DNA from: Pseudomonadota bacterium
GTDB lineage: Bacteria > Bdellovibrionota > UBA1018 > CAIMNF01
Assembly (NCBI GenBank): GCA_027486675.1
Contig: JAIXOQ010000020.1
Span: forward strand, 1 to 64,000
Length of the DNA stretch: 64,000 nt
Direction of reading: 5' to 3'
Shown here: positions 1-64,000 of the stretch, piece after piece
Position numbering within the stretch: the first letter of the stretch is position 1
Layout of the letters: every line of letters starts with the position of its first letter
Translations under genes and position numbers: made by a program
Notes under the pieces: model-generated
What the model was told of the DNA's origin: nothing
The model's input: the letters and a program-made list of their open reading frames with translations, nothing else
The model's database searches: none

Positions 1-241
1 AATGGAATCACGTATCTGAAGTTCAATTAAATCCAACAAAAGAAATGAGGGAATCACTCCAAAATGCCGAACAATCCGCTGCCTAAAAAGCACGCGACAT
101 CTTTCTTGAAAAATTCCGGGTGTTAAGAGGCAAGAATAAAGGGAAGTGAGATTGCTTCATTTTTGGCGCTACTGTTAACAGAGATCGAGGACGAGTTCGA
201 TTCTTAAAAAGTTGTATCTCTCGGTCTGTAAACCGAAATGG

Positions 242-556
242 CTAAGCAGCAAGCGCACGAATCACTGCCGAAACCGTGGATAACTCGGGATTGAATTCCT
301 TATCGGGATCAATGAGATCGTAGAGCGTTCGGCGACCTATTCCCGCCTTCTTGGCGATGGCGGATTTATTCACCGTCATGAAATGGGAAATAAGAACTTC
401 GCGAAATGCACCGAGATCCCCGCTACGAATGCATTCAAGCAGAGTTTCAGAGACGAGCTTTGAGTCCTTCAGTTCCTTACTTGTGAATGGTGCGTGTTCC
501 TTCAAGGATTTGGTCACGGATTTTTTTTGCTTTTTGGATGTCTCGGCTTTGCGCAT
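242..556 (-). CDS. HigA-type antitoxin (toxin-antitoxin module 1)
   Basis: Predicted 104-residue DNA-binding antitoxin that neutralises a RelE/HigB-type toxin and represses its own operon. The C-terminal half (FMTVNKSAIAKKAGIGRRTL and onward to VSAVIRAL) has the helix-turn-helix layout of the small addiction-module antidote family; the N-terminus is Lys/Ser-rich. I chose the ATG at 556 because GGAGGAA lies 7 bases upstream; the longer frame to 625 has no such site and would overlap most of the toxin. It overlaps the 3' end of the toxin frame by about 80 bases, the usual toxin-first order of HigBA systems. The antitoxin is intact although the toxin reading frame is broken. Confidence 0.75.
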   Translation of the reverse strand: MRKAETSKKQKKSVTKSLKEHAPFTSKELKDSKLVSETLLECIRSGDLGAFREVLISHFMTVNKSAIAKKAGIGRRTLYDLIDPDKEFNPELSTVSAVIRALAA

Positions 557-777
557 TCTTATTTCCTCCATATAGAGCCACAACAATGGCCTCGCCCCAC
601 AGAAACGAATAAATCCGCGTCCCATTGAGCCATTTCAATTCAATCAAACCCTCAAACCGCTTGTGATTTCCAAAGTGCCCTAGAGCAACCAGGTCAAGCC
701 GGGATAAAACCAAAGTTCGTATCTTGTGCAGCAAGCCATTTGTCGAATTCCTCAGTTCTGAGAACTTGAAATCTCAT
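477..777 (-). pseudogene. HigB/RelE-type toxin, apparently frameshifted
   Basis: The toxin appears in two frames. From the ATG at 777 (AAAGG four bases upstream) the frame reads MRFQVLRTEEFDKWLAAQD, the typical start of the phage Gp49-like/HigB toxins, but continues to a stop near 694. The rest of the fold (LVLSRLDLVALGHFGNHKRF, then a strand-rich core ending in the GGNKNAQSRDIQKAKKI motif) lies in another frame from about position 720 to 477. Joining the two near 715-725 restores a family-like protein of about 100 residues. The 85-residue open frame starting with TTG at 734 lacks the first strand. It may be a genuine inactivating indel, a sequencing error or, less likely, programmed frameshifting. 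Confidence 0.6.
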
Positions 778-785
778 TAGCCTTT

Positions 786-814
786 AATGTACGCTATACC
801 GCACATATTGTCAA
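786..814 (-). promoter_or_regulatory. sigma-70-like promoter of toxin-antitoxin module 1
   Basis: On the minus strand a perfect TTGACA (809-814) is followed after 17 bases by TACATT (786-791), 9 bases before the toxin start codon. The short leader still holds an AAAGG ribosome-binding site. The -10 region lies inside an inverted repeat, as expected of an autoregulated module. Confidence 0.6.
788..805. promoter_or_regulatory. imperfect palindromic operator over the -10 region
   Basis: The 18-bp sequence TGTACGCTATACCGCACA is an imperfect palindrome with 14 of 18 positions symmetric. It overlaps the -10 element and spacer of the module 1 promoter. This is the expected place for antitoxin or toxin-antitoxin binding; the assignment to HigA is inference. 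Confidence 0.5.
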
Positions 815-1021
815 GATGGATGTGTAGGCGCCTCCGAAGTGTGCGATTTTTGGAAGCCGGCGCATAAGTTGCAAGGATCTGGCCGATATGAAATCGTCGC
901 TCCGCTCACTCACCGGCTCTTCACTGAATGGCGACGATATAAAATTGCATCACCATTTCGGCGGTATAAGTTTATATTGGCGACCGAATTCAGATGTTTT
1001 GGACAATCTGGAGAGGAAGGG

Positions 1022-1474
1022 ATGAGCGCTATTGCCTTGTTTCTGGCTTTGCTCGGCGGACGAGCCTGCGCATCGCATCGTATGGTGTTGACCTATGAGC
1101 CTGCACTCGTTGAACTGACGGGTGTTCTGGATCTTCAGACCTTTCCCGGTCCTCCCAACTACGAAAGTATTCAAGGAGGAGATGAGATCGAGCGGCATTT
1201 TTATCTAAAGCTTGAATCTCCTATCGATGTTTTACCTAAAGGAGAACATCCGACGATAGATAATCCTGAGGCAGAGAGAAATGTGCAAATCCTGCAGCTT
1301 GCCATTAGCGGCGAGGACGAATTGCTCTGGGACCGCTTTAGAAAAGCTGGAAAGGGAGGCCGCGTAAAAATTAAAGGAACTCTTTTTCATCGATTCACGG
1401 GGCACCATCATTCGAGGGTGCTTCTGTCCGTAGATCAGATGGATTCGATCGGTTTTAGACCAGAAGAGGATTGA
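1022..1474 (+). CDS. Exported DUF4431-like protein
   Basis: A 150-residue protein. The N-terminus (MSAIALFLALLGGRACASHR) looks like a short signal peptide. The body contains VELTGVLDLQTFPGPPNYES, characteristic of the DUF4431 family: small secreted proteins with an OB-like barrel and unknown function. I chose the ATG at 1022 because of the GAGAGGAAGG immediately upstream and the signal peptide; the longer frame from 839 adds 61 residues without support. It stands alone, convergent with the Hsp20 gene. Confidence 0.6.
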   Translation: MSAIALFLALLGGRACASHRMVLTYEPALVELTGVLDLQTFPGPPNYESIQGGDEIERHFYLKLESPIDVLPKGEHPTIDNPEAERNVQILQLAISGEDELLWDRFRKAGKGGRVKIKGTLFHRFTGHHHSRVLLSVDQMDSIGFRPEED

Positions 1475-1556
1475 TCCGGATCATTTACCAGCTCCACGGA
1501 ATCGACCTTCTTTTTCCTGATCGATTGATCGATCCGCACAAATACACGAATCAGAA

Positions 1557-1582
1557 AGCCTCGGCCGAAGTGGGCCGAGGCT
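1557..1582. terminator. GC-rich hairpin between convergent genes
   Basis: GCCTCGGCC and GGCCGAGGC form a strong 9-bp stem with a short loop between the DUF4431-like gene and the convergent Hsp20 gene. There is no long T-run on either side (plus side TAAGCTGTTT, minus side TTTCTGATT), so it is a weak-to-moderate bidirectional terminator candidate. Confidence 0.5.
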
Positions 1583-1615
1583 AAGCTGTTTATCAGTAGT
1601 GGGTTAAGTACGGAA

Positions 1616-2152
1616 TTAGGACGGGAGCGTATCCTGGTTTTTCTTATGTCCACTTAAGATCTTTCCGAAGAGCCCAGTTTCTGAGGCATCCGAATTGATC
1701 TTAATTTGCCGAGGTTTCGCAATTTCTACTTTGGGTACATACACCAAGAGGACTCCATCTTGGTACTGCGCCTCCGCTTTCTCAAGGTCCACTCCTTGAG
1801 GGAGAGTAAACGTTCGTTCGAATTTTCCGTACCTCCGTTCACTGTAAATCTGCCCTTGATCTTCTTTACGGTTTACTCGTTTTCGTTCCCCCGCGATCTG
1901 GATCTGATGTTCTTGAAACTCAATCTTGATTTGATCCTTAGGGACTCCCGCTAATTCGAGTGTGATCAGATAATGGTCCCGTAATTCTTCGACATCACAC
2001 GTCGGACTCCAGTCAGACGCTAGCCCACGCAGATTCTGATCTGGATTTGAATTTGGTGTACGCCAAAACTCGTCGAAAAGGCGGTCCATGTCGCGCCGCA
2101 ATTCGCTGACGGAGTTTCGAGCTTCTCTGTTATTAAATGTGACGTAGTTCAT
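1616..2152 (-). CDS. Small heat-shock protein, Hsp20/alpha-crystallin family
   Basis: A 178-residue ATP-independent cytoplasmic holdase. The alpha-crystallin domain spans about residues 45-150: it starts at SPTCDVEELRDHYLITLELAGV, continues through ERRYGKFERTFTLP and ends in the strand with GVLLVYVPK. A short helical N-terminus and a polar C-terminal tail flank it. The length is typical for the family. AAGGAGGA lies just upstream of the ATG. Its start codon overlaps the stop of a 56-codon membrane-protein gene in an ATGA junction, so the two are probably translationally coupled. Confidence 0.93.
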   Translation of the reverse strand: MNYVTFNNREARNSVSELRRDMDRLFDEFWRTPNSNPDQNLRGLASDWSPTCDVEELRDHYLITLELAGVPKDQIKIEFQEHQIQIAGERKRVNRKEDQGQIYSERRYGKFERTFTLPQGVDLEKAEAQYQDGVLLVYVPKVEIAKPRQIKINSDASETGLFGKILSGHKKNQDTLPS

Positions 2153-2319
2153 GTATTCCTCCTTTTTGGCTTTTCTTCGTTATTACTCAATGGTCGTGCA
2201 TCTTCTACAGTCAACTCAGTCGGGTCCCTAAAGTGCGGGGAACTGACCCAAGCACTCAGAAGTCCGAAGAGCACAATGAATGGATAAGCCTCTGAAACAA
2301 CTCTGAGAAAGAGTCCCAT
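2149..2319 (-). CDS. 56-residue predicted membrane microprotein coupled to Hsp20
   Basis: A small gene with a strong GGGAGGAAAAG site directly before the ATG at 2319. The product starts MGLFLRVVSEAYPFIVLFGL and continues through LSAWVS: one hydrophobic segment (about residues 12-27) followed by a polar, charged tail rich in Glu, Asn and Lys/Arg. Its TGA shares bases with the ATG of the Hsp20 gene (ATGA overlap). The ribosome site, coupling and coherent membrane topology argue that it is real. I do not recognise a family; it may place a partner at the membrane during stress. Confidence 0.6.
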   Translation of the reverse strand: MGLFLRVVSEAYPFIVLFGLLSAWVSSPHFRDPTELTVEDARPLSNNEEKPKRRNT

Positions 2320-2369
2320 TCTTTTCCTCCCTAAAATGGGTGATTGTTATTTGTCTCAAATCCAGAAAC

Positions 2370-2398
2370 TCCTATGGAAGTAGACGTTTCTTTGTCAA
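2370..2398 (-). promoter_or_regulatory. possible promoter of the microprotein-Hsp20 operon
   Basis: On the minus strand TTGACA (2393-2398) stands 17 bases before ATAGGA, a poor sigma-70 -10 element. Shifting the frame gives a partial match to the heat-shock-sigma -10 (TTCCATAG). Only the -35 is convincing; the class of sigma factor cannot be settled from the sequence. Confidence 0.3.
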
Positions 2399-2482
2399 AT
2401 CATGGAGAAAAAATCAATAAAAACATATATTTGTAGCTCGGACTTGAAGAAGGGTTAGTGTAGGTCACAGGAGTCGAAATCT

Positions 2483-3145
2483 ATGCGCGATTACTATGCA
2501 AAACGGGCCCCAATTTACAATGAATCGATGAGGTACGGGACAGAGGCTCGGGATATCGAGTTAGTCTCGGTAGTCGAGTCTTTAGTCGCATCGTGCAAAG
2601 GACAAGAAGTGCTCGAGGTCGCTTGCGGTCCAGGATTCTGGAGCGCCAAGGTGGCCTCTCACGCGCGCTCACTCACCGCCGTGGATGCCACTCCAGAAAT
2701 GACAGCGCTCGCACGCGATGCCCTCAATCAGTTTTCAAATGTAGACGTTCTGGATTGGGATGCGTATCAGCTTTCAAGGCTGAATCGAAAATTCTCGGTC
2801 ATCTTCATGGTGGACTGGTGGTCGCATGTTCCTCGCGCTCAGGTTTCTCCATTTGTTTATGAGCTCGGTGAAGTTCTGAAACCAGCGGGCAAAGTCATTG
2901 TCATCGATGGCTGGGCTGGCACTGGGTATGGAACGATTTCGACGCAGGTAGATCCCCAGACACTAGACACGATTCAAATGCGCAAGTTACCCAATGGACA
3001 GATCTACCCGGTTGTGAAAAACACACCGACAGAGCATGAGTTGCGTGATGCCTTTCGAAGTCCTTCATTTGATTCAGATTCGACCCATTATGTAAGTGAT
3101 GCAGCGTCGAAGAGATGGATTTTTGAAGTCTCCGCTCAGAAATGA
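2483..3145 (+). CDS. Class I SAM-dependent methyltransferase
   Basis: A 220-residue cytoplasmic methyltransferase of unknown substrate. Motif I is VLEVACGPGFW (about residues 42-52), followed by the acidic end of strand 2 (TAVDATPEM) and a post-motif with LKPAGKVIVIDGW. The N-terminal MRDYYAKRAPIYNESM resembles the start of many UbiE/small-molecule methyltransferases. AGGAG lies about nine bases upstream of the ATG. It is convergent with the TGS1-like gene with a 26-bp gap. Confidence 0.8.
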   Translation: MRDYYAKRAPIYNESMRYGTEARDIELVSVVESLVASCKGQEVLEVACGPGFWSAKVASHARSLTAVDATPEMTALARDALNQFSNVDVLDWDAYQLSRLNRKFSVIFMVDWWSHVPRAQVSPFVYELGEVLKPAGKVIVIDGWAGTGYGTISTQVDPQTLDTIQMRKLPNGQIYPVVKNTPTEHELRDAFRSPSFDSDSTHYVSDAASKRWIFEVSAQK

Positions 3146-3171
3146 AACGCCCTACTGCGAGAGCTTCAATT

Positions 3172-3789
3172 TCAAAACTCTTTATCCAGCGCAGGAAACA
3201 ACACCGCGTAACTCAGGAGCTCACAGTTCAATACATTTTCAACAACGTTTTGTGGACGTTTGAATTGTTCGAGCTCCCTCATATCAAAATTCTTTGGGAG
3301 CAGCATGAGGACCTCTGCTTGTGTTTTAAATGCAACAGAGAGTAGTTGCAAACCATCTGGGCGGAAATGATTTAATTTGAAAGACTTGAGCTCATCGTAT
3401 GCAGTTCCACCCCACGGTGGATCAAGAATAACGGCGCATTCACTCAGGTCGTTTCGCAGCGCGGTGAGTGCATCCGCGCAGATAAACTCCACCCTTCCTT
3501 CAACATTGAATAATTTAGCGTTCGCTGTTGCAAGCTGTACGCGATGATGACTTAGGTCAATCCCATGTACCTGTTTTCCGGCACAAGCGAAAGCAATCGA
3601 GAGACCTCCGACTCCGCTAAAGCAATCAAAGACGGTTTGAGATTTTATTTTTCGAGCGATCTGAAAACCGATTGGCAATGGAGTAAACGACCGCAGACCG
3701 TCTTCATCAAAAGACATCAATCTTTCTTTGGTAGAAAGGCGATCCCAATATTTTTGCAGGTCATCACCCAACGGGCAGCGGTCAGACAT
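3172..3789 (-). CDS. TGS1-like RNA cap guanine-N2 methyltransferase family protein
   Basis: A 205-residue SAM methyltransferase resembling the trimethylguanosine-synthase family (PF09445). The N-terminal KYWDRLSTKERLMSFDEDGL followed by FTPLPIGFQIA matches the family's conserved entry into the fold. Motif I is VFDCFSGVGGLSIAFA, the acidic SAM-binding residue is in HGIDLSHHRV, and the catalytic motif is ILDPPWGG, where TGS1 uses SPPWGG. In eukaryotes the family hypermethylates snRNA caps; the bacterial substrate is unknown. The ATG at 3789 is preceded in frame by a GTG at 3792. Confidence 0.7.
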   Translation of the reverse strand: MSDRCPLGDDLQKYWDRLSTKERLMSFDEDGLRSFTPLPIGFQIARKIKSQTVFDCFSGVGGLSIAFACAGKQVHGIDLSHHRVQLATANAKLFNVEGRVEFICADALTALRNDLSECAVILDPPWGGTAYDELKSFKLNHFRPDGLQLLSVAFKTQAEVLMLLPKNFDMRELEQFKRPQNVVENVLNCELLSYAVLFPALDKEF

Positions 3790-3829
3790 CACTTAATTCT
3801 AACATGAATGTAGAAGCTAGCTTGATGAT

Positions 3830-3855
3830 GAGTCACGAGTGCTGGTTCGTGACTC
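3830..3855. other. 9-bp inverted repeat at the 3' end of toxin-antitoxin module 2
   Basis: GAGTCACGA (3830-3838) pairs perfectly with TCGTGACTC (3847-3855) across an 8-base loop. It abuts the antitoxin stop codon and lies upstream of the TGS1-like gene on the same strand. There is no T-run after the hairpin on the minus strand, so it is either a mRNA-end structure or an operator for the next gene. Confidence 0.4.
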
Positions 3856-4232
3856 TAAAGAAACTTCTTATAGTCGCAGTTTAGGATCGCGCCCAACTTC
3901 TTCGCGACGTTGAGGCCGATCGGGCGACGGCCGTTCTCCATCGCGGAAAGATTCGTCTGAGAAATGCCACTTTTCTTCGCAAGCTGGGCTTGGGTTAGGT
4001 CTTCCCTGTGCCTATAAGCCCAAAGTCTTCCGGCAGGACTATCGTAGTCTCTTCCTTTCGTTAGTTCCTTCATAAGGTCCTCATGTTCCTTAGGTGTGAG
4101 GAAGCCGTCTTTGGAGTTGACCTCGCTCGCATAGACTAATGCTTCCTCTACAAGGCGCAGTTGGGCGCGAGGTAGCTTTTTAAGCTCTGGAAATCGGTTC
4201 TTCACGGTCTTCAGCAATGTATTCGTGCTCAT
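3855..4232 (-). CDS. XRE-family antitoxin (toxin-antitoxin module 2)
   Basis: A 125-residue helix-turn-helix antitoxin. The C-terminal domain (about residues 68-120) contains LTQAQLAKKSGISQTNLSAM followed by ENGRRPIGLNVAKKLGAIL, a textbook XRE/HipB-type HTH. The N-terminal 60 residues probably wrap the toxin. I chose the ATG at 4232, which overlaps the toxin stop in an ATGA junction, over the longer frame to 4364 that lies entirely within the toxin gene. Toxin-first order and coupling are typical of HigBA-like modules. Confidence 0.82.
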   Translation of the reverse strand: MSTNTLLKTVKNRFPELKKLPRAQLRLVEEALVYASEVNSKDGFLTPKEHEDLMKELTKGRDYDSPAGRLWAYRHREDLTQAQLAKKSGISQTNLSAMENGRRPIGLNVAKKLGAILNCDYKKFL

Positions 4233-4495
4233 CTGTAGGCGTCCTTTCTGTGAGCGGCTTTCAGCACCATAAGGTATGGGGCTCTCACTTCGACAATGAC
4301 TCGGTACTCCCGATTCAGTCGAATCCGAAGCTGATTTGTTCCAGCTAGCGAAGCCACATTCCATCCTAAAGGTCTAGGGCCTTCATTTGCGAGATCTAGA
4401 ACTAATCGATGATAAAGCCGTACGATGTTATGCGGAAGCTTTTGCAACTGCTTTGTCACCGAGCTGTGTTCAACGACAATCCAGCCTCTATCCAT
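4229..4495 (-). CDS. RelE/HigB-type toxin (toxin-antitoxin module 2)
   Basis: An 88-residue RelE/ParE-superfamily protein, probably a ribosome-dependent mRNA interferase. It has the two N-terminal helices (SSVTKQLQKLPHNIVRLYHR) and the strand-rich core with LRIRLNREYRVIVEV, ending in AAHRKDAYR, the usual HRK-x-YR terminus. I chose the ATG at 4495, with AAAGGA about 7 bases upstream; a longer frame to 4621 adds an uncharacteristic N-terminus. It is intact, unlike the toxin of module 1. It is transcribed before and coupled to the antitoxin gene. Confidence 0.8.
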   Translation of the reverse strand: MDRGWIVVEHSSVTKQLQKLPHNIVRLYHRLVLDLANEGPRPLGWNVASLAGTNQLRIRLNREYRVIVEVRAPYLMVLKAAHRKDAYR

Positions 4496-4781
4496 TAGTA
4501 TATCCTTTTTGATATGTTTGTAAAGTGGGTCAAGTCGGTGCGCGTCCCGATCCCGGATTGGAAGTTGTAAAACGGGACCCAGTCGATTCGTATGATTCGG
4601 CAGTTTAAAAGCGAGTTGCATTTGATCGGCTTAGGCATGCATAGGAGATTGCAGGTTGTATGCCTAGTGCCGAAAGAGGATCGATACAGAAATTATTGGC
4701 TTCATTTTCCTATCCAATACATCTCGCAATACTTCGTGAGACTTGGTGGCGTGCCTCCCGGGCCCAATGTAATCTGACGCC

Positions 4782-5540
4782 ATGAAGATTGAGCTCCTTT
4801 CGGCTGACCCCACTCAAGCCATGTCTGAAATCGCTGATTGCGTGAGGCTTCAAAAGGAGGTGGGATGGGGCGATGAAACGGTACCTTCTCATGTATTCAG
4901 AGCCGACTCGATCAACGTTGTCGATGCTTCCATCGATCTTGGATATGTTTTGATTGCGAAGGGCGCAGGGGGGGTAGAGGGGTTCGCAAGAGTAACAACG
5001 ACGAAGGACCCGAAAGTGCACTGGCTGCATGAGATTGTGGTGGGCCCGCACTCGCAATCGAAGAATCTTGGATTTCAGATTATGAATAAAGTTAGGGAAG
5101 AGAGCCTCTGTAGAGGAGCACAGTCCCTGCTGTTTACCTATGATCCCATTGAAGCTCATAACGGAAATCTTTATCTAACAAAATGTCGCGCAGAAGCACC
5201 TAAGGTCTACGAGAATCTGTATGGAAACCTTGGAAGTAAGGCTCACGCAAATCGAATGAGTCATAGACTGCTGGTGCATTGGGAATTCAAGAAAGCCCCG
5301 ATTACGATTCCAGACATCGGTGATGTTCCTGAAGTGCTGGAGCTTTCAGACATCACTTCAGATTTTATAAAGGTAGAAGTGCCTTTCCGGATACAGATGC
5401 TTTCAGCTGAAGACTCATCAGAATGGCAGAAACGCGTTTATCCCGTTCTTGTTCATGCAATCAATGCCCTGCGGTATCGCGCAGTCTATCTACACGCGGA
5501 TAAGCTGACTGAGAGGGCGCATCTCGTACTTGCAAGGTGA
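4782..5540 (+). CDS. GNAT-superfamily acyltransferase, COG3375-like
   Basis: A 252-residue predicted N-acetyltransferase-fold protein. The GNAT core lies around residues 60-170: VHWLHEIVVGPHSQSKNLGF contains strand 4 and a relaxed acetyl-CoA-binding loop (QSKNLG instead of Q/RGxGxG/A), and LLFTYDPIEAHNGNLYLTKC is characteristic of the COG3375 group. The substrate is unknown, and the altered loop leaves catalytic activity open. The start is the first ATG after a weak upstream site. It is a single gene. Confidence 0.65.
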   Translation: MKIELLSADPTQAMSEIADCVRLQKEVGWGDETVPSHVFRADSINVVDASIDLGYVLIAKGAGGVEGFARVTTTKDPKVHWLHEIVVGPHSQSKNLGFQIMNKVREESLCRGAQSLLFTYDPIEAHNGNLYLTKCRAEAPKVYENLYGNLGSKAHANRMSHRLLVHWEFKKAPITIPDIGDVPEVLELSDITSDFIKVEVPFRIQMLSAEDSSEWQKRVYPVLVHAINALRYRAVYLHADKLTERAHLVLAR

Positions 5541-5547
5541 ATAGGAG

Positions 5548-5564
5548 CCACCCCTAGGGTGGCG
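5548..5564 (+). terminator. short hairpin after the GNAT gene
   Basis: GCCACCC and GGGTGGC form a perfect 7-bp stem with a 3-base loop, starting 8 bases after the stop codon. No T-run follows, so termination would not be of the classic intrinsic type. Confidence 0.35.
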
Positions 5565-5715
5565 TGAAGAACTTAAGGCGTATCATTGATAAGCTCTCGG
5601 TTTACGTCGGCCTCAGTCGATTGAGCAGTATCATGCACCTGTCCGAGGGAGGTATGAACGCACTCGGCACTCAAAAGTTGATAATGATAGAGATAACTCA
5701 TGTAAGATCCCTGCA

Positions 5716-6003
5716 GTGACGAGTGTGGGCAGGCTTATCCCTTATGTGATCTTAGCTATCCTTGGTCTTGGACTGCCCGTGACCGCATCGGCATCACCTG
5801 AGATTTGCGATTTTATTGTAAGTTTGCACGCTCGGATGGATGGTACGCCCAAGCGGGTCGCACATAGTGACCCACTCCTAGAGTTGAAAGCAGCAGAGGA
5901 ATTTCTGGAGCTCCTGGATACAAAAGGCAGATATCGTAGGAAAGGCAGGCTGATTGCAGAGCTGATCGTCGTTTACTGGGAGCCGTTTGGGGAGGCAGCA
6001 TAG
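5716..6003 (+). CDS. Small secreted protein of unknown function
   Basis: A 95-residue product starting with GTG. Residues 1-27 form a signal peptide: Arg in the n-region, then IPYVILAILGLGLPVTASAS with an Ala-x-Ala-like cleavage site near residue 26. The mature part has about 68 residues, is highly charged and likely helical (LLELKAAEEFLELL), and contains one Cys. No family is recognised. It is followed 21 bases later by another helical protein gene with a GAAGGAGGG site across the junction, so the two probably form a pair. Confidence 0.5.
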   Translation: MTSVGRLIPYVILAILGLGLPVTASASPEICDFIVSLHARMDGTPKRVAHSDPLLELKAAEEFLELLDTKGRYRRKGRLIAELIVVYWEPFGEAA

Positions 6004-6024
6004 AAGGAGGGCCGGGCGGGCCGT

Positions 6025-6447
6025 GTGCATAATGCTATCGCCTTTCTTGAGGCTCGCAGAGCTTCACTCATTCCTCAGTTACTCCATCTTGACCCTGAAG
6101 TAGCTGTGATCGATAAGATGCTGCTTATGATCAAGGATTACGCTGCTCGCATTCGATCTTTGGATTCAAAGGATAGTATCCTGAGCCTCCTTAAAGAGTG
6201 GGACAGTTTAGCATATGAGATGCAGTCGCGTTACATGATCAGAGTCTTAGATCTTGCAGGTACATATCCTGGAAAATATGACTTAAATGAATTCTCTGTC
6301 CTGAATGAGCTGCTCAAGAATTATGACGTGACTGAGCAGGGTCTTGCTTCTGTGATTACGGAGCTGAGTCATCAGGAAAATTTTCTAAAAAAGCGACGGG
6401 AAGCAAAAGCTGAAGAGCTCTTATGGCAAAGAAGATCACTACCATAG
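6025..6447 (+). CDS. Helical protein of unknown function
   Basis: A 140-residue predominantly helical, charged protein without a signal peptide, starting with GTG. The purine-rich GAAGGAGGG overlapping the previous stop is a good ribosome site, although about 13 bases away. It has heptad-like stretches, for example LLKEWDSLAYEMQSRYMIRV. The lysine-rich tail (FLKKRREAKAEELL) suggests an extended helix. It may be a cytosolic partner of the preceding secreted protein; no homologue is recognised. Confidence 0.5.
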   Translation: MHNAIAFLEARRASLIPQLLHLDPEVAVIDKMLLMIKDYAARIRSLDSKDSILSLLKEWDSLAYEMQSRYMIRVLDLAGTYPGKYDLNEFSVLNELLKNYDVTEQGLASVITELSHQENFLKKRREAKAEELLWQRRSLP

Positions 6448-6480
6448 GTACATGGCACGACATGTGGGACTGAGTACTTG

Positions 6481-6999
6481 CTAGGCCGCTTCCTTCCCTG
6501 ACTGCCGCATTGCCGAAAGGAGTCCAACGGGTACGACGGCCCCTATCCCACCGAAGCGAATCAGCCAGCCCTTCTGGATGAAGAGATATGCTTCAAATTC
6601 TGACTCAGCATTCTTTCGGTATTCGACACGGTACTTCTTTCCTGAGGTGTCGATCGCGGTTCTTATGAGTCGGCCATTTATATAATAATTCGCCTTCTCT
6701 AGAAAAGTCGGCTTCTTAACCGTGACGCGAATGGGATGGTAGTTGGGATCGTTCACCATTGAAGTGAGCTTTGCGAGGTTCTTTGGCGCCCGCCAGGATA
6801 GGAATACAACGGTGGGTAGCAAGCATAGGATGCTGATTAAAAACACTGCAATGCATGTAATGAAGAGTTCAAAGCTAGGTTGGAGGCCTCGTTGAATCAA
6901 TATTCTTGCGTCTACATAACAATTCAGAATGAAGAAGGTTCGGATTAAATTTAGTCGGAAAATTCTATCCGGAAAGAAAATGCTGTCTTTGAGTACCAT
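6481..6999 (-). CDS. Predicted inner-membrane protein of unknown function
   Basis: A 172-residue protein with one clear membrane segment around residues 45-68 (ELFITCIAVFLISILCLLPT and the following VVFLSW). The middle region reads like a small beta-domain (YHPIRVTVKKPTFLEKANYY, then KKYRVEYRKNAESEFEAYLF), and a second weaker hydrophobic stretch lies near the C-terminus (GGIGAVVPVGLLSAM). GGGAG precedes the ATG at 6999. It is divergent from the small exported-protein gene at 7114. No family is recognised. Confidence 0.55.
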   Translation of the reverse strand: MVLKDSIFFPDRIFRLNLIRTFFILNCYVDARILIQRGLQPSFELFITCIAVFLISILCLLPTVVFLSWRAPKNLAKLTSMVNDPNYHPIRVTVKKPTFLEKANYYINGRLIRTAIDTSGKKYRVEYRKNAESEFEAYLFIQKGWLIRFGGIGAVVPVGLLSAMRQSGKEAA

Positions 7000-7113
7000 C
7001 AACTCCCTATCGGTAGTGGGTTTATGGACTTAATCCTGAATAGGATCGCCAAAGAGATGGCATCAAAATCGCTCATAAATCGGATAAGATCCGGCTTAAG
7101 GGGATAACCGTAA

Positions 7114-7503
7114 ATGGAATTTAGAATCTCAAATCACATCTGGCTTGCTCTTGCACTAGGTGTTCTTGGATACCATTTGGAAATGCGCAGATTTAGGAAG
7201 TTATCCGCCACTGTACTGGATGGGTTTCGCCAGGTAATGACTATTACTGAGGCACCAAGAAGCGGGAGAGGTCTAAAAGTAGAGCTGAGTGGAACCTATT
7301 CAGGAGCCCAATTCTCTATTCTTTTCACTCGATCTAACATTCGGTCTTCTTTAACAGTGCGTTGTGAGCCGGGTATAGGAAGGAGCTCTAGTGAGTACAC
7401 AGTCAAAAGTTCATTCTTCGGCGGTTTTGATGAGATCGCGCCGTCTCCATCTCAAGCAAGGGATATACTGAACCGTCTGATTGACCAAGCACGGAGTACG
7501 TAA
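7114..7503 (+). CDS. Membrane-anchored small protein of unknown function
   Basis: A 129-residue protein. The N-terminal hydrophobic segment (HIWLALALGVLGYHLEM, residues 8-24) is an anchor or uncleaved signal. The rest is predicted beta-rich (LKVELSGTYSGAQFSILFTR) followed by a helical end. AAGGGG about 9 bases before the ATG supports the start. It could be functionally linked to the divergent membrane-protein gene; no family is recognised. Confidence 0.55.
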   Translation: MEFRISNHIWLALALGVLGYHLEMRRFRKLSATVLDGFRQVMTITEAPRSGRGLKVELSGTYSGAQFSILFTRSNIRSSLTVRCEPGIGRSSSEYTVKSSFFGGFDEIAPSPSQARDILNRLIDQARST

Positions 7504-7569
7504 CAGATCGATCCAATAACACCGAATTTGTGCGAAATTGTTAGGCAAACCAATAATAGGGAGTTCTTT

Positions 7570-8205
7570 ATGAGTTCAGCACGAGTGTCTGCATACCTGC
7601 TTGATCTCGGCGGTGTCCTGCTTGAGATTGATTTTCAGCGCACCGTCATGGCTTTTAAATCTTTGATCCCTCATCTGGACCCAAACAATCTCTATGGTAC
7701 AAATCAGCCCGAGCAGATCTTTACGGAGTATGAGCTTGGGAACGTTAAAGAATCCCAAGTCATCACCGCAATGGAGCGCAAATATGGCGTCACCATTACT
7801 CCTGATCAATTCGCAAACGCATGGAATCAGGTGATTCTTGATTTTTTTCCGAATGCATTTTCAGAAGTAAAACGTCTTAGAGAAACTGCACCTGTTTATA
7901 TTTTCTCGAACATCAATGCTCTCCACGCAGACAGGGTTCAGTCGGTCTATGAAGCGACTGGACGTCAGGATCAGTTCCAAGACAACTTTGATGGTGTTTT
8001 CTATTCACACCAAGAGCACTTTCGAAAGCCGCACCCTGAAAATTTCGCAGAGGTCTGTAAAAGGATCGATTGCCAACCCAAAGAGGTGGTCTTTGTCGAT
8101 GACCTAGCGACGAACATTAGTGGCGCCTTAACTGCAGGTTTGCAGGCACATCATTTTGATCGGGGTAAACACCCTGATCTCTTGAAATTCTTGTCGACTC
8201 GTTGA
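7570..8205 (+). CDS. HAD-superfamily hydrolase, subfamily IA
   Basis: A 211-residue HAD phosphatase-like enzyme. Motif I is expected in AYLLDLGGVLLEIDF: the first Asp is present, but the usual DxD second acid is replaced by Gly (DLGGV), as in the YihX/DxGGV group. Motif II is YIFSNINALHAD, Lys of motif III lies in HFRKPHPENF, and motif IV is VVFVDDLATNISGA. The cap domain is helical. I chose the ATG at 7570, with AGGGAG upstream; the longer frame to 7528 adds 14 residues. It probably dephosphorylates a small metabolite. Confidence 0.82.
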   Translation: MSSARVSAYLLDLGGVLLEIDFQRTVMAFKSLIPHLDPNNLYGTNQPEQIFTEYELGNVKESQVITAMERKYGVTITPDQFANAWNQVILDFFPNAFSEVKRLRETAPVYIFSNINALHADRVQSVYEATGRQDQFQDNFDGVFYSHQEHFRKPHPENFAEVCKRIDCQPKEVVFVDDLATNISGALTAGLQAHHFDRGKHPDLLKFLSTR

Positions 8206-8277
8206 GATTGTCTTGGTGCCAAATTCACGACGTAAAATAGTCTCATGAAAGATTAGCGGTAACCGACAGAGTGGTAG

Positions 8278-8403
8278 ATGAAACACTTATTCGGATGGCT
8301 CGCGGTGGTAGTGATTGTCCTTTCTGGTCTCCAAGGTTGCGGAAGCGATGACGCAGCGTCCTCCTCCACCTCAACAATCACTTTAACGGGTGCCGCATCA
8401 TGA
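8278..8403 (+). CDS. 41-residue lipoprotein
   Basis: A very small gene encoding a signal peptide (KHLFGWLAVVVIVLSGLQGC) with a perfect lipobox LQGC at residues 18-21, followed by Gly-Ser-Asp-Asp and a Ser/Thr-rich tail of about 16 residues. After processing only some 21 residues remain, anchored by lipid. Asp at +3/+4 rather than +2 does not give the classic inner-membrane retention signal. Its TGA overlaps the ATG of the next secreted-protein gene (ATGA), indicating translational coupling. Confidence 0.6.
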   Translation: MKHLFGWLAVVVIVLSGLQGCGSDDAASSSTSTITLTGAAS

Positions 8404-9086
8404 AATTTTTGAACGTTACCCTTCTTTCTCTCATACTCGCGCCGTATGCCCTGGCCACCCCCGCAGGTGACCTGAGCCTCACGCCGACCTCGGTCAAACT
8501 CAAACTCTATAAGTTCGCGGTTTCGACTTCTCCCCTTTGTACGAACCTAACCACCGTAATCGACAATGGAAACTCCCCAACAGAGGTGGACTTCGCGGGT
8601 GCGCCGAACCTTGGGTCTGGCACTGTGTCGAATGGCACGTATCCGTGTGTAGCGATGGAAGTTTCTGACAATATCCGCTACATTCCTGGTGCAAACTCAG
8701 CTTCGGGTGCCTGTGTCGCAGGAACAACTTACACATTGGACATCTGTCGCACTGACAACTCGGGTACTAGCCAAATGATCGATGGGACAACTACAACATG
8801 CACTGGCGCTACTGGCAGCCCAAGTGCAGATCGCGTTACCTTTTATTTGTCGACTTATTCGGACCCGTCAGGTAACGGAGATGGATTCTACCCACCGACA
8901 GTATCAGGGGGCAATGGAACCTATCTTTCGAGCGCACTTGTGGTCTCGGGCTCAGCAACCAATCAATTCGTTGCGGATCCGACTGGCCAAATGTGTGATA
9001 ACACCAACGACTCCGGATCAGATTGTGACGGGCCCGGCGCAGCTTCGAGCTGTCAGCTTGAGGGTGTTGCTGTCAGCTTCCGCTAA
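8400..9086 (+). CDS. Secreted Thr/Ser/Gly-rich cysteine protein
   Basis: A 228-residue exported protein. Residues 1-19 form a signal peptide ending ALA. The mature part is rich in Thr, Ser, Gly and Asn and contains about nine Cys, including closely spaced pairs that may form disulfides in the periplasm or at the surface. It contains VKLKLYKFAVSTSPLCTNLT near the N-terminus, a segment seen in exported proteins of predatory-bacteria-like genomes, but I cannot name the family. It is coupled to the preceding 41-residue lipoprotein, which may be its anchor. Confidence 0.65.
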   Translation: MKFLNVTLLSLILAPYALATPAGDLSLTPTSVKLKLYKFAVSTSPLCTNLTTVIDNGNSPTEVDFAGAPNLGSGTVSNGTYPCVAMEVSDNIRYIPGANSASGACVAGTTYTLDICRTDNSGTSQMIDGTTTTCTGATGSPSADRVTFYLSTYSDPSGNGDGFYPPTVSGGNGTYLSSALVVSGSATNQFVADPTGQMCDNTNDSGSDCDGPGAASSCQLEGVAVSFR

Positions 9087-9469
9087 TTACGACTGCAAAA
9101 CATTGGCTTAAGCGTACTCCAGCTTTGACGTGTCACTTCTAAGTGCAAGAGCACCATGACTAAAGGTAGAACGAGGTTGCTTGCGCCTGGGGTCAGAAAC
9201 AAATGGAAGAAAAAGATATTCAGCGTGATGGGAGCAAGGACCACAGCGCCGAGCGGGCGGCGGAATCCAGTCAATAAAAGTAGTCCGCCTACGATCTCAG
9301 TAATTTTAATGAACGGCAGCATGTATCCCGTCATCATAAATGCACCCATGAGTGAACCCGCTGCCTCAGGAAGTTCCGGCATTGGCAGGAACTGTAAGAA
9401 ACCGTTGATGCCAAAGATAACGTAGATTAAGCCAAGAAATACTCGTGGAGCACTTTTAAAAATATTCAT
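9083..9469 (-). CDS. DoxX-like four-helix membrane protein
   Basis: A 128-residue protein with four membrane helices, matching the DoxX/DoxD-like family: FLGLIYVIFGINGFLQFLP, then GAFMMTGYMLPFIKITEIVGG, then LLLTGFRRPLGAVVLAPITL and a final helix around VLPLVMVLLHLEV. The Gly-Asn-Gly turn after helix 1 and the I/E-V-GGLLLL motif are typical. Members act in quinone-related or thiol redox chemistry at the membrane; the exact role is unclear. Its stop overlaps the convergent secreted-protein gene by 4 bases. Confidence 0.75.
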   Translation of the reverse strand: MNIFKSAPRVFLGLIYVIFGINGFLQFLPMPELPEAAGSLMGAFMMTGYMLPFIKITEIVGGLLLLTGFRRPLGAVVLAPITLNIFFFHLFLTPGASNLVLPLVMVLLHLEVTRQSWSTLKPMFCSRN

Positions 9470-9511
9470 AGAAGTAAGCGTACTCTTGGATCATTTTTGA
9501 ATTCAAATGTT

Positions 9512-10579
9512 TTATCGACCGCGAGCGTACTGTTTAGGAATCTCAATACGGAATCCAAGATCCTTTGCTGCCTGAATAGGAAAGTAGGGATTTCTAAGAA
9601 ATTCACGAGCGATCAGAACGACGTCTGCGCGACCTTCCACAAGGATGGCCTCGGCTTGTTGCCCGTGAGTGATCATTCCGACGGCGCCCGTGGGGATACC
9701 CACTTTCTTTCGGATCTGGTCCGCAAATGGAACTTGATAGCCCGGGTGACTGGGTATTCTTGCATTCGGTAGGGTCCCGCCACTGGAGCAGTCGATGAGG
9801 TCAATCCCTAAGTCTTTCAGTTCTTTTGCAAGAATCAGGCTCTGTTCCAAGTCCCAGCCTCCAATCTCTGCCCAGTCGGTTGCTGAGATTCGAACGATCA
9901 TCGGCAGATGATCGGGCCATGCTTCCCGCATCGCTTTTGTTGCTTCCAAAGGAAACCGCATTCTATTTTCTAAAGAGCCACCGTATTCGTCGGTGCGATG
10001 ATTAGAAAGCGGCGATAAAAACTCGTGAAAGAGATATCCGTGGGCCATGTGGATTTCAACTAAGTCAAAGCCAGCAGCGATGGAGTTTCTTGTCGCTTGG
10101 ACAAAATCGCTGATCAGCCCAGAGATCTCTGCTTTGCTCAGTGATATTGGCTTTTGGTAGTCCTCTGAAAATGGGACCTCGCTTGGACCTACAACAGACC
10201 ACCTTAAATTTTCGGGGGCATCGGAATTCAGCCATGGAATATTCCCAGAACCCTTTCTTCCTGCATGTGCCAATTGAATTGCAGGGACTGAGCCCTGGCT
10301 TCTGATGAACGCTGCAATGGGCGCAAGCGCCTTCACTTGCTGATCGTTCCAGATTCCAAGATCGCCAGCTGAAATTCTCCCCGCTGGATTTACAGCAGTC
10401 GCTTCAACCATCACCAGTCCCGCGCCCCCGACCGCTCGACTTCCTAAGTGAACGAGATGCCAGTGATTGGCGACTCCATCGACTGCAGAGTATTGACACA
10501 TGGGTGACACAAAAATTCTGTTTTTTACTGTGACACTTCTTAAAGTGAGGGGCGTAAAAAGACGGGGAGTTTTCTCCAT
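9512..10579 (-). CDS. Old yellow enzyme, YqjM-type NADH:flavin oxidoreductase
   Basis: A 355-residue FMN-dependent ene-reductase in a TIM-barrel fold. It has the YqjM-class signature: N-terminal LFTPLTLRSVTVKNRIFVSP followed by MCQYSA with the redox Cys, AVNPAGRIS, HAGRKG, EIHMAHGYLFHEFLSPLSN, NRTDEYGGS-like RTDEYGGSLENR, and C-terminal GRADVVLIAREFLRNP. It reduces activated C=C bonds of small electrophiles. I chose the ATG at 10579 because GAAAGG lies 6 bases upstream and it matches the family start. It is divergent from a quinone oxidoreductase gene, a logical pair for electrophile detoxification. Confidence 0.93.
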   Translation of the reverse strand: MEKTPRLFTPLTLRSVTVKNRIFVSPMCQYSAVDGVANHWHLVHLGSRAVGGAGLVMVEATAVNPAGRISAGDLGIWNDQQVKALAPIAAFIRSQGSVPAIQLAHAGRKGSGNIPWLNSDAPENLRWSVVGPSEVPFSEDYQKPISLSKAEISGLISDFVQATRNSIAAGFDLVEIHMAHGYLFHEFLSPLSNHRTDEYGGSLENRMRFPLEATKAMREAWPDHLPMIVRISATDWAEIGGWDLEQSLILAKELKDLGIDLIDCSSGGTLPNARIPSHPGYQVPFADQIRKKVGIPTGAVGMITHGQQAEAILVEGRADVVLIAREFLRNPYFPIQAAKDLGFRIEIPKQYARGR

Positions 10580-10646
10580 GGGTGACCTTTCAATTCGAAG
10601 AGAATGGTACAGCAAATACGCTTCAATTATGAAACGATCCAAAGCT

Positions 10647-11612
10647 ATGAAATGCGTGTTCTTTGATGAGCCGGGTAGCGCAGAAGTCCTTAGAATCATA
10701 GATGCCGCCACTCCAGTTCCAGGAGCGACCGAAGCACTGATCCGCGTGCACGCAGCAGGTGTGAATCATCCTGATATCGATCAAAGGGAAGGCGCTTATC
10801 CTCCATTAGCAGGGGCTTCGCCCATCTTAGGTCTTGAAGTATCAGGTGTCATTGAGTCCGTTGGCGCTGGGGTCAAAAACCTTAAGCCTGGAGACAGAGT
10901 TTGCGCGCTGGTCCCAGGGGGCGGCTATGCAGAGTATTGCGTGGTGCCAGCTACACACTGCCTTCCCATTCCGCTCGGCTTGACATTCGAAGAAGCCGCA
11001 GGGATCCCCGAAACATTCTTCACGGTGTGGGCCAATGTCTTTCAAATGGCCAAGCTGCAACAGGGAGAAAATTTTCTGGTGCACGGGGGTTCTAGTGGTA
11101 TCGGTACAACTGCGATTCAGTTGGCAAAAAATTTTGGAGCCCATGTCTTCACGACCGTCGGCTCCAAAGAGAAATCTGAGAAGTGTGTAGAACTTGGGGC
11201 TCAGGTGGCTGTGAACTATAACGAGCAGGATTTTTCAAAAATTCTAAAAGATCTTGATGTCGTTCTAGATATGGTGGGCGGCGAATACACTCAGAAGAAT
11301 ATCAACTGTATGCGAAAGAATGGGCGCCTGGTTCAGATTGCAGCGCTAAATGGCGAAAAGGTTCAGATCAATCTTTTTTCGGTCATGAAAAAACGTCTTA
11401 CGCTCACAGGGGCCACGATGCGACCTAGGTCAGTTGAAGAAAAAGCAAAGATAGCGTCAGAGTTGCACGACAAGGTTTGGCCGCTGCTTGAGTCCAAGAA
11501 GATTCGGGTCCTGATCGATAGTGTATTTCCACTCGTAGATGTGCAGAAGGCCCACCAAAGAATGGAGTCCAGTCAGCATATTGGAAAAATCATCCTTTCG
11601 ATTCAGCGTTGA
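10647..11612 (+). CDS. Zinc-independent NADPH:quinone oxidoreductase
   Basis: A 321-residue medium-chain dehydrogenase/reductase. It shows the GroES-like N-terminus (NHPDIDQREGAYPPL), SPILGLEVSGVIESVGAGV, no structural-zinc Cys cluster, and the Rossmann motif VHGGSSGIGTTAIQLAK with typical QOR spacing, followed by DVVLDMVGGEY. It probably reduces quinones or enoyl compounds with NADPH. I chose the ATG at 10647 by comparison with the family; ATG 10629 in the same frame is also possible. It is divergent from the OYE gene, with about 67 bp between starts. Confidence 0.9.
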   Translation: MKCVFFDEPGSAEVLRIIDAATPVPGATEALIRVHAAGVNHPDIDQREGAYPPLAGASPILGLEVSGVIESVGAGVKNLKPGDRVCALVPGGGYAEYCVVPATHCLPIPLGLTFEEAAGIPETFFTVWANVFQMAKLQQGENFLVHGGSSGIGTTAIQLAKNFGAHVFTTVGSKEKSEKCVELGAQVAVNYNEQDFSKILKDLDVVLDMVGGEYTQKNINCMRKNGRLVQIAALNGEKVQINLFSVMKKRLTLTGATMRPRSVEEKAKIASELHDKVWPLLESKKIRVLIDSVFPLVDVQKAHQRMESSQHIGKIILSIQR

Positions 11613-12519
11613 GCTGGCCACGTACCGCAATGATGACTCCACTCATGATAAAAAGAATCGCGGCAGATTCACTTGCCGTCGGGAGGCGTTGTTCCCACAG
11701 AAAGCTATAGATCAGGCCAAACAATGTTTCTGACGCAAGCAGCGGGCCGGAAATAGAGGGTGGGCAGCGAAAAGAACAAATATTCCAAAGCCAATTGGCA
11801 AACCAAGAGGCTCCAAGACCGAGCGCGATCGAGCACAAAAGATAGATCAGAAAGTCAGGTCTTTGAGTGAATTCAGAAATATTGGTTGTGGGTAGGAAGA
11901 TGAAGCACACAAAAAGTAGTGAGATTAGCCCCATGACACTCGTTAAATCCTTTCCTGGAATCTGAGGGTTCTGTTTTAAGAACCTTGAGTTCGAGATCGC
12001 AAAGAAAGTCCAGAGGCCGAGGCAGGCAATCAAAATTCCAACTCCGATCCAATTCAATTCGCCTCCTGTTGCAGTGGGCTGAAAGAGTGGAGGACCAAAA
12101 AGGGAGAGTAGGCCGACTAAGATCAGAGTAAATCCGAATCGAACCTTCGAGCTGAATTTGCAAGTCCGCGCTGCAAAGAAGGGGATAGTCATAGGCAGAA
12201 GCCCCAAGATCAGGGACCCGATGACTCCATTAGTCAAACCTACTCCTAAGAAAAGCAGCGCAGAGTAGAGCCAGAATCCAGCAGCACTGAGAAGAATCAT
12301 CTGAAAGAGCAGGCGCGGGCTTGCTGATGTTAGGATTCTTAACACTGGTCGCAAGTAGAGAAGGCTCGTCATACCAAAGAAAAACATGCGACCAAACGCA
12401 ATTTCGCTGTAGGAATAGTGCGGTAGAAACTTTGGGACAAAGAAGGGTAGTCCCCAGAAAATACCTGTGGAAAAGCCTGCTAGAATGCCGATTTTTAACG
12501 ATGTTGTAGGCGCTTTCAT
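11590..12519 (-). CDS. EamA/DMT-superfamily transporter
   Basis: A 309-residue integral membrane protein with about ten hydrophobic helices arranged as two EamA-like halves. Helix 1 is GILAGFSTGIFWGLPFFVP, with Glu in SYSEIAFGRMFFFG as in EamA repeats. The second half has ISGPLLASETLFGLIYSFLW. The substrate could be an amino acid, nucleobase or drug. The start is uncertain: no good ribosome site precedes ATG 12519 or the GTG at 12552. The 3' end overlaps the convergent quinone oxidoreductase gene by 23 bp. Confidence 0.82.
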   Translation of the reverse strand: MKAPTTSLKIGILAGFSTGIFWGLPFFVPKFLPHYSYSEIAFGRMFFFGMTSLLYLRPVLRILTSASPRLLFQMILLSAAGFWLYSALLFLGVGLTNGVIGSLILGLLPMTIPFFAARTCKFSSKVRFGFTLILVGLLSLFGPPLFQPTATGGELNWIGVGILIACLGLWTFFAISNSRFLKQNPQIPGKDLTSVMGLISLLFVCFIFLPTTNISEFTQRPDFLIYLLCSIALGLGASWFANWLWNICSFRCPPSISGPLLASETLFGLIYSFLWEQRLPTASESAAILFIMSGVIIAVRGQLNAESKG

Positions 12520-12629
12520 GCACAGCAAGTCTATACGAACCAAGAAGTTCACCCAGCACTAAAAACCGCAATCATTTAGTCGGGATTTAGCGTTGCGGCG
12601 TATTTTCCTGGGAGATATCGTTATCGTCC

Positions 12630-13778
12630 ATGAAAAGTTTATTTCGCGCTCTTTGCTTCTTTACGTCTTTTATCATTGTTGTTGGTTCTCATGCTCATGG
12701 AGCTCCGAAGGGCTCTAAAAAACCATTTCGTGTCACGTTACAAAATAAACGAGAGATCACTTTTAATCAGACGATTGAATCGATTCAGCTTTTTGACAGC
12801 ATCCAATCCCAGAAGTTCTTCATGAGGACCTTTGATGGTCAAAAGAAGATCAATAAATCGTATACCCTTCGTGGACTCGGATTACCGGAAAGGATCCTTA
12901 AGGGATGGATCCATTTTGCTGAGATTTCAGGGTCGGGGATGAATACCGAAGTCCGACCGGAGGGCCAATATAATGTTACCGCGTCGACAGTCTATTCCCG
13001 ATCCACGCATAATCGGCCCGCTCGGATCTTTGTTACCGAGATGCATTGGATTGTCATTCATCAAAACGGTGAGGTGATCTGGGGCGGGTTAGATCCCCTG
13101 GAAAGCGGCTTTACAGAGGGTTTGCGAGCACACTTCTGGGAGAAGACGCTTCAGCAAAAGAGAATTCTTCCCTTCCGATTGGTCACTTCTTCCTTTGGGG
13201 TAAGTGTTTTAAGCTTCATGGACCCAAGTAAAGACAAGAAATCCGACCTGTGGATACCCCGAAGGTTGGTCGTTTCAACGACCGACGCAGGTGCAAACAG
13301 TGATTACGACACCGCCTCCGGACAATACTCGGTGCTCAGAACTCGGGCTGGAATCTTAAAGACATCGTTAGAGCGGGGCGAGATATCTATTTTGCATGCG
13401 GATACCGATGCACCCTTGGAGGCTGAGTTTACGTCCTATGCATTTGAAGAATGGGAGGAGCCACTTTTAGCAAATATCCTCTTTTTGGGAAGCAAGAAGG
13501 AAATCGGCGGAATATTTTTACGTGAAGGCGTGGACTGGATCGTACCTCAGGCGAACGAAGAGTTTTTTCCTAAACTCAATGAATCTTGGCTCCCTTATTT
13601 TCAGGATAAGATCCTTCAAAAGGATGAAGCATTAGGATCCATTTTTAGAATTTTTATTAATAAAGAACCTTTAGCTGCCCCTTACGCTTATTGGCTCAGC
13701 AACCGATCTCTGAAGATCGCATCTGACTTTTGCAGGATCATCAGCGGCCAAGGACAGTTACGAAAAAATCGGCTTTAG
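12630..13778 (+). CDS. Large exported protein of unknown function
   Basis: A 382-residue protein with a signal peptide (n-region Lys/Arg, LCFFTSFIIVVGSHAHGA, cleavage near residue 25). The mature part appears to be mixed alpha/beta, with an aromatic-rich segment around RIFVTEMHWIVIHQNGEVIW and a C-terminal helical section. No catalytic motif or repeat is evident. It is convergent with the macB gene with a 19-bp gap. It may be periplasmic or surface-associated. Confidence 0.65.
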   Translation: MKSLFRALCFFTSFIIVVGSHAHGAPKGSKKPFRVTLQNKREITFNQTIESIQLFDSIQSQKFFMRTFDGQKKINKSYTLRGLGLPERILKGWIHFAEISGSGMNTEVRPEGQYNVTASTVYSRSTHNRPARIFVTEMHWIVIHQNGEVIWGGLDPLESGFTEGLRAHFWEKTLQQKRILPFRLVTSSFGVSVLSFMDPSKDKKSDLWIPRRLVVSTTDAGANSDYDTASGQYSVLRTRAGILKTSLERGEISILHADTDAPLEAEFTSYAFEEWEEPLLANILFLGSKKEIGGIFLREGVDWIVPQANEEFFPKLNESWLPYFQDKILQKDEALGSIFRIFINKEPLAAPYAYWLSNRSLKIASDFCRIISGQGQLRKNRL

Positions 13779-13797
13779 GGCGAGTCCGCATTAATCC

Positions 13798-15747
13798 CTA
13801 CTCATATCTCAGCGCATCGATTGGGTGTAATCGTGCAGCTTTCTTCGCTGGATAGATCCCAAAGATCAATCCAATCATTGCCGAAAATAGAAATGAGACC
13901 ACCACCGACTGAGCCGACACAGATGTTGCCCAGCCTGTAATCCAAGACAGCACTAGACTTGCTACGCCACCCAAGAGGATTCCTAAGAGTCCGCCAATGA
14001 CGCTGACCACCACCGACTCTGCAAGAAACTGCATCAGAATATCCTGCCGTCTTGCCCCGATAGCTTTTCTGAGTCCGATTTCTTTTGTTCTTTCGGTCAC
14101 GGACACGAGCATGATGTTCATGATTCCAATCCCGCCCACGAGAAGCGAAATTGCTGCAATTGCAGCTAATAGGGCTGACATCGTCTTACTGCTTTGCGAC
14201 ATCGCTTCTTGGATGTCTGCCATATTGCGAATCTGGAAAGCATCTTGTTGTTGGGAGGTCGGGACCCTCTTTTTGGAATACAGCAGATCTAGGATTTGTT
14301 GCTGTGCGATTGGGATCGCCTCAAAGTTTTTCACTTCGATATCGAACGCATCAACGTAGTCCTTTCCAAGCAATCGGTGCATTGCCGTATTGAGTGGGAT
14401 CACGATGGTATCGTCCCGATCCCGATATCCATTAGACCCTTTCTCTGGAAGAACGCCTATGACCTGAAAGCTCACTTTATTGATTTTAATCAACTCACCA
14501 ATAGGACTTTGATCGCCGAATAGTTCTCTGAGTACAGTGGTTCCGATCACCGCAACTCTGGCTCGCACGGAATTTTCATCGTCGGAAAAAAAACGTCCCA
14601 CTAAAGGCTGAGCAGCCCACATCCGCGCATAAGTCGTGGACACGCCTTGAATCTGCGTGCTCCAGTTCTTATTCATGAAGGTCACTTGGCCACGGCCGGT
14701 CACGCTTGGGGCGATATCTTTTATATCTGGAATTTTCGATTGAATCTCAAGCCCGTCTTCCAAAGCGAGACGCGTTGTTGTCCCCGCCTCTTGCGCCACT
14801 CCCCCTATGCGCACTGATCCTGGTCGCAAAACCAATAGATTTGAGCCTAAAGACGCAAGTTGAGCCTCTATAGCCTTTTGAGCGCCAGTTCCAAGTGCAA
14901 GCATCGCTACGACCGATCCAACTCCGATGAGAATCCCTAACATCGAAAGCCCGGTTCGTACTTTGTTTGCTGCTAAAGTCTTTAGCCCTTGCCGAAGGTA
15001 AGCCAACCAATCACTCCCTGAGGTAGCGGCCTGTGCGCTCTTGGCTGTTACATCAGTTGCAGTCGGAGCACCGATGGGCAGCAAACGTTCATCGCTTTGG
15101 ATCAGACCATCTCGCATGCGGATCCGACGCTTTGCCTGCGCACCAATCTCTTCTTCATGGGTGACCATAATCACGGTGATCCCCTGAGCGTTTAGATCCT
15201 TTAAAATAGCCATGATTTCAGTCTCGCTGATCGAGTCCAGATTCCCAGTGGGCTCATCGGCTAAGATCATGCGGGGACTATTGATCAACGATCGGGCGAT
15301 TGCGACCCTTTGTTGCTGCCCTCCGGAGAGCTCATTAGGTTTATGGCCGACGCGTGTCGTCAGGCCAACTTTTTCTAAGAGCGAAAGTGCACGTTCGTTA
15401 CTATCTGATTTTTTTGAATAGAGAAGGGGCAGGTCCACATTCTCAAGTGCTGTCATCCGCGGAAGCAAATTGAACTGTTGGAAGATGAATCCGATTTCGT
15501 CTCGCCTAAGCACCGAAAGTGCATCCTCGCTGAGCGCTGAAACTTCTTTGCCGTTGAGTTGGTAGGAACCAGTGCTTGGAACATCGAGCAATCCTAGAAT
15601 ATGGGCCAGTGTTGATTTCCCGCTCCCAGATGGACCCATGATCGAAACAAAATCGCCATTTTCAACTTTAAGGCTAATCCCTCTTAAAGCGAGTACCTCA
15701 TTGGTACCCATTCTGTAGCTCTTTGTAATCGCATCTAGCTGAATCAT
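13798..15747 (-). CDS. macB: MacB-type ABC transporter ATPase/permease
   Basis: A 649-residue fused ATPase-permease of the MacB/type VII ABC family. The ATPase domain has Walker [10 protein letters not shown] (about residues 38-46), signature [15 protein letters not shown] and Walker [14 protein letters not shown]. After a linker come TM1 (about residues 270-290), a large periplasmic MacB domain with [20 protein letters not shown], and three C-terminal membrane helices ([18 protein letters not shown], then [16 protein letters not shown]). It works with MacA and a TolC channel to move substrates from the periplasm across the outer membrane. The ATG lies one base after the macA stop. Confidence 0.95.
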
Positions 15748-15748
15748 C

Positions 15749-16714
15749 TTAGCGTCGCCCGCCACCGCCACGAACACTGCCTGGTGAAAAGGGGCTTATC
15801 GCTTTACTGCGCGATTTTAACTGCTGTATTGCATCGATTGCTAGAACAGTGTCGCCCTCAGTCAGTCCACTTAAGATCTCAATGTTTTTTCCATCGGTGA
15901 GCCCTGTCTCAACAGCAGTGATCGAGGGCGCCTCGTTCGGATTTTTCTTGAGGACGGATCGTTTACCATCTTGCGTCGTGACGCAGTCCACGGGCAGCAG
16001 TAACACTCCTTTTCGTTCATTGATCTTAAACGAAACATTTGCCGTCATCCCCGATCGCATGAAGTCGGGTGTCTTGAGCGGTAAGACGTCCACTACATAG
16101 GTCGTTACGTTATTCACGTTTTTTGCTTCAAATGCAATCTGATCGACGACTGCAGGCACACTTTGGCCTGGATAAGCATCTAAGATGATCTCAGCTTTCT
16201 GTTTCAACTTCACCTGTGCCATATCGGTTTCATCCACTTGGGCTTTGATCGTGAGGCGATCTGACATTACAAGGATCGACTCACTATTGGTGAAGGTTTG
16301 GCCCGCTTCAACACTGCGTAAAATAACTGTCCCGTTGATTGGCGCAATCACGGGAGTGGGTCGATAAAGATCTTCCCAGCGTTTCACTTCTTCAGGACCT
16401 TGTGAGCGCGCTGCATCTAAGAGCGCTGCGCGTTCTGTTGAACTCATCCAAACTAAGATCGTTCCTTTGCGAACATACTCACCTTCTTGGATGAGCACTT
16501 GGTCAACGCGGCCCGCGATCGGGGGCTTAATTTCGAGCCGATTTTCTGGTTGCACAGTCCCTGTAGTCAGTACTGTGAGCGACAAGTCCCCTCTCTGCAC
16601 CTGAACTTCTTTGTAGGTGGGCTGATCTTGTGCAGTTTTTCTCCAGAGTGCATACCCACCTAGTAGAAGAAGAGCAGCGCCTATTCCCCAGAGCAAAAAT
16701 TTTCTGCCTATCAT
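15749..16714 (-). CDS. macA: MacA-like periplasmic adaptor with a short hairpin
   Basis: A 321-residue HlyD/MacA-family adaptor. N-terminal membrane anchor FLLWGIGAALLLLGGYALW; first lipoyl half GTVQPENRLEIKPPIAGRVD and IQEGEYVRKGTILV; second lipoyl half VIAPINGTVILRSVEAGQ; then beta-barrel and membrane-proximal domains ending in TEGDTVLAIDA. Only about 25 residues separate the lipoyl halves, where E. coli MacA has a long alpha-helical hairpin. The gene sits between a tolC-like gene and macB, 2 and 1 bases apart. Substrate unknown. Confidence 0.9.
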   Translation of the reverse strand: MIGRKFLLWGIGAALLLLGGYALWRKTAQDQPTYKEVQVQRGDLSLTVLTTGTVQPENRLEIKPPIAGRVDQVLIQEGEYVRKGTILVWMSSTERAALLDAARSQGPEEVKRWEDLYRPTPVIAPINGTVILRSVEAGQTFTNSESILVMSDRLTIKAQVDETDMAQVKLKQKAEIILDAYPGQSVPAVVDQIAFEAKNVNNVTTYVVDVLPLKTPDFMRSGMTANVSFKINERKGVLLLPVDCVTTQDGKRSVLKKNPNEAPSITAVETGLTDGKNIEILSGLTEGDTVLAIDAIQQLKSRSKAISPFSPGSVRGGGGRR

Positions 16715-16716
16715 TT

Positions 16717-17961
16717 TCACTGAAGAGCTCCTATCCCTTGTGCCTGTTCCCAAGCTGCTTCGGCAATCACTCGGTCTCTTTTGCTTTGCAAATAAGCCTT
16801 CTGTCGATTGATGAGGTCATTTTCTATGACATCCCAATCTTCAAAGGTAAGCAGGCCATTGTTGTATCGTTTTCGTGCAATTTCTGCTCTTACCGTTGTG
16901 GCTTGCTTGAAGCTCGTGTCGACTTTGAATTTCATTACAGCCTCAAGGTAACTCGAATAAGATTGTTCCAGCCTTGCACGGACCTGACGGCTGATGTTTA
17001 CCCTTTGATACTCGGCTGCGGTACGCGCATCAATCGCTGACCGAGTGGAGTAGAAATCACTTCCACCGGAAAAAAAAGGAAGAGTTAGTGCGATGCCGAC
17101 TGACCATCTCTCTTGTGCGCCCAGGAATACCGGGGATACCTGACGCCCCAGTGTACCGCTGAGGTCAAGACTGGGATAAAATCCTGAACGCGCGATCGTC
17201 ACCCCAGCATCAGCTCCAGCTTCAAGAGCTTCGAGCTGTCGATAGTCGGGTGTTGCTAGCGCGATTTTCAGAAAATCTGGAGTACCTGATGCTGGCTCCT
17301 GGACTGGGATTGTTCCGGTGATAGACAAATCCGAATACTCATCGAAACCTAAGGCCCGAGCAAGTTGTGCCGATGAAATGCGTTTCGCGTTTGAGGCTTG
17401 GAGATCATCTAACTTTGCTTGGGCTAAGTAAGCCTCCGAAAGATATGCAGAGCCCTTGTTTTCACGCCCGCTTTCAAATCGTAGCGCTACAAGACGATTA
17501 TTTTCTTCCCTGCGGCGAATGATTTCTTCGGTGAGTATTTTAAAGTCAATCGCATAGCTTAGGCTCTCATAGGCTGATTTGAGATCGAAACTAACGCGTG
17601 CCTTTGTCGTGTCATACGCTGCCCATGCAGCCACTGAATTTCCGTGCGCCTGTCGCATTCTTCCTAAGGTCTGAAATCCAGCAAAGAGATTTTGCGTGCC
17701 CGTGAGAGAAGTCGTTCGATTTGTGCTTCCGTTAGAACCCGTATTGTTTCTGACATAGCCGATGCTTGCACTCATTTGAGGGAGGAATCCGCTTCTCGCG
17801 GTACCTTTCAATTCATCCGTCGACTGCGCTGTGGCAAGTGCTGCCTTCAAGTCTGCGTTGCTGTCTTGTGTTGCATGAATACAGGCTGCCCAGTCTAAAG
17901 TTTGGATCGCGTGTGCCAGCCCTGGGGCGAGCAAAAGAAGTATGAAAACATTGCGTCTCAT
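16717..17961 (-). CDS. TolC-family outer-membrane efflux channel
   Basis: A 414-residue protein with a signal peptide ending LAHA and two OEP repeats, made mostly of long helices (for example residues 115-215) joined by beta-strand pairs (YPSLDLSGTLGRQVSPVF and VGIALTLPFF). It forms the trimeric outer-membrane exit duct. It is first in a tolC-macA-macB operon, so the tripartite MacAB-TolC pump is complete and dedicated rather than sharing a general TolC. The length is typical of single OEP proteins. Confidence 0.93.
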   Translation of the reverse strand: MRRNVFILLLLAPGLAHAIQTLDWAACIHATQDSNADLKAALATAQSTDELKGTARSGFLPQMSASIGYVRNNTGSNGSTNRTTSLTGTQNLFAGFQTLGRMRQAHGNSVAAWAAYDTTKARVSFDLKSAYESLSYAIDFKILTEEIIRRREENNRLVALRFESGRENKGSAYLSEAYLAQAKLDDLQASNAKRISSAQLARALGFDEYSDLSITGTIPVQEPASGTPDFLKIALATPDYRQLEALEAGADAGVTIARSGFYPSLDLSGTLGRQVSPVFLGAQERWSVGIALTLPFFSGGSDFYSTRSAIDARTAAEYQRVNISRQVRARLEQSYSSYLEAVMKFKVDTSFKQATTVRAEIARKRYNNGLLTFEDWDVIENDLINRQKAYLQSKRDRVIAEAAWEQAQGIGALQ

Positions 17962-18010
17962 TTGTATACATCATCAGGGAGGATTGTTGAGGATCCAATC
18001 AATAATGGTA

Positions 18011-19054
18011 CTAAAGCTCAACACTGAGTCCGAGCGACACGGTAGTCAGTGTAACGCTGCGCTTGGGGATCGTCGTGTCGACGCTGAGGGTAGAGAGATC
18101 AAAAGTGATAGAAGTTTTCTCAGGAAGAAAAATGAGTTCCCATTCACGAGGCACTGTATGGGAGGCCCCGATCGCAAGCTCAGCATCGCCTAGACTCGGG
18201 ACTCCGCCGGTGGAGAGTGGTGCGAATTTCGTGTAGATCTGAAGGGTTCCATAGGGTGTAGGGTGGCTTCCTGATACAAATACCTGGGGCCCGAACACAT
18301 ACTTTAGGCCATAGGATAGATCGCTCACGACCATGCTCCAGTAGTACCAGCCCGCTGAGGTGGCCAAAGTAAAGCCACCGGGTGTCCATTTTGTTCTTTC
18401 GGAAAGTCGGTAACTGCCCCTGAGATTGATTCCTAAAAATCGGGCTGCCGCCAAGTTAGATGGGGATTGGAGTAGCGGTAAAATTGTCCCATAGGCACTT
18501 GCGCCTATGCCCCAGAGTGTATCCTCAATCGCATAATGAAAGGCCGCTTTGCCCGTGAGTGAGAGCTGCGATACGGAGGGGCGATTCGTTTCGGAAAAAC
18601 TGCTCCAGGTTTGGCCCAGCCCTAAGTCCCAGCGCGTTGGTTTGATTTTAGGTTTTGCTACCGCAATACCCTCTCCGTTCAGTCCTTCGCGCGATATTTT
18701 ACAGTTCTGGCGCTCGATCTCTCCGGCAGGACCGATGGCGATAAAACCAAACTTCTCAGAGTCTTCGCCCATATTAATCTCGAGCTCAAAAGCCGAGTCT
18801 TCTCTCACTTCGACCGGACGTGTGACCTTCTCGATGCCCTCCACTTCCACGAGCAGTGTCCATTCGGGATTGGGATATTGCCCTCGGATCGTGAAACTCA
18901 CCCTTTGATTGGGTAAAAATTTATGAGGTAGGGTCTTATTGAGCTGAAGTGTTTGAATTGAGGGCGTACTTTCGCAATCCAGCTCTGCTGCACCAAGTGC
19001 AGCGGCTGGGCAAAAGAATGCCAAAAGCGTAAACGGCACAGAGGCTCGACGCAC
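18011..19054 (-). CDS. Exported protein with probable outer-membrane barrel
   Basis: A 347-residue protein with a signal peptide (FTLLAFFCPAAALGA). The first half looks like an Ig-like domain with a Cys pair (CESTPS and NCKISRE). The second half has regular amphipathic strands (FHYAIEDTLWGIGASAYG, GINLRGSYRLSERTKW, GWYYWSMVVSDLSYGLKYVF), suggesting a barrel, and ends in VSLGLSVEL without the classic C-terminal Phe. It follows a lipoprotein gene 30 bases upstream, so the two probably form an envelope pair. No family is recognised. Confidence 0.6.
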   Translation of the reverse strand: MRRASVPFTLLAFFCPAAALGAAELDCESTPSIQTLQLNKTLPHKFLPNQRVSFTIRGQYPNPEWTLLVEVEGIEKVTRPVEVREDSAFELEINMGEDSEKFGFIAIGPAGEIERQNCKISREGLNGEGIAVAKPKIKPTRWDLGLGQTWSSFSETNRPSVSQLSLTGKAAFHYAIEDTLWGIGASAYGTILPLLQSPSNLAAARFLGINLRGSYRLSERTKWTPGGFTLATSAGWYYWSMVVSDLSYGLKYVFGPQVFVSGSHPTPYGTLQIYTKFAPLSTGGVPSLGDAELAIGASHTVPREWELIFLPEKTSITFDLSTLSVDTTIPKRSVTLTTVSLGLSVEL

Positions 19055-19084
19055 TGACTCTAAGTCTAATTGTTTTTAGAGCAC

Positions 19085-19897
19085 TTAGTTTGAACTGTGG
19101 CAGCTCAGGTTAAGAACAATTTGCCGGGTATTGGCGCCAACGGTCTGGCTGATTGTGTGATTGATAGAAACACTTTGTGTGCCCCTCTTGATACGCACCC
19201 AACCCAATTGACGTTTTTCTGAGCCAAAGAGTTTTTCTTTACTCGTGTACTGCCCCAGTAAAATCGTCATAGAGTCATCGGTGACTTGCGCGATCACACT
19301 GTAGTGCTTGTCGCGCTCCTCTCCATCTACAAGAAAGGTACGTCCTGAGCCAAATGTAAGGTTTGATCCTACGGCCGGACTATTCTTGACTTGTTTTCCG
19401 TTCCAAGTGAGCTCGACGGCATCGCAAATGAACCCCGTGGCTCCTGAAACTTCATGCGGCGGCAAGGAACAAGCTGCGATTGTACCCGGTGTGCTTTCGT
19501 TATCTTGAATGCTGAGGGATGTATCTAAAGATAGTGCAGTGGATGAAGTGATGTCGGATACGGCACTCGCAGTTGAAACGCCTTCTTGAATCGAAAGTGT
19601 GACGAGCGGATCAGATAATTCCCCCCTGACTGTCGATGTGCCAGTAGTTGTCTGTCCCTGCTTTGTCTTTGAGTCGATAGAAAACTTTTCAGCCCCAGCA
19701 GTACAGGAAATAGAAGTAGCGGTCTCCGTGCTTTTCTTGGGTGGTGTCGTCGGTTTAGCTGGCGGGTCTTTACTTTTGTTAGTTTCGTTTTTCTTCGATG
19801 GCGTGCCGGAGCGAAGTACAGGAAGTTTGGCCTTATCCTTTGAGCAACCGCCGAGAGTTAAAATAACAAAAAGTAGCACTGATAATGCGCGAGACAT
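19085..19897 (-). CDS. Lipoprotein of unknown function
   Basis: A 270-residue lipoprotein with signal peptide and lipobox LGGC (Cys18). The cysteine is followed by a Lys/Ser/Thr/Pro-rich linker (about residues 28-62), then a mainly beta domain with an internal Cys pair (CSLPP, ICDAVELTWNG). Ser follows the lipidated Cys, consistent with outer-membrane sorting. It is the first gene of a two-gene operon with the exported barrel-like protein downstream. No family is recognised. Confidence 0.68.
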   Translation of the reverse strand: MSRALSVLLFVILTLGGCSKDKAKLPVLRSGTPSKKNETNKSKDPPAKPTTPPKKSTETATSISCTAGAEKFSIDSKTKQGQTTTGTSTVRGELSDPLVTLSIQEGVSTASAVSDITSSTALSLDTSLSIQDNESTPGTIAACSLPPHEVSGATGFICDAVELTWNGKQVKNSPAVGSNLTFGSGRTFLVDGEERDKHYSVIAQVTDDSMTILLGQYTSKEKLFGSEKRQLGWVRIKRGTQSVSINHTISQTVGANTRQIVLNLSCHSSN

Positions 19898-20051
19898 AGT
19901 GCGTGATAGCTTAGCAAAGCCTGATTTTAATAGACAGGTTCAAAGCTGCGGGCTTTTTGTTTCTGCTTCCAAGAATCATTTAAAAAAGTTGCTCAAGCCT
20001 CCCTTTCTGAATGTGATTGCATTGAATGGCGGCGTGATCCACAAGCCTCAG

Positions 20052-20080
20052 TTGCCTAAACCCATGTTTTTCCCTACAAT
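20052..20080 (+). promoter_or_regulatory. Promoter of the rpsB-to-tig operon
   Basis: TTGCCT (20052-20057) and TACAAT (20075-20080) are separated by exactly 17 bases and match sigma-70 consensus at 4/6 and 5/6 positions. The transcript would start near 20087, giving a leader of about 155 bases that contains the hairpin structure below. It is the only strong promoter seen before the 12-kb operon. Confidence 0.65.
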
Positions 20081-20097
20081 CAGGGCCTTACTACACA

Positions 20098-20153
20098 CAC
20101 TCCCGCATAAAAACGTGGTGTCTACGGCATGGTGCCGTAGATCGCAGGGAGTG
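20098..20153 (+). ncRNA. Structured leader RNA of rpsB, possible S2 autoregulatory element
   Basis: The transcribed leader contains an outer stem CACTCCCGC (20098-20106) with GC-A-GGGAGTG (20144-20153), one A bulged. It encloses an A-rich strand and a perfect 9-bp hairpin TCTACGGCA/TGCCGTAGA (20121-20141) with a 3-base loop. About 90 bases separate it from the rpsB ribosome site. In E. coli ribosomal protein S2 represses rpsB-tsf through its leader; whether this different structure does the same is inference. Confidence 0.5.
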
Positions 20154-20242
20154 GAGGAATAACCGCGGATTTCAGGGTCAGTCAGCTTTATAAGCGCCTC
20201 ACTCTAAGTCTGCTTCTTGCGAAAACAGAAGGAGGCCTTCAA

Positions 20243-21130
20243 GTGCCTACAATTACGATGAAAGAAATGCTCGAGTCCGGAGTTCACTTTGGTCATCAAA
20301 CGAACCATTGGAACCCAAAAATGAAACCATACGTTTACGGTGCGCGTAACGGTATTTATATCGTCGATCTGCAGCAGACCGTAGAGCGCGCGAAGGCAGC
20401 ATGTGACTTCGTCCGCAAGACCGTCGCCGAGGGAAAAAAAGTTCTATTTGTTGGCACAAAGAAACAGGCCAAAGAAGTCATTGAACAAGAAGCACAACGC
20501 GCAGGGATGTTCTACGTCTCGGATCGCTGGTTGGGCGGAATGTTGACGAACTATCAAACAGTGAAGGCATCGATTGATCGTCTCAAGAAGCTTGAGACTC
20601 TTAAGACAACCGATGGCTGGAACGAGCTCACAAAGAAAGAACAGTCCCGAAACGATCGCGAACTCGGAAAACTGAAAAAGTCTTTGGGCGGTATTCAAGA
20701 GATGAAGAAGCTCCCAGGCTGTATTTTCATCATCGATACAACGAAAGAACACATCGCCATAAAAGAAGCGAAGCGTTTGAATATCCCTACCATTGCTGTG
20801 GTCGATACGAACTGTGACCCTACAGGTATTAACTTTGTGATCCCTGGCAATGACGACGCATTCCGCAGCGTCAGCCTATTTACTCGCCTCATTGCAGACG
20901 CATGCCTTGAGGGCGCACAAATTCATCAGGAGAAACTGCGCGCAGGTGAGGGCGACAAAGGCGCTGAAGAAAGCTCTCAAGAGAAAAAGGTGTCTCGCTT
21001 TGAGGGCGATCGCGACTTGCTCGGCGTAGATGTCGTTGATCTTGAGGCGATGGAAAAAGTCGAAGGCGAAGAAGTGACCCTAGACGCTTTAATAACTGGC
21101 GCTGTTCTAACGACTGAAAAGAAAGGCTGA
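20243..21130 (+). CDS. rpsB: 30S ribosomal protein S2
   Basis: A 295-residue small-subunit protein that bridges head and body of the 30S particle. It has the family motifs LESGVHFGHQTNHWNPKM near the N-terminus, RNGIYIVDLQQT, FVGTKKQA, RWLGGMLTNY and PTIAVVDTNCDP. It exceeds the usual 230-250 residues by a charged C-terminal tail with RAGEGDKGAEESSQEKK and an acidic end. The start is GTG with AAGGAGG 7 bases upstream. It heads an operon with tsf, as in most bacteria. Confidence 0.98.
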   Translation: MPTITMKEMLESGVHFGHQTNHWNPKMKPYVYGARNGIYIVDLQQTVERAKAACDFVRKTVAEGKKVLFVGTKKQAKEVIEQEAQRAGMFYVSDRWLGGMLTNYQTVKASIDRLKKLETLKTTDGWNELTKKEQSRNDRELGKLKKSLGGIQEMKKLPGCIFIIDTTKEHIAIKEAKRLNIPTIAVVDTNCDPTGINFVIPGNDDAFRSVSLFTRLIADACLEGAQIHQEKLRAGEGDKGAEESSQEKKVSRFEGDRDLLGVDVVDLEAMEKVEGEEVTLDALITGAVLTTEKKG

Positions 21131-21135
21131 TTCCT

Positions 21136-21762
21136 GTGAGTATTACCGCTGAACAAGTACAAAAACTCCGTGAGCACACTGGCGCGGGAATGATGGACTG
21201 CAAGAAGGCTCTGACTGAAAATTCGGGTGATTTCGACAAGTCAGTTGATTACCTGCGAAAGAAAGGAATTGCTTCTGCTTCTAAAAAGGCAGGTCGAGCA
21301 ACCAAAGAAGGCGCGGTTCAGTCCTATATCCATGGCGAAGGCCGAGTGGGTGTTTTGATTGAAGTGAACTGCGAAACCGACTTTGTTGCTCGCACGGATC
21401 GTTTCAAGCAATTTGTGCGTGACCTATCGATGCATATTGCCGCAGCCGCTCCCCAGTACGTACGTCCAGAAGAAGTGCCCGCTGAGATCGTTGCAAAAGA
21501 AAAAGAAATTGCGATTGCTCAAATGCAGGCACAAAACAAGCCTGCAGCAGTTCTAGAAAAGATTGCTGAAGGCAAAGTTCAGAAATTCTTCGAGGACACC
21601 TGCCTTGTGAAGCAAGCGTTCATTAAGAACCCAGATCAAAAGATTGAGGACCTCATCAAAGAGACCATCGCTGGTCTTGGGGAAAATATCTCAGTGCGTC
21701 GTTTCGCTCGCTTTGTTTTGGGCGAAGGAATTGAGACCACCTCTTCTGAAGAGGCACATTGA
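21136..21762 (+). CDS. tsf: Elongation factor Ts
   Basis: A 208-residue guanine-nucleotide exchange factor for EF-Tu. The N-terminal UBA-like domain has [19 protein letters not shown], and the core has [19 protein letters not shown], which carries the residues that open the EF-Tu nucleotide site (TDFVA). It is shorter than the about 280 residues of E. coli EF-Ts and resembles the short Thermus-type form with a reduced core. The start is GTG. The stop overlaps the pyrH start by one base. Confidence 0.97.
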
Positions 21763-22484
21763 TGGCGGCGCAGCCCAAGTATAAGCGTGTGCTTCTTAAG
21801 TTATCTGGAGAAGCACTCGCAGGAGACGGTGGTTTTGGTATTGATACTGATGTCTTGGCAGGTATTGCTAACGACGTGAAGGCAATACGGGATTCGGGAA
21901 CTGAAATCGCAATCGTCGTCGGAGGTGGAAATATCTTCCGTGGCGTAAAAGGTGCGACTGAGGGCATGGATCGCGCAACCGCCGACTACATGGGCATGCT
22001 TGCCACTCTTTTGAATTGTTTAGCACTTCAGGATGCACTCGAGCGAAACGGAGTTTTTACTCGAGTGCAATCGGCGATTGAGATGCGCGCGATCGCGGAG
22101 CCTTACATTCGAAGGAAAGCCGTGCGGCACCTCGAAAAAGGGCGCGTTGTCATCTTTGGGGCCGGCATTGGAAATCCATATTTCACGACCGATACAACTG
22201 CAGCGTTGCGAGCGATCGAAATGAACTGTCAGATCTTGCTGAAGGCCACGAAAGTGGACGGGATCTATACAGACGACCCAAAGAAGAATCCAAGTGCAAA
22301 GCGGTTTGAGCAGCTCACCTACATGGAAGTGCTTCAAAAGGGCTTAAAGGTGATGGATTCAACCGCTATTTCACTCTGTATGGATAACCGCCTGCCGATC
22401 ATTGTTTTTGATCTTGGCGTTAAAGGGTCAATGAAGTCAGTGATTGACGGTGGCGGAATCGGAACATTGGTACACGCAGGTTAG
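21762..22484 (+). CDS. pyrH: UMP kinase
   Basis: A 240-residue hexameric amino-acid-kinase-fold enzyme that phosphorylates UMP to UDP. It contains [13 protein letters not shown], the nucleotide-loop [48 protein letters not shown] and [11 protein letters not shown], all characteristic. Its length matches the family. The ATG at 21762 overlaps the tsf stop; a TTG one codon earlier also lies in frame. Confidence 0.98.
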
Positions 22485-22495
22485 GGAGCAAAATC

Positions 22496-23053
22496 ATGTC
22501 AGCAAAGATTGTCGAAACTTTAGGGCAGCAAATGGATAAAGGCCTGCAGGCACTTCAAAAGGAGTTGCTCAAGGTGCGGACCGGACGAGCGACTATTGGT
22601 CTAGTGGATCACCTTCACGTTGACTACTACGGATCCAGGACTCCTTTGACACAGGTTGCAAACCTAACGACTCCTGATGCCCGAACTATTCAAATCACAG
22701 CATGGGAACCCGCGATGCTTTCAGTGATTGAGAGAATGATTCTCGAGGCAAACATTGGGTTTACTCCGCAAAACGACGGAAAAGTGATTCGGATCACCAT
22801 GCCACCCATGACAGAAGACCGTCGCAAAGAGCTCGTTAAGATGGTGAAAAAGATGGGTGAAGAAGCGAAAGTGAATCTTCGCAACCACCGGCGCGATGCA
22901 AATGAAGCCGTCAAAACGTTGGAGAAGAACAAAGAGCTTTCTCTGGATGAAGCTAAAAAGCTTCAAGATCTGATTCAGAAAAAGACGGACGACAAGTCGA
23001 CCGAAGTAGAAAAGATCATCTCGCTTAAAGAAAAAGAGATCATGACCGTCTAG
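22496..23053 (+). CDS. frr: Ribosome recycling factor
   Basis: A 185-residue factor that with EF-G splits post-termination ribosomes. It has the family regions LLKVRTGRATIGLVDHLHVD, YYGSRTPLTQVANL, the turn with ITAWEPAML, and the helix with ANIGFTPQNDGKVIRI and PMTEDRRKELVKMVK. Length and domain order (three-helix bundle with an inserted beta-domain) are normal. It is in the classical tsf-pyrH-frr order. Confidence 0.98.
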   Translation: MSAKIVETLGQQMDKGLQALQKELLKVRTGRATIGLVDHLHVDYYGSRTPLTQVANLTTPDARTIQITAWEPAMLSVIERMILEANIGFTPQNDGKVIRITMPPMTEDRRKELVKMVKKMGEEAKVNLRNHRRDANEAVKTLEKNKELSLDEAKKLQDLIQKKTDDKSTEVEKIISLKEKEIMTV

Positions 23054-23063
23054 GGTCATTTTC

Positions 23064-23789
23064 ATGGGGCTGATCCCGCGCCACATCGCGATTGTAATGG
23101 ACGGAAATGGCCGCTGGGCAGAGCGTCGAGGGCGACCCCGTGCCTATGGACATGTTCGTGGAAGCTCCAGAGTCCGTGAAATCACACGCGTGGCTAGCGA
23201 ATCAGGTGTGCAAACGCTGACTTTATACGCCTTTTCATCGGAAAACTGGAAGCGCCCGGAGTCCGAGCGTGCCATTCTTTGGCGGCTTTTAGTCAAGCAC
23301 CTGAGGCGCGAGCGCAAGGAATTGATGCAGCAGAATGTTCAGCTGCATGTGATCGGTGAATTGCATCGCCTCCCCCTGGATGTTCAGGAAGAAGTTAAAG
23401 TATCAGTTCTCGCCATGGCAAAAAACACGGGAATGCGACTTGTTTTTGCTGTTTCATACGGCTCGCGTCAAGAGCTCGTATCTGCAGCTCACAACATAGT
23501 GCAGGAGGTTTTAGGCGGGAAAGTTCAGCTGAACGAGGTGAGTGAAGCACTCATGGAGGCGCATCTTTCTACAGCTTTCTTGGGTCAGACTTCGGATGTT
23601 GATCTGTTGATCCGTACCAGCGGCGAGCAGCGCCTGAGTAACTTTATGTTATGGCAGTCGGCCTATGCAGAACTGTTATTTGTGGATGAATGCTGGCCAG
23701 ATTTTACGGCGGAGCATTTTCGTGGTGTTATTGAAAGCTATGGCAAAAGAGAGCGGCGCTTTGGTGGACTCCCTTCGAGTCAGTCGTAA
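23064..23789 (+). CDS. uppS: Undecaprenyl diphosphate synthase
   Basis: A 241-residue cis-prenyltransferase that makes the C55 carrier lipid for peptidoglycan and glycans. It has IAIVMDGNGRWAERRGRPRA with the catalytic Asp, YGHVRGSSRVREI, LTLYAFSSENWKRP, and C-terminal DLLIRTSGEQRLSNFMLWQS followed by AYAELLFVDECWPDF. All substrate-binding motifs are intact. It precedes and overlaps the cdsA gene, the usual arrangement. Confidence 0.97.
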   Translation: MGLIPRHIAIVMDGNGRWAERRGRPRAYGHVRGSSRVREITRVASESGVQTLTLYAFSSENWKRPESERAILWRLLVKHLRRERKELMQQNVQLHVIGELHRLPLDVQEEVKVSVLAMAKNTGMRLVFAVSYGSRQELVSAAHNIVQEVLGGKVQLNEVSEALMEAHLSTAFLGQTSDVDLLIRTSGEQRLSNFMLWQSAYAELLFVDECWPDFTAEHFRGVIESYGKRERRFGGLPSSQS

Positions 23790-24612
23790 CCTGCTGCAAC
23801 GCATGTTGACCGCCCTAATAGGTGTGCCATTTATTGTCTTCCTCCTAACGAGTGGTGGACTCGAGGGTGCTACGATCTTCGCAGCTGTCATCTCGAGTTT
23901 GATGCTCTACGAGTTTTGCTCGATTGCCTTAGGCAGGGTTGCCGCACGGACTCTAGTTTGGATTCTCTCTGCAAACTTGGGATTCCATATCCTGAACTAT
24001 TTTGTGGGTCCTGTCTTTTTTGGACTCCCTCTGGTCGTCCTAGGATTCTTGCTGTTTTTCCTGCTCGCACTCTTTTCCGTTCCGTATACCCCTGAACATA
24101 GAGTGACTCGGCAAATATCGACTCGCTTGATGAGTGCCTTCTTCGGCTGGGTTTACTGCGGAGTTTTGCCCCTTTTTGCGCCAGCCATACGTGCAACACG
24201 CGACGGGCAGGCTTGGTTAGTGGGGATGCTGTTCATTGTTTGGGCAACGGATATCGGGGGCTACTTTTTTGGAAAGTGGTTTGGCAAACGGAAGCTCTAT
24301 GCTGCGGTTAGTCCTAAGAAGACTTGGGAAGGCGCATTCGGCGGTGCATTTTTGTCGATCGGTGTTGCTGCGGCATTCCAGTATTTTGGGTTCCTCAGGA
24401 ATACCTCCTGGGCTGATGTGGCAGTGATGGCTGTACTCATCTCTGTTGCATCCCAGCTGGGTGACCTCTGCGAGAGCGTCATTAAACGATCTTTTGGTGT
24501 GAAGGACAGTGGGAAGATCTTGCCTGGTCATGGTGGTTTTCTTGATCGATTTGATGGGGTTTTATTCGCCCTCCCGATCACTTATGCCTACCTTTGGGCA
24601 TTTCATAGCTAA
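23740..24612 (+). CDS. cdsA: Phosphatidate cytidylyltransferase
   Basis: A 290-residue integral membrane enzyme that converts phosphatidic acid and CTP to CDP-diacylglycerol. There are about seven or eight hydrophobic segments, and the C-terminal signature is present (ESVIKRSFGVKDSGKILPGH and GGFLDRFDG). The start is uncertain: ATG 23740 overlaps uppS by 50 bases; GTG 23764 and ATG 23803 are alternatives. CDP-diacylglycerol feeds the PssA encoded later in the operon. Confidence 0.95.
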   Translation: MAKESGALVDSLRVSRNLLQRMLTALIGVPFIVFLLTSGGLEGATIFAAVISSLMLYEFCSIALGRVAARTLVWILSANLGFHILNYFVGPVFFGLPLVVLGFLLFFLLALFSVPYTPEHRVTRQISTRLMSAFFGWVYCGVLPLFAPAIRATRDGQAWLVGMLFIVWATDIGGYFFGKWFGKRKLYAAVSPKKTWEGAFGGAFLSIGVAAAFQYFGFLRNTSWADVAVMAVLISVASQLGDLCESVIKRSFGVKDSGKILPGHGGFLDRFDGVLFALPITYAYLWAFHS

Positions 24613-24665
24613 CCCTTTCCCGAAACGCGCTAAACTAGTCTCTGGCTTTTGCCCAAGGAGGGCGT

Positions 24666-26300
24666 TTGACTCTTCTCTCTTTTGCACCGTTTGTTGGGTT
24701 TCTATTGATCCTTGCACCGCTCGTTGTTGTTCATGAGCTGGGACATTTCCTTTTTGCGAAGCTTTTCAACGTGAAGGCGGAAGCGTTCTCGGTTGGATTC
24801 GGTCCGGTCCTAGCGCGTTGGCGATGGGGCGAAACGGACTTTCGCGTTTCGGCGATACCACTGGGCGGATATGTGAAGTTGCTGGGTGAAGATCCAACAA
24901 GAGAGCTCACAGCCACCGAGCGACGCAGAGCTTTGCACATGCAGCCCCCATGGAAACGATTCTTCATTTTCTTTGGCGGACCGCTCTTTAATTTTCTATG
25001 GGCTGCGCTGGTCTTCATGGTGATGATGGCTATCGGGGAACCGCAGGTTGCCTCCATGATTGGACGCGTGATTCCTGGGTCACCTGCTTCTGTAGCTGGT
25101 TTGAGAGCTGGCGATCGTATTGTTGCGGTAAACGGTGAGAGCATCCAAAAGTTTGAAGAACTCGTACATAGAGTTGCGGATCACCCGAATTCCAAAGTTG
25201 GGCTCAGAGTTGCACGCGCCACCGACAGCCTCGACATCATTGTGCAGACCAACTCGGAAGAGGGATACTCGGTTTACGGCGAAGAGAAACAAGTCGGAGC
25301 AATCGATGGAATTTTTGCGAGCGGGCGTGGACTCAAGGTCGGCGTCTCGGATCCAGGCTCCAATGCAGGGAAGGTCGGTCTTGCAACTGGAGACACCTTG
25401 GTTCGTATTGATGCGTTTCAGCCCAAGGATTTCGAAGATCTTGAACAGAACTGGTCCAAAGTTTCTGAAGGTAAGAAGGAAGTTCAAGTTGAACTTCTGA
25501 AATCGAACCAGACGAAGCAGGTGGTACGATTGCCTGTCGGCCGCGGTCAATCCCTTGCTGAGGTGGGAATTTTTCCATCCGAACTCTTTATTGAAAAAGT
25601 GATGCCTGAATCTCCTGCAGAGAAAGCAAATCTGAAATCAGGAGATCGAGTGGTGGCAGTAGATGGAAAGCCATTACTGAGCTTTCTAGATATGCGCCTT
25701 GCTATTCAAAAAGGCGGTGAGAGCGTAGGAAAAGTGAAGGTCCTCATTGCACGAGATGGGGAGCAACAAACCTTTGAGATCAGTCCCAATGTGACTGCAG
25801 AACGGGATCCAACACTCAAAAAACGGATGCAGTACACGATTGGTGTTATGCCAGTGGTGTCGATGGTTGAGCCTGAGATGATCACAGAGCGGATTTCAAA
25901 CCCGCTGTTGCTTGCATTCAAGGGTTTTGAACGGATGATCGACTTATCTTGGAAGAATCTCGTTTCCATCGGAAAAATGTTTGTCGGCGAGGTGTCTGTC
26001 AAAAGTCTTGGTGGTCCAATCCTCATTGGAAAACTAGCGGGCGATAGTTTGTCGCGCGGATTGATGGATTTTCTGAGAATGATGGCAATACTTTCGATAG
26101 GTCTAGGCGTGCTGAACATCCTCCCGGTGCCGGTACTCGACGGAGGTCACATTCTTTTACTTGGGCTTGAAGTCATCCGAGGGAAAGCTCTTTCGATGAA
26201 ACAAATAGAAGTTGTGCAGAAGGTCGGATTCGCAGCGATTATGGCCCTGATGGTGATCGTCATGCGGAATGATCTCAGTCGACTGCCGATCTTTAACTAG
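24666..26300 (+). CDS. rseP: RseP-type site-2 zinc metalloprotease with three PDZ domains
   Basis: A 544-residue intramembrane protease that cleaves anti-sigma factors and signal-peptide remnants. The catalytic site is HELGHFLFAK in the first membrane segment (His22, Glu23, His26), with the partner motif NILPVPVLDGGHILLL near the C-terminus. E. coli RseP has about 450 residues and two PDZ domains; here three PDZ-like segments occur, around residues 130-205, 225-300 and 312-395 (the third with KVMPESPAEKANLKSGDRVV). The start is TTG with AAGGAGGG close upstream. Confidence 0.95.
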   Translation: MTLLSFAPFVGFLLILAPLVVVHELGHFLFAKLFNVKAEAFSVGFGPVLARWRWGETDFRVSAIPLGGYVKLLGEDPTRELTATERRRALHMQPPWKRFFIFFGGPLFNFLWAALVFMVMMAIGEPQVASMIGRVIPGSPASVAGLRAGDRIVAVNGESIQKFEELVHRVADHPNSKVGLRVARATDSLDIIVQTNSEEGYSVYGEEKQVGAIDGIFASGRGLKVGVSDPGSNAGKVGLATGDTLVRIDAFQPKDFEDLEQNWSKVSEGKKEVQVELLKSNQTKQVVRLPVGRGQSLAEVGIFPSELFIEKVMPESPAEKANLKSGDRVVAVDGKPLLSFLDMRLAIQKGGESVGKVKVLIARDGEQQTFEISPNVTAERDPTLKKRMQYTIGVMPVVSMVEPEMITERISNPLLLAFKGFERMIDLSWKNLVSIGKMFVGEVSVKSLGGPILIGKLAGDSLSRGLMDFLRMMAILSIGLGVLNILPVPVLDGGHILLLGLEVIRGKALSMKQIEVVQKVGFAAIMALMVIVMRNDLSRLPIFN

Positions 26301-26303
26301 TCC

Positions 26304-27041
26304 ATGCGTTTGCTCTGCTTCGACACTTCAACTCCGTCAGGCGCGCTCTGTGCGCTTGAAATGAATGGAACCTCGCCTCGGATGGTTGCGAGGCTCGCAG
26401 AGTCCGTTCGCATTGCACAGCACTCCGAACGCTTGTTGCAGCTGATAGATCAGCTGCTGCTCACTGCCGGCTGGAGCCTGGATCAGGTTCAGGCTATTGC
26501 GGTCGGTCGTGGACCGGGCTCATTTACGGGCATACGCATTGGGCTCGCGACCGCTCGCACTTTTGGGCAGGTGCTTAATCTTCCCCTCATTCCATTTTCA
26601 AGCCTTGAAGCTTGGATGAATTCTGTAAGCCCACTCGGCGAAGATCGTCCGGAACCGGACTGGCGTTTGGTGATTTCAGAGGCAACTCAAGGCGAGGTCT
26701 ACCTCGGTGTGAGTCAGATGGATCAGGGACATTTCGTGATGCGCCATGAAGCTCTTTTGGACTGGAGCAGGCTCGCAGATGGGGTAGCTCAATACTTGTC
26801 GAATCAAGCAGGACTCGTTCGGATCATTTGTACCCCTGCCGTGACTCGTGCGCGGGCGCTTCTGGCCGAGGGTAGTTTTCCGGTTTCATTGGTTTCAGGG
26901 CCTGCTGCCGAGGAGTTGACGCCCGAAGGTGTCGCCGCTTCTGCAGTGTTCGCTCAGAAATTAGGGGTAAAGTGTTCGTTTCGTGACGCGACGCCAGTTT
27001 ATTTACGAGTTTCCGATGCAGAGAAAAAGCGGGTTCAGTAA
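26304..27041 (+). CDS. tsaB: tRNA threonylcarbamoyladenosine biosynthesis protein TsaB
   Basis: A 245-residue ASKHA-fold protein that supports TsaD in making t6A at position 37 of ANN-decoding tRNAs. It starts MRLLCFDTSTPSGALCALE and contains HSERLLQLIDQLL and AIAVGRGPGSFTGIRIGLAT, the typical TsaB motifs; it lacks the metal ligands of TsaD. The ATG follows the rseP stop by 3 bases. Confidence 0.95.
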   Translation: MRLLCFDTSTPSGALCALEMNGTSPRMVARLAESVRIAQHSERLLQLIDQLLLTAGWSLDQVQAIAVGRGPGSFTGIRIGLATARTFGQVLNLPLIPFSSLEAWMNSVSPLGEDRPEPDWRLVISEATQGEVYLGVSQMDQGHFVMRHEALLDWSRLADGVAQYLSNQAGLVRIICTPAVTRARALLAEGSFPVSLVSGPAAEELTPEGVAASAVFAQKLGVKCSFRDATPVYLRVSDAEKKRVQ

Positions 27042-27054
27042 GCTATAAGGACAG

Positions 27055-27804
27055 ATGCGAAAGATTTATCTCCTGCCAAACTTGTTCACGACTGCAAATA
27101 TTGTGTTTGGCTTCACCTCCATCACCCTTTCCGCTCAAGGGGAAATTGTAAAAGCCTCTTGGTTTATTATCGCAGCAGCCGTCTGCGATCTACTCGACGG
27201 CCGCATTGCACGTCTAACGCGAACCACTTCGGCTTTTGGAGTGCAGTACGATTCGCTTTCTGATCTCACCTCCTTTGGAATTGCCCCCGCATTTCTTTTG
27301 CACAATTTAACGGTAGAACTTTTTCAAGGGACGATCTTCCTCATCGCGAGTTCTGCAATTTTTGTAGTCTGTGCGGCTCTTCGTTTAGCCAGATTTAATG
27401 TTTCCGTAGATCAGCCCACTCACTTCAAAAAAGGATACTTTCAAGGGCTGCCCTCCCCGGTTGCGGCAGGCCTTGTGGTGAGTGCTGTACTCTTTGAAAA
27501 AAAGTTGGATTTGTTTGGCAGTCAGATGTTTCCGAAGGTCATCACGCTTATTGGCGTTCTCAGTGCTTTATTGATGGTCAGCGGTATTCCGTTTCCGTCT
27601 TTTAAGGAAGTGAAGTGGCGTTCCAAGGGTGGAATTCCTCTTTTGCTCGGGTCGTTTTTCCTGCTGATTCTTGCATTACAGGAGCCCGAACAAATCTTCT
27701 TTCCAGTGGCCGGTTGTTATCTTGTGGGGAGCTTAGTGTGGAGTGGATTACAGGCGATAGGATGCGCCGGAAAGAGGGAAGAGAGCGCAACGCCCTTGTC
27801 ATAA
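27055..27804 (+). CDS. pssA: CDP-diacylglycerol-serine O-phosphatidyltransferase
   Basis: A 249-residue membrane enzyme that makes phosphatidylserine, the precursor of phosphatidylethanolamine. It is of the integral-membrane (Bacillus/archaeal-like) type II class: CDP-alcohol phosphotransferase signature DLLDGRIARLTRTTSAFGVQ followed by YDSLSDLTSF with all Asp residues, and about seven membrane segments. It uses the CDP-diacylglycerol made by CdsA of the same operon. The 3' end overlaps the next gene by about 43 bases. Confidence 0.94.
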   Translation: MRKIYLLPNLFTTANIVFGFTSITLSAQGEIVKASWFIIAAAVCDLLDGRIARLTRTTSAFGVQYDSLSDLTSFGIAPAFLLHNLTVELFQGTIFLIASSAIFVVCAALRLARFNVSVDQPTHFKKGYFQGLPSPVAAGLVVSAVLFEKKLDLFGSQMFPKVITLIGVLSALLMVSGIPFPSFKEVKWRSKGGIPLLLGSFFLLILALQEPEQIFFPVAGCYLVGSLVWSGLQAIGCAGKREESATPLS

Positions 27805-29984
27805 GGGGCTTTGTTTCGCTGCTTTTCGTGCTTCACGGAGGAAGCGCAGAGGGTGAAGTGCTCGTGAAGGGCGTGGAACCTTATCCTCAATATACGCATG
27901 CAGACACAAGCTATGTTCTATCTTATGCCGGTGCAGCAGGAGCTGGTGGTGGCACTGCTGGAACTACACAGGTCGATACCCTTCAAGGTTTTCGTGTCAT
28001 TGATACGAATGATCTCGAGTCCTACATTACCTTTGATGTTTCATCCGATTCGACCTTTACCTTGCAAGCAGATGAACAGGTCTATGCTGCAATAGCGACC
28101 TCAAACAGTACAAGTGAAGCCATCGCCATTACAGCCGCTGAAGTAGCAAGCGGAACATCTGAGCCATCTGCCCCATCCTGTCGAGGGCTTTATTCGTGCT
28201 ACACACCCAACACAAGCCTTCGACTCAAAATTAAGCTACAAGACATCTGCAGCAGAGTCGGTGCAGGCACAACATTCTGTGGAACATCGACAAGTATCTT
28301 GGATCCAGCGTCCCAGACTCCGAAGATTGTATCGCGAGACTTTTATGTAATCTTTTTTAAGACCACGAACATCGATAGTTCGTCTTTTACGACCGTCGAT
28401 TCAGGAGTGTTTAAAATTCAGTTTTCTGCTGAGCCGCCATCTATTACGTGTGACAACTCTTCACCGGAAAAATATTATTTTCCAGGCGATACAGAAATTA
28501 TTTTTAGTACCAAGTCTGTCGCTGCAAGTGATTCTAGCGGGGTTGCGCTCCAAAAGTACCTACTTCTACTCCGCAATGGGTCGGCCCCAAGCTCCCTACC
28601 GACGGGCTTTTCAGACAGCATTTTGAATCGTTTTGACGCGACTCTCACTGAGGTTAGGGTCACGGGTCTGACCAATACGACAGATGGTGTTGATAACGCA
28701 TACCAAGGAGCGCTCTACATCGTGAATCAAGCAGGACTCATCGGAGAAGAGCCAACCACCTGTGCATTGCCAGGCCCGATACAGTCCCAAACAATCACAG
28801 GCGTTCTGGACTCAGGGCGATGTTTTATCGCCACGGCGGCATTTCAAGGTCTATCGCTAAAGCCGGTACAGATTCTGCGACGTTTTCGTGACACGGTCCT
28901 GCTTCGGCTTCCGATGGGTTCCGATTTTGTAGAGAGTTACTACCGCTGGTCTAGGACGCGCTCGATCCAAGTTTGGAAATCACCGTTTCTTAGGCACGCA
29001 GCTTTGCATTTCTTATGGCCACTGACGGCGTTTGCGTCCGTGATCAACGCCTTTGCAGAGGAGCTTGGGCAGTCCCCCTACATCGATCGAATGAAGGCGA
29101 AAATGAAGGAGGACCCAACTTCAGGAGCCAGTGATTCGTCAAAAGACTATTCGAAGATTGAAAAAGAAAAATTAGATCGGGAAAAAAAGATTATTTCTTC
29201 GGATGGCTATACGGAACGCCTTCGCTCTAAACTTGAGCCGGAGAAAAAAGAAGACGTACCCGGAACCTACATCGATCAGCAAAAAAAAAATCTTCCACCA
29301 GAGGACGCTGATGCCCGGCCGAGTGTGATCGATACTGTGAAGGCCAATACCTACCGTGCACCCGATCCATTTGAACGCGCAAAAATTACACAGGGTGCAT
29401 CCTTTAAAGTGGGGCTTGCAACTGGAGCAACGGTTTCGGTCAATGGATCAGCCGCAGAGTTTGAGCGTGTTTATGGGACGGGCTGGCAGCCTGAGGTCAT
29501 TTTCCATTATGAGAAACAGCCCTTTCACCACGAGCGTCTGGGTAGTCTTGGGCTGACCTTTGATTTTGGTTTCGCTCAGGCCGGAGGGTACGGAACCCTT
29601 GCTTTTCCCTATGCAGGAAGCACGGTTTCGCGGACTTCCTTTAATTTCATTCAAGTGCCGATCTTGGGTGGGGTCAATTATCGTTTGAATGCGCTGCATA
29701 TTTTGCGTCCTTACATTTCTGTTGCGGCGGGTGTGATGGGCTATACAGAAATTCGTACCGACTCGAGGCCAGACTACCGGGGATATTCCTTGATCGCGAC
29801 TGGGTCGGTCGGCGCAAGCATCTTGCTCGATTTTTTGGATCGAAAGACGATGGTGGATGCCTACAACTCATTTGGCTTTCAACACATATTTCTTTTTGTA
29901 GAGTTCCTCGCAATGAGAACTCTGTCTGGGCCTGTTACATTTGAAAGAGGCGGCATCTACAGTGGTTTCCTCTTTGAGTTCTAG
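27762..29984 (+). CDS. CFI-box protein fused to a C-terminal outer-membrane barrel
   Basis: A 740-residue exported protein. It has a signal peptide (VIRGFVSLLFVLHGGSAEG), a Ser/Thr-rich Cys-containing domain (about residues 30-350), and at residues 354-400 the CFI-box signature CFIATAAFQGLSLKPVQILR, followed by FRDTVLLRLPMGSDFVESYY and a hydrophobic segment. Such boxes are usually C-terminal. Here they are followed by a charged Lys/Glu-rich linker (residues 445-540) and a barrel-like domain (about 545-740) ending in FLFEF. It overlaps pssA at the start and truA at the end, inside a core operon. Confidence 0.72.
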   Translation: MRRKEGRERNALVIRGFVSLLFVLHGGSAEGEVLVKGVEPYPQYTHADTSYVLSYAGAAGAGGGTAGTTQVDTLQGFRVIDTNDLESYITFDVSSDSTFTLQADEQVYAAIATSNSTSEAIAITAAEVASGTSEPSAPSCRGLYSCYTPNTSLRLKIKLQDICSRVGAGTTFCGTSTSILDPASQTPKIVSRDFYVIFFKTTNIDSSSFTTVDSGVFKIQFSAEPPSITCDNSSPEKYYFPGDTEIIFSTKSVAASDSSGVALQKYLLLLRNGSAPSSLPTGFSDSILNRFDATLTEVRVTGLTNTTDGVDNAYQGALYIVNQAGLIGEEPTTCALPGPIQSQTITGVLDSGRCFIATAAFQGLSLKPVQILRRFRDTVLLRLPMGSDFVESYYRWSRTRSIQVWKSPFLRHAALHFLWPLTAFASVINAFAEELGQSPYIDRMKAKMKEDPTSGASDSSKDYSKIEKEKLDREKKIISSDGYTERLRSKLEPEKKEDVPGTYIDQQKKNLPPEDADARPSVIDTVKANTYRAPDPFERAKITQGASFKVGLATGATVSVNGSAAEFERVYGTGWQPEVIFHYEKQPFHHERLGSLGLTFDFGFAQAGGYGTLAFPYAGSTVSRTSFNFIQVPILGGVNYRLNALHILRPYISVAAGVMGYTEIRTDSRPDYRGYSLIATGSVGASILLDFLDRKTMVDAYNSFGFQHIFLFVEFLAMRTLSGPVTFERGGIYSGFLFEF

Positions 29985-30777
29985 ACGTTTCTTCTTAGGT
30001 GTTACATATATCGGCGCGCGATATTGCGGCTGGCAAAATCAAGGGATCGACAGTGGTCCAAAGCCAAGCATTCAGAGTGTTTTTGAGCAAGTGTTGCGCG
30101 ACATTACAGGCGAACTCAATCACGTCATTGCCAGTGGGCGGACCGATGCGGGCGTGAATGCACTCGAGCAAGTGGTCCATTTTGATTCGGAAGCTACGCA
30201 CCTGCACACAGACATGCTGATACCCGCAATGAATTCAAAGCTGCCCCCAGATGTGAGGATTCTTTGGGCAAAAGAAGTACCACAAGAGCTCCATGCGCAG
30301 CGGTCAGCGATTAAAAAGCAGTACAGCTATTATTTTCTGACCGGCCCCTGCGCACTGCCGGAATGGCGCTATAGGACGACTTGGGTTCGCCACTCACTCG
30401 ACTGGAAACGCATGCACGAAGCGGCTCAGCAGTTGATTGGGGAACATGATTTTCTGGCGTTTCAGGGAAGGAAAGCGACTCCCTCTAAATCCACAGTGCG
30501 CACGATTTTTGAGGCCGATGTGACAACACTCGGAATGCCGACGATCTTAGGCGATGCATCTGGCCGGAGTCACCACGAGCTGATCCGTGTGCGAGTCGTC
30601 GGGAGTGGTTTTTTGAAACAGATGGTTCGGGGGATTGCAGGGACTTTACGTGAAGTCGGTGAAAATCGTCGCACCCCGAATTCCATTGAAGAGCTCATTT
30701 TGAGCAAAAATCGATCAGAAGTAGGGGTAACTGCTATCGCGAGCGGTCTGTGGCTTGAGAGGGTGTGGTACCCGTGA
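29962..30777 (+). CDS. truA: tRNA pseudouridine(38-40) synthase
   Basis: A 271-residue enzyme that forms pseudouridine in the tRNA anticodon arm. The catalytic region is ASGRTDAGVNALEQVVHFDS, where Asp is intact; the family normally has His where this protein has Asn (GVNA). Other motifs are FLGVTYIGARYCGWQNQG near the N-terminus and LKQMVRGIAGTLREVG near the end. I chose a GTG near 29962; other non-ATG starts (TTG 29941) are possible. It overlaps the preceding CFI-box gene. Confidence 0.95.
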   Translation: MVSSLSSRRFFLGVTYIGARYCGWQNQGIDSGPKPSIQSVFEQVLRDITGELNHVIASGRTDAGVNALEQVVHFDSEATHLHTDMLIPAMNSKLPPDVRILWAKEVPQELHAQRSAIKKQYSYYFLTGPCALPEWRYRTTWVRHSLDWKRMHEAAQQLIGEHDFLAFQGRKATPSKSTVRTIFEADVTTLGMPTILGDASGRSHHELIRVRVVGSGFLKQMVRGIAGTLREVGENRRTPNSIEELILSKNRSEVGVTAIASGLWLERVWYP

Positions 30778-30792
30778 TAATCCTGATCTTTC

Positions 30793-32106
30793 ATGGAAAC
30801 TCAGATCAAGCTAGAAAACGTGTCGGGTATTCAAAAAAAATTCACAGTGACGATTCCTGCGGCAGCAGTGACCCGCTCCGTTGAAAAGAAATTTTTAGAG
30901 GTCCAGAAGACCGCAAAGCTCAAAGGATTTCGCCCAGGCCATGTGCCGCTCCCTTTGGTGAAGCAATTTTATGCCGATGATGTCCGGCAACGCGTTCTGC
31001 AAACCTTGATTGATGAAGGATACCGCGAAGCACTAAAAGCTCATCCACTGCGTGTGATAGGTGAGCCGCGTGTTGAAGGCGCAGATGAGCCGGATCATCT
31101 TCATGTACATGATGGTGAACAGTTTAAGTTCGTAGCTTTCGTCGAGATTATTCCTGAAGTGGAGCCGAAGGACTACAAGGGTCTTCCTCTTGAAAAGCCA
31201 AGCATTGAAGTGGTCGCAGAGGACATCCAAGTCGTGCAGAACCGCTATTTAGACCGTAAGGCCGAGTTGGTGCCAGCGGCGCGTGCAGCTAAAAACGGAG
31301 ATTTTGTCGACTTCCGATACGAAGGTGAAGTGGAGACCGACGGAAAATGGATTCCGCGTGAGTCTTTGAGCGGTGACCGTGTCAGTGAACTCGGTACCCG
31401 CGAACTTCTTGCTGAGTTTGAAGCAGGAATTCTTGGTGCAAAAGCGGGTGATACAGTTCAGTTTGAGGTTCCGTATGCCGCCGATTATTCGGATGCAGAA
31501 CTTGCGGGCAAGAAGGCGCGATTCTCTGTCAGCGTTCGCGAAGTGAAAGAGAAACGTTTGCCGGAATGGTCCGAGGAGATTTGCAAAGAGTCTGGTTTTG
31601 AATCCTTGGCTGACTTTGAAAAAATAACGCGTGAGGAGCTTGCTGCACAAAAGGTTCAGACTGCAGAAAACTCTCTGAGAGAGCAGTTGATCGAAAAACT
31701 GATCGAAAAAAATACCTTTGAAGTTCCTGAGGCACTGGTCATGCAACAGCTTCGTTCTGTAGTGAATGACTACACTGGGGAGCTACGCCGTTACGGATTT
31801 AACGATCAGATGATTCAATCGACGATCATCCAGCAGCTGGAAGAATTTAAAAAACGGGCTCAGTCTCAAGTACGTGGTGGAATCCTCTTAGATGCAATTG
31901 GCAAAAAAGAGAAAATCACGACGACTCCAGAGGAAATCGAAGTCGCAATGAAGAAGGCTTCGGAAGATAGCAATTTTCCTTTGGACAAGCTGCGCGACAG
32001 ATTTGAAAAGAATCCAAGGGATCGGCTGAATTTTGAGTACCGAGTCCGCGAAGACAAGACGATTCGTTTTTTGCTGGATGCTGCGAAAATTAAAGAGAAG
32101 AAATAA
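30793..32106 (+). CDS. tig: Trigger factor, peptidyl-prolyl isomerase chaperone
   Basis: A 437-residue ribosome-associated chaperone. The N-terminal ribosome-binding domain contains KLKGFRPGHVPLPLVKQFYA (signature GFRxG). The FKBP-like domain spans about residues 155-245, with GDFVDFRYEGEVETDGKW, and is followed by the helical C-terminal arms (FESLADFEKITREELAAQK). Length and order are normal. It is the last gene of the rpsB operon and its stop lies within the 3' end of the convergent gene at 32090. Confidence 0.97.
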   Translation: METQIKLENVSGIQKKFTVTIPAAAVTRSVEKKFLEVQKTAKLKGFRPGHVPLPLVKQFYADDVRQRVLQTLIDEGYREALKAHPLRVIGEPRVEGADEPDHLHVHDGEQFKFVAFVEIIPEVEPKDYKGLPLEKPSIEVVAEDIQVVQNRYLDRKAELVPAARAAKNGDFVDFRYEGEVETDGKWIPRESLSGDRVSELGTRELLAEFEAGILGAKAGDTVQFEVPYAADYSDAELAGKKARFSVSVREVKEKRLPEWSEEICKESGFESLADFEKITREELAAQKVQTAENSLREQLIEKLIEKNTFEVPEALVMQQLRSVVNDYTGELRRYGFNDQMIQSTIIQQLEEFKKRAQSQVRGGILLDAIGKKEKITTTPEEIEVAMKKASEDSNFPLDKLRDRFEKNPRDRLNFEYRVREDKTIRFLLDAAKIKEKK

Positions 32107-33187
32107 TACTTTTCTTCAGCAGCTGCATGGGATTAACTCCCTGGTCTGCAAAGAATTTCCAGGCAGTGGCAGCGATGCTCTCTGATTCGGACAGCCCATG
32201 CTTCAGGCCCCCGATGGAGTAGGGCACTCCTGAAGTATTGGATGATTTAGGGTCCACAAAAGGTCCTGCAGTGCATTCGTCTACTTTTTCTACTCTTCTC
32301 ACAAGTAGTGCGAGGCGCATGAAATGCGTGCCTTCTAACCAGGCATAGTTTTGATCGTGTCTTTGGCCTCCATTTAGGGACTCTTTGTAGCCGATCTTTG
32401 TCTTCAGATTTTTGCAGTTGAAGACGAGCCCAGCATCGATCCGTTTGTGCTCCGATTCCTCCCAAGGCAGTAGGGCCGCCCAGGCTTGGGTATCTAAGTA
32501 GGTTTCGCCGCGGTTCGTTTCGCCTCTAAGGTTTCCGCCGGCCGCTAGCTTTTCCCCCAGCCAGGAGGATTTTAAGGTCTCCCGCAGTCCCGCGATCAAT
32601 GCCGTATCCTTTAGTGGGTGAGCCTCAGGGAGAGATTCAAAAGCAGCGATGGTATCGATGAGATGTTCGGTGGAAGTAATTTCAGTCGAATCATATGCGA
32701 GTGCCTCATCCCTTGTGGAAGTGAATCGAATCGTGGGTTTGCCGGATATCACTCGTATCTGTCGATTTAAGAACTCAATCGCGCGATTTCTGGTTCGAGC
32801 AAACGAAGTATCTCGGCTTTCAGACTCGTACTGATTGAGTGCTAGCACCATCCAGGCGTTTGCACCGGATCGATCGTGAATGGTGGGTTCCGCTGGATAA
32901 GAAAAAACCCAGGCTCCGTCATGGCGCTGCAGGTCTTGCATAGCACGGGCGACTCTCTTTGCTGAAACAAAGTCATGAGCAAACGTGAACGCGATGATCG
33001 CGAGTGCTTGGTCGTATGTGTAGAATCTAATTTTATCGGGACTGGTTTGGGCGAGCGCGCCCACACTCTGCGTGCGCAGTTGGGACTTTAGGAACGTGAG
33101 TTCTGACGCGCCTGCGCTGATGCGGTGCGTGATGGAGAGGCCGAGGAAGACTGCCAGGAGCGCCTGGTGGGCGGCAATTGGTTTCAT
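32090..33187 (-). CDS. Exported alpha/alpha-toroid-like protein
   Basis: A 365-residue exported protein with a signal peptide (AHQALLAVFLGLSITHRISA). The mature part is almost entirely helical and shows repeated helical-hairpin spacing, for example VARAMQDLQRHDGAWVFSYP, then AYDSTEITSTEHLIDTIAAF and a closing helix. This resembles six-hairpin glycosidase or squalene-cyclase-like toroids, but no catalytic motif is evident. It lies divergent from a glycosyltransferase gene with 58 bp between starts, which suggests a role in handling a surface glycan (inference). Confidence 0.55.
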   Translation of the reverse strand: MKPIAAHQALLAVFLGLSITHRISAGASELTFLKSQLRTQSVGALAQTSPDKIRFYTYDQALAIIAFTFAHDFVSAKRVARAMQDLQRHDGAWVFSYPAEPTIHDRSGANAWMVLALNQYESESRDTSFARTRNRAIEFLNRQIRVISGKPTIRFTSTRDEALAYDSTEITSTEHLIDTIAAFESLPEAHPLKDTALIAGLRETLKSSWLGEKLAAGGNLRGETNRGETYLDTQAWAALLPWEESEHKRIDAGLVFNCKNLKTKIGYKESLNGGQRHDQNYAWLEGTHFMRLALLVRRVEKVDECTAGPFVDPKSSNTSGVPYSIGGLKHGLSESESIAATAWKFFADQGVNPMQLLKKSIISSL

Positions 33188-33245
33188 TGACTACGTGAGT
33201 CAAGTATAAGGTGCGTCAATTTTTAGGGAAAGGGGTGTGTCCGCC

Positions 33246-34556
33246 GTGACTGCAGTCGAAGTTTTGCTTCTCGGTTTAACCGGCTACTTTGGCGTCTCCA
33301 CCTTGGCGACATGGATTCTGGCCTTGATGAGTCGGAATGAGGTCGAGCGCTTGAAGACGCACACGCCCCAAAAGCTTCCGCCACAACCAGAAATCACGGT
33401 GCTGGTGCCCGCTTGCAATGAAGAGAGCGTGATTGTTTCCAGCGTGCGGGCGCTTCTGAGACTGGACTATTCCAATCTAAAAATCATGATCATCAACGAT
33501 GGATCAAAAGATGGGACGCTCCATCTTTTGTCTCAGGCTTTCCAGCTCAGGAATGAAACCTTCAGTGCCCGCACACGCATCTCGCCTCTTTTGCCGCGTA
33601 GCATGTTTCGGAGTGCCATGGACCCAAGACTGATCGTTCTTGATAAACAAAATAGTGGCAAAGCAGATTCCATCAACTGTGCATTGCAGTTTGTGGAGAG
33701 TGAATTCTTCGCGATTTCTGATGCCGACACACAATGGAGTCCACAAGGGCTCACTCATTTGGTGGCCGGACTTGATGTGGTCCGAGGGCACGTCATTGCT
33801 GTGGGAGGAGTGGTGGGGCTTGCCAATGCTCAGGAGAATCTTCTGACCAGACTTCAAGTTTCAGAATATCAGAGAGCCTTTTTTGTGGGACGTCTGTGCT
33901 GGAATTCTCAGAATGCGGTCCCCCTGATTTCAGGTGCAGCGGGGCTTTATAGAACTAATCCAGCGGTCCAGGTGGGAGGGATACCTGTTGGATCTTTAAC
34001 GGAGGACTTGGAATTTACGCTCAAACTTCACGCGTTTGGAAAGACGCATATTCCAGATTACCGGATCCTTTTTATTGAAAAAACGGTGTGTTTTACCCAT
34101 GCACCACAAACCTGGAAGGTGCTCATAGAGCAGCGCGCACGATGGCAGCGTGGGTTGCTTTGGTGCATGACATCGAGTCCAAAATTTCTCACGACCTCTA
34201 CACCCTTCATCTGGTTTTTGGAGGTGATGAGCGCCCCCATGGAGTGGCTGGCATTCTTTCTGGTCTTGCTCGCCTTAGCCAGTGCATCCATTCCTTTTTC
34301 ATCCGCTGGGATGATCCTTTTGGTTTCCTTTTTGATTGGGGTTGCGAATTCAGTCCTCGCAATGTGGGTCTCTTATCCATTGAAAGAGCACAATCCACGC
34401 CGGTTGCTTGCGGGTGGAATTTTAGAACTCTTTGGGTACCGGCAAATCTTATCTTGGGTTCGCTTTCGATCCATGTGGACAGCGTTTCGGAGTCGTCCAC
34501 CGAGTTGGCGCGCTCACTTAATTCAGCCGGACGCGAAGGTTCGTAAAAACCGTTGA
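33246..34556 (+). CDS. Family 2 glycosyltransferase, processive-type
   Basis: A 436-residue inner-membrane enzyme. It has one N-terminal membrane segment, then a GT-A domain with VLVPACNEESVIVSSVRALL, IINDGSKDGTL (nucleotide binding), ISDADTQWSP (DxD), GSLTEDLEFTLKLH (catalytic Asp) and IEQRARWQRGLLW (QxxRW), and two to four C-terminal membrane helices. This resembles PgaC/BcsA-like synthases that make beta-linked exopolysaccharide. The polymer is unknown. I chose GTG 33246 over GTG 33237 because GGGAAAGGGG sits about 10 bases before it. Confidence 0.88.
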   Translation: MTAVEVLLLGLTGYFGVSTLATWILALMSRNEVERLKTHTPQKLPPQPEITVLVPACNEESVIVSSVRALLRLDYSNLKIMIINDGSKDGTLHLLSQAFQLRNETFSARTRISPLLPRSMFRSAMDPRLIVLDKQNSGKADSINCALQFVESEFFAISDADTQWSPQGLTHLVAGLDVVRGHVIAVGGVVGLANAQENLLTRLQVSEYQRAFFVGRLCWNSQNAVPLISGAAGLYRTNPAVQVGGIPVGSLTEDLEFTLKLHAFGKTHIPDYRILFIEKTVCFTHAPQTWKVLIEQRARWQRGLLWCMTSSPKFLTTSTPFIWFLEVMSAPMEWLAFFLVLLALASASIPFSSAGMILLVSFLIGVANSVLAMWVSYPLKEHNPRRLLAGGILELFGYRQILSWVRFRSMWTAFRSRPPSWRAHLIQPDAKVRKNR

Positions 34557-35294
34557 AACGGTGCGAAATTGGCTGGGAAAACGATGTTGGAATTCATATC
34601 CGATTTCTAAACTGGTTGCTGTCGCCACTGGAAAACGCACCGAAGTTCCAAAGGACCTGGTTTGTAGGACTAAGGTCTGTTCACCATTTGGAGCCACAGT
34701 CCCTTCCTGACCTGGGGCGAACCAAGCACTGATCCTAGTTTCATCGGACCAGAAGTAGGTCGCTCGACCGATCAGCCCAATCAAAATCTCTGTGTTGCGA
34801 CCATCAAATCGTAAAAAGCTTGGCCGCAAATCAGCTGAAAAAAGCCAGTGTTCTATGCGATAGGTCTCCATCCGAAATGAGGTGGACCAGAGGCTTGCAT
34901 TCCAGAACAAGGAGTATCTGAGTGAGCTATGAAACTCTTCTTCGGGGGCCACCATGCTATTTCCATGCACCTCAATACAGGTACGCGGTATCAGTAAGGC
35001 CCCGGGAGCAAGCGTGGATCGAACGCCATAATTCCAGCCGGTTTGAGTCTTGGCCCTATAGCCAATCCCCGCTTGCAGGTCCGAAATGCCAAATCGGGCC
35101 ACATGATTGAAAGACGCTTCGCCTGTGGACTCGTTATCCAATTTGGGTTCCACCAGGAGACCTTGTTCTTGAAATGGGAGCGTATTTTGCACGGGCCCAA
35201 ACGAGCCACTCGCGGTGATGTCGGTCGACCCAAACGCGAAATAACTAGGAACGAAACTTATAATAATAAAAAGGGGGAGTATGCGGTGTTGCAT
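34518..35294 (-). CDS. Exported beta-barrel-like outer-membrane protein
   Basis: A 258-residue protein with a signal peptide (HRILPLFIIISFVPSYFAFG). The rest consists of alternating amphipathic strands with aromatic girdles (FHSSLRYSLFWNASLWSTSF, RYTYF-like and SLEIGYEFQHRFPSQF) and short turns, consistent with a barrel of about 12 strands. The C-terminus is Asn rather than Phe. It follows parB by 35 bases on the same strand and is convergent, with a 39-bp overlap, with the glycosyltransferase gene. It may be a glycan export or surface component. Confidence 0.6.
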   Translation of the reverse strand: MQHRILPLFIIISFVPSYFAFGSTDITASGSFGPVQNTLPFQEQGLLVEPKLDNESTGEASFNHVARFGISDLQAGIGYRAKTQTGWNYGVRSTLAPGALLIPRTCIEVHGNSMVAPEEEFHSSLRYSLFWNASLWSTSFRMETYRIEHWLFSADLRPSFLRFDGRNTEILIGLIGRATYFWSDETRISAWFAPGQEGTVAPNGEQTLVLQTRSFGTSVRFPVATATSLEIGYEFQHRFPSQFRTVSTVFTNLRVRLN

Positions 35295-35329
35295 GCTCCC
35301 CCTAGGATACATCGTAAATAGAGTTCGTC

Positions 35330-36202
35330 TTAGTCGATGAATTTTTCTATGTCTTTTAAAAGCTGACGGAGTTGTTCAGCATACGACTTCAGTCGTGTCT
35401 GCCCTTCTCCCACCTTCCAAGAAAACCCAGGAACTTTGACCTTTTTTGCAGATGCTTTGTATTCAAAGGCTTTTTCTTGGCTTGGTTTTGCCTTTTTCTC
35501 TGTGCTGCTACTGGCCTTCACCACTAAAGCAGCCTCAAGGCCTTCCTTCTTTTTTGCTTCGGCGATGAGAGCAGCGTGTTCTTCAACAGGCGCTGAGAGC
35601 AGTTGCCGCATGAGCGCTCTACTTTTTACGCCTTCTTGAAGCACGCCGTTCTTCGTTTCCTGAGGAAGGCGTGTGTAACCGATGCACTCAGTGATCCTCG
35701 ATTTTGGTTTCCCAAAAGATTTCGCGATCGACTCGTGGCTGGTATAGGCCTGGCTTTCCAGAAGGGAGACATAACCTTCGCCTTCTTCAATCGGATGCAG
35801 GTCAACACGGTCTAGATTTTCCCGCAGGGCAATTTCATGAATCGCCTTGTCGGTGCTGTTTAGAACTCGAGCCGGAATGCGCTCGATTCCAGCTTGCTTC
35901 GATGCCCTGAGCCGCCTTTCTCCGGCGATGACTTTGTAGCGATCGCCATCTTGAACCACTAAAATAGGCTGTAATACCCCGTGTTCTTTAATGGAGTGAG
36001 CGAGGGCTGTGATTTCCTCGTCGTTGAAGTGAGTTCGTACCTGAAGCTCTGACGGATCCACTTTTTCCACAGGGATAAAATTCACGAGGAATGTTGTCAT
36101 TCCCTTCAGGCCACTGTGTGTGGTGTCTGCGCCTACTCTGGCAGTGGAATAGAGTTGTTTTAAGTATCCGCTTCCTTGTCGTGTCTTAATTTTTTCTTCC
36201 AT
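35330..36202 (-). CDS. parB: ParB-family partition protein
   Basis: A 290-residue CTPase-type DNA-segregation protein. The N-terminal ParB/Srx domain (about residues 42-135) contains LAHSIKEHGVLQPILVV and KVIAGERRLRASKQAGI (GERRxRA CTP motif) followed by EIALRENLDRVDLHPIEEGE. A central helix-turn-helix (YTSHESIAKSFGKPKSRITE) binds the centromere site, and a C-terminal segment serves dimerisation. AGAGGAA precedes the ATG. It is 14 bases after parA, and palindromic candidate parS sites lie within and before that gene. Confidence 0.93.
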   Translation of the reverse strand: MEEKIKTRQGSGYLKQLYSTARVGADTTHSGLKGMTTFLVNFIPVEKVDPSELQVRTHFNDEEITALAHSIKEHGVLQPILVVQDGDRYKVIAGERRLRASKQAGIERIPARVLNSTDKAIHEIALRENLDRVDLHPIEEGEGYVSLLESQAYTSHESIAKSFGKPKSRITECIGYTRLPQETKNGVLQEGVKSRALMRQLLSAPVEEHAALIAEAKKKEGLEAALVVKASSSTEKKAKPSQEKAFEYKASAKKVKVPGFSWKVGEGQTRLKSYAEQLRQLLKDIEKFID

Positions 36203-36216
36203 GATGATTTCCTCTT

Positions 36217-37353
36217 TTAGCCGTTGGTGAGTTCATCGGTCAGGTTTGCAATATCCATCGCACCTGCACCTCTCGAGTTCACATCCCACACCGTGGTTCT
36301 GCGTTTGGTCGCTTCATTCAGATCGGCTGATCGTGTTACCACGGACTTTGCGCAGAACTCCGAAAACTGGGAGCGGAGTTCGCCCAAAACTTCCTGGCTA
36401 ATCACTTCTCGCGCGTCATACATATTCGGCACGATTTTGACATCGAGCTGACGCTTGAACTCCCGCTGCATTTCTTCGATGGTTGCCATGACTAAGGACA
36501 TTCCGTGGAAAGAGAGCGGATTGGTGGCGCAGATCACATTCACGCGGTCTGCAGCATAGAGCATGGACCCGTTTAAGATCGAAGCGGCAGGGTTGGTATC
36601 CGCGACGATCAGATCATACTGATCCGCAATTTTATCCAAGGCCTCAGAGAGTCTGTACTCCCGACGTGTTTTGCTATTGAGCGGAATCTCAATGTTGCAA
36701 AGACCTAAGTTTGCGGGAATCAGATCTAAGCCCGGTGCGACGTTCATCACTGCTTCCTGAATAGGAAGGTCATTGATGAGCACGTCGTAGATCGTAGGAC
36801 GTTCGTGAGCGTCTAAGATATCGAGGTTCACCGTAAGATGTCCCTGACCATCTAAGTCAAGAGCGAGAACTCTGTGCCCTTGAATGGCAGCCATCATGAC
36901 GAACTGCGCCGTGAGCGTACTCTTCCCGGTTCCGCCCTTCACGTTGTAAAACATTTGCTTCTTTAATTTAGGACGCGGTGCAGCATATGCGGTCGCCGTG
37001 GCGATCGAACCACTGGTTGCGATGTTTTCCGGCGCACCGATCGCACGCAATAAATGCGAAATTGAAATGCCTGGGCCCGCACTGACTGCGCCAGCGCCTG
37101 TACTCAATTGAGCTGCGTCTCCGGTCGCCGCGGCGACCGATGATGGGCCTTCAGCCTCATCAAACTCACGGAGGATTCGAAAATAGCGCTGAATTTCTTC
37201 TAAAGAAATGAGCTTTCTATCGACATTTCCGACCTTTTTTCGATGAGTATGAATCAGGTCAAACTGTTCGAGTGTGGAGACAATGCTCTTGTCGATCTTG
37301 GCTAAAGAGGAGAACTCATTCGGTGTGAAGGAGATCTCTGAGAATGGTGACAT
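36217..37353 (-). CDS. parA: ParA-family partition ATPase with MerR-like N-terminal domain
   Basis: A 378-residue DNA-segregation ATPase. Residues 1-65 form a MerR-like helix-turn-helix (FTPNEFSSLAKIDKSIVSTL to LEEIQRYFRILREF). A low-complexity Ala/Gly linker (66-128) follows, and then the deviant-Walker ParA fold: MFYNVKGGTGKSTLTAQF (Walker A with signature Lys, residues 133-150), LALDLDGQGHLTVNLD and LIVADTNPA. An N-terminal DNA-binding domain is characteristic of plasmid or secondary-replicon ParA and often represses the operon. AAGGAGGG precedes the ATG. Two palindromes fall in the linker-coding DNA. Confidence 0.93.
   Translation of the reverse strand: MSPFSEISFTPNEFSSLAKIDKSIVSTLEQFDLIHTHRKKVGNVDRKLISLEEIQRYFRILREFDEAEGPSSVAAATGDAAQLSTGAGAVSAGPGISISHLLRAIGAPENIATSGSIATATAYAAPRPKLKKQMFYNVKGGTGKSTLTAQFVMMAAIQGHRVLALDLDGQGHLTVNLDILDAHERPTIYDVLINDLPIQEAVMNVAPGLDLIPANLGLCNIEIPLNSKTRREYRLSEALDKIADQYDLIVADTNPAASILNGSMLYAADRVNVICATNPLSFHGMSLVMATIEEMQREFKRQLDVKIVPNMYDAREVISQEVLGELRSQFSEFCAKSVVTRSADLNEATKRRTTVWDVNSRGAGAMDIANLTDELTNG
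36991..37006. promoter_or_regulatory. degenerate parS-like palindrome (site 4) inside parA
   Basis: GGTCGCCGTGGCGATC matches the perfect 16-bp palindrome at 14 of 16 positions. It lies in the linker-coding part of parA, 132 bp from the nearest perfect copy, and may be a decayed or weak site. Confidence 0.5.
37123..37138. promoter_or_regulatory. candidate parS site (perfect palindrome, site 1) inside parA
   Basis: GGTCGCCGCGGCGACC, a perfect 16-bp palindrome extended to 18 bp by flanking C and G. It lies in the parA segment coding for the low-complexity linker, where DNA-level constraint is tolerated. Assignment as parS is inference from repetition and position. Confidence 0.65.
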
Positions 37354-37463
37354 CGTGTTGCCCTCCTTGAGATGGCGGTTGTGGTGAGGGATCCGTCCCT
37401 ACCGAACTCATTGTAAGCGACTCATAAGTAATATGCGTGAGTGATTTTTTAAAAATGAATATC

Positions 37464-37479
37464 GGTCGCCGCGGCGACC
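37464..37479. promoter_or_regulatory. candidate parS site (perfect palindrome, site 2) upstream of parA
   Basis: An identical 16-bp palindrome lies in the 129-bp gap between the ABC permease gene and parA, again with flanking C/G making it 18 bp. As it stands about 110 bp before the parA start it could serve both as centromere and as operator for the parAB promoter. Confidence 0.7.
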
Positions 37480-37482
37480 GCT

Positions 37483-38280
37483 CTAAGAACTTGCGCTTTG
37501 ATAACGTCGCAATCCTTTACGCCACATCCAGCGAGTCAGAAAAAAGTATCCGATGATCGAAGCGCCGAGTAGCAACAGGTCGCCGCGGCGACCGATGCCC
37601 ACTAAGAATTGCGCTGGCACGGATGCGATGAATGCAAACGGGAGTGCGGACTTCAATGTGTATCGAATTGCGGTGGGATAGAAAAGATCGGGGCGTGCGC
37701 CCATTTGAAAGAATGAATAGTACAGGGACGAAACGGTGTATCCACGTTCGATCCAGAATGAAGTGAGAACAAAAAACATGCGAACCAGAACCTGTATCAG
37801 TGCTCCGACAAAAATCCAGAGAACCACTGCAAGCCAGTGCCATCCACCAGGGAAGCCTGCACTCGTGCCATACCGTGAAAGGATGAAGATCCCTAAGATG
37901 AGATTGGTGACTTGAGTGAACCCCATGCTGCGGGTGAGCAGGAGGAAGATCGGATTCGCAGGCTTGATGAGAACTGAGTCGAGGTCCCCAGAATTAATCG
38001 CGCCTGGAAAATACCAAAAGTTCCTTTGGAAGAAGATTGAAAAGATCGCATCGCTGGCCAGAAACAATCCTAAGAAGAAGAATCCCTGATCCCGAGTCCA
38101 GCCATTTAGGGCTGCTGTGTTGGAATAGATGACATGAAAAAAAAGGGCTTCAACGAGGGCCCAGACAAAGTCGACCATCGTCATCGCGATGAAGTTCGCT
38201 CGGTAGAAAAACTCCCTCACTAGGTTGTTTCGGGCGGAGGTCTTAAAAATATCCCAGTGCTGCGCGAGGATCTTGTTCAT
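37483..38280 (-). CDS. ABC-2 type permease subunit (COG3694-like)
   Basis: A 265-residue membrane protein with six hydrophobic segments, for example FIAMTMVDFVWALVEALFFH and LAVVLWIFVGALIQVLVRMF. It resembles the COG3694 subunit of heterodimeric ABC-2 exporters (ATPase, COG4587 and COG3694). I chose the ATG at 38280, since the longer frame overlaps the preceding permease extensively and reads as a shadow. The three-gene set exports an unknown substrate, often drugs or lipids. The gene holds parS candidate site 3. Confidence 0.85.
   Translation of the reverse strand: MNKILAQHWDIFKTSARNNLVREFFYRANFIAMTMVDFVWALVEALFFHVIYSNTAALNGWTRDQGFFFLGLFLASDAIFSIFFQRNFWYFPGAINSGDLDSVLIKPANPIFLLLTRSMGFTQVTNLILGIFILSRYGTSAGFPGGWHWLAVVLWIFVGALIQVLVRMFFVLTSFWIERGYTVSSLYYSFFQMGARPDLFYPTAIRYTLKSALPFAFIASVPAQFLVGIGRRGDLLLLGASIIGYFFLTRWMWRKGLRRYQSASS
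37578..37593. promoter_or_regulatory. candidate parS site (perfect palindrome, site 3) in the ABC permease gene
   Basis: A third identical 16-bp palindrome, 114 bp from site 2, falls within the 3' part of the permease gene, where it encodes the tail of GIGRRGDLLLL. Occurrence in three unrelated coding or non-coding contexts argues against protein-level constraint. Confidence 0.65.
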
Positions 38281-38285
38281 CCGGA

Positions 38286-39092
38286 TCAGCCTCCCAGTGC
38301 CTGGTAACGGCGGATGGAGTAGGACCAAAGCATGCGAACCAAAAGACCAAGCCCTGCAATCCAGGCCAGTGCAATCCACAGTTGATGCGTGACATCGCCC
38401 CCGGTCCAGCGGCCAAGCGCGATCTGAGTTGGGCCATAAATATACAAGTAGAAAGGCAGTCCTTTCCAAAGCCAGGTGAGATTCTCAGGAAAAAAATGGA
38501 GTGGGATCATCTCCCCAGACAGCAAACTCACGATGATGTTTTTGGTCATGATTGCCGCGTAAGACTGTTCCCAGTAGAAGGCTAAAGTCACCACCGCACA
38601 CCCAATCTGGAAGTGGATGATGTTGCCTAAGATCGCAATCCCTAGGCCTTGCAGAAAATGAGAGAAATGCATCGAAGTAAAAATAGATGCCGTGATCGCG
38701 ATCAAAGAGGCGAGGATCATGACCGATAACTTTTCGCCCATGCTTCTTAAGTAGATGAATTCAAGGGGTCGCACCGGCCGTAAAAGGGCTGCGCTAAATG
38801 TTCCAGTTCGGATCATGTCGTCGATCGTGAAGTCTTGATCGCCCGTCCTCAGTTGAGAGAACAGCATGCTCGTTGCTGTATAGGCGACCAGTTCTGCGTA
38901 GGTGTTCCCCCCAAGGGTTTCGGCTGAGCCCAGTTTGAAGGCGCTATACCAAAGGGTGAACTGAACGATTGCCGGGACCAGTGCAGACCCAAATAATCTT
39001 AAAAAAAAGTCCCATCGGTAGGCGAGCGAGTCCTGGATGCCGTTGCGCAAAGTGGATAAGCGCCAGCCTAAAAAAAAGGGAATGCGCACCAC
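38286..39092 (-). CDS. ABC-2 type permease subunit (COG4587-like)
   Basis: A 268-residue inner-membrane protein with six hydrophobic segments, including LGIAILGNIIHFQIGCAVVT and LWIALAWIAGLGLLVRMLW. It has the COG4587 pattern: TGTFSAALLRPVRPLEFIYL after the second membrane segment. It pairs with the next permease and shares the upstream ATPase. It starts with GTG directly after the ATPase stop. Confidence 0.85.
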   Translation of the reverse strand: MVRIPFFLGWRLSTLRNGIQDSLAYRWDFFLRLFGSALVPAIVQFTLWYSAFKLGSAETLGGNTYAELVAYTATSMLFSQLRTGDQDFTIDDMIRTGTFSAALLRPVRPLEFIYLRSMGEKLSVMILASLIAITASIFTSMHFSHFLQGLGIAILGNIIHFQIGCAVVTLAFYWEQSYAAIMTKNIIVSLLSGEMIPLHFFPENLTWLWKGLPFYLYIYGPTQIALGRWTGGDVTHQLWIALAWIAGLGLLVRMLWSYSIRRYQALGG

Positions 39093-40088
39093 CTATGCTT
39101 CCCCTTTGTAGATTTTAGTCATCGCTCGATCGAGGCTTGCTTCCTGGATAGAAAAATCCAGCACTGTGAACGAAGACATCAGTCTCTGAATAGCGGACGC
39201 CAGTTGTTTTCGATCGAGAGTGAAGAGTAGGGTTTCTTGCTGGTCTGGGTCTTTGTCGATTCCGAAGACGAGTTCATCCAGATTTTCTTTTACCGCTCCA
39301 GGGTCGATCGCTGTCGAAAATTGCACTCGAAGCTGGCATTCGTTTTCAGCAATCAGAACGGAGGGCGCCCCATCAAAAAGTAAGCGGCCTTCTTTAAGAA
39401 CCAAGATGCGCTTACAGAGCTCGGATATGTCGTCCATGTTATGGCTCGTAAGTATGATCGTCGTGCCTTCGGACTTGTTGTGCTCCTTTAAGAAAGCCCG
39501 TAAGCGTCGGGCGGCAAGGATGTCTAAACCAATGGTGGGTTCGTCTAAGAACAACAGTTTTGGCCGGTGAAGAATCGCGCCGATGATCTCCATCTTCATG
39601 CGCTCGCCTAAGGACAAACGTCTGATCTGGGTCTGCATGAGGCTGGTCACACCCAAGAGGGTTGCAAGCTCATCGAGTCGTGCGCGATGCACCACAGGGT
39701 CGGTCTGGTAGATCGCACGCAAGAGGTCGAAAGCCTCCACGGCAGGGAGATCCCACCAAAGCTGAGCCTTCTGTCCCATCACGAGTGCAATGTTTTTCCG
39801 AAACTTCAGGCTACGGTCAAAGGGTGTCTCCTGCAGAACGGTAGCTGTGCCGGTGGTGGGTGGGATCAGACCCGAAAGAACCTTGAGCAACGTAGTCTTA
39901 CCTGCCCCGTTCGATCCAATGAGGCCCACAAACTCGCCTTCCCTGATCTGAAATGAAACATCCGTTACGGCCTGTTTCACCACAATCTCTGGATGAAAGA
40001 GCAGTGAGAGGATTCCTTTAAATCCTGGTTTCTTTTTCGTCGAGCGGAAATCCCGCCCAATATGGGAAGCTTCAATCGAATAAGTCAT
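39093..40088 (-). CDS. ABC exporter ATP-binding subunit (COG4586-like)
   Basis: A 331-residue ATPase. Walker A is GSNGAGKTTLLKVLSGL (about residues 60-76); signature LSLGERMKMEI; Walker B LLFLDEPTIGLD; switch His in TSHNMDDISELC. An about 80-residue C-terminal extension (from FSTAIDPGAVKENL) is typical for this subfamily. The start is ATG 40088, nine codons into a longer frame. It forms a three-gene operon with the two permeases on the minus strand; parA follows 129 bp later. Confidence 0.93.
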   Translation of the reverse strand: MTYSIEASHIGRDFRSTKKKPGFKGILSLLFHPEIVVKQAVTDVSFQIREGEFVGLIGSNGAGKTTLLKVLSGLIPPTTGTATVLQETPFDRSLKFRKNIALVMGQKAQLWWDLPAVEAFDLLRAIYQTDPVVHRARLDELATLLGVTSLMQTQIRRLSLGERMKMEIIGAILHRPKLLFLDEPTIGLDILAARRLRAFLKEHNKSEGTTIILTSHNMDDISELCKRILVLKEGRLLFDGAPSVLIAENECQLRVQFSTAIDPGAVKENLDELVFGIDKDPDQQETLLFTLDRKQLASAIQRLMSSFTVLDFSIQEASLDRAMTKIYKGEA

Positions 40089-40144
40089 AGGTGTGGAAAA
40101 ATTGGCAGTGCCCATCGTACCGCTAGAAGAGGCAAGAGGAGCAG

Positions 40145-40726
40145 ATGAAAATTTCCGATAAACAGGATCCGTATCGAGGCGCTTTAGATCCCGTGCGGGC
40201 TTCTGCGCTTAAAGCATTTTTGCCTGAGCTCTTGCCTGGGTCCCGGGTTTTAGATCTAGGGGCTGGGGCGGGGTTGGATTCCTTGGCATTCGTTGGTGCT
40301 GGGCATCGGGTGACAGCCTTGGATCGATCCCAGGAAATGCTCTCCCATTTGGCGGAGCGGGGGGGTCCTGGCGTATCGCTGATTCACAAAGATGCGCGCC
40401 TTTGGTCCCCTGAAAGCGCGTCCTTCGACGCGGCCTGGGCGAACGACTTCTTTCCCGATCTGACTCTGGATGAGATGCACCGAGTCCTTGGGGTTCTTTT
40501 TCGCGCCCTAGTCCCGGGTGCTCCCTTTGGGCTGATCATCCGAGTTGGAGTTGGGACAGTAGAGGAAATGCCGCAAGGCTATGATGGTCCGGTGAGGAAG
40601 GTCACCCTGATCGAACCGCTCCCTATGGCAGCCATGCTCAATCAAAGTGGCTTTGAAATAAAAAAGGAGGGGAGCCTCAGTGGCAACCCCTCCTTAAGAA
40701 TGATGCTGTGTAGAAAAATCAGTTAG
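40145..40726 (+). CDS. Class I SAM-dependent methyltransferase
   Basis: A 193-residue methyltransferase. Motif I is SRVLDLGAGAGLDSLAFVGA (about residues 33-52), followed by VTALDRSQEML and an acidic motif II with DAAWANDFFPDL. Similar small methyltransferases modify metabolites or quinones; the substrate is unknown. It is divergent from the ABC exporter. The last 20 codons overlap the terminator hairpin of the convergent histone-like gene. Confidence 0.78.
   Translation: MKISDKQDPYRGALDPVRASALKAFLPELLPGSRVLDLGAGAGLDSLAFVGAGHRVTALDRSQEMLSHLAERGGPGVSLIHKDARLWSPESASFDAAWANDFFPDLTLDEMHRVLGVLFRALVPGAPFGLIIRVGVGTVEEMPQGYDGPVRKVTLIEPLPMAAMLNQSGFEIKKEGSLSGNPSLRMMLCRKIS
40660..40695 (-). terminator. 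Intrinsic terminator of the histone-like gene, inside the opposing gene
   Basis: AAGGAGGGG (40664-40672) pairs perfectly with CCCCTCCTT (40687-40695). Read on the minus strand the hairpin is followed by a T-run (TTTTTATTT), the standard layout of a Rho-independent terminator about 25 bases after the stop at 40719. It lies within the 3' end of the plus-strand methyltransferase gene. Confidence 0.85.
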
Positions 40727-41156
40727 GACGAGCGCGAGCGGCTTTCGTCGCTTTTTGAACTTCGCGCTGAGATTTCTTCTGACTAAAGATGGCTACTGCT
40801 TCCAGGCGGAGATCGTTTTCTACGATGAAGCGGTAGAAGTTCTCAATGTCCGGATGATGGCGAAAGTTCTTTAAGGTTGGAGTCGCACCACTTGAAGTAG
40901 AAGTGGTTGCAGTTTCCATTGCGGCCGTCATCGCACTTTTGGATGAGCTGCGTGGGGCAGGAGCGGCATCTTCGTCTTCGTCTTCATCGCCCGTTGGGGT
41001 AGCGGTTACTGCTTTTGCAGCCAGAGCCAATGACTTCTTGTCGGTCTTTTCTGTCTTAGCGGCCTTGGTATTGGCCGGAGCAGTCTTGGTTTTCTTTGCA
41101 GGTGACTTTGCAGCAGGGGCTGGGGCTGTCTTCTTGGTCGGTTTCTTCTTGTTCAT
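40719..41156 (-). CDS. Histone-H1-like Lys/Ala/Pro-rich protein
   Basis: A 145-residue protein. The first 50 residues are made of Lys, Ala, Pro and Thr (KKPTKKTAPAPAAKSPAKK and similar), resembling the basic tails of histone H1 and bacterial AlgP-like proteins. A short acidic run (GDEDEDEDAAP) follows, then a Ser/Thr-rich linker and a compact C-terminal segment (LKNFRHHPDIENFYRFIVEN followed by LRLEAVAIFSQKK) that looks folded. It probably binds DNA or RNA non-specifically. Its ATG overlaps the stop of the sigma-54 activator gene, so it may act with or under it. Confidence 0.68.
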   Translation of the reverse strand: MNKKKPTKKTAPAPAAKSPAKKTKTAPANTKAAKTEKTDKKSLALAAKAVTATPTGDEDEDEDAAPAPRSSSKSAMTAAMETATTSTSSGATPTLKNFRHHPDIENFYRFIVENDLRLEAVAIFSQKKSQREVQKATKAARARPN

Positions 41157-42559
41157 AGCTCTTCTCCTTGGGTTCTCACCAGTCCGTACCGGTGTAGTTT
41201 GTTGTACAACGTTTTCAAAGTGATTCCTAAACTCTGTGCAGCCTTGGTTTTGTTCCCATCCATGTGAGTGAGGCAGCGCAGGATGTGGTGTTTTTCAAGG
41301 TCCTCTAAAGACATATCGACTGGGGTCTCTAGACCCCGGTGATGGCTTCCCGCTATGCCGCTCGCGCGCAAAGAAGTGGGCAAGTGCTCCACACCGATGG
41401 GACCCTCGGGCGCCATGATTTTGATGCGCTCTAATGCATTCTGAAGCTCACGGATGTTGCCAGGCCAGCGGTAGCTTTTGAGCGTTGCGTCACACTCGGG
41501 CGTCAAACGTTCCGCGGTCCCTGGAGCAAGGTAGCTGATCAACAAACGGAGATCGTCCTTGCGGTCCCGAAGTGGAGGCGATCTTAAAGTGATGGTATTC
41601 AGCCGGTAGAAGAGATCTTCCCGGAATCTGCCTTGGCTGACTTCAGTTTCAAGTTCACGGTTGGTTGCGCTGATGATTCGAGTGTCGACACGCAGAGATT
41701 CTTTGCCGCCGACTCTATAGAATTCGCCTTCTTGTAAGAAGCGCAGCATCTTCGCTTGGAGCGATGGTGCCATCTCGCCGATCTCATCTAAGAAAAGAGA
41801 TCCTTTGTCGGCAACTTCCACTAGGCCTTTTTTCAGTTGAACGGCGCCAGTGAAGGAGCCCTTTTCGTGTCCGAAAAGTTCGCTCTCTAGAAGTGACTCT
41901 TGCAATGCGCCGCAATTGACGGCGACAAACGGCATGTCCGCCCGTTCAGAAAGAGCATGGATGCGCCGCGCAATGAGTTCTTTTCCGGTGCCGCTTTCCC
42001 CTAAGATCAGGACTGACGCGCCAGTTGGCGCGACACGATCAATCATGTTCAGCAGTGTCTTCAGTTTTTCACTCTGCCCGATGATGGGAGGGGCTGACCT
42101 CTTGGTCATGGCGGCGCGCGGCGTCAGTGTAGTGGTGAGACCGGTGCCTTGAGGTGTAAGTAAAAGGGAGATTTCTGATGCAGCGAGTTCTATCAGTATG
42201 AGCTCGCGCTCTGAGAAGGGGGATGAGTCTTTTTGTTTGGCCAGGAAGACACCTAAGGTTTCACCGTTGGTGTTACAGGGAACCGCGATCACCTGGCTCA
42301 TGGAATCGGTAACGGTTTGTTTCAGCTCAATTGCACGGGTCAAAATTTTTGGGTCGAAAACTGGGAAACCAGGGAGGGAAGTGAATTGATCTTTTGGAAT
42401 CTGGCCGGTGCTGAGAACCCTTGCGAAGGCAAAATCTGCGAAAGGCAGTTCAGCGGCAATCGTGTACAGCCACTCAAGCGGACTACTTGCGGATTTTGCA
42501 CTTGTAGCAAACCGATGGGTCAGCGCATGAATAGTGTTTAAAGTAGTTTCAGGGTTCAT
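41153..42559 (-). CDS. Sigma-54-dependent activator with N-terminal GAF-like domain
   Basis: A 468-residue transcriptional activator. A GAF-like sensor domain covers about residues 1-145. The AAA+ domain (about 165-400) has GESGTGKELIARRIHALSER, the sigma-54 contact ELFGHEKGSFTGA, LFLDEIGEM and ATNRELE. A Fis-type helix-turn-helix ends the protein (NKTKAAQSLGITLKTLYNKL). No receiver domain is present, so it is not a classical response regulator. I chose the ATG at 42559. It is translationally coupled to the Lys/Ala-rich protein gene. Confidence 0.93.
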   Translation of the reverse strand: MNPETTLNTIHALTHRFATSAKSASSPLEWLYTIAAELPFADFAFARVLSTGQIPKDQFTSLPGFPVFDPKILTRAIELKQTVTDSMSQVIAVPCNTNGETLGVFLAKQKDSSPFSERELILIELAASEISLLLTPQGTGLTTTLTPRAAMTKRSAPPIIGQSEKLKTLLNMIDRVAPTGASVLILGESGTGKELIARRIHALSERADMPFVAVNCGALQESLLESELFGHEKGSFTGAVQLKKGLVEVADKGSLFLDEIGEMAPSLQAKMLRFLQEGEFYRVGGKESLRVDTRIISATNRELETEVSQGRFREDLFYRLNTITLRSPPLRDRKDDLRLLISYLAPGTAERLTPECDATLKSYRWPGNIRELQNALERIKIMAPEGPIGVEHLPTSLRASGIAGSHHRGLETPVDMSLEDLEKHHILRCLTHMDGNKTKAAQSLGITLKTLYNKLHRYGLVRTQGEEL

Positions 42560-42593
42560 AGCGGCTTCGAATCTTAACGCCGTCTTGTAAAAA

Positions 42594-42947
42594 ATGCAAG
42601 ACAGAAATCGTCGGAAAATGGTCGGGATCAGTCGGGCAATCATCGTCTTTGGTTTACTTGCGGAGGGCGCTGCAGCTTGGGTGTTGGCCCAACTCGAATG
42701 GGCGGGGCTGGAGCGTATTCTGCATGTGCTTCCTTTTCAGTGCCCGCTCAAGACTTGGTTTGGCTTAAGGTGCCTGTCCTGCGGATTGACCCATGCGGGG
42801 ATCGCTTTCTTGCGGGGCGAATGGGTGATGGCGTGGGACTTCAACCCCTTGATCTACGGGGTGGTGCCCCTGGCCCATGTTGGGGCTTTGTGGTTTTTAT
42901 ACCGGGGTCATTCACTCTTAGACTCGTCAAAGTCCGTTCAACAGTGA
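42594..42947 (+). CDS. DUF2752 membrane protein
   Basis: A 117-residue membrane protein with the DUF2752 pattern CPLKTWFGLRCLSCGLTHA: two Cys motifs between membrane helix 1 and 2, then RGEWVMAWDFNPL and a third membrane segment. The function of the family is unknown; the conserved cysteines may bind metal or a cofactor. It is divergent from the sigma-54 activator with a 34-bp intergenic gap. Confidence 0.82.
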   Translation: MQDRNRRKMVGISRAIIVFGLLAEGAAAWVLAQLEWAGLERILHVLPFQCPLKTWFGLRCLSCGLTHAGIAFLRGEWVMAWDFNPLIYGVVPLAHVGALWFLYRGHSLLDSSKSVQQ

Positions 42948-42990
42948 TAAAAATTTAGCCCTCAGTCACTTTCCTTTGGGGGTCCTTTTC

Positions 42991-44340
42991 ATGAATGTTC
43001 GCGTTGCAGTTGCCTGGCTATTAATTGTGGCCCTCACTTTTGGTGGCAGCATTTCGCCCAGCGCAGTGGCGCAGAGTTTTCCGAAGGACTTGGAGCGGGA
43101 AGTGATCCGTGGGGATGGGGTCTATCAGAACCCTGAGATCTATAAAAATAAACGTCTCCTGAGTTGCCGCACGATTGTTGCGCCTCAAGTTCCGGGGGCC
43201 CCAGTCAATGACTCAGACGGGGTTGTTTTGAGTGTGGGAGGGGTAGGGCAATTTAAGTCAGGGCTTAAAGACTGGATAGCGAAGCATGGCCTTGAATCAC
43301 TCAAGGGCCAGCGTGTCTATGTCACTGGGGTCTCCATTGAGAACAAGAAAAAGATTTATGAAGAATACCGATCCATCCTAAATGCCGAAGGGGTGGGTCC
43401 CGAAGTAGAAGTTTATGTCTTGAGTGTGCGGCGCACACTTCTTGAAGACATAGAGCGACGCACATTCAGGGATCTAATGCAGCGAGTGCGGGCTTTTTTC
43501 CCAGTCTTAGAAACCCAGTATCAATCACCGATTCAGGAAGAGGTCGGGAATGAGTATAAAACCACTGCGTTCATCGAAGCCTTCACTATTGCAAGTCTGG
43601 TCCTGAGTCCAATGGACCGCGTAGATGTTGCTGTCGTGTCTACTGTCCACATTCTCACCCTGTGGGTTTACTGCAAGTACGTACACACGATGAGAAATTG
43701 GTTCATGGCACCCGGTTCCTCCGGAAAAGAAAATTTTCTCAAGCAGGTTTTGACAGCCTTGCCCTTCCTGATCAATTTTCAGTTTCTTTCAAAGACCACA
43801 GCTATAGTCGATCGCATAAGCAGTTCGGAAGTAGTGACAACACCACTCTTTAGTAGCCCCGCAGAAATTGCACTGAACGTAGGTGTGACGGCTGTATTGA
43901 ACGCCGTATTTTATTCTTGGGTAATCAATCAAGGCGTGGGTTCCTGGGTCAGTGGCGAGGAAGGTGTGAATGCACTTGGAACATTGGACGAGCGCCGCAT
44001 TAAAGCTCCCTGGGTGAAGTTCATTCCGCAGGTTTTAGATGCGATTTTCTTTACCATGGCGGGGAACCATCTGGCTTCGATCCTAAGGGATGACGGGCTT
44101 TTTAAAGCAGACTGGGGCCATGTTGGGATTGCAGGGATCACTCTTTTGATTGGTGGTCTTTTCAGGTGGAAACCCGAGGTCATGAACATCGCATTTCAGG
44201 AAGAGCGAAGTCGTATTGCACAGGGGTTCCTAAACCGCATGGGCGCTACTCGGGACAAGATTAAGAAGGCACTTCAGATCCGCGGCCCTAAAAAAGATTC
44301 CCACTCGAAAATCCGAATACGACCTCTGTCTCTGGCGTGA
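42991..44340 (+). CDS. Large integral membrane protein of unknown function
   Basis: A 449-residue protein with a signal-like N-terminus (AVAWLLIVALTFGGSISPSA, cleaved near AVAQS). A soluble region of about 190 residues follows, then four or five hydrophobic segments (TIASLVLSPMDRVDVAVVST, ILTLWVYCKYV, ALPFLINFQFL, VGVTAVLNAVFYSWV, ALDAIFF-like and GIAGITLLIGGLF). No family motif is recognised. The 3' end overlaps the convergent PD40/barrel gene by 53 bp. Confidence 0.6.
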   Translation: MNVRVAVAWLLIVALTFGGSISPSAVAQSFPKDLEREVIRGDGVYQNPEIYKNKRLLSCRTIVAPQVPGAPVNDSDGVVLSVGGVGQFKSGLKDWIAKHGLESLKGQRVYVTGVSIENKKKIYEEYRSILNAEGVGPEVEVYVLSVRRTLLEDIERRTFRDLMQRVRAFFPVLETQYQSPIQEEVGNEYKTTAFIEAFTIASLVLSPMDRVDVAVVSTVHILTLWVYCKYVHTMRNWFMAPGSSGKENFLKQVLTALPFLINFQFLSKTTAIVDRISSSEVVTTPLFSSPAEIALNVGVTAVLNAVFYSWVINQGVGSWVSGEEGVNALGTLDERRIKAPWVKFIPQVLDAIFFTMAGNHLASILRDDGLFKADWGHVGIAGITLLIGGLFRWKPEVMNIAFQEERSRIAQGFLNRMGATRDKIKKALQIRGPKKDSHSKIRIRPLSLA

Positions 44341-47146
44341 AGCGTTGATTGAGTCCACGTTGAATTTGTAGCGTCGCCCTGAGAGGTAAACGGTACAGTG
44401 CCGTGAAATCTAAACCCACCCCAGTGCCAACACTCGGGAGTTGAAACAGTCTTGTTCGGCCAAAGATCGTAGTATTTTCCACAAACACCAATCCAAAGAT
44501 CTGCGAAAAAAACAAAGGCGATGTCTGCCCCCCACGAAAGAGGAATGTTAGGGGGAAAGCGTAGTCAATGCTTGTGCGGGCTGCGGCTCGGGTGATGATA
44601 TCCAAACCTGGATATCCGCGGACCCCCAAGGTTAAAAGACTGGAAGAGCCCCCTTGAGTGGATCCGACGCCGGAAGCCGATTCTAGTTGCGTGTAGCTAT
44701 CGATATTGTCGGTGAGGAAGGTGCTGCCTAAGAATGCAACTCTGGGTGTGATCACTTGGTGATCCGCGATCTCAAAAAACTTCCGAGCATCGATGAGATA
44801 CTTCCAAGCCGGTTGAGCCACTGCGGAGTTAAAAAGAGCTTGGGTGCCCCCAATGATGGTCCAGCCTGCCTCGGGGAAAGGACCTTGGCGCGAGAACTCC
44901 GCATTTGAATAGGTCATCGTCGCAACTAAGCTAGGGATCGCGCTCTTTGAGAACTCATATTGCGACGAGGATAGCGTCGCTAAAGATTCTCGATCCCGGA
45001 AACGATTCGTTTGAAGAACCGCACTGATGCGTGGTGTGAATCGCGCGTAAGTGGTGGCAAATGGAAAGCGGAAGGAGAGTGACCCCTCTTCGGTGCGTGT
45101 GAAACGTGTAGATGTGATGTCTCTAGAAAAGAGGGAGTACCTCAGGTCCATCATCGGACCGAAAGAAAAATTCGTGTACTGAACGGTCGTGTCGATCACC
45201 TTCGGATCAAAACGATAACCTGCACCCGCTAAATATTGATGGTGCCCGACCGAATCAAAACCAAGGACTTCGGCTCCTAGAAGCGGTCCTCCCTTAGTGA
45301 AGTCACTCACTAAAACACCTGGCGCCCAGTAGCGCGGCGCAAGGCTTGACCAAGGTGAGTATGCTCTTGGCGTTTCGGTCTTGATCTCAGGACTTTTTAA
45401 AGCGGCCTCAATGGAGTCTTGTTTGGGCAGCGCTTGAGTGATGGGTGCTTCAGGAGCGGGCCCAAGTTCGGCAATGTCCCAGCCTTTGGCGTGCAGTTGA
45501 CTGGCGTAGAGTGTGCCGTTCGGGTGAAAGAAAGGAAGCCAGGATGCACCGATGACTCGTGTCGCCTGCCTGATCTTTTGATCTGCTCCCATTTTGTAGA
45601 TCTGGACAATCCCGGATTGATCCGACGTAAAATAGATCTCTCCATTCGGACTGATGGCCGGAAAGCGGTTAAATGAACCATCACGCACTAGGGTGTTGAG
45701 TTTCTTAGTTTTTATGTTGTAGACCATCAGGTCTGCTTGGGGTTCACCGTAGTTTTGAAGAGAAAAAACAACCTGCATCGAATCCGGGAGCCACTTTGGA
45801 TTTGAGACCAAGCTAAATTCTGGAATGGTGAGAGGCTGTTCGATCTGTTTCAAACGGGGACGCTTTTCCAAGTTCAGAACCTGTGCAATTCCTAAGTGTG
45901 TCGTTCCTGCTTTGGTGATCGTAAATGCTAGATATTTTCCATCCGGACTGAGGTCTGGATCTTTCGCTCTGAGACCCTGCGTGAGTTGGCGACTTTGGTC
46001 GTCTTCAATGGAATAGACCCAAACGTCGGAATAAGTGGAAAAGTTCCGCCACTGATTGAGCTCACTAAAAAAGAGATGTTTCGAATCCGGGGAAAAAGAA
46101 AGCCCCACACCCATGAGCTTATCGCGGACCCAGGTCGTTGTGTTCGAGTGCAGATTTTTTAAGTAGAGTCCGGGACGCTTCGTGAGCGTTTCTGCGGAAT
46201 AGGCCAGCCACTGGCCGTTCTTTGAAATAGTTCCGCCGATTGCTTCATAGCTGGAGTTCGTCTTCAGTGTGACTGGGGAGAGACCATCGCGCGCTAATTG
46301 CGCGAGGTTCTTTTCTTCGCGCTCCTGAGTGGACTCGACAAACTTCTTCCACGCCCCGGGCCAAGCTTCTGTTTGTGAGTAGGGGAGCGAAGAAGAAGAT
46401 TCATATGAAAGATCGCCCCAGAAGGTATCGCTTTGAAACGTTTTTACGATTTCATTGCCAAAAAGATAGGGGATCTCGCCCGATGGGAATTGAGGGATTG
46501 TTCCATTGACGATGGATAGATCGATGCCGTCTTTTTTATCTAAGCGGTCTTCAGCAATTTGGGTGCGGATAATCCCCGCGTAATAGGGGCTTCTTCCTCG
46601 GCCAAGCAAGGAGGTCCTGGTCTCAAAATAAACCGCGAGCCCTTCCACAAGCCAGGGTGCCCAAAGCCCATTCGGGCGAATGATGTCTCCAAATACGTAG
46701 CGAGCCCACTCCCATGCACCCCGGGTTGGATCGATGTTTAAGATATGGACGTATTCATGGAAAGTTAGATTCTTGATCCAGTCCTCAGAGTAAGCGGAAG
46801 AAAACCAAGCTTCAGGAGGTGTTGCATAAAGTACGATCCCCACTCGAAGTGGGGGAAGTGCAAATCCGTTCGATGCATCGATATTGTCAATCACAAGCAC
46901 ATGGGTCTTGAAACGAGGCTGCCACCTTAAGATCGGGGATAAGATGGTGTGTGCATGTTCTAAGTGCTGGGCCGCTTTTTTTGTAAAAGAATCTAATCCT
47001 TCCACATAGGTGAATTTGAAATGTTCGGTTTCAAATTCTTTATAATTCCAGAAAGGAGAAAGCTGCACGATTTCTGAGAAACTGGGGACCTGCGCTTGGG
47101 TCGTATGGATGGTTACAAATAAAGAAAGGAGTCCGCTAAAAAGCAT
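44288..47146 (-). CDS. Exported PD40 beta-propeller protein with peptidase-like and barrel domains
   Basis: A 952-residue exported protein with signal peptide (LFSGLLSLFVTIHTTQAQ). The first 300 residues include a zinc-protease-like HEYVHILNIDP motif. The middle (about residues 340-620) has repeated TolB/PD40 blades (VGLSFSPDSKHLFFSE, DLSPDGKYLAFTIT, AISPNGEIYFTSDQSG). The C-terminal 300 residues look like an outer-membrane barrel of the BamA/D15 type. The order suggests a surface-anchored sensor or protease. It overlaps the ygfZ-like gene by 11 bases. Confidence 0.72.
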   Translation of the reverse strand: MLFSGLLSLFVTIHTTQAQVPSFSEIVQLSPFWNYKEFETEHFKFTYVEGLDSFTKKAAQHLEHAHTILSPILRWQPRFKTHVLVIDNIDASNGFALPPLRVGIVLYATPPEAWFSSAYSEDWIKNLTFHEYVHILNIDPTRGAWEWARYVFGDIIRPNGLWAPWLVEGLAVYFETRTSLLGRGRSPYYAGIIRTQIAEDRLDKKDGIDLSIVNGTIPQFPSGEIPYLFGNEIVKTFQSDTFWGDLSYESSSSLPYSQTEAWPGAWKKFVESTQEREEKNLAQLARDGLSPVTLKTNSSYEAIGGTISKNGQWLAYSAETLTKRPGLYLKNLHSNTTTWVRDKLMGVGLSFSPDSKHLFFSELNQWRNFSTYSDVWVYSIEDDQSRQLTQGLRAKDPDLSPDGKYLAFTITKAGTTHLGIAQVLNLEKRPRLKQIEQPLTIPEFSLVSNPKWLPDSMQVVFSLQNYGEPQADLMVYNIKTKKLNTLVRDGSFNRFPAISPNGEIYFTSDQSGIVQIYKMGADQKIRQATRVIGASWLPFFHPNGTLYASQLHAKGWDIAELGPAPEAPITQALPKQDSIEAALKSPEIKTETPRAYSPWSSLAPRYWAPGVLVSDFTKGGPLLGAEVLGFDSVGHHQYLAGAGYRFDPKVIDTTVQYTNFSFGPMMDLRYSLFSRDITSTRFTRTEEGSLSFRFPFATTYARFTPRISAVLQTNRFRDRESLATLSSSQYEFSKSAIPSLVATMTYSNAEFSRQGPFPEAGWTIIGGTQALFNSAVAQPAWKYLIDARKFFEIADHQVITPRVAFLGSTFLTDNIDSYTQLESASGVGSTQGGSSSLLTLGVRGYPGLDIITRAAARTSIDYAFPLTFLFRGGQTSPLFFSQIFGLVFVENTTIFGRTRLFQLPSVGTGVGLDFTALYRLPLRATLQIQRGLNQRFTPETEVVFGFSSGNLF

Positions 47147-47813
47147 GGATGACTTCAAGTGTGATTCCCCCGTGAATAATTTTTTGGCCAGCCTTGAGAT
47201 GAGTTTTTCTAAGAATAGCGAGCGCGATATCGCCGATCTTTGTGGTGCAGTGAGAGGTGAGTTTTCCAATCTCCTGCTGATCTTGAAATAAGGTGCCTGG
47301 CTGATCGATTAAACCTTCTGTTTGAAGCAGTGCCAATCGTTTCGGGCTGCTGCCGATAGAAATCATCTTTTCAATGACCTCTTGTCCGGGATAGCAGCCC
47401 TTTTGATCTGCGATTGCGTGAGCGAGATTCACCTCTAGGGGATTTGTTTTTTCGTCGGGGTAGAACTCTTTTCCTACCCGGGCACGGCCAGAGCGAATGC
47501 GCTCTTCTTCGTTCTCTGGCTTTGTATCGAGAGGAGTTTCTTTCAGCGTGTAGTGTTCGGAAAACGTGAACTGCTCCAAAACTTTAAGGAACTGAGTGAG
47601 GTTCGAGTTGTCCGGCAGAGGATCTAATTCGACTTGTAGGGTGTCAGTACTCAGCGGAGTAATCGTAAAGGCACTGATGATTTTCCCGCTCGGAGTGAGG
47701 AAGAGTGCATCTGTCGGGACGCCTATCTCCCTTTTATGCGCATTCCAGGTCGATATTCTATGAAGCAGATCGATCCCATCCAGACCCTTGATTTCCATAC
47801 CTTTGCGATCCAT
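47136..47813 (-). CDS. ygfZ: YgfZ/GcvT-like folate-binding protein
   Basis: A 225-residue GcvT-fold protein. It has the YgfZ signature QKGCYPGQEVIEKMI (family KGCYxGQE) and a supporting region with FLTPSGKIISAF near the N-terminus. YgfZ assists repair or assembly of some iron-sulfur enzymes through folate. I chose the ATG at 47813; a longer frame to 47855 and ATG 47798 are alternatives. It is divergent from the YhaM-type gene. Confidence 0.85.
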   Translation of the reverse strand: MDRKGMEIKGLDGIDLLHRISTWNAHKREIGVPTDALFLTPSGKIISAFTITPLSTDTLQVELDPLPDNSNLTQFLKVLEQFTFSEHYTLKETPLDTKPENEEERIRSGRARVGKEFYPDEKTNPLEVNLAHAIADQKGCYPGQEVIEKMISIGSSPKRLALLQTEGLIDQPGTLFQDQQEIGKLTSHCTTKIGDIALAILRKTHLKAGQKIIHGGITLEVIHAF

Positions 47814-47844
47814 GTGTCTCCTAGTATCGTGGAGAGAATCTTTT

Positions 47845-48852
47845 ATGAAACCCACAAAATCTCAGTTTGTTCGCGATCTTAGGGATCAGGATCGTGTTTC
47901 TTCTTATTTCTTAGTGAAATCCTGCCAGCTCGGCACAGGTAAGACGGGGAAACCATTTTTGAGCCTGGTCCTCCAAGATAAGACGGGCGAAGTCGATGCG
48001 CGCATCTGGGATAACGCAGGCAAGTACTCTGGCACCTTGGGGATGGACGCGCTCGTTCAGGTGGAAGGGAACATCCAAGTTTTTCAAGGTCGCCTGCAAG
48101 TGATCATCAAGGACTTAAGCTTGCTTCGGGAAACCGACGTGGTGCTGGATGATCTCCTCGTGGTTTCGCTGCTGGATGCGGATGCGCTTTATGCAGAAAT
48201 TGTGAAGAAGATTCACGCGATGAAGGATCCACACTACAAAGCGCTTTGTGAATCTGTCTTCATTGAAGATGAAGATGTGATTAGCCGTTTTCGCCGTGCT
48301 CCTGCAGCAAAGACGATTCACCACGCCTATCCCATCGGACTGTTAGAGCACGTGGTATCAGTGTGTGAAATCTTAGATAGGATTGGCCGTCACTACGGCA
48401 ATAAAGTGAATCACGATCTGCTTTTGGTGGGTGGATTGTTCCATGACATCGCAAAGATCTGGGAACTTCAGTATGAAAAGTCCACGGACTACACCGACGA
48501 AGGCCGTTTCTTAGGCCACTTGGTGATGGGGGTAGAACTCATTGATCAAAAAGTGCGCGCTCTCAATGCGGTTCCCGGCCGCTTGCCCGAGACGTTTCCT
48601 ACAGAAAAGCTGCTTCTCGCAAAACACATGGTGGTTGCCCATCATGGGAAGCTGGAGTATGGGTCGCCGAAAGAACCCGTGTGTTTAGAAGCTCTGATCG
48701 TGCACATGATCGATGATCTGGATTCCAAGGTGAATCAGATCCTAAAATTCGTAGAAAATGACCCACAACCTGGGGCCTGGTCGGGAATTCAGAAGCACTT
48801 TGGAAGGTTCTTCTATAAGCCCGAATGGGCCCGTAAAGCGCCACTGGGGTGA
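47845..48852 (+). CDS. 3'-5' exoribonuclease, YhaM type
   Basis: A 335-residue nuclease with an N-terminal OB-fold (SQFVRDLRDQDRVSSYFLVK, then PFLSLVLQDKTGEVDARIWD) and an HD domain: HHAYPIGLLEHVVSVCEILD followed by GGLFHDIAKIWELQY (HD metal ligands), then HLVMGVELIDQK and AKHMVVAHHGKLEYGSPKEP. The order matches YhaM/CBF1, which trims RNA and single-stranded DNA. I chose the ATG at 47845, 57 bases after the first frame ATG. The family is usually found in Firmicutes, but is also present in other phyla. Confidence 0.88.
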   Translation: MKPTKSQFVRDLRDQDRVSSYFLVKSCQLGTGKTGKPFLSLVLQDKTGEVDARIWDNAGKYSGTLGMDALVQVEGNIQVFQGRLQVIIKDLSLLRETDVVLDDLLVVSLLDADALYAEIVKKIHAMKDPHYKALCESVFIEDEDVISRFRRAPAAKTIHHAYPIGLLEHVVSVCEILDRIGRHYGNKVNHDLLLVGGLFHDIAKIWELQYEKSTDYTDEGRFLGHLVMGVELIDQKVRALNAVPGRLPETFPTEKLLLAKHMVVAHHGKLEYGSPKEPVCLEALIVHMIDDLDSKVNQILKFVENDPQPGAWSGIQKHFGRFFYKPEWARKAPLG

Positions 48853-48985
48853 CGCTGGTATAGCGTTTGACGCGCTGTATTGTTAAGAAAAATTTACCTA
48901 AACCGGCTAAGTCCTTGTTTTTGTTGGGTATCAATTCGGCCGCGATCTCTTAACTTAGACGCCCCGATCACCGATAATAGAGAGA

Positions 48986-51900
48986 GTGAGATCCCTAGCC
49001 ACCATCCGATTTACCGCTTTGGTTCTATCCGGTGCCCTCTTTGTGGGCTGCGGGAGCTCCACAACTTCGGATCAGTTGGCTGGGATTTTAGGGACCACAA
49101 ATATTGATATTCCTTCGTCGGGAACCCCGACACCAACTCCAACAGCAACACCTACGCCGACCGCAACGCCGACTCCGACGCCTACTGGAACTGCCGATCG
49201 AATCGTGAGAAACGGCGGGAACGGCCAAAGTGCTTTGCAAGGAGCGACGCTACCCAACGCGATCCAGGTTCGCGTTGAAGATTCAAATGGTTCACCCGTC
49301 TCCAATGTCAGTGTTGTATTTTCCACTGCGACCTCGGGAGCAAAGTTTGAAGAGAGTAATGCGACGACTTACACCATCGCAACCAATGGAAGTGGAATCG
49401 CAGAAGCGACCCCTATACTCAGTGGTACGGTCACCGGCACCAATACATTTACTGCATCCATCGCTGTAGCCGCACCATCAGCAACCATCCAAGCGGTTAA
49501 TTTCACAGCAAGTGGAGGTGTTGTAACGCCGACACCGACTCCTGCGCCTCCGGATAAAATCATCCGAAACACCGGAAACGGCCAAACTGCGGCGCTCGGG
49601 GCGGAGCTACCCGATCCCATTAAGGTCCGTGTAGTCGATGCATCTGGAAACTATTTGTCTAACATCAGTGTCGTATTCACTGCATCCACTGCGAACTCGA
49701 AGTTTCTAGAAAGTAATGCAGCTTCCTACACGATTGCTACCGATGGAAGCGGTTATGCTGAGACCACGCCCATTTTAAGTACCACGGTTTCTGGGGCTAA
49801 TAGCTTTACGGCGTCTATTGCGGTGGCTGCACCTTCTGCAAGCATTAAGGTCGTAACCTTTACTGCAACTGCTACGGTGGCTCCGACGCCAACGCCAACG
49901 CCAGTAACAGCGGATAAGATCCAGGCAATTTCAGGAAACTCTCAATCTGCACTCATGGGTGCTGCACTCGCTAACCCAATTGTTGTCAAAGTTGTAGATG
50001 CGAGTGGAAATCCTGTTAGTGGCGTGAGTGTTGTATTTACGGCAGCGAGTGCGAATTCAAAACTTTCAGAAAGTAATGCGGCGACCTATACGATTGCTTC
50101 GGATGTGAGCGGTCAGGCATCTGCTACTCCTGTTTTAAGCACGACTGTTTCGGGCACAAACCTCTTTACTGCATCGATCGCAGCTGCCGTACCCACAGCA
50201 ACGATTACATCAGTTACATTCTCTGCCACGGCTTCCACGGTTCCATCGGCGTCAGACAGAATCTTAATTTCTTCGGGTAATGGTCAGAGCGCAATCATGG
50301 GCGCGAACTTTCCCAATCCGCTTCAGGTGACGGTAGTCGATAGCTCTGGGAACCCTGTTCAAAACGTCAGTGTGGTCTTCACAGCAATCACCGCAGGTTC
50401 GAAATTCTCTGAAAGTAATGCAACGACTTACACCATAGCCACAAACTCAATCGGTGTTGCACAAGTGACTCCGATCGCAAGTAGTACGACTTCAGGTACA
50501 AACTCTTTCACGGCCTCCATCGCAGCTGCGGCGCCCACTGCGACGATTCCTAGTGTCACCTTTACCGGTACCGCTGAAGCGATCTTGACGGCTGCAAGCA
50601 TTACAAAAATTTTAGGGGATGCACAGACCGGTACAGTGAATACCAGTCTGCCGACTCCGATTCGTGTTCTTGTGACAACAGGTGCAGGCGGTACCGGTAC
50701 TCCGGTTCCTTACGCCACTGTAACATTCGCCCCTGGAACCGGCGGCGGTTCGGTATCCTGCGGAACGGCCGGCGCATGGTCCACAAACGCTAGCGGTGAG
50801 GTGTGGTGTTTTGTCACTTTGGGCGCAACAGTGGGTGCGCAGACTTTCACGGCAACCTTAGCAAGTGTTGGCACAGTTACATTCACGGCCACAGCAACAG
50901 CTTCAACCAGCACAAGCCCAACACAAGTCAGGATCGTTGCTGCACCGGCTGGGACTGCAGACATCGGAGCAACCAGTTTAACCAATGGCCAAAGTTTGGC
51001 ACTTCGCGCAGTCATTTATAGAAGCAGTGACGCCACCATCGTGAAAGAAACTGCAGTCAACTGGACGACGACGGGTAGCTTAAATCTTTCAGACGTGGTG
51101 ACCAGCGGTGGTGGAACATATGCGACTTATTCTCCAACCAAAAGCGGAACAGGAAATATTCAGGCAGTACTCACGGATGCGACGGAAATATCGAATTACA
51201 ACGTGACCGTGCAGACTGCACTCACCGGAATCATTACTTCTTCGATTTCTCAGACTGCGATAACCATTATCGCGGACAGCGGTGGAGGCCAGACGGTACC
51301 TAAGAGCACTGCTCTCCCGAACTCACTTGTTGCAAAAGTGACTGATGCTTCTGGGAATGGAGTGCCAAATATCTCTGTCACTTTCAGTGTTCACTCCGGG
51401 GGTGGATCCGTTTCATGCGGAACAGCAGGCGTGGTTCTTACGGATTCCAATGGACAAGCTTCGTGTCGTGCGACTCTTGGCGCTACAGTAGGCACTCAAG
51501 AATTTAGAGCGACTGCAAGCGTGGGTGTGGCTTCTTTCGTACAGACTGCTACAAATGTCTCCACCGAAGCAGCAGCGTCGATTGCGGCGTGGAGTGGAAA
51601 TGGCCAATCAGGGACTGTCAGTACTGCTGCGAGTTTCCCATTAGTCGTCCGTGTTTATGACGCATCCTCAAACTTAATCACCGGCGCCAGCGTGACCTAT
51701 TCTGTTGTCTCTGGTGGCGGCTCAATCAACTGCTCAAACCCGGTGATTACAGTCGCTGGAGAAGCAGCCTGCAATGTGACTTTAGGATCAACGATCGGAT
51801 CCCAAGTCTTTAGGGCCACAGTCACAAGCACTGCAATTTCTGTAGATTTCACTTTGACGGGTAATTTCCGCCCTACATCACTTCAGATTTATACGACCGC

Positions 51901-54900
51901 AGGCACAACTACTGTGGGCGATGTCGCGCTGACCGTGGGTGATCCTGCCTACGGACTGCGCGCTGTGGTCGTTGACCAAGCTGGGGCATTAGTCGCAGAA
52001 GTCGGCGTAAATTGGGCGGCCACGGGGAACTTAACACAGACGTCTCCTACGACAAATGGAAGCTTAACCACATCGGGGGTCGGAAAGTACGCAAGCTATA
52101 CGTCCTCCGCCCCAGCAAGCGGTACAATCACGGCAACGCTGACGAATGCTACGACGATTTCTGACTACAACGTCACGAGCACTTCCACCTCAACGGGCAC
52201 ATTCACTTCTTCGCTTGCACTCATTCAAGACACGATTCAGATCGTGACTGCCACGAACAATCAGACTGCGACCGCAAGTTCTCAGATCAGTCTGCAAGCA
52301 AAAGTGGTCAATTCAGGGGGTGTTGCGGTGCCTGGTGCTTCAGTGACATTCGCGGTCGGTAATGGCGGAGGGACGATTGTAACCGCGCAGCCTGTGACGA
52401 CCAATGCAAGTGGGATCGCTACAAGTACCGTGGCGTTGGGTTGTCAGACGGGTAGTGGAGGACAAACTTTCACAGCAACGATTGCGACCGGTACCTTAAA
52501 ACAGGTGACTTTCGTGGCAACTGCTACACCTGGGGCGGCATCTCAATTGTCCTTCACGACAAGCCCGGGTGGCGCAAACTCTGGGTCCACTTTTGCAACC
52601 CAGCCTACGGTAGAAGTTCGTGATGCTTGCAGCAATACCATTACTTCGGACAACACCACCGTTGTCACGATTCCAACTGCTCCAAACACAGGAACAGGTG
52701 TGGTGAGTGGCACAAGGACTGCTACAGTCGTTGCAGGTGTTGCTACATTTGTATCTCTCCAATACTCAGTGGCTGAGGCCAACGTCAGGCTTTCTGCGAC
52801 CGCGACAGGGCTTACAACTGCGGTGTCTGGTGCATTTACGGTGGGTTCGATTATCGCAGCTGGTCAGTGTGCGGGTGGTGCCCCGGGTGGCTGGTCTACT
52901 ATTGAGGGCGGATGCCGTGACTTGACTTCAGGTTTAGTGTGGAGCTCGCGTCGTTCTACAGCGATGATCTGGAGCAGTGCGGTTTGGGATTCGACCGTAA
53001 CCGGTGCCGCACCCGAGGCGCTCGAAGTGACACGCGGGGTGACGAAGGACGTCTCAGGAGCGGGCACAACTGATGGTGCTTATGCTGCTGAATGTCATGA
53101 CATGACGGAATCGGGCTATAGTGACTGGCGTATGCCGACAGGGGCCGAAATCGTTGCAGCGGTCACGAACTCAGCCGCTTCAGCATTACAAAACTTCTCT
53201 TCGGGAACTTGGTGGAGTTCGACTGCCTGTGGAGGGGGTCTTGCTCAGCGTTACGCCTTTGGTTCAGGTATCATTTGTGACTCCAATTCAGCGATTGCAA
53301 ATACCTATCAGGTGCGATGCGTGCGAAACACCACTGCAGACCGCCTTGTCTTCACTTCGCAACCGTCCACTACAGCCGCAAACATTGGACTTGGGCGTAA
53401 TGTCCCCTTTGTGGTGCAACCTGTGGTCGCCCTGAGGGATTCTGTGAATTCGATTCCTTATCCCGACTCAAGAACGGTGACCATCACGGCAGCGGTAAGT
53501 GGGGGCTCCGGTTCTTTGACTGGTACAACGTCGGTAGCGACTTCAAACGGGATTGCGACATTTACGGACCTGGCTTGGAACGGCACTGGGAGTGTGACTC
53601 TGACTGCTTCAACAACGGGCGGAGTCGCCTCTGCAGCTTCTAACTCATTCACGGTGAGTGCAAACTATCCTTTCGCACAGTGTAAGGCGACGTCTGGGGC
53701 ATGGATTAATTCAAACGGTGGCTGTAAGCATGTGGCTACAGGTTTGATTTTCGGGAATCGCATCGGCACTACCGCGAATCCTACCGGTGCTACATTCACC
53801 TGGCATGATGCGGTTTGGGGTGGAGCGGTTGTGGGTGGAGCAAATTCGCTCGTAGATAGTTTTGATAACGGGCTTACGAATGACTATGACTCCTCGATCA
53901 CTTTGACCGGTAACTTTGATAACTCAGGTACGCACCTTTGTAAAAACCTAAATCAACAAGGCTATGAGGATTGGCGTCTGCCAACCTTGACTGAGGTGGC
54001 TTATGTCTACGGTGCGCAGGCAAATTCTAAAATTCAGGATAACTCTCCAGGGAGCCTTGGTTTTTGGGCCTCCACCTCAGCTGCGAATACCGTTAACGGA
54101 CAGTACTACATATTTCCTGGTGGTGGGAACGGTAACTCAAATGCAAAAACGACGGCTTACTCCGTGTTTTGCGTCCGCCGCGATCCGCCTGCAAGTTTGG
54201 TCTTCAATACACAGCCTGCCGCATCCAACGGGTTTGGGGCAGGCATCATCTTCACGACAGCTCCTATCATTGGGACAAGGGATGCGGATGTGACTCCGGC
54301 TCTGGGTACCGGAACGGTCTCAGTTTCCCTGATCGATAATTCTACAAACGTCGCGCCCGTCAATGGTGCGCAAGTTTGCACAGTGGACTCAAGTTATGTC
54401 TACACCTGCGCAAACTCGATTGATTTTGCCATGACGAACGGATCTGCAACACTGTCGTTCTTGTCGATCTCAAAACCAGGAACTTACCGGCTTCGTGTGA
54501 CGGGCAGCGGATTTACCTGGAACGGATCATCTGTGTCTCTGGCGGCTGCGGAATCAAACGCTATTGTAGTGCCTAGCGTTTACTTGGGATCTTCCTGTCC
54601 AACGGGTTCGTCTTATCTTTCCCAAAATGGGGGCTGTCAGGACACGGTTACCGGCTTGATCTGGTCTCACGTCATTCATGATCGACTCATACCTGCCTCA
54701 GCGGCCTTTAGTACCTGGGATCAGGCAGTCGGTGCTGCGGACTATGCAGCGGCCAACGATGCTGGTGTTAATCCTGATGCGATTACGGGAACGAATATGT
54801 GTCAAGATTTGATACTGAACGGATACGACGACTGGCGGTTACCAACGATTTCCCAGCTTGCGGGCATCAGTTCCATTCTAAACTATACAGGCATAGCCAA

Positions 54901-55117
54901 CTATTCTCCGGGCTTAAATTATCACTTTTGGAGTTCTACATCGCAGTCTGGTTCTACTGCTAACGCATCGTTACGGCGCTTTACTGCTACAGGCACATTG
55001 ACATTCACGAATGCTTCAACCGGAAATGCGGTAAAGAACATGACACCGGTGGCTAACGGTACTATCGCAGGTTCGACCGTTTCTTACGGCGGCCACGTTC
55101 GCTGCGTGCGGCCTTAA
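48986..55117 (+). CDS. Giant surface lipoprotein with Ig-like repeats and three DUF1566 domains
   Basis: A 2043-residue lipoprotein (lipobox FVGC, Cys22). After a Thr-Pro linker of about 30 residues come four near-identical repeats of about 118 residues (ADRIVRNGGNGQSALQGATL and equivalents, Big_1/invasin-like), followed by more divergent Ig-like domains, some with the consensus GGGSVSCGTAG. The C-terminal 750 residues carry three DUF1566 (Lcl C-terminal) modules, marked YSDWRMPTGAEI, YEDWRLPTLTEV and YDDWRLPTISQL, each ending in a Cys-rich VRCVR-like motif. Start GTG lacks a strong ribosome site. It is probably an adhesin or surface fibre. Confidence 0.82.
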   Translation: MRSLATIRFTALVLSGALFVGCGSSTTSDQLAGILGTTNIDIPSSGTPTPTPTATPTPTATPTPTPTGTADRIVRNGGNGQSALQGATLPNAIQVRVEDSNGSPVSNVSVVFSTATSGAKFEESNATTYTIATNGSGIAEATPILSGTVTGTNTFTASIAVAAPSATIQAVNFTASGGVVTPTPTPAPPDKIIRNTGNGQTAALGAELPDPIKVRVVDASGNYLSNISVVFTASTANSKFLESNAASYTIATDGSGYAETTPILSTTVSGANSFTASIAVAAPSASIKVVTFTATATVAPTPTPTPVTADKIQAISGNSQSALMGAALANPIVVKVVDASGNPVSGVSVVFTAASANSKLSESNAATYTIASDVSGQASATPVLSTTVSGTNLFTASIAAAVPTATITSVTFSATASTVPSASDRILISSGNGQSAIMGANFPNPLQVTVVDSSGNPVQNVSVVFTAITAGSKFSESNATTYTIATNSIGVAQVTPIASSTTSGTNSFTASIAAAAPTATIPSVTFTGTAEAILTAASITKILGDAQTGTVNTSLPTPIRVLVTTGAGGTGTPVPYATVTFAPGTGGGSVSCGTAGAWSTNASGEVWCFVTLGATVGAQTFTATLASVGTVTFTATATASTSTSPTQVRIVAAPAGTADIGATSLTNGQSLALRAVIYRSSDATIVKETAVNWTTTGSLNLSDVVTSGGGTYATYSPTKSGTGNIQAVLTDATEISNYNVTVQTALTGIITSSISQTAITIIADSGGGQTVPKSTALPNSLVAKVTDASGNGVPNISVTFSVHSGGGSVSCGTAGVVLTDSNGQASCRATLGATVGTQEFRATASVGVASFVQTATNVSTEAAASIAAWSGNGQSGTVSTAASFPLVVRVYDASSNLITGASVTYSVVSGGGSINCSNPVITVAGEAACNVTLGSTIGSQVFRATVTSTAISVDFTLTGNFRPTSLQIYTTAGTTTVGDVALTVGDPAYGLRAVVVDQAGALVAEVGVNWAATGNLTQTSPTTNGSLTTSGVGKYASYTSSAPASGTITATLTNATTISDYNVTSTSTSTGTFTSSLALIQDTIQIVTATNNQTATASSQISLQAKVVNSGGVAVPGASVTFAVGNGGGTIVTAQPVTTNASGIATSTVALGCQTGSGGQTFTATIATGTLKQVTFVATATPGAASQLSFTTSPGGANSGSTFATQPTVEVRDACSNTITSDNTTVVTIPTAPNTGTGVVSGTRTATVVAGVATFVSLQYSVAEANVRLSATATGLTTAVSGAFTVGSIIAAGQCAGGAPGGWSTIEGGCRDLTSGLVWSSRRSTAMIWSSAVWDSTVTGAAPEALEVTRGVTKDVSGAGTTDGAYAAECHDMTESGYSDWRMPTGAEIVAAVTNSAASALQNFSSGTWWSSTACGGGLAQRYAFGSGIICDSNSAIANTYQVRCVRNTTADRLVFTSQPSTTAANIGLGRNVPFVVQPVVALRDSVNSIPYPDSRTVTITAAVSGGSGSLTGTTSVATSNGIATFTDLAWNGTGSVTLTASTTGGVASAASNSFTVSANYPFAQCKATSGAWINSNGGCKHVATGLIFGNRIGTTANPTGATFTWHDAVWGGAVVGGANSLVDSFDNGLTNDYDSSITLTGNFDNSGTHLCKNLNQQGYEDWRLPTLTEVAYVYGAQANSKIQDNSPGSLGFWASTSAANTVNGQYYIFPGGGNGNSNAKTTAYSVFCVRRDPPASLVFNTQPAASNGFGAGIIFTTAPIIGTRDADVTPALGTGTVSVSLIDNSTNVAPVNGAQVCTVDSSYVYTCANSIDFAMTNGSATLSFLSISKPGTYRLRVTGSGFTWNGSSVSLAAAESNAIVVPSVYLGSSCPTGSSYLSQNGGCQDTVTGLIWSHVIHDRLIPASAAFSTWDQAVGAADYAAANDAGVNPDAITGTNMCQDLILNGYDDWRLPTISQLAGISSILNYTGIANYSPGLNYHFWSSTSQSGSTANASLRRFTATGTLTFTNASTGNAVKNMTPVANGTIAGSTVSYGGHVRCVRP

Positions 55118-56262
55118 ACCGTAGTTCTCTTTTTGCGCCATAATCCTTCAAGAAACCGCTCAAAATGCACGATTCGAATTCCATCGATCTCACGTTCGTG
55201 TGCATCCTGACATACTAGATAGTACCGTTTGATTTTCTTCTCCTCTTGGAGGGCTCGTAGACCTTTGAGGTGATGTTCGCTAGCGTGCTTCGTTGATTTT
55301 ATTTCGATCGCCATTTCATTGCCCACAATTGCGTCGACTTCAAATTGTGAGGTGCTCCGCCAATACTGAAGCTCTAGATCAAGATCGTTATATTGGATAT
55401 AGGCTCGTAACTCGTTCATGATGAAATGTTCAAATGCCTTCCCGAAAAGCTCGCTCCCTTCCTTGATCTCTCCGCGATGAGTGAGTTGATTCACGACACC
55501 GAGGTCGAACAGAAAAAATTTTGATCGAGTGATTGCCTTTCTTTTGGTTGTTTTCGTAAAAGCTTTTACTTCGTACCCAATCAGCGTGTCGATCAATAGT
55601 TCGATGTAGGTCTGTATTGTCGCGGATGGAATTCCGGTGTCATTTGCGATACCTTGGTAATGAAGTTCCTCACCATTCTGCAAGCCAATCACATCCAAAA
55701 AGCGCACAAACTGATCTACCTTCCTAAGCTGTGCTTCATTCATGATTTCTTCTTTCAAGTAGAGGGACAAGTACGCCTTGAGTTCTTTTTGTGGTTTGTT
55801 TGAAAGGTAGATGTGAGGAATGCCCCCATGATTGAAATATCGAAGGAGATCAAAGTCTGTGATTTCTGCACGAATCAGAGGGAAGAGATTGGTTTCCCAG
55901 GCTCGACCACCGAGTAGATTTGCGCCCCCACGCTTTAACTTCCGAGCGCTGCTTCCGGTCATAAGGCAGTTAATCTTTTTTCCTTGGATAATCTTTTGTA
56001 TCGTATCCAAAACTTTTGGCGCCTTTTGGATCTCATCAATAATGAGCCAGCGGGTATCTGGAGTGAGCTCTTCCTCGATGATCTTCGGGCGCCTGAGTAG
56101 TGCCTCGAATACATCACTGTCTAAAAGGTCATAACGTTTCACGTCGGGGAGCTGTTGCGCTAAGAGTGTTGTTTTTCCGACAGATCGGGGACCAAACAGA
56201 AAGTGACTTTTCTGCCTGAGCAGTGATTTGACATCCAGGAGGCGTGGATAGTTGTCTCTCAT
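55114..56262 (-). CDS. AAA ATPase with DUF4143 domain
   Basis: A 382-residue protein with Walker A GPRSVGKTTLLAQQL (about residues 23-37), Walker B WLIIDEIQKAPKVLDTI, and a sensor region (LMTGSSARKLKRGGANLLGG followed by RAW). The C-terminal half is DUF4143, with FEHFIMNELRAYIQY and a nuclease-like strand (FEVDAIVGNEMAIEIKST). Such proteins are widespread, often in mobile or defence-linked contexts, and their substrate is unknown. The AT-rich, Lys/Ile-rich composition differs from the neighbours, which suggests transfer. It overlaps the giant lipoprotein's 3' end by 4 bases. Confidence 0.85.
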   Translation of the reverse strand: MRDNYPRLLDVKSLLRQKSHFLFGPRSVGKTTLLAQQLPDVKRYDLLDSDVFEALLRRPKIIEEELTPDTRWLIIDEIQKAPKVLDTIQKIIQGKKINCLMTGSSARKLKRGGANLLGGRAWETNLFPLIRAEITDFDLLRYFNHGGIPHIYLSNKPQKELKAYLSLYLKEEIMNEAQLRKVDQFVRFLDVIGLQNGEELHYQGIANDTGIPSATIQTYIELLIDTLIGYEVKAFTKTTKRKAITRSKFFLFDLGVVNQLTHRGEIKEGSELFGKAFEHFIMNELRAYIQYNDLDLELQYWRSTSQFEVDAIVGNEMAIEIKSTKHASEHHLKGLRALQEEKKIKRYYLVCQDAHEREIDGIRIVHFERFLEGLWRKKRTTV

Positions 56263-56269
56263 TCAACAA

Positions 56270-56305
56270 CAGTAATGTTGATTGTCATCATAATCAATAT
56301 TACTG
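56270..56305. repeat. 36-bp imperfect palindrome upstream of the ATPase gene
   Basis: CAGTAATGTTGATT (56270-56283) and AATCAATATTACTG (56292-56305) are complementary at 13 of 14 positions, separated by 8 bases. It lies directly before the ATPase start codon, and on the minus strand TTGATT and TACTGT within it are spaced 17 bases apart like a weak promoter. An operator is the best guess. Confidence 0.55.
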
Positions 56306-56426
56306 GTGAGAGGCTGGTTTCCAATTCCTCGCGGCACTACCGTTGTAAATCCGGCTAAACAACGACAATGCTGTTGACATGTATTCACTCAGATCCTTTT
56401 GTGGCTTTATTCTTACTCAATGGTTC

Positions 56427-56443
56427 GACAACCTAGGGTTGTC
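56427..56443. repeat. 17-bp palindrome in the intergenic region
   Basis: GACAACC-TAG-GGTTGTC is a perfect inverted repeat with a 3-base centre, roughly 200 bp before the SBBP lipoprotein start. It is a possible binding site for a regulator of that gene. Confidence 0.4.
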
Positions 56444-56638
56444 ATGGCCAAAAATGGAGCGCGGTCACCCGTCGCGGCTGGCGGGATTTGCGTAGTCCTC
56501 TGCGTCTTAACAATTCGCGCATCTCATTGTGTCAAAATAGTGGCAGGGCCTAGAGTGCTTTTCAGTCCCATGGTCATTCCTCCGATAAGTTTAAGAAGAG
56601 TTCTGAACTGAACTGTTCAGGGTGGGGTTTGTATCGTT

Positions 56639-59600
56639 GTGATTTTCACGACCGCTACGAGAGGATTTCAAAAAAGAGCAAGTTTCTGGCTTAAGAAATT
56701 TAAGTCCGGAATGGGCCTTCCTTTTGCTTTTGTAGCCTTAGCCTGCACCCCGCAGATGAATTACAAAGGTGAACCGGATTCACCTCTTTCTACTGCAACA
56801 CCAAGCCCCACGCCTACTCCATCGTCCTTATCCGTGATCAGTATCATCCCAGCCAGTGGAAGTATCATTGGTGGTGAATCCGTTACGATCACAGGGGACT
56901 TATTCACCGCAAGCACGACTGTGACCTTGGGCGGTAAACCTTGCACAAGTATTATTCTGAATTCCGCGACTTCGATCACCTGTGTAACACCCGCGGGATG
57001 GCCAGGCGCGCGTGATGTGGTGGTGACCGATGTCGTAAGCACAGAGATTGCTGCTCTTTCGAATGGGTTTTCGTATGACCCGCAGAGATTGTCTTTGGTG
57101 TCTAAGAACTTGGGGACGAGTGGTGCAGATCAGGGTAGCGCAATAGCAATCGATTCTTCTGGGAATGCTTGGATCACTGGAAACACAGACGCTAATTTTG
57201 GTGGAGGTTTTCAAGGCGGCGCCAGCGATGCGTTTATCGCGAAATACGATGCTTCTGGAGCTTTGATATTTTCTAAGAATTTAGGAACGTCGGGACAGGA
57301 TGTTGGCAATGGGATAACGGTTGATTCGACGGGAGATATTTGGGTAACCGGATATACAGCCGCTAATTTTGGTGGAGGTTTTCAAGGCGGAGCTAGCGAT
57401 GCGTTCATCGCGAAATACGATGCTTCTGGAGCCTTGATATTTTCTAAGAATTTCGGAACGGCGGCATGGGATGTTGGAGTTAGTATTGTCACTGATTCTT
57501 TGGGTAACGCTTGGATTACAGGTTTTACCGTTGGTGATTTTGGGGGTGGAAATCAAGGGGGCAACAACAATTTTGATGCCTTTGTTCTGAAAGTAAACTC
57601 AAGCGGGACGCTAGTCTTTTCGAATAACTTAGGCACAAGTGGCGATGACTACGCTCAATCATTATCGCGCGACTCTTTAGGTAACATTTGGATCACAGGT
57701 GCTACACAAGGTGACTTTGGAGGCGGGAATCAGGGCGGTTCCCAAAGCTTAGATGCATTTATTGCTAAGTATGACGCCGCTGGAACGCTTTTACTTTCCA
57801 GCAACCTAGGCACGAGTGCCAATGATCGCGCCTTAGGTATTGCTTTGGATCCAACCGGAAATGCATGGGTCACCGGCAGTACAGAAGGTAATTTCGGCGG
57901 TGGAAATGGGGGTGGGTCCGATGCTTTCATCGCGAAATTCGAAAACTCAGGGTCGCTTTTATTCTCGAAGAACTTAGGTACGAGTGCTGATGATTTAGGT
58001 TTGGCAATTGGGCTGGATGCGTTGGGAAATGCTTTTATCACGGGTTACACCTACGGCAATTTTGGAGGGGGCAACCAAGGTGGAAGCAGTGTATCCCTGC
58101 CTTACGATGCTTTTATTGCGAAGTACGATGCAGCGGGTACATCTCTGTATTCCAAGAATTTTGGAAGTGGGGGGGATGACTACAGCACCGCTATTGCCTT
58201 AGATGCATCCCAAAGCGTATGGATGACTGGAACAGTGGACACTAACTTAGGTGGTGGGTTTCAAGGTGGAGGTACAGATGCATTTGTTTACCGTATCCCC
58301 GTTGAAACCTTGGGTCCTGTTGAACTATCCATTGCTCGCGGTATTTCTACCCGCCCCTCGGGTGGGAGTTCCGTCGTCGGTGTCACTGCCGGTACGAGTA
58401 ACGGCGATTTTGGTGGCGGAGCTCTTGGTGGCACAGCAGACGCCTACTTTCAGATCTATGACTCTTTAGGCGATCTGACTCACTCTGTCAGTTTCGGTAC
58501 TTCAGGCGTTGATGACGCAAAAGCAGTTGCCGTGGATGCAAGTAACGTATCCATGGTGGTTGGGGAAACGACGGGGTCTTTGAGTGCGAATCTTGGGAAC
58601 AAAGACGCATTTGCAGCACTGTTTAGTTCTTCAGGCGTAAAGACGAGTGCTTTCAATCTTGGAACCGCGGCTGATGACTCCGCAAGCGCTGTAGCAGTCG
58701 ATGTGGCAGGAAACTTCTATGTTACGGGTTATACGGCAGGAGACTTAGGCAATGGTGCCTTAGGCGGAGATGACGCATTTTTAGCAAAATTCACAAATGC
58801 AGGTATTTTGGTATTCGCAAAAAACTTTGGCACAGCAAGTAACGATCGCGGGAATGGAATTGTAGTCGATGGCAGTGGAGATGTCTGGATCACGGGATAC
58901 ACGGAAGGGGATTTGGCCGGGGCACAAGGCGGGCGGGATGCATTCCTAGCGCGATTTAATCCCGTAGGTGTTCTACAGCATGCGAGCAATCTAAGCACCG
59001 CCGCTTCTGACGAAGGAAAAGCCATCACCTTAGACAGTTCAGGGAATATCTTTGTTGCGGGCGTGACCGAAGGTGACTTTGGGAATGGAGCATTAGGGAA
59101 CACGGATGCATTCTTAGCAAAATTTGACTCAAGCGGCGCTCCTGAATATGCCATAAACTTTGGATCTACCCAAGACGACACCGCCTTCAGTGTCAAAGTC
59201 AGCTCGAACGATCAGATCTATGTGGTGGGCGAAACATCAGGCGCGATGGGGCTTGCGCAGATCGGCCAAGCAGACGGCTTCATCGGTAAATTTGATACAG
59301 CAGGCAACTACCGCGGGGCGGCCAATTACGGATCGACCTTAGAGGATCATCTATATGGACTTTCAATAGATCCTAACGATCACCTCTTTGCCGTGGGGCA
59401 GAGCTTTGGTGTCATAGAAGGAAGAGCAGCGAATTCAAATGGTCAGATCGTCTTTGCAAAACTGACGCCTAGAATTCCTCCGACTGCGTTACTGAATCTT
59501 GTCGCAACGGCAGTCGGTGCAGACCAAATATCCCTGACATGGGACGCATCAGACGATACGACACGGTACGTGATTCAGAGATCTGATGATGGCGGTGCTA

Positions 59601-62600
59601 CTTGGACCACGATCACGACCAATGCAACAGGCACCACATATTCGGATACGGGGCTCAACACCGGGACAACTTACAGCTACACAGTGACGCCTTATAACGC
59701 CACTGTTCCCGGGACAATTTCAACTACGGTGTCTGCGACCCCAACCTATCCTAATCCAATTGTGACTTCGTTAGATGTCACGACCGGTCCAGTCACGGGC
59801 GGCACGGTCATCAATATCACCGGGCAGTACTTCGAGGCGGACGCGACCGTTACCGTGGGTGGGCGCACTTGTTTGAATATCGTTTTTAATTCTGCGACTT
59901 CTCTGACCTGTGAAACTCCGATTGGATTTTCGGGGCAACGTACAGTTTCAGTTACGAATGTCGCAAATGCGCTGTCGGGATCGCTTGCCAATGCTTTCAC
60001 TTATGATCCGGATCCTGGGTTCGTGAACACAATCACAACAAGCCAGAATTTGGGGACGGGTGACAGTGAGTTGGTTCTTGGCATCGCGTTAGATCCGTCA
60101 GGAAATGCTTGGGTTGTCGGACAAGCAGAGGGGGATCTAGGTGGCGGAAATCAGGGGAACCTGGATGCCTTTATCGCGAAGTATAATACTTTCGGTACTT
60201 TAATGGTTTCACAAAATTTAGGCACCATCGGGGACGACTATGCTAGTTCCGCAGCCATTGATGCAAGTGGAAACCTCTGGATCGCGGGTTTAACGACAGA
60301 TGATTTCGGAGGCGGGAATCAGGGGGGCGCGGACGCTTTCATTGCAAAGTATGACGCTTCAGGTACGCCTCTGTTTTCCAAAAACTTAGGGACGGCCGGT
60401 GAGGATACTGCCGTATCCATTGCGAGTGATGGCAGCGGCAACATTTGGGTCACAGGTTATACGGATGGTAACTTCGGTGGCGGAAATCAAGGTGGAATCG
60501 ACGGGTTCGTTGCGAAGTATGATTCTTTGGGCGTTCTAGTATTCGCGAAAAATTTGGGCACGAGCGGCGAAGACTACGCTAGTTCTATAGCGCTGGATGC
60601 ATCGGGGAATGCATGGGTGACCGGGCAGACAGATGGTAGCTTTGCGGGCGGAAATCAGGGTGATAATGACGTCTTTATTGCAAAGTTTGATCCTGCTGGC
60701 TCATTCCTCTTTGCCCAAAACCTAGGTACAAGTGGTTCGGACTTAGCAACTGGGGTTGCGCTGGATGGCGCCCAGAATGCCTGGGTTACTGGGTCGACAA
60801 CAGGTAATCTTGGAGGTGGCAATCAAGGTGCTGCTGACGCCTTTATTGCAAAATATGACTCTAATGGATCCCTGATATTTGCAAAAAACTTAGGCACAAG
60901 CGTGGGTGACTTCGCATACAGTATCGCGATTGCACCAGACGGTTATCCTTGGATTACCGGTCGTACCAGCGGTGACTTCGGCGGTGGGAATCAAGGTGGA
61001 ACAGATGGATTCATCGCAAAGTACGATTCCGTAGGCACACTATTATTTTCTAAAAACCTAGGGACGAACGGCACGGAACAGTCTCTAGGTATTTCCATGG
61101 ATTCATCGGGAAACGCTTGGGTTGCAGGAGTAACGACGGGTGATTTCGGCGGTGGGAATCAGGGGGGGGCTGACGCCTTCATCGCAAAGATCAATCCAGT
61201 CTTCGACATCGCAAACGTATCGGCCGTGCCGCCGGATACTGCGCAATACCGCGGAGTCGCAAAAGATACTTCAGGATACTTTTACACCATAGGCACAACC
61301 TCCGGAAATTTAGGCGATGGCAATTTAGGCAACACAGACGTGGTGATCGCGAAATACGCAGCAACGACTGTTTCGCCTGATGTGCCAGGAACTTTGATTT
61401 GGTCCCAGATGATCGGCACATCTGCAAACGATGCTGGGTATGGCATTGCTGTGGATAGCTCAGGTGATGTTTGGATCACTGGATCGACGGAGGGAAATAT
61501 TGGCGGAGGCACAGTCGGTGGTACGGATGGATTCCTGGCCAAACTCTATGCAACAACGGGGGCTGTCGCGTTCCAAAAAAACTTCGGCACTGTGGGTAAT
61601 GACATTGGCTACAGCATTATTACTGATTCTTCAGATAACGCAATCGTAGTAGGATCAACAAGCGGAAACTTCGGCAATGGAAACGCCGGCGGTGCGACGG
61701 ATGCATTCATAGCGAAGTTTGATTCTTTAGGCGCCATCCTATTTGATCGCAACGTGGGGGGCACAGGGGCTGAAGTTGCTTACGGAGTGACGATTGGTGC
61801 TTCAGATAGAATCTTCATCACAGGCACAAGCGGCATGTTAGGAAGGTATTCCTCAGGAGGCACTCTTGAAGCTGCCGGAATCATTGCATCCAGCACCACG
61901 GGGTACGCAATCACGACGGATGGATCTTCTAACATTTGGATCTCCGGTATATCAGATGATGAAGATCTGGATAATGGAGATTTCGGGGGAATTGATGGGT
62001 TTGTAGCAAAATATGATTCCTCTCTGAACCCATTCTTTCGATTGAACATCGGTACAGCTTCAGACGATGAAGCACACGGCATTGGTGTGAACGCCGCAGG
62101 TGATGCATTTATATTTGGTTTTACCGTAGGTGACTTTGGGAATGGAAACGTTGGTTATTACGATACCTTCATGACCAAGGTCAAATCAGACGGCACGATT
62201 CTTTATTCTAAGAACACCGGCAGCACGAGTGATGATTACGGATACGGCGGCATCTTAGACTTAAACGAGGCGCCGTGGACTGTGGGTCAAAGTGACGGAG
62301 ACCTGGGCGATGGCAATAGTGGGCAATGGAACGCTTTCATCATAAAAGTCCGCGAACAACTTCCGCCGCTCCAAGTTTTAAGTCTGACGCTCGACACATC
62401 AGTTCCTGGGACGATCTCACTTTCTTGGAATCCATCTCTGACTGCAACCACTTACACAATCCAGCGGAGTGATGATGGCGGTGCGACGTGGATAGATCTT
62501 GTAACAGGATTTGGCGGTACAACTTACAACGACACGACCGTAGTCCTTGGGACGACGTATAATTACACAGTAACACCGTACAACGGTAATCATCCCGGCG

Positions 62601-64000
62601 CAGTATCCCCTTCGACTCAGGCCGTGGCAAACTTCCCAGCTCCAGTTGTGACTGCACTGGATGTCACCATGGGTCCAACATCAGGCAGCACCTTGATCAA
62701 CATCACAGGGCAGTACTTTGAATCAGACGCAATAGTCAGAGTCGGTGGCCGTACCTGTACGGGTGTGACGGTGAATTCGGGGACTTCTATCACTTGCACA
62801 ACCCCAATCGGAATTTCAGGCCTGAGAGATGTCGCGGTGACCAACGTTGCACGTGCGCAAACGGGGACAGGTGTTGGACTGTTTAGTTACGATGCTACCC
62901 CTGGGTTCTCGAATCTTTCGATTACGAGTCAGAACCTAGGCACGAGTGGTGATGACTTAGGTTACGGCGTTGCGATTGATAGCAGCGGTAATGTTTGGAT
63001 TGTCGGTTACACAGAAGGCAATCTAGGCGGAGGCAGTCAGGGCGATCGAGACGCGTTCATAGCGAAGTACGACAACAGCGGAGCACTTTTATTTTCTAAA
63101 AATTTAGGCACAACGGGTGATGACCGTGCTCGGAGTATCGCTCTTGATGGAAACGGCAACGCCTGGGTGGCGGGACAGACAACGGGCAATTTCGGCGGTG
63201 GCAATCAGGGCGGTTACGACGCTTTCATCGGGAAATACAACACTTCCGGAGCGTTATTATTTGTCAAAAACGTTGGCACAACAGGTGATGACGGAGTATC
63301 GAGCTTCGCCTTAGATGGAAGTGGCAACGCTTGGATCACGGGGACCACAGACGGTAATCTCGGAGGGGGGTATCAGGGCGGCGGTGCAGACGCATTCATC
63401 GCGAAATACGATACTTCGGGTACGCTTCTGTTCTCGAAAAACCTAGGTACAAGTAGTGCTGACTATGGACAGAGCATCGCGCTGGATATTAGCGGCAACG
63501 CATGGGTGGTGGGCTATACAGGCGGTAATCTCGGAGGGGGGTATCAGGGCGGCGGTGCAGACGCATTCATCGCGAAATACGATACTTCGGGTACACTACT
63601 GTTCTCAAAAAACTTAGGAACGAGTAGTGGTGACTATGGTAATGGCATTGCGCTGGATGCAAGTGGCAACGCCTGGATCACGGGGAGCACATTAGGCAAT
63701 TTAGGTGGTGGATATCAAGGTAATGGTGACGCGTTCATCGCGAAATACAACAGCGCAGGTGCGCTATCTTTCTCAAAGAACTTAGGAACAAGTGTTAGTG
63801 ACGGTGCTTTCAGTATCGCGCTGGATAGTTACGGAAACGCATGGGTTGGTGGGATCACATTTGGCAATTTAGGTGGTGGAAATCAGGGGAGTCAAGACGC
63901 GTTCATCGCGAAATACGACACTCTAGGCGTACCTTTGTTTACTAAGAACCTAGGCACAGTGGGTGATGACTATGCCCAGGGTATCGCACTAGATGCCAGC
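56639..64000 (+). CDS. Giant SBBP beta-propeller lipoprotein, 3' end beyond the window
   Basis: An open frame of 2454 codons with no stop, so the gene is incomplete at the right edge. The frame starts with GTG 56639 (ATG 56711 is the alternative), with a basic n-region and lipobox ALAC (Cys36), then a Thr-Pro linker. The domains are: IPT/TIG (about residues 64-146); 14 SBBP blades (151-944); FN3 (947-1034); IPT/TIG (1039-1123); 14 blades (1131-1906); FN3 (1908-1999); IPT/TIG (2000-2085); then at least 6 blades. Blades of about 57 residues carry consensus GNAWVTGYTDGNFGGGNQGG and DAFIAKYD. It is probably an outer-surface adhesin or fibre. Confidence 0.88.
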   Translation, partial: MIFTTATRGFQKRASFWLKKFKSGMGLPFAFVALACTPQMNYKGEPDSPLSTATPSPTPTPSSLSVISIIPASGSIIGGESVTITGDLFTASTTVTLGGKPCTSIILNSATSITCVTPAGWPGARDVVVTDVVSTEIAALSNGFSYDPQRLSLVSKNLGTSGADQGSAIAIDSSGNAWITGNTDANFGGGFQGGASDAFIAKYDASGALIFSKNLGTSGQDVGNGITVDSTGDIWVTGYTAANFGGGFQGGASDAFIAKYDASGALIFSKNFGTAAWDVGVSIVTDSLGNAWITGFTVGDFGGGNQGGNNNFDAFVLKVNSSGTLVFSNNLGTSGDDYAQSLSRDSLGNIWITGATQGDFGGGNQGGSQSLDAFIAKYDAAGTLLLSSNLGTSANDRALGIALDPTGNAWVTGSTEGNFGGGNGGGSDAFIAKFENSGSLLFSKNLGTSADDLGLAIGLDALGNAFITGYTYGNFGGGNQGGSSVSLPYDAFIAKYDAAGTSLYSKNFGSGGDDYSTAIALDASQSVWMTGTVDTNLGGGFQGGGTDAFVYRIPVETLGPVELSIARGISTRPSGGSSVVGVTAGTSNGDFGGGALGGTADAYFQIYDSLGDLTHSVSFGTSGVDDAKAVAVDASNVSMVVGETTGSLSANLGNKDAFAALFSSSGVKTSAFNLGTAADDSASAVAVDVAGNFYVTGYTAGDLGNGALGGDDAFLAKFTNAGILVFAKNFGTASNDRGNGIVVDGSGDVWITGYTEGDLAGAQGGRDAFLARFNPVGVLQHASNLSTAASDEGKAITLDSSGNIFVAGVTEGDFGNGALGNTDAFLAKFDSSGAPEYAINFGSTQDDTAFSVKVSSNDQIYVVGETSGAMGLAQIGQADGFIGKFDTAGNYRGAANYGSTLEDHLYGLSIDPNDHLFAVGQSFGVIEGRAANSNGQIVFAKLTPRIPPTALLNLVATAVGADQISLTWDASDDTTRYVIQRSDDGGATWTTITTNATGTTYSDTGLNTGTTYSYTVTPYNATVPGTISTTVSATPTYPNPIVTSLDVTTGPVTGGTVINITGQYFEADATVTVGGRTCLNIVFNSATSLTCETPIGFSGQRTVSVTNVANALSGSLANAFTYDPDPGFVNTITTSQNLGTGDSELVLGIALDPSGNAWVVGQAEGDLGGGNQGNLDAFIAKYNTFGTLMVSQNLGTIGDDYASSAAIDASGNLWIAGLTTDDFGGGNQGGADAFIAKYDASGTPLFSKNLGTAGEDTAVSIASDGSGNIWVTGYTDGNFGGGNQGGIDGFVAKYDSLGVLVFAKNLGTSGEDYASSIALDASGNAWVTGQTDGSFAGGNQGDNDVFIAKFDPAGSFLFAQNLGTSGSDLATGVALDGAQNAWVTGSTTGNLGGGNQGAADAFIAKYDSNGSLIFAKNLGTSVGDFAYSIAIAPDGYPWITGRTSGDFGGGNQGGTDGFIAKYDSVGTLLFSKNLGTNGTEQSLGISMDSSGNAWVAGVTTGDFGGGNQGGADAFIAKINPVFDIANVSAVPPDTAQYRGVAKDTSGYFYTIGTTSGNLGDGNLGNTDVVIAKYAATTVSPDVPGTLIWSQMIGTSANDAGYGIAVDSSGDVWITGSTEGNIGGGTVGGTDGFLAKLYATTGAVAFQKNFGTVGNDIGYSIITDSSDNAIVVGSTSGNFGNGNAGGATDAFIAKFDSLGAILFDRNVGGTGAEVAYGVTIGASDRIFITGTSGMLGRYSSGGTLEAAGIIASSTTGYAITTDGSSNIWISGISDDEDLDNGDFGGIDGFVAKYDSSLNPFFRLNIGTASDDEAHGIGVNAAGDAFIFGFTVGDFGNGNVGYYDTFMTKVKSDGTILYSKNTGSTSDDYGYGGILDLNEAPWTVGQSDGDLGDGNSGQWNAFIIKVREQLPPLQVLSLTLDTSVPGTISLSWNPSLTATTYTIQRSDDGGATWIDLVTGFGGTTYNDTTVVLGTTYNYTVTPYNGNHPGAVSPSTQAVANFPAPVVTALDVTMGPTSGSTLINITGQYFESDAIVRVGGRTCTGVTVNSGTSITCTTPIGISGLRDVAVTNVARAQTGTGVGLFSYDATPGFSNLSITSQNLGTSGDDLGYGVAIDSSGNVWIVGYTEGNLGGGSQGDRDAFIAKYDNSGALLFSKNLGTTGDDRARSIALDGNGNAWVAGQTTGNFGGGNQGGYDAFIGKYNTSGALLFVKNVGTTGDDGVSSFALDGSGNAWITGTTDGNLGGGYQGGGADAFIAKYDTSGTLLFSKNLGTSSADYGQSIALDISGNAWVVGYTGGNLGGGYQGGGADAFIAKYDTSGTLLFSKNLGTSSGDYGNGIALDASGNAWITGSTLGNLGGGYQGNGDAFIAKYNSAGALSFSKNLGTSVSDGAFSIALDSYGNAWVGGITFGNLGGGNQGSQDAFIAKYDTLGVPLFTKNLGTVGDDYAQGIALDAS
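63352..63423 (+). repeat. 72-bp exact repeat, copy 1, within the SBBP gene
   Basis: This 72-bp block is identical to 63523-63594, exactly 171 bp (57 codons, one blade) downstream. It covers the Gly-rich turn and the DAFIAKYDTSG strand of one blade, and indicates a recent blade duplication or gene conversion. Confidence 0.85.
63523..63594 (+). repeat. 72-bp exact repeat, copy 2, within the SBBP gene
   Basis: Identical to 63352-63423 at a 171-bp offset. The flanking sequences diverge, so the identical tract is shorter than a full blade, as expected for gene conversion between older blades. Confidence 0.85.

Follow-up and report, generated by a model that had tools for sequence, protein, structure and literature searches.

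The MXAN_2561 and MXAN_2562 families of Myxococcus (NF045522 and NF040596) resemble the 740-aa protein described here in that an exported protein with a C-terminal anchor is paired with an outer-membrane barrel homologous to ours. The locus numbers alone suggest that the two genes are adjacent in Myxococcus. The Myxococcus model, however, calls the anchor MXYO-CTERM and not CFI box. Moreover, the N-terminal part of the 740-aa protein did not reach the MXAN_2561 model at E<=10, and its barrel obtained 44 of the 100 bits set as the cut-off for MXAN_2562. The barrel of the Bd0486 family (NF053801) and its CFI-box neighbour offer a second comparison. Here both the barrel and the CFI protein are homologous to parts of our protein and occupy the same place between asd and truA. 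They differ in being encoded by two genes with a 4-bp overlap and in that the CFI protein has a basic tail behind a true transmembrane helix. In the literature collection that was searched, no publication on the CFI box, Bd0485/Bd0486 or MXAN_2561/2562 was found.

In Myxococcus xanthus traA shares a four-base overlap with traB, TraA is tagged with MYXO-CTERM, and both proteins are required for one process (PMC3325183). As in split relatives of our locus, a surface protein with a Cys-containing C-terminal tag is encoded by a gene that overlaps the gene of an envelope partner. TraA is composed of PA14, Cys-rich repeats and MYXO-CTERM, TraB has an OmpA-like domain, and beyond this analogy no homology of either to the 740-aa protein was found. 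MYXO-CTERM is cut by the CPBP protease MrtX (PMC11980579). A tag of this kind consists of a short motif with an invariant Cys directly before a transmembrane helix, and an Arg-rich end. The Cys of the CFI box is also invariant, but in CFI proteins the true transmembrane helix follows only about 75 residues later and in the 740-aa protein it is absent, so that the CFI box departs from the pattern of these short tripartite tags. The cytochrome b/c1 precursor (fbcH) of Bradyrhizobium is unrelated to our protein in sequence. It contains two envelope proteins in one precursor with an internal signal peptide that is cut by signal peptidase, and relatives have separate genes for the two. Among the homologues of our protein, an internal signal with a signal-peptidase-I site between two exported domains is clear in the less reduced fusions, whereas the 740-aa protein has only a weak stretch with AFA|EE.

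The 740-aa protein is encoded by an open frame at 27762..29984 on the forward strand of the window, i.e. the whole stretch of 64,000 nucleotides that was analysed, and all features given below belong to the same strand. The first-pass annotation had placed the frame correctly and had described a CFI motif in mid-protein, followed by an outer-membrane barrel, which is confirmed by the domain matches, an AlphaFold2 (AF2) model built from a 27-sequence alignment and Foldseek searches. The protein starts with a signal peptide (about residues 1-30, 27762..27851), which has a basic start and a hydrophobic stretch running to GSA|EGE, is similar in relatives and contains a helix (residues 7-24) in the AF2 model. 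It is followed by a presumably extracytoplasmic beta region of Ig/FN3-like character (27852..28811) with conserved alignment columns, conserved residues C163 and C173 and predicted strands within residues 33-322. Foldseek grouped this part with Ig-like domains (Ig/FN-type matches), and the equivalent region of three homologues outside the phylum (L124, L129 and L144) matched Pfam fn3. The CFI-box domain (residues 354-420, 28821..29021) lies in a helical section of the model (helices within 356-436). A condensed hydrophobic stretch at residues 414-432 (ALHFLWPLTAFASVINAFA; 29001..29057) ends in a signal-peptidase-I-like site, A432|E433. The linker (29058..29381) was poorly ordered in the model and carries four Y-type repeats (PYIDRMK, DYSKIEK, GYTERLR and TYIDQQK). 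In many relatives with separate genes the mature barrel protein begins with a PYID-type repeat. The rest of the genome contained one extra match to the PYID repeat, in a pheS-like ORF, which we took as chance, and a PDB sequence search gave weak apolipoprotein A-I matches to the linker alone, which were taken as amphipathic-helix noise.

The C-terminal part (residues 541-740, 29382..29981) is predicted to be an 8-stranded barrel of the OmpA/OmpX type. AF2 placed eight long strands within residues 544-739 with a pLDDT of about 88, and Foldseek matched the predicted barrel to Ail, OmpX, NspA and OmpA with TMt values of 0.55-0.69. The barrel scored 67.9 bits against NF053801 over residues 538-730, under the curated cut-off of 370, and is thus homologous to the Bd0486 family and not a member by the curated rule; against NF040596 it reached 44.4 bits, under the cut-off of 100. 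The split barrel of locus L226 obtained 497.6 bits with NF053801, over the cut-off.

The Cys of the CFI motif is C354 (DNA position 28821), so that 386 residues follow the Cys and about 320 follow the domain. As the domain passes the curated NF041770 rule (52.9 bits against a cut-off of 40, with the Cys-Phe-Ile signature), the suggestion that it might be a diverged box is not supported. C-terminal placement, a transmembrane helix and a basic tail are usual for NF041770, and CFI proteins of many phyla end in such a helix and tail; the 740-aa protein lacks all three. Among 130 CFI sequences the invariant columns of the domain were the Cys, one Gly and one Tyr. The median hydropathy in these proteins was 1.41 for the first helix, which is marginal, and 2.16 for the second, a clear transmembrane value, and it is this second helix that is absent from the 740-aa protein. 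Domain and tail were predicted with high confidence (mean pLDDT 89) as five helices, and a fold search with the domain against the PDB gave no match.

The gene lies on the same strand as rpsB, tsf, pyrH, frr, uppS, a cdsA-like gene, rseP, tsaB, pssA, truA and tig. The genes from rpsB to the cdsA-like gene, pssA and truA took their names from an NCBIfam scan; rseP, tsaB and tig, which are conserved in relatives, are presumed identities from reading their sequences. The frame overlaps by 43 bp the 3' end of pssA (27055..27804; TIGR00473, 125.8 bits, above cut-off), and its own 3' end overlaps the predicted truA ORF (29941..30777; TIGR00071, 166 bits, above cut-off), the true start of which is perhaps later. 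Both are conserved neighbours. These overlaps had been noticed in the first-pass annotation, which considered an exported protein of this kind unexpected in the rpsB operon. Comparison with other genomes does not bear this out. The protein was matched in 55 of 58 relatives, and the order rseP-tsaB-pssA-(asd)-CFI-barrel-truA-tig was retained in most loci on contigs of sufficient length. The same block, including an asd gene that follows pssA and precedes the CFI gene, was found phylum-wide; the window's family departs from most of the phylum in this respect, since none of its 13 members had asd at this place. Other genes intervened between barrel and truA in 25 of the 101 loci that had both on one strand. 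Because the arrangement pssA-(asd)-CFI protein-barrel-truA is conserved through the phylum and the pair stands beside truA in other phyla too, its position is not anomalous, and an unusual insertion into the operon was rejected. A full-length profile matched 247 of 290 genomes of the phylum, a number that may include some genomes matched by a second CFI protein only, since the profile contains the CFI box. Close named matches were mainly metagenome assemblies of Bdellovibrionales, Oligoflexia and Bacteriovoracaceae, and in a full-length alignment search of a named genome collection the matches outside the phylum were mostly to the CFI box only. Elsewhere in the window, at 33237-34556, there is a glycosyltransferase-like protein with a PgaC/IcaA match below cut-off (108 of 422 bits).

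Counts of fused and split arrangements were based on loci that were actually read and not on the profile matches. Both parts were present in 116 loci, fused in 45 and split in 71, and in 51 of the split loci the second gene had a start that gives a 4-bp overlap with the first. The window's family was fused in all of its 13 genomes; the 12 others contained a single full-length frame of the same architecture with 32-37% identity. The first-pass claim of a fusion depended on homologues sharing it and on a predicted barrel, and both were found. Since most relatives are draft metagenome assemblies, it might be suspected that the open frame is due to chance or that two genes were joined by an assembly or sequencing artefact. 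This is practically out of the question. The same single frame extends over the full length in 12 family genomes, 45 of the 116 loci are fused, some of them on contigs of more than 900 kb, and the shortening of the junction is consistent within the window's family. A chance ORF or a frameshift artefact is refuted by the relatives that share the fused frame.

Both states occurred inside some genera (g19 and g93). On a tree of the neighbouring genes (truA, pssA, asd and tig; 111 rows, quick search, LG+G4) the minimum number of changes between fused and split was 19, of which 12 were forced by well-supported branches, counts from which the direction of change cannot be read. Ten of the 19 changes fell in the window's order and nine elsewhere. 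The CFI and barrel genes have been joined or separated on many occasions, and their repeated fusion is an argument that the two products cooperate one to one.

Outside the phylum, assemblies assigned to 'Deltaproteobacteria', Myxococcales and Proteobacteria also possessed a CFI protein and a homologous barrel. They were fused in L124, L129 and L144, and also, as judged by profile, in L113 and L114, and split in L130; truA adjoined the locus in L124, L144 and L130. The 740-aa protein aligned in order with the protein of L124 (Ig part and CFI box, E 3e-13; barrel, E 3e-5), and the barrel of this genome passed the MXAN_2562 cut-off of 100 with 149.5 bits. In L129 (8503-10524) one chain matched in succession MXAN_2561, a family named as MXYO-CTERM-anchored, then the CFI box and then MXAN_2562. 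Judged by these matches there is an apparent exchange of C-terminal anchors in this type of homologue, CFI box against MXYO-CTERM, and the loci look like descendants of one ancestral pair, anchored by a CFI box in some lineages and, going by the Myxococcus model, by MXYO-CTERM in Myxococcus. The CFI box occurs widely, and its presence where a homologue is named for a known sorting tag connects it with a testable role.

It might be asked whether the CFI box of the 740-aa protein serves as a sorting signal inside the chain, with a dedicated myxosortase-like enzyme cutting at the Cys or close to it, in the way that MrtX cuts MYXO-CTERM. The homologue of the MXYO-CTERM protein MXAN_2561 that bears a CFI box instead, the transmembrane helix and basic tail at the end of CFI proteins in many phyla, and the genome's one CPBP-family protein, which is weakly MrtJ-like (35 bits, cut-off 75), would fit this reading, which we nevertheless consider improbable. 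Two CFI proteins were found in the genome, as in most sampled genomes of the phylum, one of them without an evident signal peptide, and so low a number speaks against use of the box as a bulk sorting tag by these bacteria. About 75 residues separate the Cys from the true transmembrane helix, unlike in a short tripartite tag, and CPBP proteins were present in 11 of 14 control genomes also. The distribution of CFI proteins and of a processing enzyme, which the first-pass annotation had proposed to check, makes a weak case for CFI-based sorting by a dedicated enzyme in this genome.

The second CFI protein of the genome (L092:2154-2867, G000:C13) has 237 aa, a TPR-like look and no evident signal peptide. 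Its gene is situated between genes that we take from their translations to be priA and the gene for signal peptidase I, as in L094 and L095. Another member of the family encodes, at a contig edge, a further CFI-box protein with the box near the C-terminus behind a PTATPM-type repeat (L096:1769-2281, G010:C49). A single CPBP-family (Rce1-like) protein was detected in the window's genome (L283:1222-1842, G000:C1), next to a proS-like gene.

The junction between CFI part and barrel differs considerably among the loci. In loci with two genes, the first closes with a CFI domain followed by a weakly hydrophobic helix, a strong transmembrane helix and a basic tail, and the second opens with an ordinary signal peptide. 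Most fusions keep the transmembrane helix, the basic tail and the signal peptide of the barrel in one chain, so that the signal peptide has become internal. The median net charge was +2 in the fused loops, none of which was negative, and +3 in the split tails. In split barrel genes A|[QED] was found after the signal peptide in 55 of 71 cases, compared with 3 of 71 after the helix of the first gene. In non-condensed fusions it followed the last hydrophobic segment in 22 of 30 cases and the preceding transmembrane segment in 1 of 29 (Fisher p 1.5e-8, a value that overstates the evidence, since the sequences are related and the strict rule was picked after viewing them, and is given as descriptive support). 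A looser signal-peptidase motif used in a first scan did not discriminate, as 66 of 71 control segments were positive.

In the condensed junctions the transmembrane helix and basic loop are lost and at most one weak stretch is left. This state was found in the window, in 11 other family members and, outside the family, in G211 and G280; the junction of G019 looks intermediate. On the neighbour-gene tree it required three changes among fusions, and we know of no counterpart in fbcH. The stretch at residues 414-432 has a mean hydropathy of 1.41, low for a transmembrane helix, with AFA|EE at its end. An A followed by E, D or Q occupies the place equivalent to A432|E433 in relatives and the end of the signal peptide in split barrel genes. 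Nine of the 12 condensed family sequences (window included) end in [A/S]-x-[A/S]|[E/D/Q] and three in A-x-A|A-[E/D], and in the family the motif stands just before the PYID-type repeat.

From the computed pair, synteny, fused and split pattern, domain identities and junction motifs we infer a topology, a cleavage and an interaction of the products. The gene at 27762..29984 would represent, in fused and condensed form, an old unit of two genes, and its precursor would be exported and most likely cut after A432, a reading drawn from sequence comparison to which we assign a probability of roughly 0.6. The ancestral unit would have consisted of an exported Ig/FN3-like protein with a CFI-box membrane anchor and an 8-stranded barrel as its working partner. 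Joining of the frames makes the signal peptide of the barrel internal, behind a basic and presumably cytoplasmic loop. Signal peptidase I may then cut at the embedded signal peptide of non-condensed fusions, which would set the partners free in equal numbers. The window's family would have lost the transmembrane helix and basic loop along with most of the barrel's former signal peptide, so that one weak stretch is left, ending in AFA|EE. As only one hydrophobic stretch lies between two extracytoplasmic parts, the classical orientation of a signal peptide would be impossible here unless the stretch forms a hairpin or is fully translocated. The N-terminal signal may direct export of the whole precursor, and a cut after A432 would then most likely divide it into an envelope Ig-CFI protein and an outer-membrane partner. 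Co-localisation of the genes and their repeated fusion point to a joint function in the envelope; no function beyond that of an envelope pair can be assigned. The first-pass annotation had suggested an autoprocessed two-part protein. A two-part precursor is plausible, while self-processing is disfavoured by the signal-peptidase-I-like site that the junction appears to keep, which would mean a cut by ordinary signal peptidase.

The main and serious alternative to cleavage after A432, although we regard it as the less probable one, is that members of the window's family leave the fusion uncut. The CFI segment would then have ceased to be a membrane anchor and be part of a periplasmic stalk, and the product a single outer-membrane polypeptide carrying the Ig/FN3 and CFI regions. 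The weak hydrophobicity of the condensed junction would suit a stable tether, as would the marginal first helix of CFI proteins when the clear second one is missing. Condensation about three times among fusions is also what would be expected if the anchor became dispensable, and AxA|E may have survived as a remnant. Against this, a motif resembling a cleavage site was kept in the 12 condensed family sequences while the surrounding residues vary.

The loci may be tentatively arranged, though with some doubt, in a natural series in which a pair of surface protein and barrel swaps its anchor tag (MXYO-CTERM or CFI box) and changes repeatedly among three states: two genes that overlap, a precursor in which a signal peptide is embedded, and an outer-membrane protein condensed to a single chain. 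If this is true, the CFI box would be the functional equivalent of MYXO-CTERM. The embedded signal peptides would show a route by which two envelope proteins enter one precursor with export retained.

A second kind of CFI fusion was observed in a TA06 assembly (L163:4413-6863). It comprises a CFI box and an R-rich loop, after which an internal signal peptide leads into a part with weak similarity to TraB (NF033763, 31.6 bits, cut-off 700).
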